From: Oligoflexia bacterium | Lineage (GTDB): Bacteria > Bdellovibrionota_G > JANQFH01 | Reading direction: 5' to 3' | DNA length: 64,000 nt | NCBI GenBank assembly: GCA_028277945.1 | Contig: JANQFH010000056.1 | Coordinates: 186,001-250,000, forward strand | Part shown: in pieces, positions 1 to 64,000 of the stretch | Numbering within the stretch: the stretch's first letter is position 1 | Layout: each line of letters starts with the position of its first letter | Translations under genes and position numbers: made by a program | Notes under the pieces: generated by a model | The model's input: only the letters and a program-made list of their open reading frames with translations | Told to the model about the DNA's origin: nothing | The model's database searches: none

Positions 1-569
1 ATGGCTACAACCGAGGGAATAATCAAACTACCCTTGTCACTGGGCACAAGTTTTGGATGGTCCCCATCCATAAACGCAACGCAGCTATTGGTCGTACCAA
101 AATCGATGCCAACAATAGGGCCCTGCATTTCATCGACTGAAGGTTGCGGTATTTGCTTGGCCGCGGTCGCTTCCAACTGCATATCGAGATCGAGCTCCGA
201 GCCGATACCGGCCTCACGGTTTTTGCGGGCAACGTTCCAAACGAACTTGCGACTCGCAGGGGAGAGGCGCACAAAACGAAAGGCCATCCCTGTCGGTTCC
301 TGCGGTTTGTGGGAGCGACGGGTCCAAAGCACCTCGCCTTCGGCCTCGATAACGACCTCCCCAGACTGCAGGCTAATCTGTAAGGCCAACACCGTCCCAG
401 CCGATCTCGGGGTCTCCGTCGGTATAAAGAGACCTTCTTCGTAGATATGACGCCCCAGCCGATTCATCAATGCTTCCAGGCTGGGAAACTTGAGCTTGAG
501 CCGTCCCGCTACGGGCAGAACTGGGGTGGAGGCCGTTGCTTCAGAGCCATCTTTTTTGGGTGGAGCCAT
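1..569 (-). CDS. PilZ-like domain fused to Hsp70/DnaK ATPase, 5' part only
   Basis: An open minus frame begins at ATG 567-569 and runs off the left edge (189 complete codons). Residues about 20-110 resemble the degenerate PilZ-like domain common in Myxococcus proteins: a GLFIPT strand, a GEVLW strand and a [13 protein letters not shown] end. The c-di-GMP signatures RxxxR and (D/N)xSxxG are absent. After a short linker the Hsp70 nucleotide-binding domain starts with [14 protein letters not shown], the phosphate-1 loop of DnaK, followed by IIPSVVA. Canonical DnaK starts directly at the ATPase, so this is a separate Hsp70-like protein and not the housekeeping chaperone. Its substrate-binding part lies outside the window. 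A function as a regulated or sensory chaperone is inference. The gene is divergent from the one starting at 721. Confidence 0.85.
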
Positions 570-669
570 TGCCTACTCGATACTTTAAGCCTAACAATTT
601 CCACCTTATCTCTCAAGCCGCAGTCGCTGGGGCATTCTTCACACGCTCTATTTGTTGGTACACAAGGAC

Positions 670-699
670 TTGACCCCAACAGCCATATAACGAAATAAT
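670..699 (+). promoter_or_regulatory. Candidate sigma70 promoter for the 721 gene
   Basis: TTGACC (670-675), an 18-nt spacer and AATAAT (694-699) lie 21 bases before the GTG start. A strong ribosome binding site, GGGAGG (710-715), sits five bases before GTG 721 and decides that start. Prediction by eye only. Confidence 0.45.
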
Positions 700-720
700 C
701 AATATCGCAGGGAGGTCGGC

Positions 721-1488
721 GTGCCGAGTATCGATAAACTAGACTATATCCGTTATCGCTTCCGTTTCAGAAGTCGCTCTGATCAGGTAGAGGTAGAAGA
801 GCCGGTGGAATGTAACTTTACCGTCTTTCTTGAAAAAGACACCCATGATCTTGTTCAACCCGTGCGTGAAGAGGAGCCCATTCCTGAGTGGGCGAAGTTG
901 AACTTTGCCAAGTGTGGCAGTTGTCCCTTAGCCGACAAAGACTACAAGTACTGTCCAACGGCACGTTCACTGGTAGACGTCGTCGAATTCTTTGCAGACC
1001 TACCTTCGTATGAAGAGGTTGAAGTGATTGTTGAAACTCCGAAACGGATTATATCGGCACAGACCACCGTGCAACTTGGACTACGTTCACTTATGGGACT
1101 ACTTATGCCGATTAGTGGCTGCCCCATCCTCATGAAACTAAAACCGATGACCTTTACCCACCTTCCCTTTAGTAGCATTGAAGAGACTACCTACCGTGCA
1201 GTGTCGATGTACTTACTCAATCAGTACTTCAGCCATCGTTTTGGCGGAGAGGCGAGCTTTGATCTTGAGGGTCTACGGCAAATCTATAAAGAACTGCACG
1301 ACGTGAACCTTGATTTTTTACAACGCCTGCGTAGCGCCAGCCGTACCGATGCCAACTTAAACAGCCTGGTAAGCCTTGATGTTTTCACGATTGCCATACC
1401 ACGCTCGATCGACAATCAGCTGGAGAAGCTCATGCCCCTATTTATGCCCGATACCGCCGTAGATGATGACAGTGAGAGTTGTCGTTAA
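721..1488 (+). CDS. Conserved cytoplasmic protein with CxxC...C motif (possibly DUF6901 family)
   Basis: A 255-residue protein with a GTG start supported by GGGAGG five bases upstream. It has no signal peptide and no clear membrane span. The middle carries C65, C68 and C78 (KCGSCPL...YCPT), a possible metal or redox site. A conserved-looking stretch, SGCPILMKLKPMTFTHLPF, is followed by a helical segment typical of a small hypothetical family seen in deltaproteobacterial genomes. I believe it resembles DUF6901, but this is from memory of the pattern and its function is unknown. It is transcribed away from the PilZ/Hsp70 gene and ends 6 bases before the convergent DUF5916 gene. No nearby gene hints at its job. 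Confidence 0.7.
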   Translation: MPSIDKLDYIRYRFRFRSRSDQVEVEEPVECNFTVFLEKDTHDLVQPVREEEPIPEWAKLNFAKCGSCPLADKDYKYCPTARSLVDVVEFFADLPSYEEVEVIVETPKRIISAQTTVQLGLRSLMGLLMPISGCPILMKLKPMTFTHLPFSSIEETTYRAVSMYLLNQYFSHRFGGEASFDLEGLRQIYKELHDVNLDFLQRLRSASRTDANLNSLVSLDVFTIAIPRSIDNQLEKLMPLFMPDTAVDDDSESCR

Positions 1489-1494
1489 ACACTC

Positions 1495-3693
1495 TTACAC
1501 GTTAAAATAGACGACGACCTTGACGAGAAAACTACGGAAGAGAGCATCAAAGCTGGCATCTTCTCTCTCCTCACTGTAGACGACAAAGAGATCACTTAAG
1601 GGACGAAAACGCCAACGAAACCGGTATTGAAAGTTGAGCTGGTCATCAGGCTGGTTCCACGAGGCGTTGGCATCCAGATACATCTGCTGGTTGATGGAGT
1701 AGCTCGCCGAGCTGTTCAGTGCCGCAGTGACAAAATCAGCCTGCAGGTCTGGGATGTCAATTAGGCTAACGTTGGCGCTGCTGTTGAAGTAGAGAGTGCT
1801 TAGGGGTCGAACCAGGAAACCGGGACGAAACTGGTGGATGGTGCCACCAAAGAAGCCACCGTAGCGGTAGGTAGCAAACGCACCAATATTATAGCGCTCC
1901 GGCATAGTTGCCGCCACTTCGAGTGCCGCCTCAGTATAGCGCCCTACTGGAATATCTACCTTATCCGCGATATCAAAGACCTCTAGCACCTCGTCGGAAA
2001 AGTAATCGACCCGCAGGGTAAAGGTATAGTCGCTGTTGGTCTCTACGAAACTTCTTATACCAACAGAATAGTCCAGCAAGTCGTCAACCTCATCGCTAAA
2101 GTTCATGCTACCTCTGAGGGTGAAATTCAACTGATTGATGTTGTGCTGAGCCAAGCGGTATCGCCGCACGACAGCAACCGCCTCGCGAAAGATGCCGGTG
2201 CGGGCTATAAAGCCAATCTCGGGATTGAAATCGTCGCTAACATAGTAATTGGCTTGAACCAACTCCCAGTTGTGAGAGCGGAGGTGTAGGTCTAGATTGG
2301 CAATACCCCCAACACCTTCAATGGCATCAGGATCATCCTCATCAGCAGGATTGGAGTGCGTTGCAGCCGCAAAGGCACCAAGTACCAGGCGGTCTTTTAA
2401 CAAGCGCAAGGTGGAATCAAAGCCAACGGCGCTATTGTCACCAATCTCCCCTGAGGTGTCCTGTCGGTGGGTAACAATCATACCGAGGTTTGATTGGTTA
2501 AAAACATTCTGACGAAAACGTCCAACCGTAAAGTTTCTGCTGGGAATCGTGCCCCTTTCTTCTGTCTGCATGTTCAGCAAACCATATTCGAAGTCCCCAA
2601 AGCTGCCAAAAGATCGCAACCCAGCAATAATTGGCACCGGCACCGTTTCGTCATCCTCTTCATCAAGACCAATGCGACGGCTGAAAAAAAGCTGTGCTAC
2701 TCGTGGCAAACCAAAATCAAAGTACTGCGGTCCTGCTAAGAAAAAACTCCGCTTTTCCGGAAAGAAGAGAGAGAAACGGTTTAGATTTATCTGCACATCA
2801 TCAATATCCGTCTGTGAAAAGTCTGTGTTAACCGTTAGCTGGAGGATGGCATTTCTCGCCAGTCCGTACTTAAGGTCAATGCCCGGCTCTAAGACAAAGT
2901 CTTCATCTCCGGCATCGTCTTCATAGCCGCTGACAAGAAAGGGAAAGAGCTGGAGCTTATGGGAGCTCTGCTGCGGAATGTTGTTGGTACCAGAGAGATG
3001 GCCGAAGAAGTTGGTTTGCAGGCCGCCAAAAGGCCGCGGGATCGGCGCCCAGTCGGATTCTTCATCCTGGCGGCGTAGCATACGCGTGATGTTCAGCCCC
3101 ATAAAGGGTGTCTTCTCTGGGTCATAGTCTAAGGAGACAAAGGGAATACAATACTCTGCATGCCACCCCTGCTCATCTACAGTGGCTGCCGCTTGCCAAA
3201 CCGTATCCCACTCGCCTAAGAACTGCTCACCGTTATTCAACACCTTAACATCACGTCTCGTGCCGTACGGATTGACTGCAAAATAGTACACGGTACGTTG
3301 ATCGTGGGCGGAATCGATTTTTACCGCCAACCAATCATCGGAGAAGATGCGATTTGAATCAAACCGTTTGGTGCGACGGATGATTTTCTCTGGCTCACTA
3401 TCTAACGCGTCAATACCAATGTAGAGAAATTGTTCATCGTAAAGCACGCGAAAGGCCGTTTTTTCACTCGCTGGCATGCCAACAAAGGGTTTACGCTGGA
3501 TAAAATTGCTGTAGGTCTCAGCATTTTTCCAGGCTGCTTCGTTAAGTTGACCATCTATGGCAATGACCCCCTGCAGTCTCGCAGCCTTGGCTACAGGAAC
3601 ATCGTTATCTACCGAGGCTAGAGCGAGTGTCGGCACCAACCAACATGCCAAAACAAAGCTGCGCTTACCAACTGAGGCGGCAGGCATCGCCAT
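1495..3693 (-). CDS. DUF5916 outer-membrane protein with N-terminal CBM9-like domain
   Basis: A 732-residue exported protein. An N-terminal signal peptide with hydrophobic core FVLACWLVPTLALA probably ends before SVDND. Residues about 40-220 form a CBM9-like sugar-binding fold (IAIDGQLNEAAW, FLYIGIDALD, WHAEYCIPF). The rest is DUF5916: the hallmark stretch NRFSLFFPEKRSFFLAG is followed by alternating aromatic and polar strands consistent with an outer-membrane beta barrel, ending in ...VVVYFNV with an aromatic near the C-terminus. Homologues are predicted outer-membrane proteins of unknown substrate, some annotated as hydrolases without proof. Translation could start at ATG 3693 or at the in-frame ATG 3687. 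The gene stands alone between convergent and divergent neighbours. Confidence 0.88.
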   Translation of the reverse strand: MAMPAASVGKRSFVLACWLVPTLALASVDNDVPVAKAARLQGVIAIDGQLNEAAWKNAETYSNFIQRKPFVGMPASEKTAFRVLYDEQFLYIGIDALDSEPEKIIRRTKRFDSNRIFSDDWLAVKIDSAHDQRTVYYFAVNPYGTRRDVKVLNNGEQFLGEWDTVWQAAATVDEQGWHAEYCIPFVSLDYDPEKTPFMGLNITRMLRRQDEESDWAPIPRPFGGLQTNFFGHLSGTNNIPQQSSHKLQLFPFLVSGYEDDAGDEDFVLEPGIDLKYGLARNAILQLTVNTDFSQTDIDDVQINLNRFSLFFPEKRSFFLAGPQYFDFGLPRVAQLFFSRRIGLDEEDDETVPVPIIAGLRSFGSFGDFEYGLLNMQTEERGTIPSRNFTVGRFRQNVFNQSNLGMIVTHRQDTSGEIGDNSAVGFDSTLRLLKDRLVLGAFAAATHSNPADEDDPDAIEGVGGIANLDLHLRSHNWELVQANYYVSDDFNPEIGFIARTGIFREAVAVVRRYRLAQHNINQLNFTLRGSMNFSDEVDDLLDYSVGIRSFVETNSDYTFTLRVDYFSDEVLEVFDIADKVDIPVGRYTEAALEVAATMPERYNIGAFATYRYGGFFGGTIHQFRPGFLVRPLSTLYFNSSANVSLIDIPDLQADFVTAALNSSASYSINQQMYLDANASWNQPDDQLNFQYRFRWRFRPLSDLFVVYSEEREDASFDALFRSFLVKVVVYFNV

Positions 3694-4061
3694 CCTATAT
3701 GGGATCGTATCGTAGATGTCAAAAGTAGCGGCGGGCGACGAGAGCTATCTTTTTTCTGCCATTTTGCTATACAGCGCTGATGCCCACGCCAGCAGTAGAT
3801 CTCCCCGGACTTACGACCGAGGTTCTGTCCGGGGAGATTCAGGCACTACACGGCAAACTCGCACCCAGGCCGATGGCCTCCCTTTGGTCGGCGAGCTGTA
3901 AGGTGGCTTCGCAGGATTCTATCTTTCGCCTTCGACGAAATGCAGGTTCACTCGGCCAGTGCCCGGCCGACGAGTCAGAGACGAGGAGGGAAAGGGCGCC
4001 CAATGACAGTCGCGAGCTAGCGTAGCGACTAACCATAGATGCGAAAGCGAGGCCCCGAAGA
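3694..4061. other. 368-bp gene-free interval dense in hairpins
   Basis: No credible gene is present; the short frames here have no family features. Five inverted repeats follow one another: 3799-3838 (12-bp perfect arms, ATCTCCCCGGAC), 3858-3895 (CTCGC/GCGAG enclosing GGCC-GAT-GGCC), 3924-3940 (TTTCG/CGAAA), 3950-3975 (ACTCGGCC paired with GGCCG-A-CGAGT) and 4008-4030 (AGTCGC/GCGACT). None is followed by a T-run, so they do not look like simple terminators. The interval lies between divergent genes. It could be a structured 5' leader of the threonine aldolase gene or an independent small RNA. It did not match my memory of RNase P RNA, tmRNA, SRP RNA or common riboswitches. Confidence 0.4.
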
Positions 4062-5144
4062 ATGCTAAACAAAAATCTCCAAAAACAAAGTGGGGCGAGC
4101 AATAAAAAAGACTTCCGCTCGGATACCGTTACCCAGCCAACACAAGCGATGCGCGAAGCCATGTACCGAGCCGAGGTCGGAGATGATGTTATTGGCGAAG
4201 ATCCGAGCGTCAACGCCCTGCAAGAATACAGTGCTGAACTTTTAGGTAAAGAGGCGGCTCTGTTTGTCCCTTCTGGCACCATGGGAAATCAGTGCGCTAT
4301 CTTAAGCCAGACAAACTCCGGCAATGAAGTACTTCTGGCGGAACGCTGCCACATTATCCAGCACGAAGCAGGTGCCGCAGCCTTGCTCTCACGTGTCCAG
4401 CTGAGAACACTGAGTGCGAACTCAACGCATCTACAGGCAAAGGATCTGCGTACGCGCATACGAGACAAAAACATCAAGGATGTGCACTATCCGCAAACTG
4501 GGTTGATCTGTGTGGAACAGGCCACAGCCGATGGTACAGTGGTTCCAATTGAAGAACTCGCAGCCATTCAAGCCATTGCAAAAACCCAATCAGTTCCCAT
4601 CCACATGGACGGGGCGCGGCTCTTTAATGCCGCGGTTGCCCTTAATAAAGAACCCAGAGAGCTTTCTGTCTTTGCGAACACCGTCAGCTTTTGCCTCTCT
4701 AAAGGACTGTGTGCTCCTGTTGGCTCCGTGCTGGCAGGGACAAAGGCGATCATCGACCGAGCCAGAGGTTTTCGCAAGATCTTGGGTGGTGGCATGCGCC
4801 AAGCTGGTTTCCTAGCAGCAGCCGGTATGGTGGCATTGAAGGAAATCCGCCCGAATCTTAAAGCCGACCATGACAAAGCCACACTGTTGGCTGAACGGTT
4901 GCGAGAGATCCCCGGTGCTGTCATCCCCTTTGCACCGCAAATCAACATGGTCTTTCTCTCACTAGAAAATTACAACATCTCTGGTCATGACATCATGAAC
5001 GCACTGCGAGACAAGCATATCTACATTTACCCTGATGAAGATGGCGTACTGCGCTTTGTAACCCACCACTACATTAGTGAGGAAGGCATCCATCTACTCG
5101 TGGATGCGCTTCGTCCTCTCCTTGAAGCCAACTTGAAAGCGTAG
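4062..5144 (+). CDS. ltaE: Low-specificity L-threonine aldolase
   Basis: A 360-residue PLP enzyme of fold type I that cleaves L-threonine or L-allo-threonine to glycine and acetaldehyde in the cytoplasm. The family start [11 protein letters not shown] is at residues 17-27. Other landmarks are [16 protein letters not shown], the VPSGTMGNQ cofactor loop, [10 protein letters not shown] (PLP-binding Asp) and [14 protein letters not shown] with the Schiff-base lysine. Length is close to the usual 340-350 plus a short N-terminal extension. No good ribosome binding site precedes ATG 4062, so a downstream start before the RSDTVTQP motif is possible. The next gene begins 3 bases after the stop, so the two are probably co-transcribed. 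Confidence 0.92.
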
Positions 5145-5147
5145 CAG

Positions 5148-6041
5148 TTGCAGCTTCGAGCCCACACCATTCTCTTCATTGCCTGTTTTTTTTGGGCCAT
5201 CTCCTTCATCGCCACTAAAGTAGCCATCAAATCGGTGCAACCGCTCACTATTGTGTTTGTACGCACGCTGTTTGCCTCGCTCTGTTTCCTACTCTGGTTC
5301 ACTGCTATAGGAAGAATCAAGCATCTTATTTCACTCTGTTGCCGACGCGAATTCTTACCGTTCTTTCTCATCGTGACCCTACTCAACACGCTGCACTACG
5401 TCGTACAGACCGTTGGCCTGCAGTTTACTACAGCTGCAAATGCCTCCCTTTACGTCAACGGCGCGCCGATCGCGATACTGCTAATTGCCGCCATATTTTT
5501 AAAGGAACGCATCACCTTGCAAAAAGGCATCGGTGTTTTGATTGCGCTCATAGGCGTCGGTACGGTCATGGGCTGGCAAAACATATTCGCCTTAGAGTTA
5601 CGCCGTTATCTATTGGGAGATCTGCTGGTCCTCTCCAGCACTGTCATGTGGGGTGTGCTGACCGTTTACAGCAAGAAATTCACCGTCAGGCTGACGGCCA
5701 TGGAGATCTCTGCGGTCATGACGTTATTTGGAACGGTGATGATGTTGCCGTTCGCTTGGTGGGAGTTTGGCTCGATCACCAATTTCTACTTTAACCCCTT
5801 CCCACTCGAGGCGTGGCTAGCCATGGCTTTCTTGGGAGTTACCTGCTCCTTTCTGGCGGTAGCGCTCTACATCAAGGCTTTGGTGTGGGTTGAATCACAA
5901 AAGGTGGGTATCTACCTCTATACAATCCCACCCATGACCTATCTGTTCGCCGCTCTCTACCTGAGAGAGAGTATCGGTGTAAGCCTAATCCTTGGAACTG
6001 TGATGGTTACCGCCGGCGTCTGGCTCACCCAACGTAGTTAG
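5148..6041 (+). CDS. EamA/DMT-family permease
   Basis: A 297-residue integral membrane protein with about ten hydrophobic helices in two repeated halves. The start of the first half (ACFFWAISFIATKVAIKSVQP) and of the second (LLVLSSTVMWGVLTVYSKKF) show the EamA drug/metabolite transporter pattern, as does ...ALYLRESIGVSLILGTVMVTAGVWL near the end. The start is TTG 5148, three bases after the aldolase stop. No better start exists before the first helix, and translational coupling is likely. Family members export amino acids or other metabolites; linkage to threonine aldolase suggests an amino-acid-related substrate, but this is only inference. Confidence 0.85.
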   Translation: MQLRAHTILFIACFFWAISFIATKVAIKSVQPLTIVFVRTLFASLCFLLWFTAIGRIKHLISLCCRREFLPFFLIVTLLNTLHYVVQTVGLQFTTAANASLYVNGAPIAILLIAAIFLKERITLQKGIGVLIALIGVGTVMGWQNIFALELRRYLLGDLLVLSSTVMWGVLTVYSKKFTVRLTAMEISAVMTLFGTVMMLPFAWWEFGSITNFYFNPFPLEAWLAMAFLGVTCSFLAVALYIKALVWVESQKVGIYLYTIPPMTYLFAALYLRESIGVSLILGTVMVTAGVWLTQRS

Positions 6042-6046
6042 ATAGG

Positions 6047-6114
6047 TCCCTAGAAGGTACGGCCTTACTTTCAGGGAATGCATTCCCTGAAAGTAAGGCC
6101 GTACCTTCTAGGGA
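6047..6114. repeat. Palindromic repeat copy A: perfect 68-bp palindrome
   Basis: The left arm 6047-6080 (starts TCCCTAGAAGGTACGGCC) and right arm 6081-6114 are exact reverse complements over 34 bp with no spacer, centred on ATGCAT. It lies between the convergent EamA gene and hpt. Two related copies are found at 35540-35569 and 36984-37042. It has no flanking T-run. It may act as a two-way transcription end or mRNA stabiliser, or be a miniature mobile element; function is inference. Confidence 0.9.
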
Positions 6115-6130
6115 TACATACTCTGGGCTA

Positions 6131-6661
6131 CTAGATGAGCTCCTTAGGGAGGATGGCAACATAGGGGAGGTTGCGGTACTTCTCCGCATAGTCAAGGCCG
6201 TAACCAACGACAAAGTCATTGCCGATCTCAAAGCCAACGTAGTCCACCGTAACGTCATTCTTGAGGCTGCCAGGCTTTAAGAGCAAGGTTACCACTTTCA
6301 GTGATGCCGGCTTTTTGGTTTTCAGGTTTTCTAGCACATAGTTGATGGTGAGCCCTGTATCGACGATATCTTCAATGAGCAGTATGTCCTTGGCTTCGGC
6401 AGAATGGCCAAGGTCTAATACCATTTTTGCGACACCAGACGATTTGGTGTCATTGCCGTAGCTAGAGACACAGATGAAATCTGTCTCTAACGGCAACTGA
6501 ATAGCCTGAATCAAATCGGCAAAGAACGGTATAGCGCCTTTGAGAATAGCAACGCACAGCAGGTTTTTATTTTTGTAGTCATTGCTAATCTGATCTCCAA
6601 GCTCGTTAACCTTCTGTTGGATTCTCTCAACAGTGATTAGTGGTTGTAACTCTGGTAACAA
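6131..6661 (-). CDS. hpt: Hypoxanthine phosphoribosyltransferase
   Basis: A 176-residue cytoplasmic enzyme that joins hypoxanthine (and often guanine) to PRPP to make IMP/GMP. The PRPP loop is LLIEDIVDTGLT. Other family marks are AILKGAIPFFADL near the N-terminus and VDYVGFEIGNDFVVGYGLDYAEKYRNLPYV at the base-binding end. Length matches bacterial Hpt. The start is TTG 6661, preceded by a G-run (GGGGG) at suitable distance; no nearby ATG fits the family start. It lies 12 bases downstream of the uracil phosphoribosyltransferase gene in a salvage operon. Confidence 0.95.
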   Translation of the reverse strand: MLPELQPLITVERIQQKVNELGDQISNDYKNKNLLCVAILKGAIPFFADLIQAIQLPLETDFICVSSYGNDTKSSGVAKMVLDLGHSAEAKDILLIEDIVDTGLTINYVLENLKTKKPASLKVVTLLLKPGSLKNDVTVDYVGFEIGNDFVVGYGLDYAEKYRNLPYVAILPKELI

Positions 6662-6673
6662 CGGTATTGCCCC

Positions 6674-7492
6674 CTACACAAAAGAGTTGTTCATCAGTTC
6701 GCCAACGCCACCAGCACCTGGGACGATATACTGCTTATCGTTAAGACCACGTTCCTGCTGCCAATGGGTGCCTGGCTGTGTCTCCAGGACAGATGCAGAG
6801 CTAAGACCACGGTCTAATCTAACAGTGAGGATCTCTGCCTGCGGGCAAGCCTTGGTCACCCGAGCCAACGCCTCTGGAGCGGTGATCAGATGGACGATGA
6901 TCGTCTTGCACGGCACTCCAGGTACCTGTTGCTTATAAAGATCAAGCGCCTCGACAATAGAGTATCCGGTTGCAGCCATGGGATCAGGTATCAACAAGAT
7001 GGCGCCATCGACCGAACCGCCAATCTTGCTACCAGCCACGGCGGCACCGGTAACCCTCTCTTTGTCGTCAACAGCCCGACCAATAAAGATATGGTCGACC
7101 CTCACCTGGCTCGGGTTGAGGATCTTACTAAAGAAGGCGAGCGCCTCGGCACTGGGCAGGATGCCGGCACGAGCGAGATCAACCACCACCAACGGCTGTT
7201 CGCGGGCTATGACCTCCCCGGAGAACACACCCTCAGGATTGAACTCAATGAGACGGGTGGTCACATCTACAGGACGACGTTGCAGAAAGCGGCTGGCAAC
7301 CATGCCAAACAGGACCTGGTACATCTCCTTGATGATCTCATTAAAGCGGGGCTGTATGGTCTCTGGTGATGAGAGCTGGGCTGCGAGCGTCAGCAGATAA
7401 GGATTGTCAATCAAGTGAACCCTATTGCCATAACGGTGCTCACGCTCACAAAAGTGGTAGTTACTCTGTTGATACTGCTTGTCCCGCTTCAT
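6674..7492 (-). CDS. upp: Uracil phosphoribosyltransferase-like protein
   Basis: A 272-residue PRPP-using enzyme predicted to convert uracil to UMP. The phosphoribosyl loop reads LLIPDPMAATG (usual LLPDPMLATG). The carboxy end, QYIVPGAGGVGELMNN, matches the family's YIVPGLGDAGDR region. VVVDLARAGILPSAEAL corresponds to the PLRAG segment but is altered. The protein is about 60 residues longer than E. coli Upp because of an N-terminal extension, so it may belong to a divergent subgroup; specificity for uracil is likely but not proven. It lies between punA and hpt on the same strand with 12-15 base gaps. Confidence 0.82.
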   Translation of the reverse strand: MKRDKQYQQSNYHFCEREHRYGNRVHLIDNPYLLTLAAQLSSPETIQPRFNEIIKEMYQVLFGMVASRFLQRRPVDVTTRLIEFNPEGVFSGEVIAREQPLVVVDLARAGILPSAEALAFFSKILNPSQVRVDHIFIGRAVDDKERVTGAAVAGSKIGGSVDGAILLIPDPMAATGYSIVEALDLYKQQVPGVPCKTIIVHLITAPEALARVTKACPQAEILTVRLDRGLSSASVLETQPGTHWQQERGLNDKQYIVPGAGGVGELMNNSFV

Positions 7493-7507
7493 CGTCGCCC
7501 CTTCAAA

Positions 7508-8344
7508 TCAAAGCGTTGTTAAGATTTCACATATAACCTTGCCCAGATCTGCGGTTGCACGGCCAACGTTTGTGACCACCTCATCATGAGAGAGCGGTTT
7601 ATCCGTAAGCCCCGATGCCTTGTTGGCAATGATAGAAAAACCCAACACCCGCATTCCTTGATGTCTAGCGACAATCGCCTCAGGCACCGTCGACATGCCC
7701 ACGGCATCGGCACCCATGGCCCTAAACATCTGAATCTCTGCTGGGGTTTCATATTGCGGGCCAACAACACCGATATAGACACCCTCCTTCAAACTGACTC
7801 CTACTTGCTCGGCTATCTGAAAAGCCTGCAGACGTAGAGCTGCATCGTAGACCTCGCTCATGTCCGGGAAACGACTGCCATACTCATCAAGGTTTGGGCC
7901 GCGCAGCGGACTGGATTCCATGAGGTTGATATGATCACGAATCACCATACAGTCACCAACTTCCAAGTCCTTGCGGATGCCCCCCGATGCATTGGTCAAG
8001 ATGACATGTTTAACACCCAGGTGATGCAAGACGCGTATGGGTAGCGTCACCTCCTGCAACGTATGCCCCTCATAAAAATGAAAGCGCCCAGACAACACAA
8101 ACACTTGTCGTTGCGGGTCTTTAGACAGGTTACACAGCAGTAGCTTGCCGGCGTGGCCTTGTACGGTGGTAACGGGGAAGCCAGGGATGGCTGAATAGGA
8201 TAGTTCCTTGACTATCTGCATATCAGCAAGTGTCCGCTCAAATCCGGACCCGAGTACTAACACCGTGGTTGTCGCGGGACGTGAAAAAACATCACGGATT
8301 GCCTTGGTGGCATTTTGAATACGCTTATCAAAGTCTAGCTGCAT
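7508..8344 (-). CDS. punA: Purine-nucleoside phosphorylase (trimeric type)
   Basis: A 278-residue enzyme that cleaves inosine or guanosine with phosphate to the base and ribose-1-phosphate. Key family elements are VLVLGSGFERTLAD (phosphate site), GFPVTTVQGHAGKLL, FHFYEGH, LTNASGGI, VGPQYETPAEIQMFRAMGADAVGMSTVPE and IIANKASGL (base-binding Asn in TNxA/IxNxA). These features and the length place it in the low-molecular-mass trimeric group, not the hexameric DeoD group. It supplies hypoxanthine and guanine to the Hpt encoded downstream, and lies 26 bases after the deoA-type gene. Confidence 0.93.
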   Translation of the reverse strand: MQLDFDKRIQNATKAIRDVFSRPATTTVLVLGSGFERTLADMQIVKELSYSAIPGFPVTTVQGHAGKLLLCNLSKDPQRQVFVLSGRFHFYEGHTLQEVTLPIRVLHHLGVKHVILTNASGGIRKDLEVGDCMVIRDHINLMESSPLRGPNLDEYGSRFPDMSEVYDAALRLQAFQIAEQVGVSLKEGVYIGVVGPQYETPAEIQMFRAMGADAVGMSTVPEAIVARHQGMRVLGFSIIANKASGLTDKPLSHDEVVTNVGRATADLGKVICEILTTL

Positions 8345-8370
8345 GCAAGTTCCTCTTGAGACCTAACTCG

Positions 8371-9714
8371 TCAATACAGGGTCTTGATAATCAACGGCGG
8401 CGGTTGCACCGGTTCAAGAGCTATGACAAAACATCTTTCTACTAGAGTTACGATCTCGCTAGAAACTGCTTTATCATTATAATAGAGCTCTACCAAGGGT
8501 TCCCCAGGTTGGACAGCGTCACCCAACTTCTTCTCTATCTTCAAACCTACGGATGGATCAATACTTTCTTCTTTGCGTTGCCTACCAGCCCCAAGCATCA
8601 GTGCGGCCATTCCCAAACCCTCCGTATCCATACTGGCGATGTAACCCTGCTGCGGCGCTGCAACCACAGCGTGATGGGCTGCTTGGGATAGGCGCTGTAG
8701 ATCCTCTAACACTAAACTATCGCCCCCTTGTGCCCGAATCATCTCGGCAAACTTGGTTAGCGCCTTACCGCTGCTGATCGCATCCTGCAGCATCTCTAGG
8801 GATCGGCGACGATCCGATGCCAAGTTGGCAAGCTTGAGCATATGATAGCCAAGTTCCAAGGTGACCTCCATAAGGTCCGCGGGACCTTGGCCCTTGAGGG
8901 CAGCCACCACCTCTTCTACTTCTAGAGCATTCCCCACAGCATGACCAAGGGGCTGGTTCATGTCACTTAGCAGAGCCACCATCGGCTTGCCAGCTGCTTT
9001 GCCGATTTCCAGTATCAACTCAGCCAGCACCGTAGCCTCAGCAATACTCTTCCTAAAGGCACCACTACCTACCTTGATATCCATCACCAAGCCGTCGATG
9101 CCAGCGGCAAACTTCTTGCTCAAAATGCTCGCAGCAATGAGGGGAGGCGACTCAACGGTGCCGGTAACATCCCGCAGCTCGTAAAGCCGCTGATCTGCCG
9201 GTGCTAACTCAGCCGTTGGACCGATAATCGCGCAGCCAACATCCCGCACAATCTGTTTGAAGGCATCCAGGCTCTGATGGATGGTAAAACCGGGAATGGA
9301 CTCCAACTTATCCAAAGTACCGCCTGTATGGCCAAGGCCCCGGCCTGAGATCATCGGTACCTTGACACCCAACGACGCAACCAACGGCGCCAACACTAGA
9401 GAGACCTTGTCCCCAACACCGCCAGTGGAGTGTTTGTCAATCTTGGCCCCAGGCACATCCCTTAGATCAATGACCGCACCAGAGTGGGTCATGGCATCGA
9501 CGAGCGTGGCTGTCTCTTCGCCATCCATGCCCTTCAGCAGGATTGCCATCAACAACGCTGAGAGCTGATAGTCGGGAATGGTTCCCTGAACACACCCGGC
9601 AATAGTGAAACGGATTTCCGCTGCACTAAGAGGGCTACCATCCCGCTTCTTTTTGATGATCTCCTGGACAAGCACGATCCCTTCTCTAAACCGCTGCCTC
9701 GAAAAGTCAAGCAA
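8371..9714 (-). CDS. deoA: Pyrimidine-nucleoside (thymidine) phosphorylase
   Basis: A 447-residue enzyme that phosphorolyses thymidine, deoxyuridine or uridine to base and sugar-1-phosphate. The signature region MISGRGLGHTGGTLDKLESIPGF is present, together with KIDKHSTGGVGDKVSL (phosphate binding), AASILSKKFAAGIDGLVMDIKVGSGAF and a C-terminal domain with GDAVQPGEPLVELY. The listed start is TTG 9714, without a clear ribosome binding site. An in-frame GTG at 9675 preceded by AGAGAAGGG fits the family start (VQEIIKKKRDG) and may be the true one. It is the first gene of the minus-strand salvage operon and is divergent from the nucleoside transporter. Confidence 0.93.
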   Translation of the reverse strand: MLDFSRQRFREGIVLVQEIIKKKRDGSPLSAAEIRFTIAGCVQGTIPDYQLSALLMAILLKGMDGEETATLVDAMTHSGAVIDLRDVPGAKIDKHSTGGVGDKVSLVLAPLVASLGVKVPMISGRGLGHTGGTLDKLESIPGFTIHQSLDAFKQIVRDVGCAIIGPTAELAPADQRLYELRDVTGTVESPPLIAASILSKKFAAGIDGLVMDIKVGSGAFRKSIAEATVLAELILEIGKAAGKPMVALLSDMNQPLGHAVGNALEVEEVVAALKGQGPADLMEVTLELGYHMLKLANLASDRRRSLEMLQDAISSGKALTKFAEMIRAQGGDSLVLEDLQRLSQAAHHAVVAAPQQGYIASMDTEGLGMAALMLGAGRQRKEESIDPSVGLKIEKKLGDAVQPGEPLVELYYNDKAVSSEIVTLVERCFVIALEPVQPPPLIIKTLY

Positions 9715-9731
9715 CTACAGAAAAGCTGTAG
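9715..9731. repeat. Small perfect hairpin between deoA and nupC
   Basis: CTACAG and CTGTAG are separated by AAAAG, just upstream of the TTG start of deoA and 38 bases before the transporter gene. In this 54-bp divergent gap it could be an operator or a leader hairpin. No regulator is identified. Confidence 0.35.
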
Positions 9732-9768
9732 TGTTGGTAGGTTAGTGTGTTAAATAAAGAGAGCTCTG

Positions 9769-11064
9769 ATGAAAACCTTCACCCCCCTACTCGGTTTACT
9801 GGTGCTCGTGGGTTCGGCTGTGTTGCTTAGCAGCAACCGCAAAGAGATTCGCTGGCGCACAGTGGGCTGGGGTCTAGCACTGCAGTTGGTTATCGCGCTG
9901 CTCATCTTAAAGACGCAGATCGGCAACACTCTCTTTGTAACCATCAACGATCTGATGATTGCCTTCCTCGGCTTTAGTCGCGAAGGTGCGCGCATGGTCT
10001 TCGGTAATCTGATCGACAATACAGTGGTCGTCGGTCCGGTTGATGCCACGGGAAATGTCACGCAACTCGGTGAGCTTGCTGCTCAAGTCGGCTCCTTTGT
10101 CGCCTTTTCAATCTTGCCAGCGATTATTTTCTTCTCGGCAATGATGACGGTACTTCACCACCTCGGCATGATCCAAAAGATCACTCATGGCTTTGCCTGG
10201 GTGATGGCACGAACTATGAAAACAAGTGGCAGGGAGACTCTATGTAGTGCGGCCAATGTCTTCGTCGGTCTCGTTGAAGCACCTATGGTTGTTCGCTCCT
10301 ACATGGAACGCATGAGTCGCTCCGAACTGATGTCGATCATGACTTCTGGATTTGCGACGATTTCTGGGGCGGTCATGGCTGCCTACGTCACCATGCTGAA
10401 AGGGCATGTGCCTGGCGTGGCTGGCCATTTGATGGCAGCGAGTATCATGTCTGCACCTGCAGGCCTGGTCATGGCCAAGCTCTTTGTACCGGAAACCGAG
10501 AGATCCGCGAATCTGGAGAGTGTTACGCTTGAAGATGAACGCCAGACAACCAACATCTTTGACGCCTTAACGACTGGCGCATCACAGGGCATATCCATCG
10601 CCATCCACGTAGCGGCGATGTTGATTGCCTTTATTGCGACAATTGCCTTGGTTAACGGGCTGTTCGCTTGGATCGGTGGTCTTTTGGGACTACCAGAGCT
10701 ATCGCTTTCATGGCTCTTTGGTAAACTGCTTGCTCCAGTGGCATTTTTACTCGGCATACCTTGGTCTGAATGTGGCACCCTCGGTGAGCTGCTCGGCACG
10801 AAACTCATGATCAATGAGTTCGTTGCCTACTCCAACCTGCAGAACTCTGCCGTGGCTAGCGAGCTCAGCGAGCGCAGCCGCATTATTGGTTGCTATGCGC
10901 TGTGTGGCTTTGCCAACCTAAGCTCTATTGGCATGCTGCTTGGTGGAATGGGCAGCATGGCACCCTCTCGACGTCAAGAGCTGTCACAGCTGGTGCTGCG
11001 CGCACTGCTTGCGGGGGCGTTTGCGTCGTTTAGTACTGCCTGCATTGCCGCCATGCTCATTTAA
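9769..11064 (+). CDS. nupC: Concentrative nucleoside transporter (CNT/NupC family)
   Basis: A 431-residue inner-membrane symporter for nucleoside uptake. It has multiple hydrophobic helices and CNT hallmarks: SFVAFSILPAIIFFSAMMTVLHHLG, SAANVFVGLVEAPMVVRSY (substrate and ion site), MTSGFATISGAVMAAY, ASIMSAPAGLVMAKLFVPETE, LLGTKLMINEFVAY and the final ALCGFANLSSIGMLLGGMGSMAPSRR. Length matches bacterial NupC. It is transcribed away from deoA-punA-upp-hpt, whose products would metabolise the imported nucleosides, so a shared regulation from the 54-bp gap is plausible. A weak ribosome binding site, GAGAG, precedes ATG 9769. Confidence 0.93.
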   Translation: MKTFTPLLGLLVLVGSAVLLSSNRKEIRWRTVGWGLALQLVIALLILKTQIGNTLFVTINDLMIAFLGFSREGARMVFGNLIDNTVVVGPVDATGNVTQLGELAAQVGSFVAFSILPAIIFFSAMMTVLHHLGMIQKITHGFAWVMARTMKTSGRETLCSAANVFVGLVEAPMVVRSYMERMSRSELMSIMTSGFATISGAVMAAYVTMLKGHVPGVAGHLMAASIMSAPAGLVMAKLFVPETERSANLESVTLEDERQTTNIFDALTTGASQGISIAIHVAAMLIAFIATIALVNGLFAWIGGLLGLPELSLSWLFGKLLAPVAFLLGIPWSECGTLGELLGTKLMINEFVAYSNLQNSAVASELSERSRIIGCYALCGFANLSSIGMLLGGMGSMAPSRRQELSQLVLRALLAGAFASFSTACIAAMLI

Positions 11065-11104
11065 CGGTTGGGAATTTTATATCAGCCTGTTAAGTTCGAA
11101 CTGC

Positions 11105-12418
11105 ATGCGGAGTAAGAAAATTTATAGCAGGAGTAGATTTCTTCTCATCTTAGTTCTGTGGTTCTTTGCAGCCACTAACGGTGGCGACGCCAAAAGTCCA
11201 ACGGTTGCAAAAAATACGATTCTCTTCATTGGCGATGGTATGGGGCCGGCAATGCTTACGGCAACACGCATTTATGCCAAGGGCTCAGCCGGTAAACTAC
11301 ATATTGACGGCTTACCCTATACGGCACTGGTAAAGACCCATTCTGCCAACCACATGGTGACAGACTCGGCAGCCGCAGCAACGGCCATGGCCACCGGTGT
11401 AAAGACCAACAACGGCGTCGTCGCTGAGGACGCAACCGCCATCCACAAGGTAAGACATGGCCACAAACTTGAAAGCATCATGGTGCTGGCCGCACGGCAA
11501 GGCAAGGCTACCGGTATTGTCACCACAGATACGGCCACCAATGCCACGCCAGCGGCGTTCTACGCGCACCACCACAATCGTCGCAAAGAAAAAAATATCG
11601 CCGCCCAGTTTGTAGACAGTAAATTGCGTCCTGATCTGTTGCTCGGCGGTGGCCGCAAATACTGGCTGCCTCGAGTTGTTAGAGATCCAGAAACAAAAAA
11701 ACCAGGGACACGCAAGGATGGCAGAAACTTAGTTGAAGAGTTGCAGGAGGCTGGTTACCACTATGTCTGGAACAAAAAACAGTTCGATCAAATCAACGTT
11801 CAAGAAACCAAAAAACTCTTGGGTCTGTTTGAGGGCGGCAAGATGCGTTTCGACATCGATCGACAAGATGACCGTGGTGGTGAACCAAGCCTCGTAGATA
11901 TGACCTTAAAGGCCATTGCCATACTCTCACAAGACCCAGATGGTTTCTTGCTTGTCGTGGAAAACGAACACCCTGACACAGCTGCACATCAAAACGACAC
12001 TTTGCGAATGTTGCACGGTGTGGAGATGTTGGATAAAGCCGTGGGTGCGGTGCTCAAGGTAATCGACAAGAGTACCCTCCTGCTGGTAACAGCCGATCAT
12101 GACACTGGTGGCCTCTCTATCAACGGCCCAGCACCACTCGCCACACAAGGAGAGGCGCTGCTCGGCAAAACCAGAAGCAACACGCTAAGACGCTACCCCT
12201 ATCTCAGCTGGTCCTCAGGCCCGGGCATGGAACGCCGGCCTATGAGTAAGGATGCCGAGCGGGAGCACTTTAGTCCATCTCTGATCCAACGTCGCTCGGC
12301 TTTGCACACTGCTGTCGATGTCCTCCTCGCCGCCAAAGGCCCCGGCGCTGAGGCCGTACACGGCTTTCTCGACAACCGCGACATCTTCACCATCATCCGC
12401 AACGCCATGAATTTATAG
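11105..12418 (+). CDS. Secreted alkaline phosphatase (PhoA-like)
   Basis: A 437-residue exported metallo-phosphomonoesterase. The open frame extends further upstream but only by overlapping nupC. ATG 11105 gives a proper signal peptide (MRSKKIYSRSRF, then LLILVLWFFAATNGGDA). The metal and nucleophile elements are NTILFIGDGMG, the nucleophile serine in TDSAAAATAMATG, GIVTTDTATNATPAAFYAHH, VVENEHPDTAAHQND and TADHDTGG. Other members of the family have slightly different metal motifs, so substrate range is uncertain. It starts 40 bases after the nucleoside transporter. Together they could dephosphorylate external nucleotides and import the nucleosides, which is inference from context. Confidence 0.9.
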   Translation: MRSKKIYSRSRFLLILVLWFFAATNGGDAKSPTVAKNTILFIGDGMGPAMLTATRIYAKGSAGKLHIDGLPYTALVKTHSANHMVTDSAAAATAMATGVKTNNGVVAEDATAIHKVRHGHKLESIMVLAARQGKATGIVTTDTATNATPAAFYAHHHNRRKEKNIAAQFVDSKLRPDLLLGGGRKYWLPRVVRDPETKKPGTRKDGRNLVEELQEAGYHYVWNKKQFDQINVQETKKLLGLFEGGKMRFDIDRQDDRGGEPSLVDMTLKAIAILSQDPDGFLLVVENEHPDTAAHQNDTLRMLHGVEMLDKAVGAVLKVIDKSTLLLVTADHDTGGLSINGPAPLATQGEALLGKTRSNTLRRYPYLSWSSGPGMERRPMSKDAEREHFSPSLIQRRSALHTAVDVLLAAKGPGAEAVHGFLDNRDIFTIIRNAMNL

Positions 12419-12543
12419 GAAGTTTTCAGGGGACGGAGGTAAGCCTTTAAGCGGCCTGGCGTTTTCTTTTCACCTTGGCCCACTATCTCTCGCTCATAAA
12501 TCTTGTAGGGATAAGGTGGTTATCTCCCACTGCTCGCCCCGGA

Positions 12544-13179
12544 TTAGCCCAGCTTTAAGCTCACACCAACACCATCACGCAAAGGAATTATAGCGGTTAT
12601 GAGATTGGCATTTTCCATAACAGTGCTTGTGTAATCGAGAATACCTTTTGTCCATGCATCAGGATCTACATCAATGACTCGGCCACTCCAAAGCAGGTTG
12701 TCGGTAATGAGCAGGCCTCCTACCCGCAACCTTGGCAACGCCAACTCCAACGCTTCAGGATACTGATCTTTATCAATGTCGATGAGAACAATATCAAAGG
12801 TCTCAGTGTAGCGCCGAACAATCGCGCGCGCGTCCCCAACCTCAAAGGTGAGCTGATCTGCCATACCGGCACGAGCAAAAGCATGCCTAGCCCGTTCAGC
12901 ATTTTTCTCACTGCCTTCGGTGCAGACGATCTTTCCCTCAGGGCCCATAGCCTGGCAAAACCAAAAGGCGGAATAGCCAAAACCAGAGCCCAGTTCAAAA
13001 ATCTTCGTCGCTTTGATCGCCCTAGCCAACAACGCCAGTAGATTCCCTACCTGCGGGCCAATGATAGGAAAACCGTTCTCAGCTGCATAAGCTTCCATCT
13101 CCTTAAGAATGGAATGACGCTCCGGCAGCCGACGCTGTAGGTACTCGTTGATCTCTGGATTCAATATGGAAACAGCCAC
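12544..13179 (-). CDS. SAM-dependent O-methyltransferase, family 3 (catechol type)
   Basis: A 211-residue cytoplasmic methyltransferase. The SAM-binding motif I is KIFELGSGFGYSAFWF, acidic motif II is VCTEGSEKNAERAR, and metal/substrate motifs are FDIVLIDIDKDQYPEAL and LLITDNLLWSGRV, typical of class I cation-dependent O-methyltransferases (COMT/CCoAOMT-like). Length is standard. It lies downstream of mutM and ygfZ on the same strand with a 12-base gap and could be co-transcribed. The physiological substrate cannot be told. Confidence 0.9.
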   Translation of the reverse strand: MAVSILNPEINEYLQRRLPERHSILKEMEAYAAENGFPIIGPQVGNLLALLARAIKATKIFELGSGFGYSAFWFCQAMGPEGKIVCTEGSEKNAERARHAFARAGMADQLTFEVGDARAIVRRYTETFDIVLIDIDKDQYPEALELALPRLRVGGLLITDNLLWSGRVIDVDPDAWTKGILDYTSTVMENANLITAIIPLRDGVGVSLKLG

Positions 13180-13191
13180 AGTATCTCTCCT

Positions 13192-13866
13192 CTACTTATT
13201 GCTAACAAAAAGAAAGCCACGTTGATCGCCACTTTTCGAATCCTTGATCACTGAGGTCATGGCGCCGCGCTGGGATGCATCCACGTCGCTGGCAGTAACC
13301 ACTACCAACTTGCGTGGTGGTTTGGACTTGTAATGCACTCTAGCAATGACCTCCTGGCCAATAAAACAACCCTTGTCATAAGAGACGTAGTCGGTCTCAT
13401 GGACGTTTAGCAACATCTCATCATGATAGTCGATGCCATGTAGTGGGAAACCGTGATCGAGACGAAACTCCCTAAACTCCTCCTCACTCACCTGGCTCTG
13501 CAGTGTCTTGCTAGTAATCAGCAGCTGCCCGGCTTTTTGTGACAGCACCCATTCGCTGGCACTTGCCTGATAACTGTCATCAAGATCCCAATAGATCTCA
13601 GCGTCGCTCTTCTCCATGGTCGTATCAGAGAGCATGAGCAGCTTCTCTAGATGTTGTCTGAGCGCTGGCAGGCAGTCTGCGGCCACAACCATCAACACGG
13701 TATCGTCGTTGCATTGCCGCTGATCACAGGTGGCAATGATCTTTCCCTTGGTATTTAAAAAAGCGTTCTTTGGACGACTGATGCTATTGCTCGTTACACC
13801 CTGTAAGAACTCCTCGGGTCGGTTTTTGAAAAACAGAGCCGTGCTGTTCATCTTGTAGAGCCGCAT
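13192..13866 (-). CDS. ygfZ: YgfZ/GcvT-like folate-binding protein
   Basis: A tetrahydrofolate-binding protein involved in iron-sulfur cluster protein maturation. The family signature with the conserved cysteine, KGCFIGQEVIARVHYK, is clear near the C-terminus, and FLQGVTSNSI near the N-terminus matches the family start. The protein is shorter than E. coli YgfZ (326 residues), as in many bacteria, and ends with a reduced C-terminal domain (RGFLFVSNK). I prefer ATG 13866 (224 residues). The frame is open to TTG 13905, which directly abuts the mutM stop, so the longer form is possible. Neither start has a clear ribosome binding site. Confidence 0.85.
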   Translation of the reverse strand: MRLYKMNSTALFFKNRPEEFLQGVTSNSISRPKNAFLNTKGKIIATCDQRQCNDDTVLMVVAADCLPALRQHLEKLLMLSDTTMEKSDAEIYWDLDDSYQASASEWVLSQKAGQLLITSKTLQSQVSEEEFREFRLDHGFPLHGIDYHDEMLLNVHETDYVSYDKGCFIGQEVIARVHYKSKPPRKLVVVTASDVDASQRGAMTSVIKDSKSGDQRGFLFVSNK

Positions 13867-13905
13867 AGCCACTGCCAAGCTAGCTGGCTGACGATTGCCT
13901 GTCAA

Positions 13906-14733
13906 TCAGCGCCGTTGGCAATGGCTACAGTAGAAAGTGGAGCGCCCGCCTAAGCGCTGCACACGAATCGGTCGCGCGCAGCGGCTGCACGGCTCCCCCT
14001 CTCGACCGTAGACAGAAAGGGAGAGCTGAAAGTAACCGGAATTGCCATTACCATCGTGAAAGTCGTTGATAGTCGTGCCGCCTTTTTGGATCGCCCGGCG
14101 TAATACCTTTTTAATCGCGGTTGTCAGCCGCTGCCAGCTTTGGCGGCTCAGTTTACCAGCCGGCTTTTGTGGATGGATAGCAGCAGCAAAGAGCGCTTCA
14201 TTGGCATAGATGTTACCGATACCAACGATCTTGGCTGCATCCATAAGAAAATTCTTAATGGGTTTCTTCAAGCCGCGAGAGAGTGTGTAGAGATAGTTTG
14301 CGTCACACCGACGCGATAAGGGCTCCATGCCGAGATGATGAAAACGCTTGTAGCTGTCAATCTCATTGGCAGCTACCACCTCAACAATACCAAAGCGGCG
14401 TGGATCACGGAACCGCAGTTGTCGGCCGTTGTCTAACATAAACGCAATGTGGTCGTGTTTGCCGTAAGGCACTCTGGTCTGTTGTAAAAACAGCCGGCCG
14501 CTCATGCCGAGGTGAATGATGAGATAGTCGCCACTTTCCACCTGAAACTGCAGATACTTGCCACGTCGCTTAAGCGTGCTGATCTTTTGTTGGCGCAGAT
14601 GGCGCTGCAGTCGCTTGACATCGACAGGAAAGCGCAGCCGGCGATCACGTACAAGGATGCGTTCGATCTTGCGACCAACCAGCCGCGGCAGCAGCGTGCG
14701 CCGCACTGTCTCTACTTCGGGAAGCTCAGGCAC
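13906..14733 (-). CDS. mutM: Formamidopyrimidine-DNA glycosylase
   Basis: A bifunctional base-excision repair glycosylase/AP lyase that removes 8-oxoguanine and formamidopyrimidines. The frame has an ATG at 14739 encoding MHVPELPEVET, but the catalytic nucleophile of the family is the amino-terminal proline exposed after Met removal. The in-frame GTG at 14733 gives PELPEVET directly after the initiator, so it must be the working start (275 residues). RRGKYL carries the conserved lysine. GIGNIYANEALF and GTTINDF match the DNA-binding helix-turn-helix, and the C-terminus is a CSRC...CSHC zinc finger. It heads the mutM-ygfZ-O-methyltransferase group and is divergent from pntAA. Confidence 0.95.
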   Translation of the reverse strand: MPELPEVETVRRTLLPRLVGRKIERILVRDRRLRFPVDVKRLQRHLRQQKISTLKRRGKYLQFQVESGDYLIIHLGMSGRLFLQQTRVPYGKHDHIAFMLDNGRQLRFRDPRRFGIVEVVAANEIDSYKRFHHLGMEPLSRRCDANYLYTLSRGLKKPIKNFLMDAAKIVGIGNIYANEALFAAAIHPQKPAGKLSRQSWQRLTTAIKKVLRRAIQKGGTTINDFHDGNGNSGYFQLSLSVYGREGEPCSRCARPIRVQRLGGRSTFYCSHCQRR

Positions 14734-14862
14734 ATGCAAGGTTATACGACAGCTATTAGATGTCGCAATTAAATATGGAGGTGAGAGCGAACTAGAGCGG
14801 ACAACCTTGACGGAATTAACAAAATCATAGACAAATTAACTAGTTGCCACCATGATGGGGAG

Positions 14863-15996
14863 ATGCCGAAGGTCTTTATCCCTAAAGAACGCCTCGCAGG
14901 AGAGACGCGGGTCGCCGCCACCCCTGACACCATCCGGCGTATGGGTAAGCTCGGCCTCGCTGTGACCATTGAGGCTGGTGCTGGTATCGGCAGCAGTATC
15001 GAAGATCACCAGTATAGCGACGCCGGCGCCACCGTTGGTAGCAATATCGAGCAGCTCTACGCTGAGGCCGACATCGTCTTAAAGTTCCACCCTCCGGACA
15101 AGCACAACGACATGCCAAAGCATGAGGTAGCGCTGCTCAAGCAAGGAGCAACGCTCATAAGCTTTCTCTGGCCGTGGAAACATGGTGAGACTATCCAACA
15201 ACTCGCTGCTAAGGGTGTGACCAGCTTTGCCATGGATCAGATCCCGCGGATTTCGCGAGCGCAAAAGATGGACGCCCTTACCTCGCAGACCAACCTTGCT
15301 GGCTACAAAGCCGTGATGCTAGCAGCGCACTACCTCCCCAAACTGTTTCCCTTGATGATGACCGCCGCTGGCACCATTAGCCCGGCACGCGTCGTTGTCC
15401 TCGGCGCTGGAGTGGCCGGCTTACAGGCCATTGCCACAGCTAAACGTCTCGGTGCTGTGGTAGAGGTCTCTGATATTCGTCCAGCCGTCAAAGAGCAGGT
15501 GGAGAGCCTCGGGGGTCGCTTTATTGAGGTGGAGAGTGACAGCAGTATGGAAGACGCCGGTGGTTATGCCAAAGAGGTCTCCAAGGAATTTCTCGCCAAA
15601 CAGCAGGCTGTGGTCGCAGAGCATATAGCTGCTGCCGATGTCGTTATCACTACCGCCTTGGTACCTGGCAAGCCAGCTCCCCGTTTGATCCCAGCAGAAA
15701 CGGTAAGAAAGATGCAGCATGGTAGTGTGATCGTCGATCTCGCTGCAGAGCAAGGCGGCAACTGCGAACTCACCAAATCAGGAGAGGTGATCCAGGACAG
15801 TAGCGTTACCATTGTTGGACTGGAAAACCTCGCCAGCCTTGTCCCCTATGATGCCAGCCAGGTTTATGCAAGAAACGTCCTTGCGGTTGTGGAACACCTC
15901 TTTGCAGATGGTAAAGCCAACTTTGATTTCTCCGATGAGATCAACGCGGGTGCCATTGTCACCTTTTCTGGAAAAGTTCGTAAGGAGGTGAGCTAG
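14863..15996 (+). CDS. pntAA: NAD(P) transhydrogenase alpha subunit, NAD-binding part
   Basis: A 377-residue domain I of the proton-translocating transhydrogenase, which transfers hydride between NADH and NADP+ using the proton gradient. It begins like alanine dehydrogenase/PntA (VFIPKERLAGETRVAATPDT) and contains the NAD-binding fold VVVLGAGVAGLQAIATAKRLGA with VSDIRPAVKEQVESLGG. The alpha subunit is split in two genes here, as in Rhodospirillum-type systems: the membrane portion is the next gene. GGGG lies just before ATG 14863. It is followed by pntAB after 2 bases. Confidence 0.95.
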   Translation: MPKVFIPKERLAGETRVAATPDTIRRMGKLGLAVTIEAGAGIGSSIEDHQYSDAGATVGSNIEQLYAEADIVLKFHPPDKHNDMPKHEVALLKQGATLISFLWPWKHGETIQQLAAKGVTSFAMDQIPRISRAQKMDALTSQTNLAGYKAVMLAAHYLPKLFPLMMTAAGTISPARVVVLGAGVAGLQAIATAKRLGAVVEVSDIRPAVKEQVESLGGRFIEVESDSSMEDAGGYAKEVSKEFLAKQQAVVAEHIAAADVVITTALVPGKPAPRLIPAETVRKMQHGSVIVDLAAEQGGNCELTKSGEVIQDSSVTIVGLENLASLVPYDASQVYARNVLAVVEHLFADGKANFDFSDEINAGAIVTFSGKVRKEVS

Positions 15997-15998
15997 TC

Positions 15999-16283
15999 AT
16001 GTTATCGCCGCTGATGATCGGTCTTTACATTTTTATCCTTGCGGTGTTTGTCGGTTTTGAAGTCATCACCAAGGTACCGCCAACGTTGCACACACCCTTG
16101 ATGTCGGGCGCGAACGCCATCTCCGGCATCACCATTGTTGGCGCGCTCTACTGTGCCAGAGTCAGCGAACCAAAACTCGCCAACATCCTTGGCATGTTGG
16201 CGGTGATCTTTGCGATGATCAACGTCGTTGGTGGTTTTTTAGTAACCGATCGTATGCTGAAGATGTTTCGCAAAAAGAAGTGA
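15999..16283 (+). CDS. pntAB: NAD(P) transhydrogenase alpha subunit, membrane part
   Basis: A 94-residue inner-membrane subunit with three to four helices. It forms part of domain II, the proton channel. The conserved segment VITKVPPTLHTPLMSGANAISGI is clear, and the end ...TDRMLKMFRKKK is basic and cytoplasmic. It sits between pntAA and pntB with nearly overlapping ends, so the three proteins are made together. Length agrees with PntAB of the three-gene type. Confidence 0.95.
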   Translation: MLSPLMIGLYIFILAVFVGFEVITKVPPTLHTPLMSGANAISGITIVGALYCARVSEPKLANILGMLAVIFAMINVVGGFLVTDRMLKMFRKKK

Positions 16284-17704
16284 CCATGCAAACCTTGATA
16301 CACGTCGCCTATCTGCTTGCCTCGGCCCTCTTCATCTTTGGTCTCAGGCAGCTCGCACAGGTGAAAACCGCCCGGCGTGGCAACCTCATGGCGGCAACGG
16401 CCATGCTGATTGCTATCATTGCCGCCCTCATCGACCTTGGCACGATAGATTACGCCTACATCATTGTTGGCATGCTCATCGGTGCTCTTATCGGCGGCCT
16501 CTTTGCCGTCAAGGTGGCGATGACGGCTATGCCGCAGATGGTCGCCATCTTCAACGGTATGGGTGGTGGGGCCTCGGCGTTGGTTGCCTTTGCCTACTTT
16601 TTTGATGGTGTCGTCGTACAACAGCCGGGCACCACAAGCGTGGCTGCTGTGCTTGGCGGAGACGTGGCACTAACCACCGGCCTCTCCATCCTCATTGGCG
16701 GTGTTACCTTTACCGGCTCGTGGGTTGCCTTTGCTAAATTGCAGGAGATCATCTCTGGCAAGCCAACGCTCTTTGCCGGCCAGCACCTGCTCAACCTGAT
16801 GATCTTCGTTGCCACGACCGCAGTTGGCATCTACGCCTGCTTCTTCGCCAACACACCCGAGACCTTGGTCAGCAGCATGAGCTTGCTCGCGTTGGGAGCG
16901 TTGTTGCTTGGCATTCTGTTGGTCATTCCCATTGGTGGCGCGGATATGCCGGTAGTGATTTCGCTGCTCAACTCTTACTCGGGCATTGCCGCTGCCATGA
17001 CCGGCTTTGTGCTGCAAAACAACCTGCTGATCATCAGCGGCTCACTCGTCGGTGCCTCTGGACTCATCCTCACCCGTATCATGTGCAAGGCGATGAACCG
17101 CTCGCTCGCCAACGTGCTCTTTGGCGGCTTTGGTGCGGAACAGACAGCTATGGCAGGTAGTCGCGAGTATGAAAACATCAAAGAGACCGGTGCTGAAGAG
17201 AGCGCCATGCTAATGGAAGCGGCCAGTAATGTTATTGTCGTACCGGGCTACGGCCTTGCCGTAGCACAGGCGCAACATATTGTCCAAGAGATGGCGGAAC
17301 TGCTCGAAGGCAAGGGCTGCCAAGTACGCTACGCCATCCACCCAGTAGCTGGACGCATGCCAGGCCATATGAATGTGCTGCTGGCTGAGGCCAATGTGCC
17401 CTATGACCGATTGGTAGAGATGGATCAGATCAACAGTGAGTTTAAAAACAGCGATGTCACGCTCATCGTCGGTGCCAACGATGTCGTCAACCCAGCAGCC
17501 ATCAAGGATAAGGCCAGCCCCATCTACGGTATGCCGATCTTAAACGTGCATGAATCGCAAACGGTCATCGTTATCAAACGCAGTCTATCGCCCGGTTTTG
17601 CCGGCATTAAAAACGAGCTGTTTGAGTACCCCAACACCCTGATGCTATTCGGTGATGCGAAGAAAGTATTGATGACCATGGTCGAAGAGCTAAAAAATCT
17701 CTAA
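16280..17704 (+). CDS. pntB: NAD(P) transhydrogenase beta subunit
   Basis: A 474-residue protein combining the remaining membrane domain II (about nine helices, residues 1-260; GGGASALVAFAYF, ADMPVVISLLNSYSGIAAAMTGF) with the C-terminal NADP(H)-binding domain III. The domain III dinucleotide site reads VIVVPGYGLAVAQAQH, and VGANDVVNPAA and GDAKKVL complete it. The listed start is GTG 16280, which overlaps the pntAB stop by four bases (GTGA); ATG 16286 is an alternative two codons in. It completes a transhydrogenase operon that likely supplies NADPH. Confidence 0.95.
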   Translation: MTMQTLIHVAYLLASALFIFGLRQLAQVKTARRGNLMAATAMLIAIIAALIDLGTIDYAYIIVGMLIGALIGGLFAVKVAMTAMPQMVAIFNGMGGGASALVAFAYFFDGVVVQQPGTTSVAAVLGGDVALTTGLSILIGGVTFTGSWVAFAKLQEIISGKPTLFAGQHLLNLMIFVATTAVGIYACFFANTPETLVSSMSLLALGALLLGILLVIPIGGADMPVVISLLNSYSGIAAAMTGFVLQNNLLIISGSLVGASGLILTRIMCKAMNRSLANVLFGGFGAEQTAMAGSREYENIKETGAEESAMLMEAASNVIVVPGYGLAVAQAQHIVQEMAELLEGKGCQVRYAIHPVAGRMPGHMNVLLAEANVPYDRLVEMDQINSEFKNSDVTLIVGANDVVNPAAIKDKASPIYGMPILNVHESQTVIVIKRSLSPGFAGIKNELFEYPNTLMLFGDAKKVLMTMVEELKNL

Positions 17705-17720
17705 TGTAGTGTCCGACAGG

Positions 17721-18326
17721 CTACGACGAGCAGCTGCAGTTACCACTATTTGCTTGCACCGTGCCAACGTCTCCACTCTGGCCAAGTTTGATTTTCTCGA
17801 TCGTACCGGCACTGGTTACTTCAACCTCGCGAGCACAGTTACTGTCAGCCATCTTCGGATTCATAAGACAGATCTCAAAGTTGGTTTTGGTGCCGTTGGT
17901 GATCTTCGCAAAGCCACCCGCATCAAAAAATATGCTTTTGTTATAATTGACGTTGCTGTCGCAGTTGGCGCAAACGGTCACGGCTTTTTTGAAACGATAG
18001 GTTGATAGGATATTTTCATTATCGCTACAATCGACATTGCTTGGCAATCCAGAAGCCAACAAGTCAGGGCGATAGATGTTTATGTAACCACTGCTACTGT
18101 CCTGTTTAAAACAGAGACCAATGAAGCGTCTGGCGTCTATGGCTTCAGTCTGCGCCTTTCTGAGTGCAGTGACAACAAGGTCTGCGGTAAAAACCAATTT
18201 GTTCTTTTGGACATTACTTCTAACCGATGTTGCAGCAATGCCTGCAAGAACTAATACCAAAACTGTAACAATCACTGTTTCGATGAGCGAAAAACCATAA
18301 GGTTTTTGATCTCTGGATGTTTTCAT
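17721..18326 (-). CDS. fimT: GspH/FimT-type minor pseudopilin
   Basis: A type IV pilin-like protein of 201 residues from ATG 18326 (the frame is open to a TTG at 18338, right after the upstream stop). The prepilin peptidase site is KPYG|FSLIETVIVTVLVLVLAGIAA, with the conserved Glu at +5 followed by one hydrophobic helix. The globular part has several cysteines (FKQ near IGLC, VCANC, ICLMN, NCSCSS) that could form disulfides, and FDAGGFAKI resembles the GspH/FimT beta region. It is the last gene of a minor pilin group and probably helps initiate pilus assembly. Confidence 0.85.
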   Translation of the reverse strand: MKTSRDQKPYGFSLIETVIVTVLVLVLAGIAATSVRSNVQKNKLVFTADLVVTALRKAQTEAIDARRFIGLCFKQDSSSGYINIYRPDLLASGLPSNVDCSDNENILSTYRFKKAVTVCANCDSNVNYNKSIFFDAGGFAKITNGTKTNFEICLMNPKMADSNCAREVEVTSAGTIEKIKLGQSGDVGTVQANSGNCSCSS

Positions 18327-18338
18327 AAGAGCTGTCAA

Positions 18339-18908
18339 TTATTCAAAATCAATAATCGATTGCTGGAAGGTCATTTTATGGCACCGGCCAGACCTGTCGA
18401 GAAATGTGGTTAGTACCTTCACCAGTGCTTGGCCGGCTTCGGTTTCAGCAGTATCGCATGTAAGTTCATCTGGCCTCGTTGACGACACGTTCCCACAAGG
18501 ATCGCCGCTCTCTGAAGCCGCATCCGAGCCGCCATCGGCGTCGTCTTTACAGACGACAAAGCTGTTTGTGTACGGGAAAGGCCCAAGAGTGCCGCCACTG
18601 TCCTTCTCACCTCTTTTATTCAATGGGCCAATGGAGACTACGTCTTCGTCGGGTGCACCATAGACCTCTTGGGTGGAACCCGTACCGCCAGTACCCAAAA
18701 CATTAAAACTCACCTGGGCAAGTTGGCCGGCTTTACTCTTTGCTAACCTGACAGAGACGTCTAAGTGGTCACGAACGCGCTGTACTTGCATGGCCCGAAT
18801 CATAACGCCAGCCATACCAAGAAAGGCGATGGCAACCACCGTCAGAGCCACCATAGCCTCAACGAGGGTGAAACCAGCACGTTTTTTGACAGAGGTTACC
18901 TTAATCAT
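18339..18908 (-). CDS. pilV: PilV-like minor pilin
   Basis: A type IV minor pilin of 189 residues from ATG 18908; a TTG at 18929 would add seven residues ahead of it. The leader is basic (MIKVTSVKKRAG), cleaved before FTLVEAMVALTVVAIAFLGMAGVM, which has the Glu+5 of pilins and the PilV-type sequence. Four cysteines (VVCKDD, DPCGN, LTCDT, GRCHK) lie in the secreted domain. It immediately precedes fimT (stop and next frame adjacent), so the two form an operon. Its role is as a pilus tip or priming subunit, by family. Confidence 0.85.
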   Translation of the reverse strand: MIKVTSVKKRAGFTLVEAMVALTVVAIAFLGMAGVMIRAMQVQRVRDHLDVSVRLAKSKAGQLAQVSFNVLGTGGTGSTQEVYGAPDEDVVSIGPLNKRGEKDSGGTLGPFPYTNSFVVCKDDADGGSDAASESGDPCGNVSSTRPDELTCDTAETEAGQALVKVLTTFLDRSGRCHKMTFQQSIIDFE

Positions 18909-18929
18909 GAATGCCACGAATCCTATCAA

Positions 18930-19110
18930 AAATAAATAAAATTAGATAGTTATGATAATGCGGGGAGATGGGGCTAGGGGCCTTTCCCAAGAGTAAACCC
19001 TAAATGGGATTATAACAAAATTTCGCCATTCCATGGTATAATTAATAACTCAGCGCGTCCCTTGCCTCCGCCTCCCTGAAGCCGCGCCACACCGTTTTAG
19101 GGGGAGACTT
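18930..19110. promoter_or_regulatory. Divergent control region of the minor pilins
   Basis: This gap separates pilV (minus) from the PilX-like gene (plus). TATAAT is present at 19037-19042 on the plus strand without a good -35 box. A very strong ribosome binding site, GGGGGAG, lies six bases before ATG 19111. I see no sigma54 (GG-N10-GC) site that I would defend. Confidence 0.35.
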
Positions 19111-20463
19111 ATGGGGTTACCGACAATCGTCCGAGCCAACCAACTTTCATCCAACAGACACTTACGAAATCGGCAAGGCAGCGTCGTCATCGCCGCCGTT
19201 CTCATTATTGCGACTCTGACAGGCGTAACCATGGCATCTCTCATGCGCTCGAACACGGCACTCAAAGCAACAAAGTCTCTGCGCGGCTTTGCCACAGATG
19301 AAGCCAACATACGTTCGATTGTTAACCTCGTGTCTCTTAAGACCAAGGACTACGCTTGGACTCCCGGACAGACCTTGAACGACCTTCTACCGAACGGCAA
19401 TGATCGTTTTCAGTCATGGTATAACGGCACTTACAATGGTATCAGCTATACTGTTTCCGTCGCTGACAACACAGAGACCGAGGAAACCACGCAGGACTTC
19501 AAAACAGATAGTGACAATAAAGCCTATTTTAAGATCGCCATGGATCTCGATGGGGTAAACCGTGAGGTTCAGGTGCTGATGTCTCCAGGCTCTCCAGCAG
19601 CGCCTGGTGGAGAACCAGCAGGAGACCTGCCGGCCTCCATCGGTATCTGTTATGGCTGGCTTAACTTTATCACGCTGCTGTCGACCGGTGCCTCAGATCT
19701 GATTAGCGGTTTCGACATCACGCCTGATGGTGCTTACAGCTGCCCTCTGGACGGCAATGATTGTCCGGGCACGAACGATCAATGGGGCATCTCAACAACC
19801 TCATGGCTAGGAGTCTGGGAACTTGGCAGCTTGTTCAACTGGACTTCAAACGACGGTACCATCGAGGGCCTACCACCTGTAGACCCAAGTGAAACCATGT
19901 CCTTAGGACAACCAACACATGACCAGTGCGATTCCTATGATGACATACAGACATTAGCAGATAACATGCTGGCCTCTTCAGATCCTAAGCTTAACTACTA
20001 CTCGAGGACGTGGGGCACAAAAAAGATCTATGGAAACAAAACCTTTGGTACAGAAAGCGATCCAGAAGTGCTCTATACCAAAACCGGAATTTTTGGAAAG
20101 ATCGAGTTTAAGGGCACCGTTACCGGACATGGCATTCTTGTCGCTGACGGTAATACAGAGTTCGAAAAAGATTTCAATTGGAACGGTGTGGTTATTAACG
20201 ACGCAAACGCCATTGGAAATATTTTGGAGTGGGAAGATACGGCCGTGGTTTATGGGGCAACCCAGATAAACCGGCCTATTCTCTCAGCAGAGATTGGCAG
20301 TTTCAGCTTTGATCTAAGAATGTTAGGTGGAAACAACAAGTTTCAGTACAGCGCTGAAGTTGTAGAAGGCATACTGAGCGACCTCGATCCAAACTACACC
20401 CCTCCAGCTGGGGGTAGTGAAGGACAGACGGTTTCCATCTCGGCAATTCAGAACACTATTTAG
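19111..20463 (+). CDS. PilX-like pilus assembly protein, opposite strand to its cluster
   Basis: A 450-residue protein with a pilin-like N-terminal helix lacking a classical cleavage site: RQGSVVIAAVLIIATLTGVTMASLMRSN at about residues 20-48, as in PilX N-terminal domains. The C-terminal half has short glycine-rich beta repeats (GIFGKIEFKGTVTGHGILVADGNTEFEKDFNWNGVVI) ending in KFQYSAEVVEGIL, a pattern I associate with this family. The start is well supported by GGGGGAG. It is encoded on the plus strand between minus-strand pilin genes and its stop overlaps the next convergent gene by 8 bases, which is unusual for a pilin cluster. Confidence 0.75.
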   Translation: MGLPTIVRANQLSSNRHLRNRQGSVVIAAVLIIATLTGVTMASLMRSNTALKATKSLRGFATDEANIRSIVNLVSLKTKDYAWTPGQTLNDLLPNGNDRFQSWYNGTYNGISYTVSVADNTETEETTQDFKTDSDNKAYFKIAMDLDGVNREVQVLMSPGSPAAPGGEPAGDLPASIGICYGWLNFITLLSTGASDLISGFDITPDGAYSCPLDGNDCPGTNDQWGISTTSWLGVWELGSLFNWTSNDGTIEGLPPVDPSETMSLGQPTHDQCDSYDDIQTLADNMLASSDPKLNYYSRTWGTKKIYGNKTFGTESDPEVLYTKTGIFGKIEFKGTVTGHGILVADGNTEFEKDFNWNGVVINDANAIGNILEWEDTAVVYGATQINRPILSAEIGSFSFDLRMLGGNNKFQYSAEVVEGILSDLDPNYTPPAGGSEGQTVSISAIQNTI

Positions 20464-20962
20464 AAGAGTCTTCTTGCTGTATATCTAGGATATTGTTGCG
20501 TAACGGATCTTGGTTTCGCATGAAAAACCAGGTGGATTGATCGTTCGGATCTATAGATTCAAGTCTTTTCACGTACTGTTCTACCATCGCAATGCGTCGC
20601 TTGATTTCAGCTACCTGCTTTGGATCCTTGGTCACGGCCAGGCTCTGTCTAGCCCCACGTAGCTGCATGTTCAAAACTCCGATCAGCTGCTCAGAATGCT
20701 GTTTAACAAAGCCCGGTGATGGTTCCTCATCAATGATGGTCTCTTCTTCGGCTTCCTCTACATGAGCGGTCGGCTGAACAACCGCTTTTTCTTCAACCTT
20801 CGCCTTTTTTGTCACCACTGGCGCTTTCTTTGGCTCTTCCTGCACGCGATTTCGTTGCTGCAACAACAGCACAGAGACAAGCGCCAAGACAATGATTATC
20901 CCTATCAGTATCAAGCTAAAGCGTTTGTTATGGTCTGTTTTTGATTGACGTTTAGGCTGCAT
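20456..20962 (-). CDS. Single-helix anchored protein in the minor pilin cluster, unknown
   Basis: A 168-residue protein that I do not recognise. It has a basic cytoplasmic start (MQPKRQSKTDHNKR), one membrane helix (FSLILIGIIIVLALVSVLLL), then a Lys/Glu/Val/Pro-rich linker and a helical C-terminal part (QLIGVLNMQLRGARQSLA, AEIKRRIAMVEQYVKRLE) that may form a coiled coil. Its ATG overlaps the stop of the PilW-like gene by one base (TAATG), indicating translational coupling and a role with the pilins. The topology (N-in, single helix) resembles pilus alignment proteins, but no homology is claimed. Confidence 0.65.
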   Translation of the reverse strand: MQPKRQSKTDHNKRFSLILIGIIIVLALVSVLLLQQRNRVQEEPKKAPVVTKKAKVEEKAVVQPTAHVEEAEEETIIDEEPSPGFVKQHSEQLIGVLNMQLRGARQSLAVTKDPKQVAEIKRRIAMVEQYVKRLESIDPNDQSTWFFMRNQDPLRNNILDIQQEDSSK

Positions 20963-21795
20963 TATTCCTTCCTTACAATTAGACTGACTCTAAAAGTTGC
21001 CTCTTCAGTACGGTAGTTCTTAAAGGGAGATCCTGCATCCAGCACAGGGTTTACGTAGCCCTCTTCGGGTGAGTCTGCATGTATCATAACACGCACCTCA
21101 ACCTCCCGAATGTCATCTTTCTTGGAATAATCCGAAATGATGCCACCGTAATCTCCAGAATCATCAAAACCATAATAGGTGATTACAAACTCAACGACAT
21201 TTCTCAGAACGATTTCTTCAGAGTCATCGGCACTGCTATCCACATTGCCGTAGTTACGCCGGGCAACAGCATCGGCTTCCGAGTCTGAGTTCGTATCAAC
21301 AAAGGCGTAGACTATATTGTCTTCAGCAGGAGCGCGCAACGCTGGAGGTACCGTGACAAAGTCAAGCCCCTCCTCAACATCAATGCTGCCATTACCATCT
21401 GCATCGTAGGCATTATAGGAGAGCACCTGGATGTTGCCGATCAATCCACTACAGGGGGGAACGGCAGGATCTGGATTAATACCATATTTAAATGTGAGTT
21501 TGGCTGTACAGCCTTCAGATAGCTGATAGGAGTTCAATGCATCGCCAGTAGGATCGCTGCCAGCTTTGGAGAGATCTTGGGTCATCAACATCACGAAACG
21601 GGCCAGCCGGTTGTCAAGACTTCCGGTTGTCTCTACCTTTCCTGCAGTGCGAACCCCGGAGCGCATGATCTGGTAGATGCCAGCAAAGAGAATCGCCGCA
21701 ATTAGCATACCGACAATAATCTCCACCAGAGAGATCCCAGAAATCTTTTGACTGCAAGTCTTTGATCTGTTGCTGATTGGTAGAATTCTAGCCAT
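20962..21795 (-). CDS. pilW: PilW-like minor pilin with an EF-hand-type loop
   Basis: A 277-residue pilin-like protein. The prepilin site is SG|ISLVEIIVGMLIAAILFAG, with Ile instead of Phe at +1 and Glu at +5. Next comes MRSGVRTAGKVETTGSLDNRLARFVMLMTQDLSKAGSDP, the PilW-type region. Residues 131-142, DADGNGSIDVEE, match the canonical EF-hand loop (D1, D3, N5, G6, I8, E12). A second acidic stretch, DTNSDSEAD, may be a half site. This suggests calcium binding in the secreted domain. The stop overlaps the next start by one base. Confidence 0.82.
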   Translation of the reverse strand: MARILPISNRSKTCSQKISGISLVEIIVGMLIAAILFAGIYQIMRSGVRTAGKVETTGSLDNRLARFVMLMTQDLSKAGSDPTGDALNSYQLSEGCTAKLTFKYGINPDPAVPPCSGLIGNIQVLSYNAYDADGNGSIDVEEGLDFVTVPPALRAPAEDNIVYAFVDTNSDSEADAVARRNYGNVDSSADDSEEIVLRNVVEFVITYYGFDDSGDYGGIISDYSKKDDIREVEVRVMIHADSPEEGYVNPVLDAGSPFKNYRTEEATFRVSLIVRKE

Positions 21796-21810
21796 GGTTA
21801 AATAACGTCT

Positions 21811-22395
21811 CTATCCCTGCTCATCAAGCTGATATTGATCGATTCGATCGTGAACACTCTTCAGCAGAGCCTTACTCTCCTGAATCGATTTGGCATCTCC
21901 TTTTTCAAGCAGTACTAGCACTGTGTCTAGATCTCCTGAAATAGCTTGGAGGTCCACTTTTGTATTGGCGACAACATCGTTTATCAACGGTACGAGGCCA
22001 TGAAAAAAATCGTGCTTCCTCAGCGACAAGGATTGCCGAAAATCGCGCTTTCTATACCGTTGCAGAAAGGTCAGAAACCTGTAATAGGGACCGGCGATAC
22101 GGTGGCTGAATAAGATAGTCACAAAGACCCACATAAAGACGGCAAAAATATAGATGGGCCATTTGGGCACATTGAGTTCAACAAGCTGTACCAATACGTC
22201 GTGGTGTATTTCTAATGGAAAGTCCGAAAACATGGTTGCTACCGGAGGTACAGAGAGGATAAAGATGACAAAACAAAAGAGCACAACGCTGAGAAGAAGA
22301 ATCTCCACAGCAAGCTGCATCTGTAAAAAAAAGTCGACAACCTTGCGCTTGCGTCGCGGATTAAAGCGTGATGTAGACAGTTGTTTCTTATCCAT
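21811..22395 (-). CDS. Two-helix membrane protein with HAMP-like segment
   Basis: A 194-residue protein from ATG 22395, supported by GGAG seven bases upstream (a TTG at 22416 is less likely). It has a basic N-terminus, helix 1 (AVEILLLSVVLFCFVIFILSV), an external loop of about 40 residues, and helix 2 (IYIFAVFMWVFVTILF). A HAMP-like stretch, HRIAGPYYRFLTFLQRYRKRDF, follows, then a helical tail. No methyl-accepting or kinase output domain follows. Such proteins accompany minor pilin genes in some deltaproteobacteria; a signalling or anchoring role is inference. It is the first gene of the minus-strand pilin operon. Confidence 0.7.
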   Translation of the reverse strand: MDKKQLSTSRFNPRRKRKVVDFFLQMQLAVEILLLSVVLFCFVIFILSVPPVATMFSDFPLEIHHDVLVQLVELNVPKWPIYIFAVFMWVFVTILFSHRIAGPYYRFLTFLQRYRKRDFRQSLSLRKHDFFHGLVPLINDVVANTKVDLQAISGDLDTVLVLLEKGDAKSIQESKALLKSVHDRIDQYQLDEQG

Positions 22396-22612
22396 AGATA
22401 GGCTCCGATAAACCAACGAAATCTGTATAGACGCTGAGTTGAAAGTTGCAGGCGGAGAGAAAAGATCCGTTACTATTAATAAATTATATACTGTGTGCGG
22501 ATATATGGAAAGCGTAAATCCTGCTGGTTGAGCCCCCTATAAATTTATAAACTATTGAAATTAGACTATTTTATAGACTATCTGGCAACACGCTCTGCCG
22601 TGGGGACATCGG

Positions 22613-23842
22613 TTAGTTCAGCTCAAGCAAAAACTTTCCCGGTGTCTCAATGTGCTCTTTAATCGTGCGCAAAAAGGTGACGGCCTCTCTACCATCAATC
22701 AATCGATGGTCGTAGGAAAAGGCCAAGTACATCATCGGTCGAATCACCAGCTGATCGTCTATAACCACCGATCGTTTCTGGATTGTGTGCATACCGAGAA
22801 TGCCGGTCTGTGGTGGGTTTATAATCGGCGTCGAAAGCAGCGAACCAAAAACACCGCCGTTGCTGATGGTAAAAGTCCCACCCTGCAGCTCTTGCAACGC
22901 CAACCTATTCTCACGCGCACGCTGAGCAAGGTCGTGGATACCAAGCTCCATTTCAGCCAAGCTAAGCTGCTCGGCATTTCTAAGCACGGGAACCACCAGA
23001 CCTTTATCTGTGGAGACGGCAATGCCAATGTCATAGTAGTGGTGGTAGACAATCTCTTCGCCATCAATCTGGGCGTTAACCTCTGGAACAGCCTTGAGTG
23101 CCGCGACACAAGCCTTAACAAAGAAGCTCATAAAGCCCAACTTAACGCCATGTTGCTGCTGAAACTGCTCTTGCGAGTTGCGCCGCAACTCAAGCACCGC
23201 ACTCATGTCGGCTTCGTTAAACGTCGTTAGTGTGGCGCGCTCATGTTGAGAGGCAACCAAACGCTGGGCAATACGCTGTCGTAGGGTGCTCATACGCTCC
23301 CGGGTTACCCTGCCGGCAGGCTGCGACTTTGCCATGGTTGCACCGCTAGGTGCATCCTTGCTACCCGCAAGAAAGCGCAGGACATCCTCTTTGAGCAGCC
23401 TACCGCCTTTACCCGTTGCTGGTATCTCCTCGGGTTTAAGTTGCAGCTCGTTGAGCAGACGACGCACCGAGGGCGAGAGTACCTTCTCTGAGCCTGTGGC
23501 AGACGACCGTGTCGCATCTGGCCTCTTTGCTGCGACCGGCTCCGTAGCGACTTCGTTTGCTGTCGGTTTAGGGGCTGGCGTGGTCGATGGCTCAGTTGAC
23601 GGCGTGGCTTTACTGGGCTGGAGAACGCCAATCTGCGCACCAATCGCAACCGTGGTGCCGGCTGCGACTTCGATCTTTAAAGTGCCGCTGCTCTCTGCAG
23701 GCACTTCGGTAGTGATCTTATCCGTCTCTAGCTCGTAAATTGGCTCACCACTCTTCACCTGCTCCCCGTCCTGTTTGATCCAAGCAGAGATCACTCCCTC
23801 AGTAATAGACTCACCTATTTCAGGTACAATAATTTTGCTCAT
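22613..23842 (-). CDS. sucB: 2-oxoglutarate dehydrogenase E2, dihydrolipoyl succinyltransferase
   Basis: A 409-residue E2 component that transfers the succinyl group to CoA. The lipoyl domain is at residues 1-76, with the lipoylated lysine in [15 protein letters not shown] Pro/Ala/Thr linker leads to the E3-binding domain ([33 protein letters not shown]), then the acyltransferase core ending in the catalytic [30 protein letters not shown] at the start is typical of SucB. Its ATG overlaps the sucA stop (ATGA), so the two are translationally coupled. No E3 (lpd) gene is in the window. Confidence 0.96.
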
Positions 23843-26661
23843 TCTCCCAACTCTTCTAAATCGCTTGCAAAACAGCGCCGAATCAACTCTTCCTGTTCTG
23901 CTTTGTGTATCGCAAAAGAACCTGTGGCTGGCCTTGCTGCCGCAGACCTACCTATATAATGGATGGGCACCTCGGTAAGCTTCGCCAATCGCGGTGCGAC
24001 AAAAGACCACCCGCCCATATTCTTGGGTTCCTCCTGTACCCAGACGATAGCGTCAACATGACGATAATGGCCGAGAATAGCAGCTAGCGGTTGCTGAGGC
24101 CATGGATAAAACTGCTCCATGCGAATGATGGCGATATCCTGGCGTCGACTCTGCAACTGAACTTCCAAGAGATCGTAGTAGATCTTGCCACTACAGATCA
24201 GCAACCGTCTGACCTGCTCAACATCGGCATCGCTGTCTGCGATAACTTCCGTAAAACTGCCTTCGCTTAGCTCGGCAACCGGTGAAACCGCCAGGTGATG
24301 GCGGAGAAGGCTCTTGGGTGTCATGATGATAAGGGGTTTACGAAAATTGCGCTTCATCTGGCGGCGCAGCACATGAAAGTACTGGGCTGGTGTGGTCAAG
24401 TTACAGATCTGGATATTATCCTCAGCGCATAACTGCAGAAAACGCTCCAAACGTGCGCTTGAATGCTCCGGACCCATGCCTTCATAGCCGTGTGGCAACA
24501 ACAAGACAATGCCGGAGCTGCGGTGCCACTTGGCCTCGGCACTAACAATGAACTGATCGATAATCAGCTGCGCACCATTAGCAAAATCTCCAAACTGCGC
24601 CTCCCACATCACCAACATCTCTGGCTCTACTAAAGAGTAGCCATAATCAAAACCGAGCACACCCGCTTCACTTAGGGGGCTATTGTACACACAAAACTTT
24701 GCCTGCTGTTGGTGGATGTCGTTTAGAGGAATATAGGTGCTGCCATCGACGGCGTCATAGAGCACCGAGTGTCGTTGACTAAAAGTGCCGCGACGGCTGT
24801 CTTGACCACTAAGCCGCACAGGCGTGCCTTCGACTAAGAGCGAACCAACGGCAAGCGCCTCAGCCATGGCCCAATCTACGGTACCGCGGCTTGAGCTTGA
24901 AGAAGTTTGCGAAGCTGCCAGGTAAGTTTGCTTCTTCTGCTCCAGCTGTCTGGCGATCTTTGGATTGAGTCGAAAATCTGCAGGCCAACGAAAAAGCGCG
25001 TCGACAATTTCATCCAGCACTTTAAGCGATACCGTCGTTGGCACCAACTCGGTAGAGTAAGCCTGCTGCATGCCCTGCCAATAGCCGCTGAGTTTTTGCA
25101 CTTCGGCCTTGATGTAACCGGCACTACGAACGGCTTGCAGGGCTTCTTCGAGCTGTCGCTCAAAATCCTCCTGGATGGCAACAGCACTTTCACCCCCTTC
25201 ACTACCGCTCTCGGCATTCAAAACTCTTTCGCCAACCAGCTGCTTGACATAGAGCTGTCGAACACTGTTTAACTCTCTGATCTTGGCGTACATCTTTGGT
25301 TGGGTATAGGCGGGTTCGTCGGCTTCGTTGTGGCCATACTTACGGTAACCGACAATGTTTAGAAAGGTGTCGATACCAAACTGTTGGCGAAACTCCATGC
25401 AAAGTTCGACACAGAAGACGACCGCCTCTGGATCGTTGGCATTGACGTGAAAGACCGGCGCGCCAAACATCTTGGCAATATCGGTTGGGTAGAGAGTTGA
25501 ACGGCCATCGTGTGGATCGGTGGTAAAGCCGATCTGGTTGTCGACAATGATGTGTAGAGTACCGCCGGTGCCGTAGCCCTCAAGCTGCGACAGCTGCAAG
25601 GTTTCCATAACCAAGCCCTGGCCGGCAATAGCGGCATCGCCATGGATCAGCACTGGAATCACCGCCTGGCGGTCGACATTCCAGCGACGCTGTTTGCCAC
25701 GGGCACGGCCCACCGTCACCGGATCCACCGCCTCTAGGTGGCTTGGGTTGGAGGAGAGGCTGATATGGAGTTTTTTGCCATTGGCGTTGATGTAATCGGC
25801 TGAGTAACCCAGATGGTACTTCACATCACCCGCACCATCCGCTGCTTTTGGATCAAAGTTGTCTTCAAATTCATCAAAGATCTCCTCAAGGCTCTTCTCC
25901 ACAACATTGGCAAGCACGTTCAGCCTTCCCCGATGCGGCATGCCGATGACCATTTCAACAATGCCGAGCTCAGGCGCCAATTCGCGTACGGCATCCAATG
26001 CGGGAATGAGCACCTCGACTCCCTCGAGGGAGAAACGCTTCTGGCCGAGAAACTTCTTATGCACAAAGGCTTCAAAAAACTCCGCACGCAGTAGCTGTCT
26101 CAGCAGACGCATCTTGCGCTCTGCAGGAAAGGCTGGCCGTCCGCGAGCGGTCTCTAAGCGTTGCTGGAGCCAATGCCGCTGCGTCGGATCCTGTATGTGC
26201 ATGTACTCACTGCCAATCGTGCGGCAGTAGGTATCGCGCAGGATTTGATGGATCTCGCGCAGGCTTGCCTGGGGTGGGCCGTAGAGCGAACCAAGGCCGT
26301 ACTCTACATCAAGATCCGCTTCACTGAAGCCGAAGTTGCTGAGCTCGAGTTCCGCGTGGCTTTTGTTGCCGGGATCTAAAGGGTTGGTATCGGCAATGAG
26401 GTGGCCAATGTCGCGGTAGGCATAAATGAGTCGGTCTATCTGCCACTGGCCTTTGGCCGTCTGTGGGGTTGCCGCTGCCGACTCCTTGTCATCAGCACCG
26501 GCCTTTTGACGCCGCAGCGGAATACCACGCCTGCCAAGCTCAAAGCCCTCGAAAAAAAAGCGCCAGCCTGCCTCAAGAGACTTTGGATCATTACACCACT
26601 GCTCATACGCACGTTCGATATACTCAATATTGGCAAGGTTTGCGTAGTCCGCCTTTTGCAT
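23839..26661 (-). CDS. sucA: 2-oxoglutarate dehydrogenase E1 component
   Basis: A 940-residue thiamine diphosphate enzyme that decarboxylates 2-oxoglutarate in the TCA cycle. The frame is open about 180 codons further upstream, but that part is antisense to otsA. ATG 26661 gives [22 protein letters not shown], matching the E1 N-terminus, and a length like E. coli SucA (933). Landmarks are [32 protein letters not shown], the ThDP motif beginning [20 protein letters not shown] and ending [17 protein letters not shown] and [21 protein letters not shown]. It is followed by sucB with a 4-base overlap and divergent from otsA. Confidence 0.96.
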
Positions 26662-26745
26662 CTCTTCATCACACCCAAAGATGTCTAAAGCCCGGCAAGA
26701 CGTTATCACTTTGACAAAGGTTTTCAAATGAGGATAAAGGTAAAA

Positions 26746-28170
26746 ATGGTGCGTGCAAAGAAAAGGCGTCTGATCGTCGTCTCTAACCGCCTGCCGGTAA
26801 AAATCGAAAAGAGCCGCGGCAAGTGGAAGATCTACCCCTCTCCCGGAGGCCTGATTACGGCGCTCTCGCCTATACTTAGAGATCGGGGCGGTGTCTGGCT
26901 CGGTTGGGCGGGTTGCGGCAAAGAGGCGCCGGTGGGCAGGCTCTTGAGACAGCTCAACCGCCATGAGTCCTACCAGCTGCGAGGGATTAGCCTCAGCGAA
27001 GAAGAGATCGCCCAATACTACCGGGGCTTTTCCAATGAGGCGTTGTGGCCGCTGTTTCACGATCTGCTCGGACACTGTCGTTTCAAGCGGGCCCATTGGC
27101 AAACCTATCAAAAGATCAACCATCTCTTTGCCAGACAGGTCAAGCGCCTCTACCACCGTGGCGACGTCATCTGGGTACACGATTACCAGCTGCTCATGGT
27201 TGCCCACTACTTGCGACAGCTTGGATTACGCCGCACAAAGATCAGCTTTTTTCTGCATATCCCCTTTCCATCGTACGATCTCTTTCGCCGCCTGCCTTGG
27301 AACGGTGAACTCATATACGCGATGATGGAGTATGATCTGCTTGGTTTTCAGACCAAACGTGACCGCCGCAACTTCCTTCGCTGCGTTAAGGAGTTCATGC
27401 CAGAAGTGGCCATCCTTGCGCACAAGAGCCGTTTTACCGATGTGCAGTATGGCAGCCGTCGGGTACGCATTGGCTACTATCCAATCAGCATCGATTACAA
27501 AGACTTTAACGACCGCGCCCACGATCCCGAGGTTACCAAGGTGAGCTATGACATCCACCGCAAACTCTCGAATCGCCGGCTTATGCTCGGGCTCGATCGG
27601 TTAGACTATACCAAAGGCATTCCACAACGATTTCGAGCCTTTGAGCGAGCACTAGAAAAGTATCCGAAATTGCACGGCAACCTCTCGATGATTCAGGTGC
27701 TCATTCCAAGCCGGACCCGCTTGCCAGATTACATTGACCTTAAGAGCCAGTTGGATGAGCTGGCTGGTCGCATTAATGGCAGGTTTTCTAAACATGAGTG
27801 GCTACCTATCTTTTATATGTTTCACAGCTTAAAACCTGCAGAGCTTCTTGGACACTACCGCGCCTGTGAGATCGCCTTGATTACACCACTACGTGACGGC
27901 ATGAATCTGGTCGCCAAAGAGTACTGTGCCAGCTCCATCGACAACAACGGTGTGTTGATTTTGAGCGAGTTTGCTGGTGCCGCGGATCAACTCAGCAAGG
28001 GCGCCCTGATTGTTAACCCTTACGATGTAGAGGGAACGGCCGACGCCATCTACGAAGCCTTCAAGATGCCCATCGCCGAAACCAGCAGGCGCATGCGCGT
28101 TATGCGCACTGAAATCAAACGCAACGACGTCCACCAGTGGGCCGCCCAGTATCTCAGCACCTTCCTCTAG
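26746..28170 (+). CDS. otsA: Trehalose-6-phosphate synthase
   Basis: A GT20 glycosyltransferase that joins UDP-glucose and glucose-6-phosphate to trehalose-6-phosphate, used in osmotic and stress protection. Key parts: [11 protein letters not shown] (glucose-6-P loop), [67 protein letters not shown], and [16 protein letters not shown] followed by [15 protein letters not shown] prefer ATG 26746, which has AAAGG five bases upstream, over ATG 26728, which lacks a ribosome binding site. No trehalose phosphatase gene (otsB) is adjacent, so it must lie elsewhere. It shares an 84-bp divergent gap with sucA. Confidence 0.95.
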
Positions 28171-28250
28171 ACAGACACTGACGGCGTCCTCAGAAGAAAG
28201 CCTGATACAGCACCCACAAAACGTGAAAAGAATTTACAGAGCATTTTAGG

Positions 28251-28278
28251 TTGCTGACTCACTGTCATGTGTTATAAG
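28251..28278 (+). promoter_or_regulatory. Candidate sigma70 promoter of carAB
   Basis: TTGCTG (28251-28256), a 16-nt spacer and TATAAG (28273-28278) lie 14 bases before the carA ATG, implying a very short leader. Prediction by eye; no attenuator or PyrR site was noticed. Confidence 0.45.
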
Positions 28279-28292
28279 AGGCTCCAACCTGA

Positions 28293-29354
28293 ATGCACAG
28301 CTACATCGAACTCGAAGACGGCACTATCTATCACGGCTTTTCTTTCGGCTATCCAGCTTCTGTCAGTGGCGAATTTGTTTTTAACACTGGCATGACCGGT
28401 TATCCAGAGACCTTTACCGATCCCTCCTACACAGGTCAGATCATTGTGCTCACCTATCCGCTTATTGGCAACTACGGTGTGCCGCGTATCGAGGTGAGAG
28501 ACTGTCTGGCTTCAGGTGCGGAGTCGGAAAAAGCTCATATTGAAGGAGTCGTAGTGGCGGATTACTCGCCTGAGTATAGCCATTGGGATGCCGAACAGAG
28601 CCTCGGCGACTGGCTCAAGGAGCAAAAGGTGCCGGGCATTACCGGTATTGATACGCGGGCACTCACCAAGAGGTTGCGTCAAAAAGGCACCATGCTCGGG
28701 CGTATCGTCAACGACGACAAACTCGTTGATTTCTACGATCCAGACAAGGAAAATCTCGTCGCCCAGGTCTCCATACCAGAACCCATTCTCTATCAAGGTG
28801 GTAATAAAAAGGTCATGCTCATTGATTGCGGCTGTAAGAGCAATATCATCCGATCGCTCTTGGATCGTGGTGTCTCCGTCTTGCGTGTACCGTGGAACTA
28901 CAGCCCCAGCAATGACAAGGTCGATGGTATCTTGGTCTCCAATGGTCCGGGCAATCCACAGATGTACGCTGAGACGATTCGCAACCTTGAAACAGCCATG
29001 CGTGACGGTCTGCCGATCTTTGGTATTTGTCTTGGACATCAACTGCTGGCGCTCGCGGCCGGTGCCGAAACCTACAAACTTAAGTATGGCCATCGTAGCC
29101 AAAATCAACCCTGCGTCCTCGTTGGTAGCCAACGCTGTTACATCACCTCGCAAAATCATGGCTATGCGGTCGATGACCGCACCTTGCCAGCCGATTGGCA
29201 ACACTGGTTCTTCAATGCCAACGATAGCACCAACGAAGGTGTGCGGCACCGCAGCCACCCCTTCATGGGGGTGCAGTTCCACCCTGAAGCCTTTCCGGGT
29301 CCCAATGATACGGCTTTCCTCTTTGATGACTTTATTCGGCAGCTCTCTTCATGA
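28293..29354 (+). CDS. carA: Carbamoyl-phosphate synthase small subunit
   Basis: A 353-residue glutaminase subunit that supplies ammonia to CarB for arginine and pyrimidine synthesis. The N-terminal CPSase domain begins with LEDGTIYHGFSFGYPASVSGEFVFNTGMTGYPE. The class I amidotransferase triad is visible: Cys in FGICLGHQLLALAAG, and His and Glu in GVQFHPEAFPGPND. KLKYGHRSQNQP matches the conserved KFGHHGxNHP region with small changes. Its stop overlaps the carB ATG by four bases. Confidence 0.96.
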   Translation: MHSYIELEDGTIYHGFSFGYPASVSGEFVFNTGMTGYPETFTDPSYTGQIIVLTYPLIGNYGVPRIEVRDCLASGAESEKAHIEGVVVADYSPEYSHWDAEQSLGDWLKEQKVPGITGIDTRALTKRLRQKGTMLGRIVNDDKLVDFYDPDKENLVAQVSIPEPILYQGGNKKVMLIDCGCKSNIIRSLLDRGVSVLRVPWNYSPSNDKVDGILVSNGPGNPQMYAETIRNLETAMRDGLPIFGICLGHQLLALAAGAETYKLKYGHRSQNQPCVLVGSQRCYITSQNHGYAVDDRTLPADWQHWFFNANDSTNEGVRHRSHPFMGVQFHPEAFPGPNDTAFLFDDFIRQLSS

Positions 29355-32300
29355 GTAAAACGGTACAGAAAGTTATTGTCCTCGGTAGCGCGGCGCTCAA
29401 AATTGGCGAAGCTGGCGAGTTTGACTACTCCGGCAGCCAAGCGGTCAAGGTACTAAAGAAAGAAGGCGTGGAAACGCTGCTGATCAATCCCAACATCGCC
29501 ACCGTACAGACCTCGGAACACTTAGCCGATCGCGTGTACTTTCTTCCAGTGACACCACCTTTTGTAGAAAAGGTCATTGCCAAAGAGAGGCCAGATGGCA
29601 TCCTCCTGAGCTTTGGCGGGCAAACGGCTCTCAACTGCGGCATCGAACTGCACCATCAAGGGGTACTTAATAAGTACGATGTTAAGGTTCTTGGTACGCC
29701 GCTGCAAACTATTTTAGATACTGAAGATCGCGATCGCTTTGTCAAAAAACTCACTGAGATTGATGTCAAGACACCCAAGAGCCAAGCGGTTGGCTCTCTT
29801 GAAGCGGCGCTCAGCGCTGCCAAGGATCTTGGCTATCCGGTTATGGTACGCATTGCCTATGCTCTCGGCGGTCTTGGTTCGGGTCTCTGCCAAGACCAAC
29901 AACAACTCCAGGAGCTCGTGACTAAGGCACTTACCTACACCGAACAGGTGCTCATTGAGGAGTCGCTAAAAGGTTGGAAAGAGGTTGAATACGAAGTCGT
30001 GCGAGACCGTTTCAACAACTGCATCACCGTGTGCAACATGGAAAACCTAGATCCACTCGGCATCCACACGGGTGAGAGCATTGTTGTCGCGCCAAGTCAA
30101 ACCTTAACCAATCACGAGTACCACAAGCTGCGTGAGATTTCGATTCGTACCATACGTCATCTCGGCATCATCGGTGAGTGCAACATACAGTTTGCCCTTG
30201 ATCCTCAATCTCACGACTATCGAGTCATTGAGGTCAATGCAAGGCTCTCACGTAGCTCGGCGCTTGCCTCCAAAGCTACTGGCTACCCCTTGGCTGCCAT
30301 TGCCACTAAGCTAAGCCTTGGTTACGGCCTCACGGAAATCAAAAATGCCGTTACCGAGACCACCATGGCCTGCTTCGAGCCCTCGCTTGACTATGTAGTC
30401 GTTAAGATGCCGCGCTGGGATTTGAAGAAATTCCGTCACGTTACCCGTCGTATTGGTACGGGCATGAAAAGTGTCGGTGAGGTCATGGCCATTGGTAGAT
30501 CCTTTGAAGAGGCGCTGCAAAAGGTGATCCGCATGCTTGAGATTGGCATGGAGGGCATTACCGATGCGCCTAAGCTAACAGACGGTCAGATGCATGAACA
30601 GGAGCTGGAAAAACCAACGGATCAACGACTTTTTTTTATCTTTGCGGCAATGAGCAAAGGCATCTCCATCGATCGGATCTACGAGCTGACGCATATCGAC
30701 CGTTGGTTTCTTTTCAAAATTCACAAAATCTTTTCGATGCAACAGCGACTCCTGAAATTTAGCAATGGTATCGTGCCATCGCATATCCTGCTTGAAGCCA
30801 AAAGGATGGGCTTTTCCGACAAACAGATCGCCCTTATCTTAAAGTCTAATGAGAACGACATTCTTTCCATGCGCGATAACTATAACATCCATCCGGCTGT
30901 CAAACAGATCGACACCCTTGCTGCTGAGTTTCCGGCAAAGACCAACTACCTCTATCTTACCTATCACGGCTGTGAAGACGATGTTCGGGCAAATGGCACT
31001 AAGACTGTGCTGATACTAGGATCGGGTGCTTACCGTATTGGCAGTTCGGTGGAATTCGACTGGTGTTGTGTCAATGCGGTACGCACGCTGAAAAAACTCG
31101 GTTATAGAACGGTCATCATCAACTACAACCCCGAAACCGTCAGCACAGATTACGACGAATGTGACCGACTCTATTTTGACGAGATTAGCTTGGAGAGTAT
31201 CCGCGAAATCTATCGCAAAGAGGAGGCGGCTGGCATCATCGTCTCTATGGGTGGACAGATTCCGAATACGCTGGCACCCAAACTGCATGGCCTCGGCCTT
31301 AAAGTTCTTGGCACAACTGCTGATGCTATTGACCGTGCCGAAGATCGTAATAAGTTCTCGTCACTCCTTGATGAGCTGAACATCAAACAACCACCGTGGA
31401 TTGAGGCCTCCTCATTTGAAGAGGTTAAAGCCTTTGCCAAGCGCGTCGGTTATCCGCTGTTGGTACGTCCCTCATACGTGCTCAGTGGCGCGGCCATGGC
31501 GGTTGCGAGCCATGAGGCGGAACTGGCTAAATTTCTCCGGGCAGCGGCAGTCATTTCGCAAGAACATCCGGTAGTCGTTAGCAAGTTTATTCAAAACGCC
31601 AAGGAGATTGAGATCGATGCCGTTGCCAAACAAGGTGAAATGATTGTCTATGCCATCTCCGAACACATTGAAAACGCCGGAGTCCACTCTGGCGATGCGA
31701 CAATGGTACTGCCACCTCAGCGCACCTATCTCGAGACGATTCGCCAGATAAAGAGAATTGCGCGTGATATTGCTGCTGCCCTAAAAATCCACGGACCGTT
31801 CAACTTGCAGTTTGTCGCTAAAGACAACGAAGTCAGGGTGATTGAATGCAACCTACGTGCGTCACGGAGCCTACCCTTTGTCTCCAAAGTCTACCGGGTT
31901 AACTTCGTTGACATGGCAACCCAGGTGATCATGGGTGAGCCGGTGCAGAAGATCGACAAATCGTTTATGGAGCTCGACTACGTAGGGATCAAGGCGCCGC
32001 AGTTTTCGTTTATGCGGCTTGTCGGTGCCGATCCCACGGTCGGTGTAGAGATGGCCTCTACGGGTGAGGTTGCCTGTCTGGGTGACGACTTTGACGAGGC
32101 CTTTCTCAAAGCCATGCTCTCCGTCGGCTACCGGTTGCCGGTACACAGGGCCCTCATCTCAAGCGGACCCATTGTCAGCAAGGCAGAGCTGCTCGAAGAC
32201 CTGCGCGGCTGGCAGCAGCTCGGTGTGAGCTTCTATGCTACGGGTGGCACCGCGACCTTCATGAACCGGCATGGTGTCAAAGCCGACAGCGTGCACTGGC

Positions 32301-32548
32301 CACTCGAGAAAAAACAACCCAACGCCCTTGAGTTGATCCAAAAGGGTGGGGTAGATCTGGTCATCAACATTCCCAAGAACTTTCAGGAGGAGGAGCTTAC
32401 CAACGACTACATAATCCGACGCGCTGCCGTCGACTACAACATACCCCTGATCACCAACCTACAACTGGCCAAACGCTTTATCGAAGCCACGCTCAAGTGG
32501 GACTTCGACGCTCTACCAGCCAAGAGTTGGCGAGAATACCGGCCATAG
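29351..32548 (+). CDS. carB: Carbamoyl-phosphate synthase large subunit
   Basis: A 1065-residue two-fold repeated ATP-grasp synthase. The first half starts VIVLGSAALKIGEAGEFDYSGSQAVK and the second half TVLILGSGAYRIGSSVEFDWCCVNAVR. Both contain the ADP-forming ATP-grasp core (INPNIATVQTS, VNARLSRSSALASKATGYPLA; INYNPETVSTDYDECDRLYF, ECNLRASRSLPFVSKV). The C-terminal allosteric (MGS-like) domain, YATGGTATFMNRHGV to the end, is present. The first glycine loop reads GSAALKIGEAGEFDYSG where many CarB have GSGPIxIGQAxEFDYSG, a mild divergence. It forms an operon with carA. Confidence 0.96.
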   Translation: MSKTVQKVIVLGSAALKIGEAGEFDYSGSQAVKVLKKEGVETLLINPNIATVQTSEHLADRVYFLPVTPPFVEKVIAKERPDGILLSFGGQTALNCGIELHHQGVLNKYDVKVLGTPLQTILDTEDRDRFVKKLTEIDVKTPKSQAVGSLEAALSAAKDLGYPVMVRIAYALGGLGSGLCQDQQQLQELVTKALTYTEQVLIEESLKGWKEVEYEVVRDRFNNCITVCNMENLDPLGIHTGESIVVAPSQTLTNHEYHKLREISIRTIRHLGIIGECNIQFALDPQSHDYRVIEVNARLSRSSALASKATGYPLAAIATKLSLGYGLTEIKNAVTETTMACFEPSLDYVVVKMPRWDLKKFRHVTRRIGTGMKSVGEVMAIGRSFEEALQKVIRMLEIGMEGITDAPKLTDGQMHEQELEKPTDQRLFFIFAAMSKGISIDRIYELTHIDRWFLFKIHKIFSMQQRLLKFSNGIVPSHILLEAKRMGFSDKQIALILKSNENDILSMRDNYNIHPAVKQIDTLAAEFPAKTNYLYLTYHGCEDDVRANGTKTVLILGSGAYRIGSSVEFDWCCVNAVRTLKKLGYRTVIINYNPETVSTDYDECDRLYFDEISLESIREIYRKEEAAGIIVSMGGQIPNTLAPKLHGLGLKVLGTTADAIDRAEDRNKFSSLLDELNIKQPPWIEASSFEEVKAFAKRVGYPLLVRPSYVLSGAAMAVASHEAELAKFLRAAAVISQEHPVVVSKFIQNAKEIEIDAVAKQGEMIVYAISEHIENAGVHSGDATMVLPPQRTYLETIRQIKRIARDIAAALKIHGPFNLQFVAKDNEVRVIECNLRASRSLPFVSKVYRVNFVDMATQVIMGEPVQKIDKSFMELDYVGIKAPQFSFMRLVGADPTVGVEMASTGEVACLGDDFDEAFLKAMLSVGYRLPVHRALISSGPIVSKAELLEDLRGWQQLGVSFYATGGTATFMNRHGVKADSVHWPLEKKQPNALELIQKGGVDLVINIPKNFQEEELTNDYIIRRAAVDYNIPLITNLQLAKRFIEATLKWDFDALPAKSWREYRP

Positions 32549-32627
32549 ATTATCTTAAATACAGGTGTAGAGATGTTGAAACACCTCAAGGTGTGGAATT
32601 CCAACGCGCACGTTCGCAAGCCCAGGC

Positions 32628-33419
32628 TCAAACCTTGCTATTTCCAAGAAGCACGTTCTTGGTATCTGGACGCTTGTCCTCACCGACATTGTGAAAGGTT
32701 TCATGCACCACACGCTCAACGGCATCCATCATGGCTTCGTTGCTGGCAAACATCGCTCGTTTTAGAGGGGCACCAATAATCAGTTTGAAGCGACCCTCCT
32801 TGCGATAGCGTAGAGCGCCTCGAGGCAAGTAAGCAAAGGTATTGATGATGGTCACCGGTATCAGGGGCACGTGCTGTTTGACAAAGAGGTTCAGACCGCC
32901 TCGTTTAAACCTTCTGGGAACACCGTCGACAGAACGCGTGCCCTCAGCAAAGAGCAAGATAGGTGTTTTATTACTGTCACCAATAGCGTCCTCAATCGCC
33001 TGCAGTGTCTCCTTCTTACCTTCACGTTCGATTAATACGCCACGCCTCGCAAGGTGGGAACCAATCATCGGTACTCTTTTGAGTTCACGTTTGGCAATAA
33101 AACGCAGATTGCTTGGAAAGTAGCCTAGCAGCACGGCAAAATCGAGATAGCTGGCATGGTTGGATACCACCGCAAAGTAATCCAACCCCCGCAAATGCTC
33201 TACACCTTCTACAGTCACTTCATGGCGCATCCGCTTTAACAGTGCCCTGCCCTGCAGCTTAGCAACCCGGTATTCGATCTCTCCCTCTTCGGCATCGATC
33301 CAGTCGCTCATATAAGTACAGAGATGATACTTAAATACTGTCAGCAGGGGCGGCAAAAATTCCATAAAGCCCAACAGGTAGTTTTTTAGCGAGCGCTTTC
33401 TTAACGCCTCAACATCCAT
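32628..33419 (-). CDS. plsC: 1-acyl-sn-glycerol-3-phosphate acyltransferase (PlsC family)
   Basis: A 263-residue membrane-associated acyltransferase of phospholipid synthesis. The catalytic box NHASYLDF (HX4D) and the substrate-binding FAEGTRS, with IPVTIINTF further on, are clear. A hydrophobic N-terminal stretch (FMEFLPPLLTVFKYHLC) could associate with the membrane. The substrate is most likely lysophosphatidate, but other lysolipids are possible. It is convergent with carB (79-bp gap) and divergent from the fused beta-oxidation gene. Confidence 0.88.
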   Translation of the reverse strand: MDVEALRKRSLKNYLLGFMEFLPPLLTVFKYHLCTYMSDWIDAEEGEIEYRVAKLQGRALLKRMRHEVTVEGVEHLRGLDYFAVVSNHASYLDFAVLLGYFPSNLRFIAKRELKRVPMIGSHLARRGVLIEREGKKETLQAIEDAIGDSNKTPILLFAEGTRSVDGVPRRFKRGGLNLFVKQHVPLIPVTIINTFAYLPRGALRYRKEGRFKLIIGAPLKRAMFASNEAMMDAVERVVHETFHNVGEDKRPDTKNVLLGNSKV

Positions 33420-33499
33420 AGTGCCCCAGCATTATCACAAAGTCTTATTAAACCGCAAGGTTAGCGTTTGGTCACGATGGTGGCCAATTCTCTAGGAAC

Positions 33500-35545
33500 G
33501 TGCGATCATCGCTGCCAATGGAAAGAGGCCACGTAAAGATCGGTATCGTCGGCGCTGGCACCATGGGTGCAGGTCTGGTGCAGCTCTTTGCACATCAGGG
33601 ATTTGCTGTGGCGGTTGTTGAGCAGGATGAGGAAGGGCTCGAGCGCGGCATGCAGCGTCTACAACGCTCTCTGCAACGGGCCATTGACAAAAACCTGTTC
33701 AGTAGCAAGGAGGTCAAGCAGATACATAGCAGGATCGCACCAGCTACAAAGCTTGAGAGTCTGCGTGATTGTCACCTAGTGATTGAAGCGATCTTTGAGC
33801 AGCTGCCTTTGAAACAGAAGTTGTTCAAAGAGCTCATCGCTATCTGTAAGCCCACTACCATCCTAGCCACAAACACCTCTTCCTTCCGACTGCGTGACAT
33901 GGGACGCAGTGCTAATATGCGGAAGCGACTTGTAGGTTTGCACTTTTTTAATCCGCCTGCAAGTAACCGCCTTGTTGAAGTGGTACTACCTAAGACCGTA
34001 CCAGCAGCAGCGCGCCACTTTACCCAGGCCATTTTGAGTAGCACCGGACGTGTGCCGATCGTTTGTGAAGATGAGTCTGCCTTTGTCGTCAACCGCTTCT
34101 TTGCGCCATGGCTCAACGAAGCCGCACGCATGTTTGATGATGGCCTCGGCACCATCGAGCAGATCAACGCACTATCGAAACGGGAGTTTGGCACGCCGCT
34201 AGGCGCCTTTGAGCTGATGAATCTAACGGGTTTGGCACCTGTGTTTCACACTATGGAGACCCTAAACAGCCGCTTTGGTAAGGCTTACCAACCAGCCAAG
34301 AGCCTACGAGCACAGCTCAAAAAGAAACTCGCCTGGGAGGTGGGGCCACAAACAAGATCCGAGACCTTAAAAGTTCCCGCACCTGAAGCCGTCGATTCAA
34401 GATTGCGTGCTGCAGTCTTCTTTAGTGTCGGCCAACTCTTGCAGGCAAAGGTATGTAGACCTGAGGATATCGACATCGGCGCCCAGGTTGGTTTGAAGTG
34501 GCAACGCGGACCGCTTGCACGCTGGCAGGCTCTCGGCGATAAGGTCTTTAGTGAAGCGGTTGAACGCTACAGTAAAGCCCAGCGAGTGAAACCACCGAAT
34601 TGCCGCCGTCTAAAGGTAGAGAGGATCTACAAGAAGTGGCATTACGTTGACGTAGAAACATACAAGGGCTCTGCTCTGATCACCCTTAACCGCCCAGAGG
34701 CGATGAATGCCCTTTCACCAACCCTGCTAACCCAACTTGGAGAGGGCGTCCAGCGAGCTCTTACTAGCAAGACAACCAGGCGCATTATCTTACGAGGCCG
34801 CGGTAAGACCTTTGCCGCTGGGGGTGATCTCGCTTTTTTACGGCAGGCACTACGCCGGGGCGATTTCGCTGCCATCGACGCTTACTACGAGCTGGCGCAG
34901 CAGCTCTTTGTTGAAATCGATGCCTCCAGAAAACCCGTCATTGCCTTTGTCGAAGGCATGGCAATGGGTGGTGGTGTGCAACTGGCCCTTGCTGCTGACA
35001 TCATAGTGGCCAACAGCAATGCGACATTTGAATTTCCAGAGAGTGGGCTCGGCCTTTTCCCAGGTCTTGGTGGCACCCAGCGGCTACCGCAACGTATTGG
35101 CCGTGAACTCACCAAGTACCTCTTTTTTACTGGCGAACGCCTTGATGCTGCCACAGCCCACGCCATTGGCCTTGCCGATCATCTCGGCGATGACTTGGAC
35201 TGGCATGAGACTATCGTTAAACTTGCGGGGGAGACAGAGAGACAACCAACTCTAGACCCACAAACAAACCTACCAGATGACATGCAACAGATTGTTGTGT
35301 TGATGAACAGTAAAAACGTCTCGCGTCTCATCCACCGTAAGGCAGCGCACAACCTGCCTGAAGAGATGCAGCCTATCTACGCCAAGACACGTTCTAAGTC
35401 GACTACAGCGCTGGAGGCAGCCAACCGCCTTATCGACAAAAGCGCCGCCATCGAGCTTGCAGCTGGCTTGCAGTTAGAGCTCGACACTTTGAAACAGCTC
35501 ATTCGCAGCAACGAAACACAAAAGCGCCTTCTCACCACGCCCTAG
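33500..35545 (+). CDS. 3-hydroxyacyl-CoA dehydrogenase / enoyl-CoA hydratase fusion, inverted order
   Basis: A 681-residue two-domain beta-oxidation protein. Residues 12-195 are the NAD-binding dehydrogenase domain (GIVGAGTMGAG; S127, H148 in GLHFFNPP, E160, N198 in FVVNRFFAPWLNEA). Residues 200-365 are the helical dehydrogenase domain. Residues about 380-600 are a crotonase-fold hydratase (oxyanion AAGGDL, GMAMGGGVQLALAADI, FPESGLGLFPGLGGTQRL). This order is opposite to FadB/FadJ but known in archaeal fusions. Of the two hydratase acids, the second is kept (E514) but the first is Gln (Q494). The GTG 33500 start is preceded closely by AGGA; ATG 33518 is the alternative. Its stop is the TAG of repeat copy C. 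Confidence 0.9.
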   Translation: MRSSLPMERGHVKIGIVGAGTMGAGLVQLFAHQGFAVAVVEQDEEGLERGMQRLQRSLQRAIDKNLFSSKEVKQIHSRIAPATKLESLRDCHLVIEAIFEQLPLKQKLFKELIAICKPTTILATNTSSFRLRDMGRSANMRKRLVGLHFFNPPASNRLVEVVLPKTVPAAARHFTQAILSSTGRVPIVCEDESAFVVNRFFAPWLNEAARMFDDGLGTIEQINALSKREFGTPLGAFELMNLTGLAPVFHTMETLNSRFGKAYQPAKSLRAQLKKKLAWEVGPQTRSETLKVPAPEAVDSRLRAAVFFSVGQLLQAKVCRPEDIDIGAQVGLKWQRGPLARWQALGDKVFSEAVERYSKAQRVKPPNCRRLKVERIYKKWHYVDVETYKGSALITLNRPEAMNALSPTLLTQLGEGVQRALTSKTTRRIILRGRGKTFAAGGDLAFLRQALRRGDFAAIDAYYELAQQLFVEIDASRKPVIAFVEGMAMGGGVQLALAADIIVANSNATFEFPESGLGLFPGLGGTQRLPQRIGRELTKYLFFTGERLDAATAHAIGLADHLGDDLDWHETIVKLAGETERQPTLDPQTNLPDDMQQIVVLMNSKNVSRLIHRKAAHNLPEEMQPIYAKTRSKSTTALEAANRLIDKSAAIELAAGLQLELDTLKQLIRSNETQKRLLTTP

Positions 35546-35569
35546 AAGGTAAGGCTTTACTTTTAGGGA
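35540..35569. repeat. Palindromic repeat copy C (single arm)
   Basis: The 30-base segment starts CCCTAGAAGGTAAGGCTT and ends TTTTAGGGA. It matches the outer 30 bases of one arm of copy A with three base changes. It lies between convergent genes. Its CCCTAG end supplies the stop of the plus-strand fusion gene, and the opposite-strand CCCTAA end would stop the frame-corrected MFS gene at 35563. Confidence 0.8.
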
Positions 35570-36970
35570 CTACTCTCTTCCGATACTGACGACGCTCGGG
35601 AAGTAAAAAAGAATGTCAGCATGATAATCGTCGTTAATAGCACCGCTGCTGCTGGGTACAGCCAGGTGGTGAGGCTGCTTGCCCACGCCAAAGAAAACCA
35701 AGACGACAATGATGAGCTGTTTCATCATAGAACCAAGAGAGAGGATGGTCGATCGCTCCTGCGTCTTTGGTGGAATTACCGCGTGCTGAAGACTCCATGA
35801 GGGGGCTTGTTTAGCGCCTTCAACCAAGAAATAGAAACTCAACAAGGCTGTAAACAGAGGTAGGCTCAATAGAGTGCTGTCGCTTGCTAGAAAAAGGCAG
35901 ACAAGCAAAAAGATCGGCAGTGAAAATATGACTGAGACAACAGTGTTGATAACCACTAAAGCCTTTACTGAGGCTGCTCCGTGGGTTTGCTCATAACGCC
36001 GGTTCCACCATGAAAAGAGTTTAGAGCCGAGGAAACCGGCCACACTGATGCCGAGAAGCAGGATGATCCATTCGTTTGAAAATCCTCTTCCCACCTCTGA
36101 TACAAAGTGATACCGCGTAAACACCGGCCACACGTAGTTGACAAGATAAATGAGTGAAGTACCAGCAGCCGCAGCAGCAAACACCACCCAGAGTACTGGT
36201 GAGCGGATAAGGATTCGGCTGCCGACAAGCCAAACCCTTATTATCTCTTTCCATACCTGCCTGCGCGCCTTGCCAAAGAGTTTAGATGGGCTAACAAACT
36301 GATAGCCACGATTCTCCTCCATCAAAGAGTGGCAGAAGATCGCCGTTAGCAAACAGAGCAGCGCCGCAAGGCCATAGGCAACATAGACAACATCACTCAA
36401 CCAGAGGTAGATCCCTAAAACCGAGCCCAACAGAAGCGTACCCCGATACCAAACAAAGCCTCGCGCCAAAATTTCAGTTAGCCTGGATCCACAGTCGATC
36501 TCGTCCAGCGTATCCTTAAGCCAAGAGGTGAAGGATCCTGTGAAAAAGGTGTAGTGAAAGGCATAGAAAATGTTTGCGGTAACGGCCCAAAAGATGACAC
36601 CTTGAGCATGCTTGTATTTGCCAAACCACCACGTCAACAGGAGCGCTAAACAAAACAGGATGCGAAAAAAGAGATTAGTGATGGTAGCAAACTTTCTTCC
36701 AAGACTGTCGGCAAAGACCCCGGTTGGCACCTCGAGCAGCGCTTGAAAAAAGATGCCCGTAGAAAAAGCAAACGCCGCCCATGCAAGCGGCATTAGGGAG
36801 ACAAACCAAAAAGAGACCGGCGCATCAATACCACCGTTCGCATAGACAATACTTTCAAAAATCACAGCGCCGTAGTTATATGCGTAAAGCCCGGTGATCA
36901 GACCAATAGCGGCAAAGTAGCCAAGATAAACGGCAACTGTGCGAGAGAGCTTGTCGTCAAGAAAGTTCAT
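35570..36970 (-). CDS. MFS transporter, probably frameshifted near its 3' end
   Basis: A 466-residue membrane protein with about eleven clear hydrophobic helices and the MFS loop motif EVPTGVFADSLGRKFA after helix 2. After VVLVFFGV the reading becomes hydrophilic and helix-free (GKQPHHLAVPSSSG). The frame one base further on encodes AWASSLTTWLYPAAA and VLLTTIIMLTFFFTSR, an obvious last membrane helix with a polar tail, and ends at TAA 35563-35565 in repeat copy C. A single extra T in the minus-strand run TTTTCTTT (about 35690-35700) would explain this. It lies downstream of the RiPP genes and is the candidate exporter or immunity pump. An unrelated efflux role is possible. Confidence 0.8.
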   Translation of the reverse strand: MNFLDDKLSRTVAVYLGYFAAIGLITGLYAYNYGAVIFESIVYANGGIDAPVSFWFVSLMPLAWAAFAFSTGIFFQALLEVPTGVFADSLGRKFATITNLFFRILFCLALLLTWWFGKYKHAQGVIFWAVTANIFYAFHYTFFTGSFTSWLKDTLDEIDCGSRLTEILARGFVWYRGTLLLGSVLGIYLWLSDVVYVAYGLAALLCLLTAIFCHSLMEENRGYQFVSPSKLFGKARRQVWKEIIRVWLVGSRILIRSPVLWVVFAAAAAGTSLIYLVNYVWPVFTRYHFVSEVGRGFSNEWIILLLGISVAGFLGSKLFSWWNRRYEQTHGAASVKALVVINTVVSVIFSLPIFLLVCLFLASDSTLLSLPLFTALLSFYFLVEGAKQAPSWSLQHAVIPPKTQERSTILSLGSMMKQLIIVVLVFFGVGKQPHHLAVPSSSGAINDDYHADILFYFPSVVSIGRE

Positions 36971-36983
36971 AGTATAGATAAGA

Positions 36984-37042
36984 TACGGCCTTACTTTCAG
37001 GGAATGGACACTCCCTAAAAGTAAGGCCGTACCTTCTAGGGA
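36984..37042. repeat. Palindromic repeat copy B
   Basis: The left arm 36984-37003 (TACGGCCTTACTTTCAGGGA) pairs with 37012-37031 with one mismatch around an 8-base loop. The right side continues to the family end CCTTCTAGGGA at 37042, while the left arm lacks its outer part. The minus-strand CCCTAG at the right end provides the stop codon of the PqqD-like gene. It sits between that gene and the MFS start, so it may separate the exporter's transcription from the operon upstream. Confidence 0.85.
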
Positions 37043-37314
37043 GCGTTTGCCAAAATCAGGCCTTCTGCTGCGAACTGTCGCATGAGCTCTTGGAGATCGC
37101 GGCGGCAGGCCTCGGGCTCTACGTCGTACTCATCACACAACTTGGCAACAATCGTCTCCTCATCGGCACCCTCTGTGAGCAGATCCCAGATCTGCATGCC
37201 GGTTTCATTGAGGGTAAAATAGTATTTACTCCTCAGATTGAGGATGACTCCCTCGTTACCTAGATTGGTATAGACTACGTCTCTACTATTGATACGCGCG
37301 CATACGTTTGACAT
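37036..37314 (-). CDS. PqqD-like RiPP recognition element
   Basis: A 92-residue small protein of the PqqD/lasso B1 fold that holds the leader of a precursor peptide and presents it to modifying enzymes. Visible features: a beta-hairpin pattern VVYTNLGNEGVILNLRSKYYFTLNETGMQIWDLL and the helical end EETIVAKLCDEYDVEPEACRRDLQELMRQFAAEGLIL, both typical. It overlaps the 3' end of the radical SAM gene by 29 bases, implying coupled expression. Its stop codon lies inside repeat copy B. It should bind the YxxPxL leader of the precursor encoded at 38365-38541; this is inference from the lasso family. Confidence 0.88.
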   Translation of the reverse strand: MSNVCARINSRDVVYTNLGNEGVILNLRSKYYFTLNETGMQIWDLLTEGADEETIVAKLCDEYDVEPEACRRDLQELMRQFAAEGLILANAP

Positions 37315-38350
37315 GATCTGCCACCTCCCTATTTACCTCGCTGTCTCCCTTGACCCAAGGGTGATTGGGAAAATTCTTCATGTAGTTGAGTTTCTTAAAG
37401 TGCTTCATACAGAACCAGCAGTGGTAGTTATCCATACCCTGCAGGCCGCCAGCATGCATCTTGTGCAGACGCGCTTTGTGGACATCGTTGTAAACATCGA
37501 GCAGGCGCGCATGCCCTTCAGCCAGGGTCACTTTGTTGAGATCAGCCACCACGTCTCGAGCCTCATCACCCATGCCGCCAGTATTAGAGAGTTGGCAGCA
37601 GACGGTCAACCGGCCGACATAGTCAATGTTCAGGGCGCCATTGCGCAAAAACTTACAGTGGGAGAGCGGAATCATGTCATAGTGCCCTGCGGATTGGTAA
37701 ATCGGCAGCCGAAACGTCTGTCCGAGTTGCAGCACTTCTTCGTCAACCTTGAGCCAGTCTTCTGGAGGCAGCACGATGTCGTCGCGCAACCCGTGCGGAG
37801 TTGGTTGCATGTGTGCAATAAAGAGCTGATTCACCCGCATACGCGTACAGAGCTCTGCCATCTGGCGCATCTCATGCCGGTTGAGTCGGTTGACAACCAT
37901 CTGGATGGTAACAGGGACACCTTTTGCTCGGCATAGAGCAATGGCGTTCAACGCCTTTTTGAAAACACCCGCACCACGAACAGCGTCGTGTGTCTCTTCT
38001 GTAGCACCATCAAGGCTGATGCTCACACCCTTCCAGTAGCCACCGCCGGCATACGGGCCAATACGCTGCATCACCTTGGGAAAGGTGGTGCCATTGGTAA
38101 CAAAGTGAAAGCCGTAGCCCATCTCCACAAGAAGATCGATGATCTCGCCAAATTGAGGATGTAAGGTGACCTCACCACCGGTCATGGCTATGTGTGGTTT
38201 GTTGTAAGCCGTGGCCTGTTCCAGAATAGATTGGATGAACTCAATGGGCAGATTTGCCGTGAGGTCGAGGTCGTCGCGCATGCAATGCGCACAGCGCAGA
38301 TTACAGTGACGGGTTAACTCAAAGCCAATGAAGAAGTCATAGCTCTGCAT
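37286..38350 (-). CDS. Radical SAM peptide-modifying enzyme with extra cysteines
   Basis: A 354-residue radical SAM protein. The 4Fe-4S motif is C16-NLR-C20-AH-C23, followed by the GGE motif at 58-60 (MTGGEVTLHP) and SISLDGATEETHDAVRG. The C-terminal part has C232, C251, C252, C311 and C314 (HCKFLRNG, TVCCQLSN, CWFC), a SPASM-like arrangement that may carry an auxiliary cluster. Such enzymes install thioether, C-C or epimerised residues in RiPPs. It begins 14 bases after the stop of the precursor gene and overlaps the PqqD-like gene by 29 bases. It is the only candidate core-modifying enzyme here; the reaction cannot be told from sequence. Confidence 0.88.
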   Translation of the reverse strand: MQSYDFFIGFELTRHCNLRCAHCMRDDLDLTANLPIEFIQSILEQATAYNKPHIAMTGGEVTLHPQFGEIIDLLVEMGYGFHFVTNGTTFPKVMQRIGPYAGGGYWKGVSISLDGATEETHDAVRGAGVFKKALNAIALCRAKGVPVTIQMVVNRLNRHEMRQMAELCTRMRVNQLFIAHMQPTPHGLRDDIVLPPEDWLKVDEEVLQLGQTFRLPIYQSAGHYDMIPLSHCKFLRNGALNIDYVGRLTVCCQLSNTGGMGDEARDVVADLNKVTLAEGHARLLDVYNDVHKARLHKMHAGGLQGMDNYHCWFCMKHFKKLNYMKNFPNHPWVKGDSEVNREVADHVKRMRAYQ

Positions 38351-38364
38351 AATCTACAAGAGCC

Positions 38365-38541
38365 TTAGAAGACCGTTGCTGCCGGCGCCACCGGTGAGGA
38401 CTGTGCGGCTGCGGGTGGTGGTCCCGTAGGCCCGACCATGCCACTAAATCCTTGCACACTTTTGACCACATCGTTGTGCTTTTTAAGTTGCGGTTTCTGA
38501 TAAGGTTTACGTGGGAATCGAGGTTTGCGTTTGCCGCTCAT
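38365..38541 (-). CDS. Candidate RiPP precursor peptide, 58 residues
   Basis: A short frame starting at ATG 38541 and ending with TAA 38365-38367, between the B2 gene and the radical SAM gene and not overlapping either. The leader is very basic (MSGKRKPRFPRK) and carries PYQKPQLKKHNDV, which fits the YxxPxL motif bound by lasso-type B1/PqqD proteins. The tail from about residue 31 is GFSGMVGPTGPPPAAAQ then SSPVAPAATVF: rich in Pro and Ala, with no Cys, Trp or Lys. Thr39 in GPTG is a possible leader-cleavage landmark, since B2 enzymes like Thr at -2, but the cut site is not certain. Ser48, Ser49 and Thr56 are possible phosphorylation sites. No acidic residue follows the first tail residues, so a lasso isopeptide ring is unlikely. 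Confidence 0.72.
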   Translation of the reverse strand: MSGKRKPRFPRKPYQKPQLKKHNDVVKSVQGFSGMVGPTGPPPAAAQSSPVAPAATVF

Positions 38542-38598
38542 GCAAGCACTCTATTGAAGAATGACTGGTGAGGCAAGCAAATCTACACGACATGAGTG

Positions 38599-39117
38599 TC
38601 AAGCCAGACGATAGGAGTAAAGCGACTGGTAAGTGCGGCATGGGTCGGTATCAAAGGCCTCGCCGCCGTCGAGGTTGAGCCAGGCGTGAAAGCGTCTCCC
38701 CGACCGACCTTGCTTAGAAACACCGATATAAAAGGTGACGTCGCCAGCGACCTCGCGCTGCAAATAGCGGAAGCCGATTACACTCATCACCAGACAGCGC
38801 TGCTTGCGTGCCCCGGGTACAAGAGGGACCACTAGAGGCAACAGCCGCTCAATTTGTCGCCATGCGCCTCGAGGCAGGGCCAAGGACTTCCCAACAAGAG
38901 AGCGGCGGATGGAATCGGTTCTCACGCGCAGTTGCCAATTATGCCAAAAGAGATGGAGGTAGAGCAGGAGCACAAGGTAGACATCAACGTAGGTTGAACA
39001 CCCTTTTTTCAAGCGCGTACAGCAGTAATAGAGTCGTTGGCAGATGCTGATCACTATTTTTCTATCGTAGCACAACTGTCTAGAGGTTTCATACGACGAC
39101 CTCGGATGCTGGCTCAT
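38599..39117 (-). CDS. Lasso-type B2 transglutaminase-like leader peptidase
   Basis: A 172-residue cysteine peptidase of the lasso peptide B2 family. A hydrophobic helical N-terminal half (VYLVLLLYLHLF...) is followed by the catalytic domain with C108 (RKQRCLVMSVIGFRYL), H144 (RRFHAWLNLDGG) and a downstream Asp (D156 or D158 in AFDTD). These match the family's C...HAWV...D triad. B2 proteins cut the leader from lasso precursors with help of a PqqD-like B1. ATG 39117 lies inside the end of the kinase-like gene (29-base overlap), so expression is coupled. The precursor gene follows 57 bases downstream. Confidence 0.85.
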   Translation of the reverse strand: MSQHPRSSYETSRQLCYDRKIVISICQRLYYCCTRLKKGCSTYVDVYLVLLLYLHLFWHNWQLRVRTDSIRRSLVGKSLALPRGAWRQIERLLPLVVPLVPGARKQRCLVMSVIGFRYLQREVAGDVTFYIGVSKQGRSGRRFHAWLNLDGGEAFDTDPCRTYQSLYSYRLA

Positions 39118-40120
39118 GACAGTGCTCTTCTAGCAGCTGCACTAGCTTCTCGGGATGATGCAGCAGATCCTCACCACGTTCCAGGCGAAATGGCTCACAC
39201 TGCTGAGCCAGTTTAGAGAGGGCCTCGAGATGATGGGCAGCAAGCTGTGGATGGAGAAAGAGAAAGGCATTTTGGTGGATCATCTCTGCCAGCAAAGCAC
39301 TGCGACGCACAGGCAGGAGACGGCTCTGTCCGGTTTTTTTCGGCTGTAAAATAACCACTTGCAGGGGTGTCGCTTGCGCTAGGCGACAGTTTGGCGGTAG
39401 AACAGTCGGGCTGACATGCCCTTTACCATCGCTGTCAACTCGCTCCAAAATGAGCCCAGGAAACCAATGCACCATCGTCCCATGCAAAAGGAACCGATGC
39501 AGCAGACGGTGCGCTGTGATCTGGTTGTCTTCATTTGTTGCTAGGAGAAGCGCATCGTCAGCCACCAACGACCAGCCCGCACGTACCAGCATGTAAAGGC
39601 TAGTGGACTTTCCACTACCTCCGTCCCCTAGAAAGATGACCCCCATACCGTTAGGGCTGACGGCAAGGCCAGCATGGAGGTAGTACATCTGCTGCGTACG
39701 CAAGAGCTCAATCACCGCAACCATGAAATAGCTATGGGTTAAAAGCCGTACCTGCTGATGGATGGCAGGTGAAAAGTAGGCACGAGCCCAGTGCTTTTGG
39801 TAGTGCAGATCCAATTCATGCTCACCATCTTCAAGGTGGAGCGCATCACCAAAGACCCAACCCCGGATCATCCGCTCGCGCCGTAGTTGGAGCTTGGTAG
39901 TCTCCAGGGGTAGTGGTGGCTGGTCAAAAATGGAGCCACGCTCCTTTTTGGCAGCTGCCGACAACATCTCTACGGTGAAATCAAAGTCTCCTGTTTTGCC
40001 ACCACGATCGAGCAGACCTTCGAGAGGTCCTCTCAGCAGGTAACGACGGATCCGTGGATCGTCCGTCACTAGGCGGATGCGGCAACCACCAACCTGAAAG
40101 CTATCAACTCTCTCCCCCAT
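39089..40120 (-). CDS. HPr-kinase-like ATPase of the RiPP locus
   Basis: A 343-residue protein with the HprK catalytic core: Walker A loop GDGGSGKST at 165-173 and WSLVADDALLL (D188, D189), the equivalent of the HprK LVADD base motif. The N-terminal 150 residues are not the HprK DRTGG domain but a beta-rich region seen in HprK-like proteins of RiPP and exopolysaccharide clusters. In some lasso peptide loci (paeninodin type) such kinases phosphorylate the C-terminal residue of the precursor. Here it is the first gene of the operon and overlaps the B2 gene, so precursor phosphorylation is a reasonable but untested idea. Canonical HPr regulation is unlikely because no HPr gene is near. Confidence 0.85.
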   Translation of the reverse strand: MGERVDSFQVGGCRIRLVTDDPRIRRYLLRGPLEGLLDRGGKTGDFDFTVEMLSAAAKKERGSIFDQPPLPLETTKLQLRRERMIRGWVFGDALHLEDGEHELDLHYQKHWARAYFSPAIHQQVRLLTHSYFMVAVIELLRTQQMYYLHAGLAVSPNGMGVIFLGDGGSGKSTSLYMLVRAGWSLVADDALLLATNEDNQITAHRLLHRFLLHGTMVHWFPGLILERVDSDGKGHVSPTVLPPNCRLAQATPLQVVILQPKKTGQSRLLPVRRSALLAEMIHQNAFLFLHPQLAAHHLEALSKLAQQCEPFRLERGEDLLHHPEKLVQLLEEHCHEPASEVVV

Positions 40121-40241
40121 CTTCAGATCTGCATGTTAATCCACAAAGCTGGGACAAAGCAATGGCCCCGTCCGACCAACCGGTTAATACATTCAAGATA
40201 TTAATATTATTAAATAAAAAGAAGTCTTCGGGGAAAATTCG

Positions 40242-40271
40242 TTGCATTTCGAGGCTTGACTATGATATAAG
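40242..40271 (+). promoter_or_regulatory. Candidate sigma70 promoter for the zinc-ribbon gene
   Basis: TTGCAT (40242-40247), an 18-nt spacer and TATAAG (40266-40271) precede a near-perfect ribosome binding site AAGGAGG (40303-40309), six bases before GTG 40316. The same 195-bp gap must hold the opposite promoter for the RiPP operon; it is A/T-rich around 40190-40216 but I could not fix boxes there. Confidence 0.45.
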
Positions 40272-40315
40272 GCGCGCTCGCCCTCACGCATCACGCACTG
40301 CCAAGGAGGTACCTG

Positions 40316-40498
40316 GTGACCGAGCAAAGTAAGATCCGCACGGACGAGATCAATACCATGCGAGCCGAACTCGGCTTGCCGCTCATCAAGGAAAAGGCAA
40401 CTGTCTGTCTCAAGTGTGAAAAGTCTTTTGTCTCTTGGAACGTTCGCACCAATCGACTATGCCCACAGTGCCGAACGCAATCAGACCCATTTGATTAG
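40316..40498 (+). CDS. Small zinc-ribbon protein
   Basis: A 60-residue protein with GTG start and an excellent ribosome binding site (AAGGAGG at six bases). Two CxxC knuckles, CLKC and CPQC, are 17 residues apart, giving a zinc ribbon. The segment SFVSWNVRTNRLCPQC resembles small zinc-finger proteins in proteobacteria that have no known role. The N-terminal helix is RTDEINTMRAELGLPLI. It is monocistronic, facing away from the RiPP operon. Function is unknown; nucleic-acid or protein binding is possible. Confidence 0.75.
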   Translation: MTEQSKIRTDEINTMRAELGLPLIKEKATVCLKCEKSFVSWNVRTNRLCPQCRTQSDPFD

Positions 40499-40522
40499 AC
40501 CCACATCATAACCTTAAACAGA

Positions 40523-40643
40523 GCAGCGGGTGGCGTGCCGTTTGCCCCCATCCTCCCGTCCTGTCTTGTGATATTGCGCAACGCTGCGCTAGCTCGCGTC
40601 GCACTGTCCGGGAGGCGGGCCCCTCCGTCACGTCACCCGCTGC
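40523..40643. repeat. Long imperfect inverted repeat
   Basis: Outer arms GCAGCGGGTGGCGTG (from 40523) and CACGTCACCCGCTGC (to 40643) pair over 15 bp with one mismatch. Inner arms CCTCCCG and CGGGAGG also pair. The apex contains GCGCA/TGCGC. It is followed 15 bases later by a T7 run. It may be the end of the zinc-ribbon transcript, a structured RNA or a miniature element. Confidence 0.6.
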
Positions 40644-40664
40644 TGCATTCATTGATGATTTTTT

Positions 40665-40703
40665 TAAAGCGAAGGCGTGATTCATTCGCACCTGAGCGCG
40701 GGG
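40665..40703. repeat. 39-bp direct repeat, first copy
   Basis: Begins TAAAGCGAAGGCG and ends CCTGAGCGCGGGG. The second copy is at 40789-40827, 124 bp later, with 34 of 39 positions identical; all five differences are transitions. A third, partial relative lies near 40723-40748 (GCGATTCACTCG...). Confidence 0.7.
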
Positions 40704-40788
40704 GCTTGGGTTCAAGCAACCGAGCGATTCACTCGCGAGGGAGCGCAGAGCTCGAGAACGTCGCAAAGGCGTTAATTTGATGGCTTTG

Positions 40789-40827
40789 TAAAGCGAAGGC
40801 GCGATTTACTCGTGCCTGAGCGCGGGG
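40789..40827. repeat. 39-bp direct repeat, second copy
   Basis: See the copy at 40665-40703. This copy reads GCGATTTACTCGTGCC in the variable middle. It is not within any plausible gene. Confidence 0.7.
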
Positions 40828-41926
40828 TCTGGGGGCATCGACGAGGCGTTGAGCCTATACCTATAATAGACGCGGATAGCCTCCCTACAGCCGAGGCGGG
40901 CCCCCAGCTATAATAATCAGAGCGAAGTGATCGCTCAAACGGAGGTTTTCTGGCCTTCCGAAGTTTTTAGTAGGCTAGCGACGTCCGCAGCGTTTGCAAC
41001 GCTGTTTTCTCTCTCTTAGAGTTGGCTAGGCTTACGGAGTTTTGTCAGCAAACCCAAGTAGGCTGTTATCGGTTGCAGCCAGCCTCCTTATCCTTTGGAA
41101 TTGCTTCCTGGATTTTGAGGCTTTCCTCGGGCCTGCCTCCTCCACCGCAGTTGCGGTTTCGATTTATCCTCCCGTAACCTTTCGCGCTCTTTCAGAGGCT
41201 ACAGTCGCAGGCCACCGCTCCTACGTTTGACGATCGGTGCACACCATGTCGTTAACTTGTAGGAGCTGACTTCCTTAGGCTTTTTCTCCCCTCAACACTT
41301 GCCGGAATCGGGAGTCCACTCATTCCAGGGTTTGCCTCACCCTAGTAGGTTCCGCTCTCAGGGTTTTGTACCCTCTCAGCAGCTTACTCCTCCCAAAACC
41401 TCTGAACCATGTTTCAGGCTCAAGCGTTCTCGGGATTTTCCCCTTCAGAGTTTTGTTCCCTTCAAAGAGTTCGTGCCTCTCTCGAGGCTCTCTGCTCTCC
41501 TGCCGTTTCTTCCACTGCATTGCTGCCGGCCGTGGACCGCGGCTCCAGAGCTTTTCTCCCTTTGAAGAGCTGTGCTCGCCACCCCGCTGTTACGCGTTTA
41601 AGGGAGCCTAGACTCTCTTGGGGTTTCCCACCTTTGAGGCTTGTCTCGGCCGACCCTGTCCGCCCTTTCAGGCCAACTCCTCTTTTGCACTTCACACCTT
41701 TCGTCAAAGACTCAGGTGCTGTGCTTTAGAGTCTTTCTGTCGGCAGAGCGACAAATCTTAGTAAAGATTCGTCAACCTCTTTGGTGTTTTTTGCCTTTTC
41801 GTTTTTCCTCTCCGTTCAGAATCCTTGCAGGTACGGGTCTATGCTTTTTACCTCGACAGCAGCCACGCCCGTTAGGGGGCACATTCTGTCTCTTAGTACC
41901 TGGCGCCGATTCTTACTAACGCCGGT

Positions 41927-42023
41927 GAGGAAAACCGTTTCGGCTTTTACCTCCTGAGCGATCACCTCGCTCATCTGATTTTGTTTCTATCAGTAGCAAA
42001 CGAGCGTTCAAGAATTTTTTTTT
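41927..42023 (+). terminator. Three stacked hairpins before a T9 run
   Basis: Hairpins at 41927-41953 (GAGGAAAACCG against CGGCTTTTACCTC), 41955-41973 (7-bp perfect, TCACC loop) and 41975-41993 (CTGAT/ATCAG) are followed at 42015-42023 by nine T residues. The T-run is about 20 bases beyond the last stem, so this is not a classical terminator. It may be the 3' end of a plus-strand non-coding transcript. Confidence 0.4.
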
Positions 42024-42070
42024 CCTAATGTAGCGCAAACGTCTTTTCAATAAGTTAATAGACACAAAAC

Positions 42071-42079
42071 TTATCCACA
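42071..42079 (+). promoter_or_regulatory. Perfect-match DnaA box
   Basis: TTATCCACA equals the strong DnaA box consensus. It lies in an A/T-rich stretch (42000-42300) with weaker relatives at 42259-42267 (minus strand AAATCCACA) and near 42130 (TTATCCGTT). One good box is not enough to call an origin. Confidence 0.35.
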
Positions 42080-42337
42080 AAATGACGGATACCTACATCC
42101 GATTTATATTCGCAAATGTTCTCTGCTGCTTATCCGTTTGACAGTATAAAACATTTGACCAAAGGGGGGTTGCCCCTGATTCAGGCATACAATACTCTTC
42201 TATAAAGCCTTTCCGAGTTTTGTGCATTGAAAATCCTTATCTATAAAGGATTTAAACTGTGGATTTCCTTTGTAAGCCTATTTATCAAGCTCATTTCACC
42301 AACTGACGAACAGAGACCTGTCAATGGCGCCACTTGC

Positions 42338-42366
42338 TTGACGCTCGTTTAGACGCATGCTGTAAT
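42338..42366 (+). promoter_or_regulatory. Sigma70-type promoter of the Fur-family gene
   Basis: TTGACG (42338-42343), exactly 17 bases, then TGTAAT (42361-42366). The ATG at 42375 is only eight bases after the -10 box, so the transcript would begin at or just before the start codon. No ribosome binding site is present. Confidence 0.6.
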
Positions 42367-42374
42367 AGGCCACC

Positions 42375-42818
42375 ATGCAGAATGTGCAAGATAAGCTTTT
42401 GATATTTGAAGACTTTTTGAAAAAGAGGCAGCTCCGCAGATCACGTCAGCGTACGATTATCATGGAGGAGTTTTTCAAAAACGACCATCACATCTCTGTG
42501 GAGCAGCTACTCCTGCGCTCGCGCAAGAGAGATGCGCGGATTGGCTTTGCTACCGTCTACCGCACGCTCAAGTTGTTGGTCGCCTCGGGCCTCGCTCACG
42601 AAAGGGACTTCAACACCGGCCGCAAACTCTATGAAAACGCCGAACTTGGAGAAAACCACGACCACCTGGTCTGTTTAAAGTGTGGTGCGGTCAAAGAATT
42701 TCGCTCCCATGACATCAACGCGGCTCAGTCCAGCATTGCCAAGTCGCACGACTTCAAAATTGTCAGCTATCGACACGAGCTTTATGGCTTTTGCAAGTCT
42801 TGTAAAAAGATAAACTGA
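42375..42818 (+). CDS. Fur-family metal or peroxide regulator
   Basis: A 147-residue winged-helix repressor of the Fur/PerR/Zur family. The DNA-binding part reads RRSRQRTIIMEEFF and ISVEQLLLRS followed by GFATVYRTLKLLVASGL. The metal region begins with HDHLVCLKCG and the C-terminus has CKSC, giving the two structural CxxC zinc pairs. The subtype (iron, zinc, peroxide) cannot be assigned from these residues. It seems to be translated from a leaderless message (see promoter). Its stop overlaps the next start by one base. Confidence 0.9.
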   Translation: MQNVQDKLLIFEDFLKKRQLRRSRQRTIIMEEFFKNDHHISVEQLLLRSRKRDARIGFATVYRTLKLLVASGLAHERDFNTGRKLYENAELGENHDHLVCLKCGAVKEFRSHDINAAQSSIAKSHDFKIVSYRHELYGFCKSCKKIN

Positions 42819-43966
42819 TGCCGCTTCACGCTGATATCCACACGATGTCCGTACCTGACTTTCTCCAGTGGATTAGCACGAGTAAGAAAAGCGGCATTAG
42901 CGTTTTTCAAAAAAAAGACCGTCTTAAAGAACTGGTTTTTGATGCTGGCAGCTTGATCTGGGTTACCAGCAATGATCCAAGAGAATACCTGGGTCAGCTT
43001 GCACTACGCCAAGCTCTCATTACAGAACAGCAGCTAACAAAAACGCTGGAAAAACAAAGAAAACAGCCTAAAAAAGCCTCTCTAGGACAGTTACTGATTG
43101 AACAGAAGCTACTCACCGAAGAACAACTGCAGGAGCTCTTAAACGAACAGTTTATCAATATTATCTATGACATCTTTCTCTGGGACAGCGGTCAGTTTCA
43201 CTTTGCCGAGGAAAATATTAACAAATACAAGGAGTTATCTAGATGGGCGGCTGAGGTTAACCACCTCGTTTTTGAAGGCGCCCGTCGCTGGGACGAATGG
43301 AACCGCTTAAAGGAGTACTTTCCAAACGACGAAATTCGTATTCAGTTCACACAAGAAGCACCTACTGAATTCGATGAGCCATTTGCAATAAAGGTTGCAA
43401 AGCAGATCAAACAGCACAAAACATTAGGCGAGATCATCCTGGAGTTACGTGTTCATGGCTATTATGTCTTACAGACCCTACAACAGTGGCGTGAACAGGG
43501 ATGGTTAACGATTAAAGAAGGCCAGACAGCTGTTGCTAAAGAGAAGGTTACAGGAAAGCCAGTCTCTCAAGAGACCGTCCAGTTGGATCGAGAATTGCTT
43601 AACCAGGTATCGACACTTGCTAAGAGTAAGCGCTTAGATGAAGCGCTTGATCTCTTAAGCGGTCTAGAGAACCCCGCACTTGCACGGCTGGTCTCATTTC
43701 TCCGTGTAGATCTTGAAACCCAGTATAACAAACACTTCTATAGCCATTTTCCCAAGGAGAGCGTCCCGCAACTTAGTATGGCGGAAGGGCAGATTCTCCG
43801 TGATCCAGACATTGACTCTAAGGCCTACTTCATACTGTCCCGTATTACTGGAAATGTAGACACAGCAACCATTGTTATGGCTAGTCCTCTGGGCGAAATC
43901 AATACCCTGCGAACCCTCAAGCTTCTCCATGACAAAGGCTACATCCGCTTCAAAGGAGCGCCCTAA
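42818..43966 (+). CDS. DUF4388 (PATAN) domain protein
   Basis: A 382-residue cytoplasmic protein. Residues about 1-150 match DUF4388/PATAN: DFLQWISTSKKSGISVFQKKDRLKELVFDAGSLIWVTSNDPREYLGQLALRQALITEQQL, with the ILLWDxGxFxF-type strand as IFLWDSGQFHFAEE. The domain is common in Myxococcota and related gliding bacteria and is linked to two-component and motility signalling. The C-terminal part is helical and ends with a winged-helix-like region (TATIVMASPLGEINTLRTLKLLHDKGYI). It overlaps fur by one base and rmuC by one base, so the three genes form an operon. Confidence 0.82.
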   Translation: MPLHADIHTMSVPDFLQWISTSKKSGISVFQKKDRLKELVFDAGSLIWVTSNDPREYLGQLALRQALITEQQLTKTLEKQRKQPKKASLGQLLIEQKLLTEEQLQELLNEQFINIIYDIFLWDSGQFHFAEENINKYKELSRWAAEVNHLVFEGARRWDEWNRLKEYFPNDEIRIQFTQEAPTEFDEPFAIKVAKQIKQHKTLGEIILELRVHGYYVLQTLQQWREQGWLTIKEGQTAVAKEKVTGKPVSQETVQLDRELLNQVSTLAKSKRLDEALDLLSGLENPALARLVSFLRVDLETQYNKHFYSHFPKESVPQLSMAEGQILRDPDIDSKAYFILSRITGNVDTATIVMASPLGEINTLRTLKLLHDKGYIRFKGAP

Positions 43967-45180
43967 TGGAGTGGCTTGGTATCATGTTGCTGTTAATCAT
44001 CGGTGTAGCCGTGGGTATTGCTTTAACCCACTTTTTCTTGCGGCACCATGAAACGCGACAGGAACAACGTCTGCAGGTCATCTTGGAAAACCTCAAGGCG
44101 AGTTTTGGCAATCTCTCTCTCGAAGCCCTATCCCGTTCTACCGAAGAGTTTCTCAAGTTGGCTAAGAACACTCTGGAATCGGAACGAAACGCCCATGCCA
44201 AGGAGATGGACAGCAAGAAAGGGCTCATTGACCAACAGCTAGAAAAGATGGGGAGAGAGCTTGAAAATCTCGCCGAGCTCATGCAAAGCCTTGAAAAAGA
44301 TCGTGTTGAAAAATTCGGCGAACTAGCAAATCAGCTAAAGCATGCCAACGATCAGTCAACAGCCCTGCTGCAGCTAACTGGAAAACTTCATGAGGTGTTG
44401 GCCAGCAGCAAGGCACGAGGTCAATGGGGGCAGAGAATGGCCGAAGATGTCCTGCGCATGGCGGGGTTTGTTGAGGATGTCAACTATTTAAAAGAACGCG
44501 TCATTGAAGGCACGAAATTCCGTCCTGATTTTACTTTTCTGTTGCCCAAAGGTCTTAAGCTTAACATGGACGTGAAGTTTCCACTGGATAACTATGTAAA
44601 CTATCTTGATGCAACGTCTGATGTGGAACGCGAAAAATACCGCGGTGAATTTCTGCGGGACGTAAAGGCACGAATCAAAGAGGTTAAGGGCCGCGAGTAC
44701 ATCAACCAACAGCAGCAAACCCTTGATTATATGCTACTTTTCATACCCAACGAACAGATCTACGCATTCATCCATGAACAGGACAGCTCCATTCTAGAGA
44801 CCGGTTTGAAGAACAAGGTCGTGCTCTGTTCGCCACTGACACTGTTTGCCGTATTGGCAGTGATTCGCCAAGCCGTGGATAACTTTGCCCTAGAAAAGAC
44901 ATCCAATGAGATTCTCTTACTACTGGGAAATTTTAAAAAGCAGTGGACGCTGTTTCTCGGCAAATTGGAATTGTTGGGAAAACGCATCGGCGATACCCAG
45001 AAAGAGTTTGAGGCCCTCAACACCACCAGAAGACGTCAGCTCGAAAAACCTCTCAACCGTCTTGAAGAGCTGCGCACAACGCGAAACCTGCAAGAGCATG
45101 AGGGCACTGAACCGCGTGAACTGCCCTCTGCGAACGTAGATGCCGCCCCAGACAAAAGAAAAGACGGCGCTGAACTGTAA
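43966..45180 (+). CDS. rmuC: DNA recombination protein RmuC
   Basis: A 404-residue protein with an N-terminal membrane helix (LGIMLLLIIGVAVGIALTHFFL), a long coiled coil (about 45-140) and the RmuC nuclease-like core: KARGQWGQRMAEDVLRMAGFVEDVNY, FRPDFTFLLPKGLKLNMDVKFPLDNY (PD-(D/E)xK-type acid and lysine) and VVLCSPLTLFAVLAVIRQA. RmuC limits DNA inversions and rearrangements between short inverted repeats in E. coli. The start overlaps the stop of the DUF4388 gene by one base. Confidence 0.93.
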   Translation: MEWLGIMLLLIIGVAVGIALTHFFLRHHETRQEQRLQVILENLKASFGNLSLEALSRSTEEFLKLAKNTLESERNAHAKEMDSKKGLIDQQLEKMGRELENLAELMQSLEKDRVEKFGELANQLKHANDQSTALLQLTGKLHEVLASSKARGQWGQRMAEDVLRMAGFVEDVNYLKERVIEGTKFRPDFTFLLPKGLKLNMDVKFPLDNYVNYLDATSDVEREKYRGEFLRDVKARIKEVKGREYINQQQQTLDYMLLFIPNEQIYAFIHEQDSSILETGLKNKVVLCSPLTLFAVLAVIRQAVDNFALEKTSNEILLLLGNFKKQWTLFLGKLELLGKRIGDTQKEFEALNTTRRRQLEKPLNRLEELRTTRNLQEHEGTEPRELPSANVDAAPDKRKDGAEL

Positions 45181-45199
45181 CCTGCACAACCGACGAGGG

Positions 45200-47398
45200 T
45201 CACCTGGCTGATGGAGCTGGCTTTAACCGCACCTTAAATTTGATTTTTTTACCCGGCAGAAATTTGATCTTCTTCTGAATCGTGCGAAAACCTGGTTTCG
45301 AAATGCGTAGTAGGCGTTCTCCAAAGGCACTACCACGGTAACCCAACACCGGTGTGTCACCGACGTACACCCCATCCAGCTCGACCTTTGCCCCGCGCTC
45401 ATTGGCGTAGATCGAGAGTTGAAAGGGTTTGGCTGCTAGCGTCGCTGCAACTTTCGTTGACTTACCGGCAATAAACGTCAGCTTTGTTTTATAATCACGA
45501 TAGCCCTTTTGTTTGACCACCAACTCATAACTGCCTACTGCACGACTCACCTGTAATGGGGTCACGCCGCTAAACTTGCCATCCACATAGACCTTTGCTG
45601 ATGCCGGCACCGAGGTAATAGAGGCCGTAGAGGTAACCCGCGAGAGTTTTGCCGTGATACGTGTCAGCTGGTTACCTTTAATGACCACCTTTTCTTCGTA
45701 AGGAAGATAGCCCTCTTTCTCCAGTCTTAACGTATAGCCTCCGGGCTTGATTTCACCAATGACGTCGCTCGGGGTAACACCCACGTACCGTTTATCGAGG
45801 AAAATCTGCACGCCTTTGACGGCCGTTTCAACTTGTATCTTGCCTAGAGTCGTCACCATCTCGGCAAAGTGGTTGTTGATACGCCCTGGTTTTAAATTGA
45901 GCGTCGCCGTATAGTCAGCATAAGGCTTTTTTGTCAGCAGCAGCTTGTAGGTACCGTAAGGGAGATCCTCTACAACTTTCAATGGCGTTTTGCCAACATA
46001 CTGCTGATTCAGATAGACTTTGCCTCCCTCTACGTTTGAGGTCAGGTTGAGGCTTGCGAGTTTCGTTTTGAGGATGGCCGTGACATTAATAGTTTTTCCA
46101 GGTTTCAGCGCTATTTTTTCTTCGTGGTCAAAAAAGTTATGTTTTTTTACTCGCAAGTTATATCGACCCGATGGCAAACGCACAAAATCGTCTACTGGCG
46201 AGAAACCTATGAACTTTTCATTAACGTAGACTTCGGCACGGTCGATGTTGGTGGCCACGGATAACCAAGCGTACTTCGGCTTTGGCTCCAATGCAAAGCG
46301 GCCCTTGACAGCAGGCAACACCTCAATAGTCGTCTTGTAGGGTAGATAGTCAGCGTGAATAAGCTCAACCTCATGCTTGCCCATCGGCACCTTTTCCAGC
46401 AACTCTAGCGGCGTATTGCCAACAAACTTGCCATCCAAATAGACTTTGGCATCCAACGCCTCAGTCACAAAGAGAAGGTCTCCATACTGCGGTTTTAGCT
46501 TGACGGATCTGTTGACCTCTCCACCTGGAACGACCTCAAGCTCTTCACGGAACTCGAAAAAATTTTCCAGAGAGATCGTCAGCGGTAATTTTCCAAAGGT
46601 GAGGATCTTGTAATCAACAATGGGTGTGTAACCAAGACTTGTCTCTCCTAGCATAATCTGAGCATTGGCAGGTTCAGAGGCGATATTGAGAATGCCTGGC
46701 AGCGGCTTTAAAGCCCCTTGAAACTCGCTAGTCTCCTGGATAGCAATGTCAACTTTGCCACTAAAGTCAACGTAGCCGGATTTACGTAGCACAACCTCGT
46801 AAGTTCCCTCCTGCAGACGTAGGGGCCGCTTGAGTGGATACTCGGCTCGTTTACTGCCGTTGATGATAATCGCCGCACCCTCAACGTTTGTAGATATCTG
46901 TAGAAACCCGACATCGCTGAGCATCTTACCGACCACCTTGCGGGCAACGTCGGCAAGAGACCTCTCCCCAGACAGTTGGTAATATTCAAGATGTTGTTTA
47001 TAGGCGTTGTCCTTCTCTGCTGCTGCAGAAAAAAGACGCAATTCAACAGCGATTCTCTCACCGACTCGTTCCACAAAGCCGCTAAAGAGATGGGTGACAG
47101 CTAATTTCTTGGCGACCTCTCTGTGGCAAGCATCATCGCGTTCCTCGCAAAAATCACCAATAATCGGGTCGGTGCGTTTAAGGCGGGAGGCGAGACGCTT
47201 TTGCTCTAGCAGCTGGAATCCGTAATTGACAATGGCGTTTCGGGTAGCCGCAGTGATCGTTGCCTGATCTTTTGCAGTGACACCACCGGCGGTTACAAAA
47301 CGAAAGAGCGCGGCTGAGCGTTCCGCCGCCAACAGCGGCGAATGTGTCCCGAAAAAAACCAAGAACAACAAAACACATACTTTTTTAAATTTACCCAT
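45200..47398 (-). CDS. Exported protein with eight PEGA repeats
   Basis: A 732-residue protein from ATG 47398; the frame is open further upstream, but that part lacks features and overlaps the next gene. A signal peptide (FKKVCVLLFLVFFGTHSPLLAA) precedes a domain of about 170 residues. Then come eight beta-rich PEGA-type repeats of about 70 residues, each shaped like xLxxxSxxxxAxVYxDGxxxGxTP...LxxGxYxxxxxKxGYxxY. Repeat starts include ILNIASEPANAQI, LSVATNIDRAEV, LNLTSNVEGGKV, ITSVPASAKV and LSIYANERGAKV. PEGA domains are surface or periplasmic and may bind cell-wall polymer or protein partners. It is the last gene of the minus-strand gliding block. Confidence 0.85.
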   Translation of the reverse strand: MGKFKKVCVLLFLVFFGTHSPLLAAERSAALFRFVTAGGVTAKDQATITAATRNAIVNYGFQLLEQKRLASRLKRTDPIIGDFCEERDDACHREVAKKLAVTHLFSGFVERVGERIAVELRLFSAAAEKDNAYKQHLEYYQLSGERSLADVARKVVGKMLSDVGFLQISTNVEGAAIIINGSKRAEYPLKRPLRLQEGTYEVVLRKSGYVDFSGKVDIAIQETSEFQGALKPLPGILNIASEPANAQIMLGETSLGYTPIVDYKILTFGKLPLTISLENFFEFREELEVVPGGEVNRSVKLKPQYGDLLFVTEALDAKVYLDGKFVGNTPLELLEKVPMGKHEVELIHADYLPYKTTIEVLPAVKGRFALEPKPKYAWLSVATNIDRAEVYVNEKFIGFSPVDDFVRLPSGRYNLRVKKHNFFDHEEKIALKPGKTINVTAILKTKLASLNLTSNVEGGKVYLNQQYVGKTPLKVVEDLPYGTYKLLLTKKPYADYTATLNLKPGRINNHFAEMVTTLGKIQVETAVKGVQIFLDKRYVGVTPSDVIGEIKPGGYTLRLEKEGYLPYEEKVVIKGNQLTRITAKLSRVTSTASITSVPASAKVYVDGKFSGVTPLQVSRAVGSYELVVKQKGYRDYKTKLTFIAGKSTKVAATLAAKPFQLSIYANERGAKVELDGVYVGDTPVLGYRGSAFGERLLRISKPGFRTIQKKIKFLPGKKIKFKVRLKPAPSAR

Positions 47399-47418
47399 GT
47401 TGAGAAAAATAGACCTCT

Positions 47419-49476
47419 TTAGCCCGATGGACGAAAAATAAAGGGGTACTCGACCCGGACAGAACCACCACCCTTGGGTTCCGGAAAGATCCAAGTACGT
47501 ATACGGTCCTGTAAACAACGTTCAAACAGCGCATCCTTCATCGTCGACGTGATGATATTCGTACGTACGACGCGACCGCTTGGAGCAATCCGCCAAGAGG
47601 TCATGACGCGACCACTAACCTTGCCACGCTTGGTCAGCTGCAGCTTGGTGTCGTAACAGAACTGGATCTGGCCAAGGTTACGGCGAATGACACGCTCGAT
47701 CAGCGCCTTATCTAAGGCGCCACGAACGTTGATGTCCTCTTCTTCGGAATAGTCGATAGCGACTTCCAGTTTTCTGCCAAGCCGAACGGTGCCATAACCG
47801 CCAGCACCACCACCACGACCCTTGGTGCCTAAGCCGCCAACATCGACGCTTTCGCCACCACCAAAACCAACGCCACCGCCACCTTTACCACGGCCACCAC
47901 TATCTTTTAGGGTACCACCAAGGCTGGCAAAGACTCGTGGCGCAAAGTTTTGCTTGCTGCCACCTTTACCCACCGGAGTGCCAACGCCACCCCCTTTACC
48001 AAGAAAGCCGCTGCTACCAAGAACCCGGGTAATGTCATCAGATTTGATCGCCTCCAAAGCCTGAGCCAGTTTCCTCCCTGCTGTAGCCTCAGCACTCTGG
48101 GCCCGGCGAGCTGGACGGCCACGTTTACCGGTTTCGCCACCGGCACGACGTTCGCGTCGGCTTCCTTTTTCCGTGATTCCGGTAACCGCACGACCACGAA
48201 CCTCTCCTGTAGGACTACCGGTCTGTAACAGCTCTTGGCTAACCAACTGCTCAAGAAAACCCTTGGCCCGGTCACGACTGTAGATCACCTCGACAGCAGC
48301 AGCTGTCTGTTCGACCTGCTCGGCTACCGTTGGTTCGGTCTCGGTAACCGGGAAAAAGGAGAAGAGTGCGATCATAGCGGCATAGAGAGTTAATCCAGCC
48401 CAGAAAGGCCGCTTGTTGATCTTGCTCGCTGGAGAGTGATAGCGCGGAAAGGCACGTACGGTTTGGAAGCAGAAGGCAAGGTTCTCTATAGAAATCATGC
48501 CCTTATCACTAGGAGAGAGCGGATAGAGATGGACCTCACTCTGCTCAAGCTTGGTCCGACGTAATCGTGGTGACTTCTTCAGCTCATCCAGAGACTGCAG
48601 ACGCTCTCCAGTATAGACCCAACCTTCCATATTGCCGGTAAATGCCAGCAAAAAACCGCCGCCACGCTTTTCAGAGAGCGGTGAAATAATCGGCAGGGTT
48701 GCTGGGTAGGCCTCCATGGGTGGAATGATGTAGGTATTCTTACGATTCTTGCCGACTGTAACCGTCTCTGGGGCGTCGAGGTGCTGGATGTCGAGGATCT
48801 CTTCTCCCCACTGCACCTTGAGCTCTAGCGCCGTACCCATGCCACGCAAAAGACGCGGCGATCTTGTCGACACCTCAGCTCTCTTTTCTTGCGTTGCTGG
48901 AGTTTTCTTGGCACCAGCAACCACCCCCTCTTTCAGCCTGCGTGCCATCGTTGGTTCCAGGTGACCGAGAACACCATCGATCTCATCGGTGGAGAGCTCT
49001 ACCTGCTCTGCCGCCTCTTGGGCATCAAGCAAGACGGTATCGACGCCAACCTGCTGCTTTAGTCCACGACTGGTCGGGGCCTGGTAAACAACCGAAGGCA
49101 GGGCACCCACCTCTTCTGGCGTGAGGAATTCCACCTTAATACGGCTATCCCCCACTTCAATCGCATCTCCATCTGCCAACGTTGCTACATGCTCTTCTTG
49201 TCCATTAACACGCGTGCCGTTGGATGATTCAAGGTCTGTGAGGATCACCTGTTTGCCGTCACGAATCTCCACCACGGCATGCATTCGAGACACCTTGGGA
49301 TCATCGACGGGAAGGTGCGCCGTTAACAAGCGACCAATAAAGATACAGTCCTGTGAGAGAACGACACTCTTCTCTAGTTTCTCACCATAGAAGGTAGAAA
49401 ATCGCAGCCCACCAATCGAACCTGCGGGATCCGTGGGACCTGGCCTCTTGGTTTTATCTTTACCCATGCTCATCAC
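47419..49476 (-). CDS. FHA protein with AgmX/TonB-like C-terminus (GltG/GltJ-like)
   Basis: A 685-residue bitopic inner-membrane protein. Residues 28-115 are an FHA phosphopeptide-binding domain (CIFIGRLL, KVSRMHAVVEI, DLESSNGTRVNG). A second FHA-like beta region may follow (VTVGKNRKNTYII). One membrane helix lies near 355-372 (WAGLTLYAAMIALFSFF). The periplasmic part has a Gly-rich stretch and a C-terminal AgmX/PglI-TonB-like domain (LIERVIRRNLGQIQFCYDTKLQ, GKVSGRVMTSWRIAPSGRV). This layout matches the Myxococcus gliding complex protein GltG. The GTG 49476 start overlaps the previous stop; ATGs at 49473 and 49467 are alternatives. Confidence 0.85.
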   Translation of the reverse strand: MMSMGKDKTKRPGPTDPAGSIGGLRFSTFYGEKLEKSVVLSQDCIFIGRLLTAHLPVDDPKVSRMHAVVEIRDGKQVILTDLESSNGTRVNGQEEHVATLADGDAIEVGDSRIKVEFLTPEEVGALPSVVYQAPTSRGLKQQVGVDTVLLDAQEAAEQVELSTDEIDGVLGHLEPTMARRLKEGVVAGAKKTPATQEKRAEVSTRSPRLLRGMGTALELKVQWGEEILDIQHLDAPETVTVGKNRKNTYIIPPMEAYPATLPIISPLSEKRGGGFLLAFTGNMEGWVYTGERLQSLDELKKSPRLRRTKLEQSEVHLYPLSPSDKGMISIENLAFCFQTVRAFPRYHSPASKINKRPFWAGLTLYAAMIALFSFFPVTETEPTVAEQVEQTAAAVEVIYSRDRAKGFLEQLVSQELLQTGSPTGEVRGRAVTGITEKGSRRERRAGGETGKRGRPARRAQSAEATAGRKLAQALEAIKSDDITRVLGSSGFLGKGGGVGTPVGKGGSKQNFAPRVFASLGGTLKDSGGRGKGGGGVGFGGGESVDVGGLGTKGRGGGAGGYGTVRLGRKLEVAIDYSEEEDINVRGALDKALIERVIRRNLGQIQFCYDTKLQLTKRGKVSGRVMTSWRIAPSGRVVRTNIITSTMKDALFERCLQDRIRTWIFPEPKGGGSVRVEYPFIFRPSG

Positions 49477-49763
49477 TATACATCGTTCTTCATATCGACC
49501 AGCTCGTTCACGTAGCTCTCACGGATTTTAATTAAATCCTGCCATCTTTTCGGACGCTTACGCAACAGAAAAAAACCGTCTGGCTTGATCAGCTGCCCCT
49601 TGATCTCCGTGTCATCAAAGCGAATAACCGTCTCTTTTTCATAGACTTGCCGCGGCTTCTTGGTCTTCTTCTGTGCCAGCCCCTCTAGTGGCAAGAGCAA
49701 AAAACCGACGACCAGGCAGAGTAGTAACCAAGAGCACTTCTGTTTGTACCTACGCATAATCAT
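49476..49763 (-). CDS. Small exported or anchored protein of the gliding block
   Basis: A 95-residue protein with a signal or anchor segment (WLLLCLVVGFLLLPLEGLAQ) and a basic start. The mature part, VYEKETVIRFDDTEIKGQLIKPDGFFLLRKRPKRWQDLIKIRESYVNELV, is conserved-looking and probably periplasmic. Small proteins of this kind sit between FHA/TonB and TPR genes in Myxococcus adventurous-motility clusters, which supports a structural role, but I cannot assign it to a named Glt or Cgl protein. The ATG overlaps the previous gene's stop by four bases and its own stop touches the next start. Confidence 0.7.
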   Translation of the reverse strand: MIMRRYKQKCSWLLLCLVVGFLLLPLEGLAQKKTKKPRQVYEKETVIRFDDTEIKGQLIKPDGFFLLRKRPKRWQDLIKIRESYVNELVDMKNDV

Positions 49764-52744
49764 TTTCCCTTCTCTACTCTCTCTCCGGCAAGAGACTCCT
49801 GTAGGAGATCTCGACGTACGGTTTGCTGGCGTTTTGCCAGCGCATCTTCTAATTCCTTTTCAAAATCGACTGCTATAGCCAACAGCTCGAGGCGCTTCTC
49901 TTGTAAGTCAGCCTGTGAACTCCAAAGCTTACCTCTCGTGGCCGCAAACCTGCGGCGCTTCGCTAACAGCTCCCGCTTAGCACGTCTCAACTCCGCGCCC
50001 TTGCGATCCGGAAGCGCTCGTTGCTCCAGCAAATCAGCCATGGCTGACTGCGTGGTTTGCCATGTGTTAAAGCGACTATCCCGCTGCTGCCACTCCTTGG
50101 CAAGACTGTCTACCGTTGTCTGTTGATCTGTAGTTAACTGCAGCAACTGCTTGCTGATGCTGTCAAACTCCCGCATACGTTGATCTCGCTCCTTTTCAGC
50201 AGCTGCCATCTGCCCGATAACCTCTCTGTACTGCTCAGCCAATGTTGCGTCGCTAATCTTGCCGGCTGCCGTACTCTGGGCGCGACGGAGACTCTCAGCA
50301 GCAGCACGGCGCTGCTTGGAGCGCTGTTGCACCTCACGCAGCAGATCACGAGTTGCCAGCGACGACTGACGCAAGCTCTTTTCTGCCTTGAGAAGCGCTT
50401 CTGTCTTTGCGCCAATATCCTGCCGACTACGTGCTAGGTTTGCCGCTAGCTTTTTTCTTGAACTCAATGCCCTGTCTATCTGCCGGCGAATTTTTTCAAG
50501 TTGTTGTAAAGAATCGCGAACGGACGCCTGTTCGGTCCCCTGTTGTGCTTGCAGCTTGTCAAGTTGTTGACGCCGTGACTGCAGCGCTTCCACCTGCTTA
50601 TCCCACTCTTTGGCGAGCTGTCGTAAGCTGCTCAGACTATCTGCCACCTCATCCGACTGTTCGTCTAATTGAGACAGCAACTTTTTCCGTTCCCGCTCAA
50701 GAGCCTGTAGCTTTTTACCACTGATCTCTCGCTGCTTGTCTAGTTCAAGCACCGTAAGTTCTGTGTCGCGGTTGGCATAGAGAGCCCACAGTGTGGCCTC
50801 TTCACTCTCCTGTTTTTGCCGCATCTGCTTAAGATCAGCAACGATCTTCTCTATCTCTGACTCTCGGGTGCTCATCTGCTCGTTGAGACCTCGCAGCGTC
50901 TTGCCTGAGTTGGACATTTTAGCCTCGACATCAGCAAATGCCTGCATGGCCTTGGCGAGCTGCTCGTCACCGCCCGCCTCTCTGTCACCTAGTCGCTGCG
51001 CGGATCCAAGAGATTTTAAAAGCCGGTCACCTTTTGAACGCACGGACTTCGCCTGCTTGGAGAGCTGTGCTGCTAGTTTGCGCAGTTTAGCCTGACTCTG
51101 GGCAAAGGCCTTTTCCTCGCTCTGCAAACGCGCCTCATCCGTATGTTGCTCGATTGCCGCATTTTTTTCGAACCTTTGCAAGCTTGACTGCAACTTTTTC
51201 TGACTGCGCGCCAACTGTCGATCTTGAGAGAAGTAGCTGTTCAACATAGCGTTGATCTCTTTATAAGCGGCTTCCAGAGCAACAACTTTGGCTGCTGTAG
51301 CCTGCAATATTTCATCGCTTTTAGTTATCTTAGTTTGAGTCTTTTCTGCATCAGCGATTGTCCGGCGTAAATCCTTTTCGATCTTCAAGCGTTGCTTACG
51401 TTCTTCTGCCACCTGCCGCTCAAGGTCTACGCTCTCCTGTACGAGCTTCTTCCGACGCGCGATCAAATCTTTTTCACTATTTTCGTTGTCTAAAAACTGT
51501 TTTTCTAGGGCAGCATTCCCCGCCTTTGCTGACTTGTAGGATTCTAATGCTTCCGTAGCCTGCCTTGAGTCGCTGTCTACCTCGGTTTGTTTCTTGGCTG
51601 CAGCCGCTATGCGTGCCAGATACGCCGAAACCTGCTTGCTGACTGCGCCCGAGGTTGTCTCTGCAGCGGCATCGGCAGGAACATAATCTTCAAAAAACGT
51701 TGCCGCCTTTTGGCGGTCTTGGAGATACTTATAATAGAGAATGCCGATATTATAGACGGCCGGTTGATAATCGCGATCGATCTGCAAAGCCTTTTTGAAG
51801 CTCGCCTCAGCTAAGTCGTAATTGCCCATACCTCGATGCGCTACCCCGAGACTGGTCTGGGTGACAGCGTCTTGTGGACGTAGTCTCTCCGCTCGCTTGA
51901 GCTGCTCGAGAGCCTTGGCAAAGTAGCCATGCTTAAGATAGATGGCGCCAAGGTTCAAGTGCGCCGAGAGTAAGCGACCATCGATCTCCACGGCGCGCTG
52001 AAAAGACTCGACTGCCTTATTCTCATCGCCGCTCTTCAAATGCAGCAATCCAAAAGTGTTATGAATACCGGCGTCGTTCTCCTGCACCCGTAGCCCCTTG
52101 AGCAGGCTTAAACGAGCGGAGTTGTCCCTTCCCATCTGCAGATAGACTAGGGCGAGCTCACGGTAGAGCGCGGCAGATTTAGATGCCTGCGATAGCGCCG
52201 AACGCAACACCTTTTCTGCGCCCACGTAATCGCCTTCGCGCCGCATAATCGAAGCGAGCACGGCCTCAGCCTCGCCATTGGTTTGTTGCTTGCCGACAAT
52301 ACTGCTGAGAATTTTTTTCGCCTCGGCGGTCTTGCCAACGCGGGCATATACCCTGCCGAGATGCACAAACCCCTTTTGCTTGTCAAAACTCTTGCGTGAG
52401 GCCTGGCGGTAAATGGCAATCGCCTGCTTCCACGCCTGTTGTTCCTCATAAACGCGCCCCAACAACAGATAGGATGGCGTCGAGGTCGGATTCATGGAGA
52501 TACTCGCCTTTAGCTTCACTTCAATCGCTGCATAGTCGAGCTTGCCTTCCTCCCAACCCTCTTGAAGCAATAGGCTAGCGTCTTTGTAGAGCTGTTGCGC
52601 CTGTAAGCGTCGCGTCTGCGCTGCTGACTTGGTCTCTTGCGCTACAAGCGTTGAGTAGTCCCCAACAACAGCGCTGACCAACAACAGAACCAACGACACC
52701 TGCCTGCAAATAAAATAACGCCGTCTTCTCAAAGGCACTCTCAC
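49760..52744 (-). CDS. Exported TPR plus long coiled-coil protein of the gliding block
   Basis: A 994-residue protein beginning at GTG 52744, which overlaps the upstream stop (GTGA). The signal segment (FICRQVSLVLLLVSAVVGDYSTLVAQE) is followed by about nine TPR units (about 50-380, for example YLLLGRVYEEQQAWKQAIAIYRQA and TQTSLGVAHRGMGNYDLAEASFKKALQIDRDY). A very long heptad-rich coiled coil covers about 430-970. TPR/coiled-coil proteins make up much of the periplasmic part of the Glt complex in Myxococcus. This one would be a scaffold spanning the periplasm; the exact Glt equivalent is not certain. Confidence 0.82.
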   Translation of the reverse strand: MRVPLRRRRYFICRQVSLVLLLVSAVVGDYSTLVAQETKSAAQTRRLQAQQLYKDASLLLQEGWEEGKLDYAAIEVKLKASISMNPTSTPSYLLLGRVYEEQQAWKQAIAIYRQASRKSFDKQKGFVHLGRVYARVGKTAEAKKILSSIVGKQQTNGEAEAVLASIMRREGDYVGAEKVLRSALSQASKSAALYRELALVYLQMGRDNSARLSLLKGLRVQENDAGIHNTFGLLHLKSGDENKAVESFQRAVEIDGRLLSAHLNLGAIYLKHGYFAKALEQLKRAERLRPQDAVTQTSLGVAHRGMGNYDLAEASFKKALQIDRDYQPAVYNIGILYYKYLQDRQKAATFFEDYVPADAAAETTSGAVSKQVSAYLARIAAAAKKQTEVDSDSRQATEALESYKSAKAGNAALEKQFLDNENSEKDLIARRKKLVQESVDLERQVAEERKQRLKIEKDLRRTIADAEKTQTKITKSDEILQATAAKVVALEAAYKEINAMLNSYFSQDRQLARSQKKLQSSLQRFEKNAAIEQHTDEARLQSEEKAFAQSQAKLRKLAAQLSKQAKSVRSKGDRLLKSLGSAQRLGDREAGGDEQLAKAMQAFADVEAKMSNSGKTLRGLNEQMSTRESEIEKIVADLKQMRQKQESEEATLWALYANRDTELTVLELDKQREISGKKLQALERERKKLLSQLDEQSDEVADSLSSLRQLAKEWDKQVEALQSRRQQLDKLQAQQGTEQASVRDSLQQLEKIRRQIDRALSSRKKLAANLARSRQDIGAKTEALLKAEKSLRQSSLATRDLLREVQQRSKQRRAAAESLRRAQSTAAGKISDATLAEQYREVIGQMAAAEKERDQRMREFDSISKQLLQLTTDQQTTVDSLAKEWQQRDSRFNTWQTTQSAMADLLEQRALPDRKGAELRRAKRELLAKRRRFAATRGKLWSSQADLQEKRLELLAIAVDFEKELEDALAKRQQTVRRDLLQESLAGERVEKGK

Positions 52745-55700
52745 AACACCGCTCCTCCACCAACGGCATCATCTACATAAACGGCTTGATGCAGAAGTTC
52801 CTCTACGGTGGTCTTGGAGGTCGCGGTCAAATCGGCTAAGCGTCTCTCAGCCTTGGCAACGATCGGGTCGAACACCTCTAGCTCAGCTGCCTTGGTGACA
52901 CAGGTCTCATAAGCGGCCGTGGCCTTGGCGCGCATGTTGTCTATAAAACCTTGTATCTGCTGCATAAAATCTTGTCCGGCCTGAAACTGTAGGGCCTCAG
53001 GTTGACGAATCTCCGCCAGTCGCCGAGCAAAGTCATCGTATGCCTGCCCTAAGCGATACACCGCGATCGTCGTCCACTTTGCCGAACCATAGTCAATGAC
53101 CTTTTGATAGGCCTCGATCAACTGACCCAGTAGCTGCGACTTGCGTTTGATCTGCGCGCCAAATCGATCCAACGAAACGTTTAAACGAACCTTCCTAAAG
53201 GCCCGATACTGTCGATCGACTAACTTGTACTGCGCCTCGGCAACCAAATCGACGGTGTCCTGACCGAGCTGGCGCTTTTTGAGCTGCGGATAGGTGCGTA
53301 CTGCTTGTTGGTAGGCGACGGCAGGATTGCCAAGCGTACGGTTATTCTCAAGCGCTTTTCCCCAGCGACAGAGTGCCTGCAGATGGAGGTTGGCATCACT
53401 GCGGTATTTACCAGCGAGTTGGCGGTAAAGCGCCGCGGCATTCGCCCAATCTTTTGTCTTCTCATAAAGCATAGCCACAGAAAACTCCGTAACGGCAATA
53501 TCCTTCTGATTCTTGTAGTTGTTGATATAGATCTTGTAGTTGCGAATCGCTGCTGCCGTCTGGCCAAGGTTTTCACGAAACACCGCCGCATTATAGATTA
53601 AGCCTGGTGAAGGTTTGGCCTGCGGATAACGTTGCTGATAGGCTTCATAGTACTTTGCCGCTTGCTGAAAACGGGCCAAGTCTTCATAACCTCTGCCAAT
53701 CGACAGCATGGCCGCTTGAGTGTACGGGGATTTCGGCGAAGTTTTAATCAGTCGCAGTAACACTGCTATCGACTTGTTGATATCCTTTGCCTTCCTAAAG
53801 CTTATACCGGCGTTGTTGAGCGCCTCATCGACAAAGGCGGACTGTTTAAACTCATCGACAAACTGTAAATACTTTTCACCGGCTTGGCGGTAGCGTCCTG
53901 CCTCTTCCAGACCGCGGCAGACCTTAAACGAAGACTTCTCAATCAACGCATAAAGGTCCTTTTTGAATTTGCCAGAGGGCAGTGCCGGGTTGCGATAGTA
54001 TTTTTTCCCCCACTCAACCACCTTGTCCCAGCGCTGTTGGATATTCCAGCTGTCCAACACGAGATTGACGGCAAAAGTCGCGGCGCTCGATTTTGGGTGG
54101 GTTGTGACTAACCCATCAAAACGTTTCACCGACTCTTTGAAATGATTGTAGTCATAAAAAACTTTGCCTGATTTAAAGGCAATCTGCGCTGTTCTTTTGT
54201 CTTTTGGGAAGTACTTGACGAAGTTGTCACCAGCGCGCGCCATCTCCCGTTGCCATAGGGGGATAAATTGGGGGGTGGTATCCGACTTGCCTGCCTTACC
54301 GGGCTTGGACTCTTTCGCGGTCTCGCCTTGGCTACCTTTCATCTGGCTGGCGATCATATCATAGCTGACAATAGCGCCGTAGGCTGCCTGTTTTGCAAAC
54401 TCGCTGGTTGGATCTGTTTCCAGCGTCTGGGTGTAGGTAATACCCGCCTGCTCCAACTTACCAAGTTTAAACAAGGCCTCGGCATAATAAAAACGTAGTC
54501 GGTTCGCCTCCTTGGTATCAGGAAAGTTGTCAAGGTACTCCCGATAAGAGACCATGGCCAAGGCGTAGGTTCGGTCGTCCTTAGTCTTTTGCGCCTCATT
54601 GTGCAGAGACAGGGCAATCGAACGCAATGTCTTCTCCGACATATCTCGTGCTCGCTGCAGAGCATCCCAGTCGTTGCGGTTCTTGGCCACCCAGCCGGTT
54701 TTATCCGAATAGAAGCGCACTAACTTGCCCGCTTGAACAATGACATCCTCCTTGCGACCTAGGCGTTTAGCGATTTCAACTAGCCGGTTCTGAAATTCCG
54801 GATTGTCCTTATCGCTTGGATCTTCGCGTAGCAGACGTTCATAGGTCGCCTTGGCATAGCCGTTCTTCCCTTGCTGGTAATAAAGGTTGGCAAGCTGCTT
54901 GAGCATCGGCCGGTAGCCACTCTTGCCCCCCACTTGTTTGAAATAAAAGGGCGCCTCTTTGTAGTAGCCACCAAAACTGAACATCACCACGAGGTCATGA
55001 CGGGACTGATCACGTAGATCCAAACCAGAGGAGGGCTGGGTCGACGATCCTATGATTCCCTCAAGCGTGCGTAGCGCCAAACTGAATTTGTTGCGGTTGA
55101 AGTGGCACCAGGCGATTTTGTACTGTGCTAGGTCTCTTACTTTGCTATCGGGGTAGTCGAGTACTTTGCGATATAGACGCAGAGCTGTGCCGAGGTTACC
55201 ACTATAGAAGTAGTACTCTGCCTGCACTAGATAGGCTTCGGAAATCAGTTTACTCTTAGGATACTGGCGAATGAGCTGCCGGTAAAGCCGCAGCGCCTGA
55301 TCATTTTTGCCGATCTCACCTAGATTGTAAGCATAGTAAAATAGTATCTCATCACGATTTTTAATACGCGGATACTTTTTCAATACATCTCTAAAGATCT
55401 CAATCGCCCTCCGGTTGTACGCATAAGAGCTGTCGAGCTTGAGACCCTTTAAGTCTCTTCGTCTTATGGAGATCTCGCTGTCGAGAAGTTTTTTTGCTTC
55501 TGGATCGTGTTTATAGAGTTCAAGAAAGTAGAGATGTCGCGCCTTATCCAAATAGAGTTGTGCAAGGCGAATCTTCAGCTGCGCTTTTTCTTCGTCCTCT
55601 GGATAGTCCTTGAATAGATCGAGCAAGATTGCGATAACGCGATCTCGCCTCTTGGAGCTCTTCAATGCCTGTTTGATCAAAAACGATTTGTAATCTATGG

Positions 55701-55803
55701 AAGGAACATAGGAGATCCCCTCTTCTTGAGAAAGCGCCGCTGGCACGACTAGGGTCGTTACGAACACCGCAAGACATAGCACATGTGCAATAAACCGCTT
55801 CAT
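52741..55803 (-). CDS. Large exported TPR protein (AgmU/GltD-like)
   Basis: A 1020-residue protein starting at ATG 55803, which overlaps the upstream stop (ATGA) and has GGGAG five bases before it; the open frame extends five codons more. A signal peptide (MKRFIAHVLCLAVFVTTLVVPAALS) precedes about 15 TPR-like repeats across the whole chain (YYAYNLGEIGKNDQALRLYRQLIRQYPKSKL, FYYAEALFKLGKLEQAG, IGRGYEDLARFQQAAKYYEAYQQRYPQAK). This is the layout of AgmU/GltD, the large periplasmic TPR protein of the Myxococcus gliding machinery. Length is a little shorter than AgmU. Confidence 0.82.
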   Translation of the reverse strand: MKRFIAHVLCLAVFVTTLVVPAALSQEEGISYVPSIDYKSFLIKQALKSSKRRDRVIAILLDLFKDYPEDEEKAQLKIRLAQLYLDKARHLYFLELYKHDPEAKKLLDSEISIRRRDLKGLKLDSSYAYNRRAIEIFRDVLKKYPRIKNRDEILFYYAYNLGEIGKNDQALRLYRQLIRQYPKSKLISEAYLVQAEYYFYSGNLGTALRLYRKVLDYPDSKVRDLAQYKIAWCHFNRNKFSLALRTLEGIIGSSTQPSSGLDLRDQSRHDLVVMFSFGGYYKEAPFYFKQVGGKSGYRPMLKQLANLYYQQGKNGYAKATYERLLREDPSDKDNPEFQNRLVEIAKRLGRKEDVIVQAGKLVRFYSDKTGWVAKNRNDWDALQRARDMSEKTLRSIALSLHNEAQKTKDDRTYALAMVSYREYLDNFPDTKEANRLRFYYAEALFKLGKLEQAGITYTQTLETDPTSEFAKQAAYGAIVSYDMIASQMKGSQGETAKESKPGKAGKSDTTPQFIPLWQREMARAGDNFVKYFPKDKRTAQIAFKSGKVFYDYNHFKESVKRFDGLVTTHPKSSAATFAVNLVLDSWNIQQRWDKVVEWGKKYYRNPALPSGKFKKDLYALIEKSSFKVCRGLEEAGRYRQAGEKYLQFVDEFKQSAFVDEALNNAGISFRKAKDINKSIAVLLRLIKTSPKSPYTQAAMLSIGRGYEDLARFQQAAKYYEAYQQRYPQAKPSPGLIYNAAVFRENLGQTAAAIRNYKIYINNYKNQKDIAVTEFSVAMLYEKTKDWANAAALYRQLAGKYRSDANLHLQALCRWGKALENNRTLGNPAVAYQQAVRTYPQLKKRQLGQDTVDLVAEAQYKLVDRQYRAFRKVRLNVSLDRFGAQIKRKSQLLGQLIEAYQKVIDYGSAKWTTIAVYRLGQAYDDFARRLAEIRQPEALQFQAGQDFMQQIQGFIDNMRAKATAAYETCVTKAAELEVFDPIVAKAERRLADLTATSKTTVEELLHQAVYVDDAVGGGAVL

Positions 55804-57428
55804 CCCTGCTCCCGGCATTCCGATCTTAGAAGATAGCGATAGCCACCCAATTCATCACGCCAGTACTCTTCGTCAAACTCCCAGACCTCGAACTCTGGAT
55901 CGCGCGGAATTTCAAAATCACTGGTGACTTTCTGCTTTTCAAAATCGATCATGGCATAGGCGGACTCAAATCGCAGCAGACTGGCTTGACGGAAAAAACG
56001 GTCAAGCCTTTGTTGCCACTGCAGCAACAGAGGCGCGGCACGGTCGGCAAGGGTGTCGTTAAGACGTTTGCGAGAATCGACAACATAAGCACGAGCACGG
56101 TTGATCGAGGCGGTTTTCGCCAGGCTACCCAGCTTAGCCAGACGACCTTCTTCAGCCCTAAGACTACGTGCCTGATTCAGCCTGTCTTCAAACCAGGTGC
56201 GCGAAAAGATCTCTTGCGTCAGCAGTTTCGGTAGCTCTGTGCTGGAGCCAAAGATCGCTTTGAGAGTTTGCCCTCGGTGACGCTGCCGGTTCTGGCGATA
56301 TTTACCGTTAAAGGTCTCTATCTGACGATAGACAGGAAGGTAGCGCTCAAAAAAGGTGTTTATAGCCAGCTCTGCCTGCTGATACTTACAGAGTCGAAAG
56401 AAGACCGTAGACTTGAGAATAGAGGCTTCTGGAGAGAACACACCGCCAAAGGGTTCGGTGTCAAAGGGATGTACCTTGCCAAGAGCGCGCGATGGTTCGT
56501 TACTACGAAAGTAGGCCCATGCCGCCTCAACCTGCGCCGCCAACCAGTATCGCGAAGATTTTGAAATGCGGCTGTAATTAACCACCGCTAACTTATCCTT
56601 GCCCTGATTATAGTAGATTCGCCCTAGACCAAGAAAGGCAAGACCACGTTCGTCTTCATCTGGGCTCTGAGAGGCAAGGTTGAACACCTCGATTGCTGCA
56701 TCCGCCTGCTTGGTATTCACTAGTATTAAGGCCTTGATGAGCAGCGCTTGATGATAGTGCGCGCTACCCGGCTGAATGTTTTCAATAACCCACAGCGTAC
56801 GCTTGTACTCTTCAGCATTAAAATAGTCCTTGGCGAGCATATAGTAGACATCGTTTCGATGGTTACGCGGTACACGCACACTCTTTTTTGCACGCAAGAC
56901 GCTCGTGAGCACATCATACTTACGATCCCTCTTGGCAATCCACACCAAACGCCGAAAAGAGTAGAGGTAAAAAAGCTCTCGCGGATGATTCTTTACAACT
57001 TCATGGAAAAAGGGCACCGCCGCATAAACCAGACCTTTGCGGAAAAGTGCCTTGCCCATAAAAAACTGCGCGATACCCCGGTCGCGCTTACTCAGCCCTG
57101 GAACCATGAGAACCGCATCCAGCTGCGACATCGCTCCATCTATATCTCCCGAGCGGTAGGCAGAAATCGCCTGGCGCAGCTTCGCCGCCTGTACCTTAAC
57201 CGTACTCGTCGGCACGGTGTCTGGTCGCGTCTGGATCTTGAGGCCTGTCCCGGGCTTCTGTAGCTTCTTTATGCTTTCAAGGTTGTAACGCGGATCTCTC
57301 TTGGCGGGTTTGGCCGGCGTGGTCGCGCTGCTCTGGGCTGCCACTACAGTAGAATAAAGCATAAACAACCCCAACAAACTGCCGTTCAACAGTTTGCCTA
57401 ACCCAAAGTTTTGGTCATAAAGCTTCAT
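55800..57428 (-). CDS. Exported TPR protein of the gliding block (GltE-like)
   Basis: A 542-residue protein with a signal peptide (LLNGSLLGLFMLYSTVVAAQ) followed by a basic/Pro linker and helical repeats of TPR type (AISAYRSGDIDGAMSQLDAVLM, AQFFMGKALFRKGLVYAAVPFFHEVV, LGLGRIYYNQGKDKLAVVNYSRI). The C-terminal third is helical and ends with a short acidic-aromatic stretch (EFEVWEFDEEYWRDELGGYRYL). Both ends overlap neighbours by four bases (ATGA), so its synthesis is coupled to the beta-barrel and AgmU-like proteins. A GltE-type role is inferred from context only. Confidence 0.8.
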   Translation of the reverse strand: MKLYDQNFGLGKLLNGSLLGLFMLYSTVVAAQSSATTPAKPAKRDPRYNLESIKKLQKPGTGLKIQTRPDTVPTSTVKVQAAKLRQAISAYRSGDIDGAMSQLDAVLMVPGLSKRDRGIAQFFMGKALFRKGLVYAAVPFFHEVVKNHPRELFYLYSFRRLVWIAKRDRKYDVLTSVLRAKKSVRVPRNHRNDVYYMLAKDYFNAEEYKRTLWVIENIQPGSAHYHQALLIKALILVNTKQADAAIEVFNLASQSPDEDERGLAFLGLGRIYYNQGKDKLAVVNYSRISKSSRYWLAAQVEAAWAYFRSNEPSRALGKVHPFDTEPFGGVFSPEASILKSTVFFRLCKYQQAELAINTFFERYLPVYRQIETFNGKYRQNRQRHRGQTLKAIFGSSTELPKLLTQEIFSRTWFEDRLNQARSLRAEEGRLAKLGSLAKTASINRARAYVVDSRKRLNDTLADRAAPLLLQWQQRLDRFFRQASLLRFESAYAMIDFEKQKVTSDFEIPRDPEFEVWEFDEEYWRDELGGYRYLLRSECREQG

Positions 57429-58069
57429 CGCAGTGGGAAAAAGAAGTCCAAGCCAAGCAGTACATAGAGAATATTGCGCCGGCTTGAATCTACCCCTGTA
57501 TCATCCCTAAAGATTAGTGCGTCCTTGACATCAAGACGTAGTGTCATCCACTTGGTCAGTACAATGCGTGGGGCAATACCGATGACAGCATGGGGACTCA
57601 AGCCGCTGATGTCCGCATCGGTGACACCGCCACCAATGTAGAACGAGGTATCGAGATAGATAATCTTCTTGCCGAGAAAGTTGATCTTACCGTAGATAGG
57701 CGTCCAGCCAAGATGGCCTTCAACGTAGTAGTTCAGATCGTCGGTATCTACAGTGATGCCAAAGTTCGACTCGAGAATATCGGTGTCATTGGACTTCGAG
57801 TTGAAAATAATGGCAGCTGGAATCTCAAAGAAGAACAGTTCATTAAAATGGTAGCCGTAACTGGCACCGACAGCATAGCTAGTAACAAAGGCATCGTTCG
57901 GAATGATGCCTGCATGCACACCAAACTCTGAGCGCTTACCCTTGAGAAAGTACTTCTTCTTTACCGTAACGACCGGTATGTCATCATCCGAGGAGACGCC
58001 TTGAGCTACAACCTCGATGGGTGCCAAGATTACGAGTAGCATGATGAAAAATTGAATCGCTCGCTTCAT
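57425..58069 (-). CDS. Outer-membrane beta-barrel protein (myxobacterial type)
   Basis: A 214-residue protein with a signal peptide (FFIMLLVILAPIEVVAQ) and a small barrel of 8-10 amphipathic strands (FGVHAGIIPNDAFVTSYAVGASYGYHFNELFFFEI, LNYYVEGHLGWTPIYGKI, LYVLLGLDFFFPLR ending in Arg after aromatic residues). It resembles the outer-membrane barrel family described from Myxococcus genomes and the GltA/GltB/GltH-type porin-like proteins of the gliding complex. It may connect the periplasmic TPR scaffold to the cell surface. Confidence 0.82.
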   Translation of the reverse strand: MKRAIQFFIMLLVILAPIEVVAQGVSSDDDIPVVTVKKKYFLKGKRSEFGVHAGIIPNDAFVTSYAVGASYGYHFNELFFFEIPAAIIFNSKSNDTDILESNFGITVDTDDLNYYVEGHLGWTPIYGKINFLGKKIIYLDTSFYIGGGVTDADISGLSPHAVIGIAPRIVLTKWMTLRLDVKDALIFRDDTGVDSSRRNILYVLLGLDFFFPLR

Positions 58070-58085
58070 CTTCCTTCCCCTTTCT

Positions 58086-59222
58086 TCAGTTTACCAGGGT
58101 CATGTCAACTAAATCGGTATCAACAAAGTAAGAGACCTCGACGGTCGAAGCCAACGGTGGTGCTGGTGTAATATTGACTGAGGTGTTTGTGGCATTGTAG
58201 GTAACTTGCGATGTTGGCAACAGTGTGCCGTCAACCCTAACCTCAATGGAGGTGGGGTCTGCGGGAAAGTCGAGTTTGATTTGGCTCGCCAATGCAGCAA
58301 TCTGTAGACCTAGATCGTCGAGAAATTCACTGTAGTCCGTAGAACAGATGCTACCAGCAAAGCCTCCGGTTGCATCAATCGCCTCCTGAAAACAGCTCGC
58401 CTCTTCCTTAGGTGCGGCATCTGGATTGGCACAGGAGTCGACATCTCCTGCCAGCGTGATGATGCCGTTGATAGAGAAGTTTGAATTACCAAATATATCG
58501 ATTTTGAGAGCTGTAAAGTAGTCGAGATACTCCTGCTGCGTCTTGAACTCCTTTGTAAACAAGGTATCGTCAAAGGGCGTACCTGCACCAGCGCAGACAT
58601 CATCCAGCTCTGCTTTTGGCGTTGGTAACTCGATCGATACATCTTCTTCATCGGCAATGGCGATGATAGCCAGATCTGCATCGTCTCTGAGGAAGGCGGT
58701 GTTTTCTGGTCGGAGTGATAGATCGGTTGCTAGTTTAGCTGCCTCTAGAATGGCTTCGCACGCCTTGCGTGTGGTAGCACTGGTAAAGCTTGGATCGAGA
58801 ATAAAATCAATGGTCGCGGTAAAGTCGGCAACGATCTCAGCAGGAGTCGAGTTGGCAGAAGTGAGTATGTTGTTGACTCCGGTCGCCGAGAGGAACTGTC
58901 CGCTGTGTTGCGCTGGAGCCGAATCCGCCTGCTCGATGATGACCGTACTGGTCACGGCTATTTGAAAATCGGCATTGGAACCGACAAGAGCGTTGATGAA
59001 TACACTGATACCCTCTTTGACTGCATCTACCTCTTCCTTAAGACTGGTCGAGATATCAATGACAAACAGGATATCCAGCTTCACCTGCTCCACCGTGCTG
59101 GTTTGGGTGATGCGGAGCAACTGCAGCTGATGCCCTTGACAGCCAGAGAGCCCGAGAACCAGGATTGTCAAGATAACATATTGAAGTAAAACACTTTTTG
59201 CAGCTCTCATGGTTGTCCTCAC
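58086..59222 (-). CDS. VWA-domain lipoprotein, CglB-like surface adhesin candidate
   Basis: A 378-residue lipoprotein: signal (ILTILVLGLSGC) with Cys as lipid site. The von Willebrand A domain begins LDILFVIDISTSLKEEVDAV with the MIDAS DxSxS motif; IIAIADEEDVS supplies further metal ligands. Several Cys (KACEAIL, DDVCAG, DSCANP, ASCFQ, GSICS) may form disulfides. A C-terminal beta domain (EVRVDGTLLPTSQVTYNATNTSVNITP) follows. In Myxococcus, CglB is an outer-membrane VWA lipoprotein acting as adhesin of the gliding machinery, and this one is next to the barrel and TPR genes. The start may be GTG 59222 (GTGA overlap) or ATG 59210. Confidence 0.84.
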   Translation of the reverse strand: MRTTMRAAKSVLLQYVILTILVLGLSGCQGHQLQLLRITQTSTVEQVKLDILFVIDISTSLKEEVDAVKEGISVFINALVGSNADFQIAVTSTVIIEQADSAPAQHSGQFLSATGVNNILTSANSTPAEIVADFTATIDFILDPSFTSATTRKACEAILEAAKLATDLSLRPENTAFLRDDADLAIIAIADEEDVSIELPTPKAELDDVCAGAGTPFDDTLFTKEFKTQQEYLDYFTALKIDIFGNSNFSINGIITLAGDVDSCANPDAAPKEEASCFQEAIDATGGFAGSICSTDYSEFLDDLGLQIAALASQIKLDFPADPTSIEVRVDGTLLPTSQVTYNATNTSVNITPAPPLASTVEVSYFVDTDLVDMTLVN

Positions 59223-60226
59223 CTCCTGCTCTTGGCCGCATCTGCAGGCTTGCTCGGTGGCACAATAGCCACCACCCTAACCTTGTGCACGGCCAGCGTG
59301 GTAGAGCCGTCGCTGTCGCGAACCTGTAGTCCAATACGGTAAAGACCCGGCGCTTGCCAGCTTTTTTTTATGGTTGTTCGGCTCGATGGCAGCCGTTGCT
59401 TAAAGACGCCGTTAAAGTCCGTATCCCAGTAGTAGCCGACTATACGATCAGCAACCGAACGACTGGCTAAGCCACTAAAAGAGCCTGGCTGCCCCACCTG
59501 GAGCTCATTCGGTCCAGAGATCTTCGCCACAGGCGCCTGATCCAAGACGGTTAATGGTTTCGTGACGATATGGCTGGAGCCATCGGTGTCGGTTACTCGT
59601 AGAGCAACTTGATAGCTGCCGCTCTGTAACCAGCGCTGTTCTACCTTGCGCCCCTTTGCCTGCGGACGAAAGTCCTTGCCGTTGTAATTCCAGTCCCATT
59701 CGTAATTAACGATCGGGTCATTGGGGGTAGTGGAGGCTTTAGCGTCAAAACTTGTCCACTCGCCTTCGTGAATGGAATCTTTCATTTTAAAACGAGCTGT
59801 GGGTGCACGATCCTTGACGACAACGTCAACAAAGTCATCACCGATACCACCCTGAGTGTCCTGTACGCGCACGTGCACCTTCCACTTACCGTCTCTCAAC
59901 CAACGATGCTTTACAACCGAACGGTTGGTCACTTTATCAAAAATGCCGTTACCATCCCAATCATACATAAAGGTTAGCTCCGATGAGTCTGGATCCTGCG
60001 CCTCCACCTTGACAGTAACCTCCTCAGCCTCTGGAAATTCTTTGGCGATACGGACAACGGGCTTGGGAGGCTGATTTTTGGTCGAGGTGTCAAAGATGTC
60101 CTCGGCGGCATCGGCTCCCGGCCGCAGCTCGCCATCCGAGATATCTGCGAGCTGAGTCGCCCGACAAGCTATCAGCAAGCTTAGAAGGCACAAAACAAGC
60201 AGTCGCTGCCATATGCTATGAAACAT
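59219..60226 (-). CDS. Lipoprotein with three PKD-like domains
   Basis: A 335-residue lipoprotein with a short signal and lipobox (LCLLSLLIAC). Three Ig-like PKD domains follow, at roughly 50-135, 140-230 and 235-320. Each has the DWDGNG/WDWNYNG/WDTDFNG strand and an RVxDxDG-type end (VRVQDTQGG, LRVTDTDGS, LQVRDSDGS). Acidic DWDGNGIFD resembles a calcium-binding loop. PKD domains mediate protein-protein or cell-surface contacts. It is the first gene of the minus-strand gliding operon and overlaps the VWA gene by four bases; a surface or outer-membrane part of the same machine is likely. Confidence 0.82.
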   Translation of the reverse strand: MFHSIWQRLLVLCLLSLLIACRATQLADISDGELRPGADAAEDIFDTSTKNQPPKPVVRIAKEFPEAEEVTVKVEAQDPDSSELTFMYDWDGNGIFDKVTNRSVVKHRWLRDGKWKVHVRVQDTQGGIGDDFVDVVVKDRAPTARFKMKDSIHEGEWTSFDAKASTTPNDPIVNYEWDWNYNGKDFRPQAKGRKVEQRWLQSGSYQVALRVTDTDGSSHIVTKPLTVLDQAPVAKISGPNELQVGQPGSFSGLASRSVADRIVGYYWDTDFNGVFKQRLPSSRTTIKKSWQAPGLYRIGLQVRDSDGSTTLAVHKVRVVAIVPPSKPADAAKSRR

Positions 60227-60518
60227 AAACCCTACTCAAATAAAATCAGCTTGCTAGTGATGTTAGTTGCTTGGTGCAGAGGAGATGAATGAACCTATGA
60301 ATATATAAGGTGTTCGCTATGTGTGCCCGTCTGAGTCTTCCGCCCGATCGTTTTAACCTCTATATATCATTCGATATAATAGATCAAGTCTAGCACTCCT
60401 CGGCTGCTTTTGCAATTCGTAAAAAAATCTGGGGGTTAGGATTGTTGGAGCGGCAAATTTTTGCTATACCTCTCACGCCTATGTTAATATTCTGAAATCA
60501 CGTATAGATGAGGGAGTT
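60227..60518. promoter_or_regulatory. Divergent control region of the two gliding operons
   Basis: This 292-bp A/T-rich gap separates the minus-strand envelope genes from the motor operon. Toward the motor genes, TTGTTG (60442-60447), 17 bases and TATACC (60465-60470) form a candidate promoter, and GAGGGAG (60510-60516) is a good ribosome binding site. Promoter boxes for the other direction were not clear; TATATATCATTCGATATAAT (60361-60380) is rich in -10-like elements on both strands. Confidence 0.45.
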
Positions 60519-60521
60519 GTG

Positions 60522-61169
60522 ATGGGATTTTTATCGAGCATTGCCGGATTTTTCCAGGAGGGCGGGCCATTTATGTTCCCTATCCTCCTCGTCGGTCTCT
60601 TTGCCATTTTCGTCTTTGGCAACCGTATCTGGTTCTTATGGCGGTCCAACTTGAATGGCAACCACTTTATGGCAAGGATACAGAGCTTCCTGATTGCCAA
60701 CAACAGCGACGAAGCCATCAAGTTTTGCAACTCAGCACCCTTTAAGCCGCTGGCAAAGATCATCAAGAGCGGCCTCATTCGCTCCCCCAAGGGAGAAAAA
60801 GAGGTCGTGCATGCGCTTGAAGTCACCTCTCTCGAAGAGATCCCAACACTGCAGAAACACACCGCCTACCTTCCCATGTGTGCCAACGTTGCCACACTGC
60901 TTGGTCTTCTCGGTACGATTCTCGGCCTTATCCAGGCGTTTAAGGGTATGACCGCTCTCGATCCTGCCGTGCGGCAAGCCAATCTTGCCACCGGTATCTC
61001 CATCGCCATGAATACCACGGCGTTTGGCCTGATGGTCGCCATACCCTGTCTGGTTGTCTTTAGTTTTGTGCAGAGTCGGACGAATAAGATTCTCGACGAA
61101 ATTGATCGCGCATCGATGAAGCTGCTTGATCTCCTAAAAGCCAAAGAGAGCGCCGAGACTGCAGACTAA
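60522..61169 (+). CDS. MotA/TolQ/ExbB-family channel protein (AglR-like)
   Basis: A 215-residue inner-membrane protein from ATG 60522 (GAGGGAG five bases before; GTG 60519 is less well placed). It has three helices: FMFPILLVGLFAIFVFG near the N-terminus, a large cytoplasmic loop, then VATLLGLLGTILGLIQAF and AFGLMVAIPCLVVFSFV. The proton-channel signature LLGLLGTILGLIQAFKGM and the ATGISIAMNTTAFGLMVAIP segment are typical. Followed by two TolR-like genes, it matches AglR of the AglRQS gliding motor of Myxococcus, which takes energy from the proton gradient. Confidence 0.9.
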   Translation: MGFLSSIAGFFQEGGPFMFPILLVGLFAIFVFGNRIWFLWRSNLNGNHFMARIQSFLIANNSDEAIKFCNSAPFKPLAKIIKSGLIRSPKGEKEVVHALEVTSLEEIPTLQKHTAYLPMCANVATLLGLLGTILGLIQAFKGMTALDPAVRQANLATGISIAMNTTAFGLMVAIPCLVVFSFVQSRTNKILDEIDRASMKLLDLLKAKESAETAD

Positions 61170-61189
61170 TCCAGCTTACGAGAACAGAG

Positions 61190-61690
61190 ATGGAGCGGAC
61201 ACAGTCTTTACGTCGTCGGATTACCAAGAGGAGAGAGCTACCGGGAGCTTATGAAATCAACGTTACACCGGTTCTCAACCTGTTTATCTGTCTTATTCCT
61301 TTTTTATTGATTTCAGCGGTCTTCGTACAGCTCTCGATTATCGAAACCGACGCTCCAGCCACCTCCACAGCAACCTCAACGAAAGCGGTTTCCTTAGCCA
61401 TGGTCATTATCTCCAATCAAGGCATGACCGTGGCTGGTTTTGGACCGATCATGAAGGCGAACAAGGGCACGGTGAGACTGCCAAAAAAAGGCAAGAGCTA
61501 CGATTACAACGGCCTAACCAAACTACTGGAAAAGCTTAAACAGAGCGACCCCAAAGCCGAGGACCTGCTGATCATGGCAGCTCCGGATATTCGCTACGAG
61601 ACCATCATTGCCGTTATGGATGCTGCCCGACAAAACCCCGACGGTAAAGCCCTCTTTCCTAAAGCTTTTTTTGGAGGCATCACCTCGTGA
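61190..61690 (+). CDS. ExbD/TolR-family stator protein lacking the channel Asp (AglQ-like)
   Basis: A 166-residue bitopic protein: a basic cytoplasmic N-terminus, one helix (LFICLIPFLLISAVFVQLSII) and a periplasmic domain (YETIIAVMDAARQNPDGKALFP matches the ExbD end). At the usual TPLVD position the sequence is TPVLN, so the conserved proton-binding Asp is Asn30. The rest of the family pattern, including the Asn-Val-Thr-Pro turn, is kept, so this is substitution and not misalignment. It is the second gene of the motor operon and overlaps the third by four bases. Confidence 0.88.
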   Translation: MERTQSLRRRITKRRELPGAYEINVTPVLNLFICLIPFLLISAVFVQLSIIETDAPATSTATSTKAVSLAMVIISNQGMTVAGFGPIMKANKGTVRLPKKGKSYDYNGLTKLLEKLKQSDPKAEDLLIMAAPDIRYETIIAVMDAARQNPDGKALFPKAFFGGITS

Positions 61691-62202
61691 ACACGACGAT
61701 CAAGCGTGTCAAACGGGCGCCGACCTCAGCACCCCAGGTGATTCTTACGTCGATGATTGACATGTTCACGATATTGTTGGTCTTTCTTTTGAAAAGCTAT
61801 ACGGCAACAGATATCGCCCCTTCAGCCGATATGAAACTGCCCCTCTCCGTTTCTGACCGACTGCCGGAAGTGGCATTAAAGATCACCATCAGCAAAGAGA
61901 AGCTGTTACTCGATGACAAAGACATCGTGCCGATTGAAAACGGCAGAATCCATCCAGCGTTGAAAGACAAATTCATCATCGTACCGCTGTATGATGCGCT
62001 GCAAAGCCATGTTGCTAGACGACAGACAATGATGCGGGACTACCCAGAGCTGGCAAAAAAGTTCAAAGAAAAAGTGCTTATCATTGCGGACAAGGACACA
62101 CCTGCGTCGCTTTTAGATGAGGTTTTTCTCACGGTCAGCCAACGAGACTTTGGTAAGTTCCATCTCGTTGTGCAGAAAAGGCCAAAAGAAGAAGCTACTT
62201 GA
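61687..62202 (+). CDS. ExbD/TolR-family stator protein with the channel Asp (AglS-like)
   Basis: A 171-residue bitopic protein starting at GTG 61687, overlapping the previous stop (GTGA). The helix region ILTSMIDMFTILLVFLLKSY carries Asp25 at the proton-binding site. The periplasmic domain (ALKITISKEKLLLDDKDI, VLIIADKDTPASLLDEVFLTVSQRDFGKFHLVV) matches ExbD/TolR. Because the first TolR-like partner lacks its Asp, proton use by this motor would rest on this subunit if both are in one complex. It is the last gene of the motor operon. Confidence 0.88.
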   Translation: MNTTIKRVKRAPTSAPQVILTSMIDMFTILLVFLLKSYTATDIAPSADMKLPLSVSDRLPEVALKITISKEKLLLDDKDIVPIENGRIHPALKDKFIIVPLYDALQSHVARRQTMMRDYPELAKKFKEKVLIIADKDTPASLLDEVFLTVSQRDFGKFHLVVQKRPKEEAT

Positions 62203-62223
62203 TGTTCTGCCTTTGCGCTCTTC

Positions 62224-63579
62224 GTGCAACAAGAACAGCAAAAAACCAAAAACCAACCCCTATACGACACCATTATTATTGGTGCGGGATTTTCCGGATT
62301 ATCGGCTGCCTATCATCTTTGTGAACAGAGGCGCCGTTGTGTCGTCATCGATCCAAACCCTTCTCTGGGTGGTTTGGTCGCAAGCCATAAATTTGACACA
62401 TTCAGTATCGAGAAATTCTATCACCACTTGCAAAGGAGAGACGACCACACTGCAGAGATGATGCAGCGTCTCGGCATCGGACATCTGCTCAAGTGGCTAC
62501 CTGCCTCGAACGCCTATCTCGCCGACAACAGACTCTATCCGCTTAATAACCCCCTGGATATATTGTGTTTTCAGCTGCTATCGCTCAAGGACAAGTGGCG
62601 TCTGGCGCAGTTGGTGCGCAACGTCGACAAAATCGACAACCTCAATGAGATAGATGATCTCAGTGTCGAAGAGTGGATTACCAAGACGAGCAGCGCAGAT
62701 GTTTACCGCAACTTCTTCGCACCGCTCATTCACAGCAAGTTTGGCAAAGAGGCGGCAAACATTTCCGCAGCCTGGATGGTTGGCAGGATCCGTTTCCGTT
62801 CACACCGCTCTCTAAGAGGTGAAACGCTCGGCTACGTTGTTGGAGGTTTTCAGCAGTTGGTGGACGCCTTGCACAGTCATCTGCAGAATCGTTGTCAGTT
62901 CTTCATGCAACAACGTGTGCTTCGTATCAGTCGCAATAAAGCTGGCATTTTTACCGTACAGACAGGAACGCAAGTTTTTCAAGGACGTAGTGTCATCACA
63001 ACGATTTCACCAAAAACGCTGTTGGAAATTATCGACTGGCCCGACGAGGAACGTCAACGACTGCAGCACTTGCCATTTCAAAAAGTAATCTGTGTTACAC
63101 TAGGAATTCGCCATAAAGTCCACCCTTACTACTGGTGCAACATTGCCAATCCCGAGGTAAGTTTTGCAGTATTGCTAGAGCATACGAATTTTTATAGAGA
63201 CCCACATTACCCGCCGGCGCTGTTATACCTTGCCAACTACTGCAGCTCGGAACAGGACTTTATCTGGCAGATGCAAGATGATGAAATTGTTGAGGCTTAT
63301 AAGCTTAGCCTGAATCGTTTCTTTGCCGTCAAAGACGCCGATATTCTCTGGTGGAAGCTGGCAAGAGCTGACGCTGCTGGGCTGATCTATCGACGTGGCA
63401 TTCTTAAGCAGATTCCCGCAGCCACCACCTCGATAGCTGGACTCTACACGATCGGTTTGATGCGTAGCTTTCCAGAACGATCTATCAACGATTCCATAAA
63501 ACAGGGCCACGAGGCGGCAACGCTTGCCAATACTTATCTTGGCCCGGTTGCAGTTGATTCAAACAGAGGTCTGGGTTAA
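62224..63579 (+). CDS. FAD-dependent amine-oxidase-like oxidoreductase
   Basis: A 451-residue flavoprotein. The FAD-binding Rossmann motif is YDTIIIGAGFSGLSAAYHL, followed by CVVIDPNPSLGG, as in the protoporphyrinogen oxidase/amine oxidase/phytoene desaturase group. The end, TSIAGLYTIGLMRSFPERSINDSIKQGHEAA, contains the second FAD contact region. The middle (KFGKEAANISAAWMVGRI, YVVGGFQQLVDAL) resembles sugar- or lipid-linked FAD proteins near UDP-galactopyranose mutase, but the substrate is unknown. The GTG 62224 start follows the motor operon by 21 bases and precedes a second flavoprotein, so co-transcription is possible. Confidence 0.8.
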   Translation: MQQEQQKTKNQPLYDTIIIGAGFSGLSAAYHLCEQRRRCVVIDPNPSLGGLVASHKFDTFSIEKFYHHLQRRDDHTAEMMQRLGIGHLLKWLPASNAYLADNRLYPLNNPLDILCFQLLSLKDKWRLAQLVRNVDKIDNLNEIDDLSVEEWITKTSSADVYRNFFAPLIHSKFGKEAANISAAWMVGRIRFRSHRSLRGETLGYVVGGFQQLVDALHSHLQNRCQFFMQQRVLRISRNKAGIFTVQTGTQVFQGRSVITTISPKTLLEIIDWPDEERQRLQHLPFQKVICVTLGIRHKVHPYYWCNIANPEVSFAVLLEHTNFYRDPHYPPALLYLANYCSSEQDFIWQMQDDEIVEAYKLSLNRFFAVKDADILWWKLARADAAGLIYRRGILKQIPAATTSIAGLYTIGLMRSFPERSINDSIKQGHEAATLANTYLGPVAVDSNRGLG

Positions 63580-63590
63580 AGAGGGTTATA

Positions 63591-64000
63591 GTGCGGGTTA
63601 ATGTCTGTTACGATGCGGTTGTTCTCGGCGAGGGGCTGCCACTTTTGGCTGCCGGCTTTACCCTGGCAAACGGTGGCGCACGGACACTGCTGGTGGATTT
63701 AGCAACCCAGGCGGATGGGTCTACGCCACCCTCTGCGTCAGGCGCACCTCCGTATCTAGAAGGCGTTGACCTGCTTAAACCCCTGCGGACCTTGGGGTTA
63801 CCACTTACTGAGCTTAGCAAATTAAAACCCATATCCCCATCCATGCAGATTGTTTTACCCGATGCAAGGGTTGACCTTGCCGCCAGTGAGGACCTCCTGC
63901 GGCAAGAGTTTTTGCGTGAGTTTCCACAGCTACGAAGTAAGAGCGTCCAACAGTGGATCGATTTAAGCAGCCGCGCCCGGATTGCAGCTCAGGCCCACAT
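63591..64000 (+). CDS. FAD/NAD-binding oxidoreductase-like protein, 5' part only
   Basis: An open frame from GTG 63591, with GAGGG five bases upstream, runs past the right edge (136 codons visible). The start, YDAVVLGEGLPLLAAGFTLANGGARTLLVDL, is a Rossmann-type nucleotide fold resembling phytoene-dehydrogenase-like flavoproteins. The glycine pattern is degenerate (GEGLPLLAAG instead of GxGxxG followed by small residues). It follows the preceding flavoprotein by 11 bases, suggesting a joint pathway. The rest and any catalytic part are outside the window, so the family is provisional. Confidence 0.65.
   Translation, partial: MRVNVCYDAVVLGEGLPLLAAGFTLANGGARTLLVDLATQADGSTPPSASGAPPYLEGVDLLKPLRTLGLPLTELSKLKPISPSMQIVLPDARVDLAASEDLLRQEFLREFPQLRSKSVQQWIDLSSRARIAAQAH

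Follow-up and report, generated by a model that had tools for sequence, protein, structure and literature searches.

Lasso-peptide precursors carry a leader in which a YxxPxL motif spans positions −17 to −12, usually with Thr at −2; Ile or Val at −2 occurs in phosphorylated lasso peptides (PMC10368454). An HPr-like kinase, BsfK, is a known accessory enzyme of lasso peptides and is often found with a nucleotidyltransferase (PMC10368454). Lasso-type leader binders have also been met outside such clusters: the RRE-Finder paper counts about 300 lasso-type RREs that lie near radical SAM enzymes without lasso machinery and dismisses them as false-positive matches to its lasso model (PMC7470986). Here we analyse a 64,000-nucleotide stretch of DNA from an Oligoflexia bacterium, hereafter the window, which very probably encodes a RiPP pathway in which lasso-type leader handling is combined with a radical SAM enzyme that replaces the lasso cyclase.

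Organization of the operon

The whole operon runs on the minus strand from 40120 to 35570 and contains the six genes of the preliminary description (HprK-like, B2-like, precursor, radical SAM, PqqD and MFS), each where it had been placed. The gene for a 343-aa HPr-kinase-like protein (K, 39089..40120), a predicted peptide kinase, overlaps by 29 nt with that for a divergent 172-aa B2-like leader peptidase (38599..39117). A 58-aa precursor peptide (38365..38541), called from homologous precursors in relatives and from its leader register, comes next, followed by a 354-aa radical SAM maturase (37286..38350) and a 92-aa PqqD/B1-type leader-binding protein (RRE, 37036..37314), the last two genes again overlapping by 29 nt.

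A strong, perfect hairpin at 36983..37034 (strand not assigned; fold −43.7 kcal/mol, z −10.9) separates the PqqD gene from the gene for a 466-aa MFS-type membrane protein (35570..36970). The hairpin is a copy of a dispersed palindromic repeat with 37 half-sites in the genome; it is adjacent to the system and not a conserved part of it. The MFS protein matches MFS_1 at 2e-06, below the gathering score, and no counterpart of its gene was recognised next to those homologous cassettes that were examined. The transporter that had closed the originally described gene set is thus present, but we reject it as a defining part because it is not conserved and lies behind the hairpin; it is a possible exporter whose membership of the system is uncertain.

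Precursor peptides and leader register

The window precursor consists of a leader, ...P-YQKPQLKKHNDVVKSVQ, and a predicted 28-aa core, GFSGMVGPTGPPPAAAQSSPVAPAATVF, which begins with Gly; the predicted junction lies between Q30 and G31, and the calculated unmodified masses are 6154.299 Da (precursor) and 2568.268 Da (core). The lasso YxxPxL motif, with Y14, P17 and L19, occupies exactly positions −17 to −12 of the leader, and position −2 is Val, as in one of the two nearest relatives (L026). The same register, [YF]xxPx[LV] at −17 to −12 with Thr or Val at −2, holds in 14/14 tabulated precursors and in two further precursors found later at new loci. Beside the radical SAM gene, the precursor is kept in two relatives at 44–56% identity, and this conservation, together with the occurrence of the leader in further phyla, is more than chance. 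At 15 loci a matching precursor is encoded at the cassette itself, and others are found elsewhere in the genomes. In the first sample of cassettes, YxxPxL precursors accompany 13 of the 15 with PqqD versus 0/7 without it (p = 2e-4).

The window core has no Asp or Glu and therefore makes a lasso ring impossible, which bears out the earlier remark that a precursor tail free of acidic residues made such a ring unlikely. Asp or Glu at core positions 7–9 is absent from all 14 tabulated cores, 11 of which have no acidic residue at all. The Nitrospirota cores are very short (8–14 aa, mostly FFGxFxP or PFSPIPN), and their chemistry should be easy to assay; examples are AFFGSFRP of L103 (calculated mass 927.460 Da) and DFFGTFSPRNR of L104 (1342.642 Da). 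Conserved residues support no single target of modification: Phe is near-universal in the precursors, but in one of them (L030) it occurs only at −1.

Precursors encoded away from the cassette often adjoin genes for large exported lipoproteins with a common N-terminal domain, and the window's genome has one lipoprotein of this type. Pairwise profile comparison of these N-terminal domains gives weak matches (P 5e-4 to 0.16), and a profile search with all seven supports a common domain. A tentative and rather doubtful extension is a new RiPP class, built by the chemistry of lasso leader, radical SAM enzyme and kinase, in which the peptides serve large exported lipoproteins as dedicated partners. 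A single enzyme cassette would then mature several precursors encoded elsewhere, each beside a lipoprotein with the specific N-terminal domain, and the modified peptide would work at the cell surface as a cofactor, a ligand or a covalent attachment, not as a free antibiotic. If real, the link would give a RiPP an unusual cell-surface role.

Leader-handling proteins and radical SAM enzyme

The PqqD protein matches PF05402 at 1e-20 and lasso_PqqD_Bac at 9.5e-17 (60.9 bits, not reaching the cut-off of 80). Matches of the B2-like protein are weaker: lasso_biosyn_B2 at 1e-06 (29.1 bits, below the NCBIfam cut-off of 33) and Transglut_core3 at 1.2e-06 (28.9 bits, gathering score 26). Three homologues (L104, L029 and L030) exceed the lasso_biosyn_B2 cut-off, and Cys108 and His144 are invariant in 13/13 homologues. 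The AlphaFold model of the window B2 was poor (pLDDT 62, no Foldseek match) and was discarded. A PF13471 search of the window's own genome returned no match, although the window B2 itself matches PF13471; because the search misses weak members, we do not take its silence as evidence.

The kinase matches Hpr_kinase_C (8e-07), TIGR00679 (4e-08) and HprK_rel_A (2e-07), all below curated cut-offs, and a motif alignment of 25 homologues shows conservation of His149, of a GDGGSGKS P-loop (Gly170, Lys171) and of Asp188–Asp189. The HPr-like kinase is thus present as described, but it is not exotic, since it corresponds to the known lasso accessory kinase BsfK (PMC10368454).

The radical SAM protein has CxxxCxxC at residues 16, 20 and 23 and the core fold of the superfamily, as seen by PF04055 (8e-27), a structure model (pLDDT 86) and Foldseek. 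The closest solved folds are those of BlsE, SkfB, viperin, SuiB, PqqE and anSME; the model resembles the peptide-modifying SkfB and SuiB, but non-peptide radical SAM enzymes too. The extra cysteines noticed at the outset are confirmed: C232-x13-G-x4-C251, C252 and C311-x2-C314 show no variation among 26 homologues. From the sequence, C232, C251, C252, C311 and C314 are candidates for a twitch-like auxiliary-cluster domain; the protein is without the seven-Cys pattern of SPASM domains, and a Pfam search gives no SPASM match. In a tree without true Scm proteins, the family forms one clade (23 rows, support 99/98) spanning several phyla. Viral contigs scanned with the window enzyme yielded no relative, and a plasmid tblastn search with the Nitrospirota enzyme found none at 1e-30.

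Homologous cassettes across phyla

Related gene sets, in which the radical SAM gene lies near those for K, PqqD and B2 and in many cases near one for NTP_transf_5, occur in several distantly related bacterial phyla. The fuller Nitrospirota cassettes have the order B2-precursor-K-rSAM-PqqD-NTP_transf_5, which amounts to bsf A/B1/B2/K/N with the radical SAM enzyme in place of C. The closest two relatives, L026 and L027, show no B2 in the stretch read, but an S26/S24-type peptidase in its stead. A subclade (L028, L031, L033, L035 and L124) has the kinase–radical SAM pair without PqqD or B2, in most cases beside a sugar nucleotidyltransferase; one genome of this kinase–radical SAM-only type (G024) has a leader-motif precursor elsewhere.

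No Asn_synthase-family gene was found on the cassette contigs of six comparable genomes, nor in the stretches read around other cassettes. The presence of conserved precursor-like ORFs, with a leader common across phyla, and the absence of an asparagine-synthetase-like cyclase near the operon in relatives were the two outcomes on which the preliminary description had staked its reading in advance, and both favoured it.

Proposed pathway and alternatives

In the pathway that we propose, YxxPxL is the part of the leader to which the PqqD/B1 protein would bind, so presenting the core. The radical SAM enzyme, with its putative four- or five-Cys auxiliary-cluster domain, would introduce some C–H-activation change into a hydrophobic core containing Pro, Ala, Gly and Phe. 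The HprK-like kinase would phosphorylate Ser or Thr in the core, a step that PqqD is expected to boost as it does in bsf, and B2 would cleave after position −1 to release it. In the window's genome, the neighbouring MFS protein may serve for export.

An ordinary phosphorylated lasso peptide, with its cyclase encoded elsewhere in the genome and the radical SAM enzyme only decorating, would account for the leader and its company of B1, B2, K and NTP_transf_5, a combination that is that of lasso clusters (PMC10368454), and Asn_synthase-family genes elsewhere in the window's genome could supply such a cyclase. Three of them are full-length, and none has a B1, kinase or radical SAM partner within about 1.5 kb; next to one of them the B2 profile matches only weakly (E 0.0016), and two sit in a surface-sugar-like cluster. 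With no acid at positions 7–9 in any tabulated core and no linked cyclase on the contigs compared or in the stretches read, we reject this explanation as very improbable. Somewhat less improbable, but still a poor candidate, is an envelope or glycan target for the kinase–radical SAM pair, the peptide being regulatory or incidental. The subclade without PqqD or B2, mostly beside a sugar nucleotidyltransferase, fits this, as does the frequent adjacency of precursors to exported lipoproteins, whereas the RRE motif kept in register in leaders of several phyla, the precursor in the kinase–radical SAM-only genome and the presence of PqqD, a dedicated leader binder, all speak against it.

The least probable alternative is membership of a cassette that already has a name but is uncharacterised, for example SynChlorMet or HPr-rel-A. 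ScmF is the best NCBIfam match of the radical SAM enzyme, and the kinase matches HprK_rel_A and ScmC, but the scores fall far short of the curated cut-offs for ScmF (89.8 against 400), ScmC (20.7 against 125), ScmD (14.9 against 100), HprK_rel_A (TIGR04352, 30.3 against 200) and PqqD_rel_X (TIGR04353, 23.5 against 35), and no ScmC/D/E/F profile exceeds its cut-off. The RiPP pathway with a radical SAM enzyme replacing the cyclase, as first suggested, is supported by the absent linked cyclase and the conserved precursors, and it may represent a chemically new class.

Comparison with known systems

The closest known systems are the bsf-type phosphorylated lasso clusters (Bradymonas sediminis; PMC10368454), in which YxxPxL at −17 to −12 and Ile/Val or Thr at −2 go together with separate B1/PqqD and B2 proteins and an HPr-kinase-like K; their nucleotidyltransferase N has a counterpart in many relatives of the window. 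Of the features of a lasso pathway, the locus thus has the leader motif and the residue at −2; it differs in that the cyclase C is missing, with a radical SAM enzyme instead, and in that the cores lack the ring-forming acid. This points to the front end of the lasso pathway, made up of leader tag, B1, B2, kinase and nucleotidyltransferase, as a portable module able to work with another core-forming enzyme.

PQQ, mycofactocin, SkfB- and AlbA-type sactipeptides, SuiB streptide and YydG likewise employ a radical SAM enzyme on a ribosomal precursor, several with an RRE, and SkfB, SuiB and PqqE are similar in fold to the window model. Profile matches to PqqD-dependent radical SAM RiPPs seldom extend beyond the radical SAM core, and none was found to combine B2, an HPr-like kinase and a lasso leader. 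In SynChlorMet (NCBIfam ScmC/D/E/F), the ScmC model is related to HprK-like kinases, ScmD is a PqqD homologue, and radical SAM/SPASM proteins occur as well; profile scores set the window cassette apart from it.

The preliminary description knew of no RiPP family with this gene set, and we likewise found no described class with the combination in the literature covered, from which subscription journals are mostly absent; an association between lasso-type RREs and radical SAM enzymes was already on record, but not as a class (PMC7470986). The accessible parts of that paper mention no linked precursor, B2 or kinase, and window-type cassettes are plausibly among its approximately 300 RREs. The locus would explain, in a way that can be tested, some of those lasso-type leader binders that were discarded as false positives by earlier genome mining.

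An operon combining lasso-type leader genes with a radical SAM enzyme

The window contains a compact operon, all on the minus strand, that encodes an HPr-kinase-like protein (K, 39089–40120), a B2-like leader peptidase (38599–39117), a 58-aa precursor ORF (38365–38541), a radical SAM enzyme (rSAM, 37286–38350), a PqqD-like leader binder (37036–37314) and then an MFS protein (35570–36970). The K and B2 genes overlap by 29 nt, as do the rSAM and PqqD genes, and a perfect hairpin occupies the 65-nt gap between PqqD and MFS. Family searches concur with the gene names of the preliminary description, with all NCBIfam matches lying under curated cut-offs. Alignment with homologues shows that the catalytic residues are retained in K (His149, Lys171, Asp188 and Asp189) and in B2 (Cys108 and His144).

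The genome containing the window (G000; 2.86 Mb in 92 contigs) also harbours a dispersed, near-perfect palindrome, CCCTAGAAGGTACGGCCTTACTTTYAGGGA plus its complement, with 37 half-sites genome-wide versus 0 for a reversed control. These palindromes are strong hairpins, and the window copies (6057–6104, 35549–35569 and 36983–37032) are all intergenic. Elsewhere in the window, the longest ORFs at 23839–27207 (minus) and 26728–28170 (plus) share a 480-nt overlap (26728–27207); the oxoglutarate-dehydrogenase-like ORF overlapped there probably has its true start further in.

A conserved precursor at the cassette

The precursor ORF is kept directly 5′ of rSAM in genomes G002 (56% identity) and G004 (44%), and the C-terminus SP[VI]APxxTVF is common to all three. 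Outside the window’s phylum, the small ORF adjoins the kinase or B2, so that conserved precursor-like ORFs, a check proposed in the preliminary description, are present at homologous loci in G002, G004 and other phyla. All 14 tabulated precursors carry [YF]xxPx[LV] followed, at constant spacing, by Thr at −2 (Val in the window and in locus L026), the register measured for bsf, the phosphorylated lasso peptide cluster of Bradymonas sediminis; two further precursors, from loci L120 and L125, were added from genomes fetched later. Predicted cores span 8–28 aa, with Gly first in all three from the window’s phylum, and none of the 14 has Asp or Glu at core positions 7–9, in line with the earlier view that a lasso ring is unlikely.

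In the first sample, 13 of the 15 cassettes that include PqqD have a local precursor, versus 0 of the 7 that lack it (p = 2e-4), and the leader-motif background is ~0.5% (58 matches in 8819 small ORFs, about 16 of them precursors); these statistics are descriptive, because a number of the profiles and motif definitions were adjusted to the loci as these were added. In some genomes that have no precursor at the cassette, precursors were later detected elsewhere. The cleanest independent checks are the L120 and L125 precursors and the lipoprotein of the window’s own genome, all found after the profiles were fixed.

Other precursor-like arrangements were also seen. Loci L048, L049, L051 and L055, from Desulfobulbaceae, Electrothrix and Verrucomicrobia, have the separate order PqqD – radical SAM – small Cys-containing ORF – HprK-like and lie under every NCBIfam cut-off tested; their small ORF, with YEKPxL...LFADQV or a close variant and then Cys, looks like another undescribed precursor family. 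L126 has, at 13094–13549, a pair of small ORFs whose leaders carry YVKPMV/YAAPRV and whose tails are Gly-Cys repeats (GGGGCGCGCG); PqqD, an HprK-like gene and two genes for radical SAM proteins are close by. A second locus in the Nitrospirota genome G305 (L134, 1230–6806) reads PqqD – HprK-like – NTP_transf_5-like – B2 – ABC transporter – precursor, without a radical SAM gene; an AsnB-like gene lies ~4 kb upstream, and the locus is possibly a lasso-type cluster.

A single rSAM group and its gene neighbourhood

Full-length homologues share 29–53% identity with the window rSAM and come from Bdellovibrionales, Deltaproteobacteria RBG_13_61_14, Troglogloeales, Schekmanbacteria, Nitrospiraceae/Nitrospira, Sericytochromatia and further MAGs. 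The enzyme is rare, occurring in 9 of 396 Nitrospirota genomes sampled, 14 of 385 genomes of a broad sample and 3 of the only five genomes that sample the window’s phylum. The 23 rSAMs from cassettes fall into a single group (support 99/98) when placed in a tree with 37 other radical SAM proteins. Eight cysteines are invariant in 26 sequences (C16, C20, C23, C232, C251, C252, C311 and C314), and C232-x13-G-x4-C251 together with C311-x2-C314 looks like a candidate twitch-type auxiliary-cluster site. The folds nearest to the AlphaFold model (pLDDT 86) are BlsE, SkfB, viperin, SuiB, PqqE and anSME.

Profiles of K, B2, PqqD and rSAM detect partner genes adjoining most homologues. The fullest cassette, in Nitrospirota loci L103–L106, runs B2 – precursor – K – rSAM – PqqD – NTP_transf_5, and L041 and L102 have these parts in different orders. 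NTP_transf_5 is confirmed by Pfam at L026, L027, L036 (fused to B2) and L041, and is putative at L102–L106, judged from sequence resemblance and position. The preliminary description reported no lasso cyclase, and this holds: the contigs that carry the cassette in G000, G002, G004, G024, G043 and G045 have no Asn_synthase match, and neither do the stretches read around the remaining cassettes. B2 was not seen at L026 and L027, where an S26/S24-type peptidase downstream of PqqD might, speculatively, substitute for it.

A K–rSAM pair without PqqD or B2 occurs at L028, L031, L033, L035 and L124, most of which adjoin a sugar nucleotidyltransferase. At least one genome of this type (G024, L137) has a matching precursor elsewhere, adjoining a lipoprotein.

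Distant precursors adjoin exported lipoproteins

Searched over 11 genomes, a 16-precursor profile gives weak single matches in G045, G589 and G024 (E 0.004–0.005), genomes with no precursor at the cassette itself, and a single match in G101 (1.4e-5). These distant precursors have the same leader type, for example FVEPKLKVYEPLIDITL|FTSTANVGGGTFF, and directly adjoin exported lipoproteins of 905–1071 aa; at L030 the order is PqqD – lipoprotein – precursor – K – rSAM. Common to the lipoproteins are a GTFxAxVDxxTGxITF-like stretch just past the lipobox and a weakly similar domain, for which pairwise profile comparison gives weak, not conclusive, similarity. A seven-lipoprotein profile finds two independent members, one of 1093 aa in the window’s genome, on the same contig ~131 kb off (E 3.8e-18), and one in G004 (1.4e-13), along with more lipoproteins in G045, two with a precursor directly upstream; it has no match in G001 and G003, both phylum members without a cassette, nor among six Nitrospirota genomes. 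The precursor–lipoprotein link is a lead, not a result, because it was pursued after the first examples were seen and without a broad control.

In G045 (Schekmanbacteria-type), four precursors, all ending in [TS]FF, lie in three places (L135, L155 and L152/L159), each group directly upstream of a ~1050-aa lipoprotein, and the sole enzyme cassette is elsewhere. Two exported lipoproteins of about 1100 and 550 aa form a conserved pair, which adjoins the cassette at L026 and at L043 and is located elsewhere in G004 (L154) and G000 (L153 5632–10507; G000:C61 about 54.6–59.5 kb); two of the paired lipoproteins contain Big_5 repeats, and the larger partner was not detected in either cassette-free member of the phylum.

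Proposed mechanism and relation to known systems

The leader, binder, protease and kinase motifs, and the absence of a cyclase and a ring acid, are established at the sequence level. By analogy with lasso and rSAM RiPP biochemistry, PqqD would bind YxxPxL of the leader and present the core to rSAM and the kinase, rSAM would carry out some C–H-activation change, and B2 would cleave the window precursor between Q30 and G31. A role of the MFS protein in export is a guess, as its gene is not conserved and sits behind the repeat hairpin.

SynChlorMet and HPr-rel-A were rejected, with scores under curated cut-offs, as was membership of the lasso class, two defining features of which, a linked cyclase and a ring-forming core acid, are missing from the loci and cores compared. 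The RRE-Finder report (PMC7470986) states that, of almost 8,000 lasso-type RREs of the discrete kind, only ~4,000 are accompanied by the peptidase and the cyclase; ~300 of the remainder, which have rSAM enzymes as neighbours, are termed false positives. We found no published description of the cassette combination in the open-access literature. The cassette is real, conserved and unusual, and is a strong candidate for an undescribed RiPP class. The closest comparison is bsf, where K phosphorylates precursor Ser3 and B1 speeds both phosphorylation and leader removal (PMC10368454): of its A/B1/B2/C/D/K/N set, the Nitrospirota cassettes match the accessory genes, with rSAM in the place of the cyclase C. 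The cassette would thereby resemble a lasso pathway as far as the leader is concerned and an rSAM RiPP pathway at the core step.
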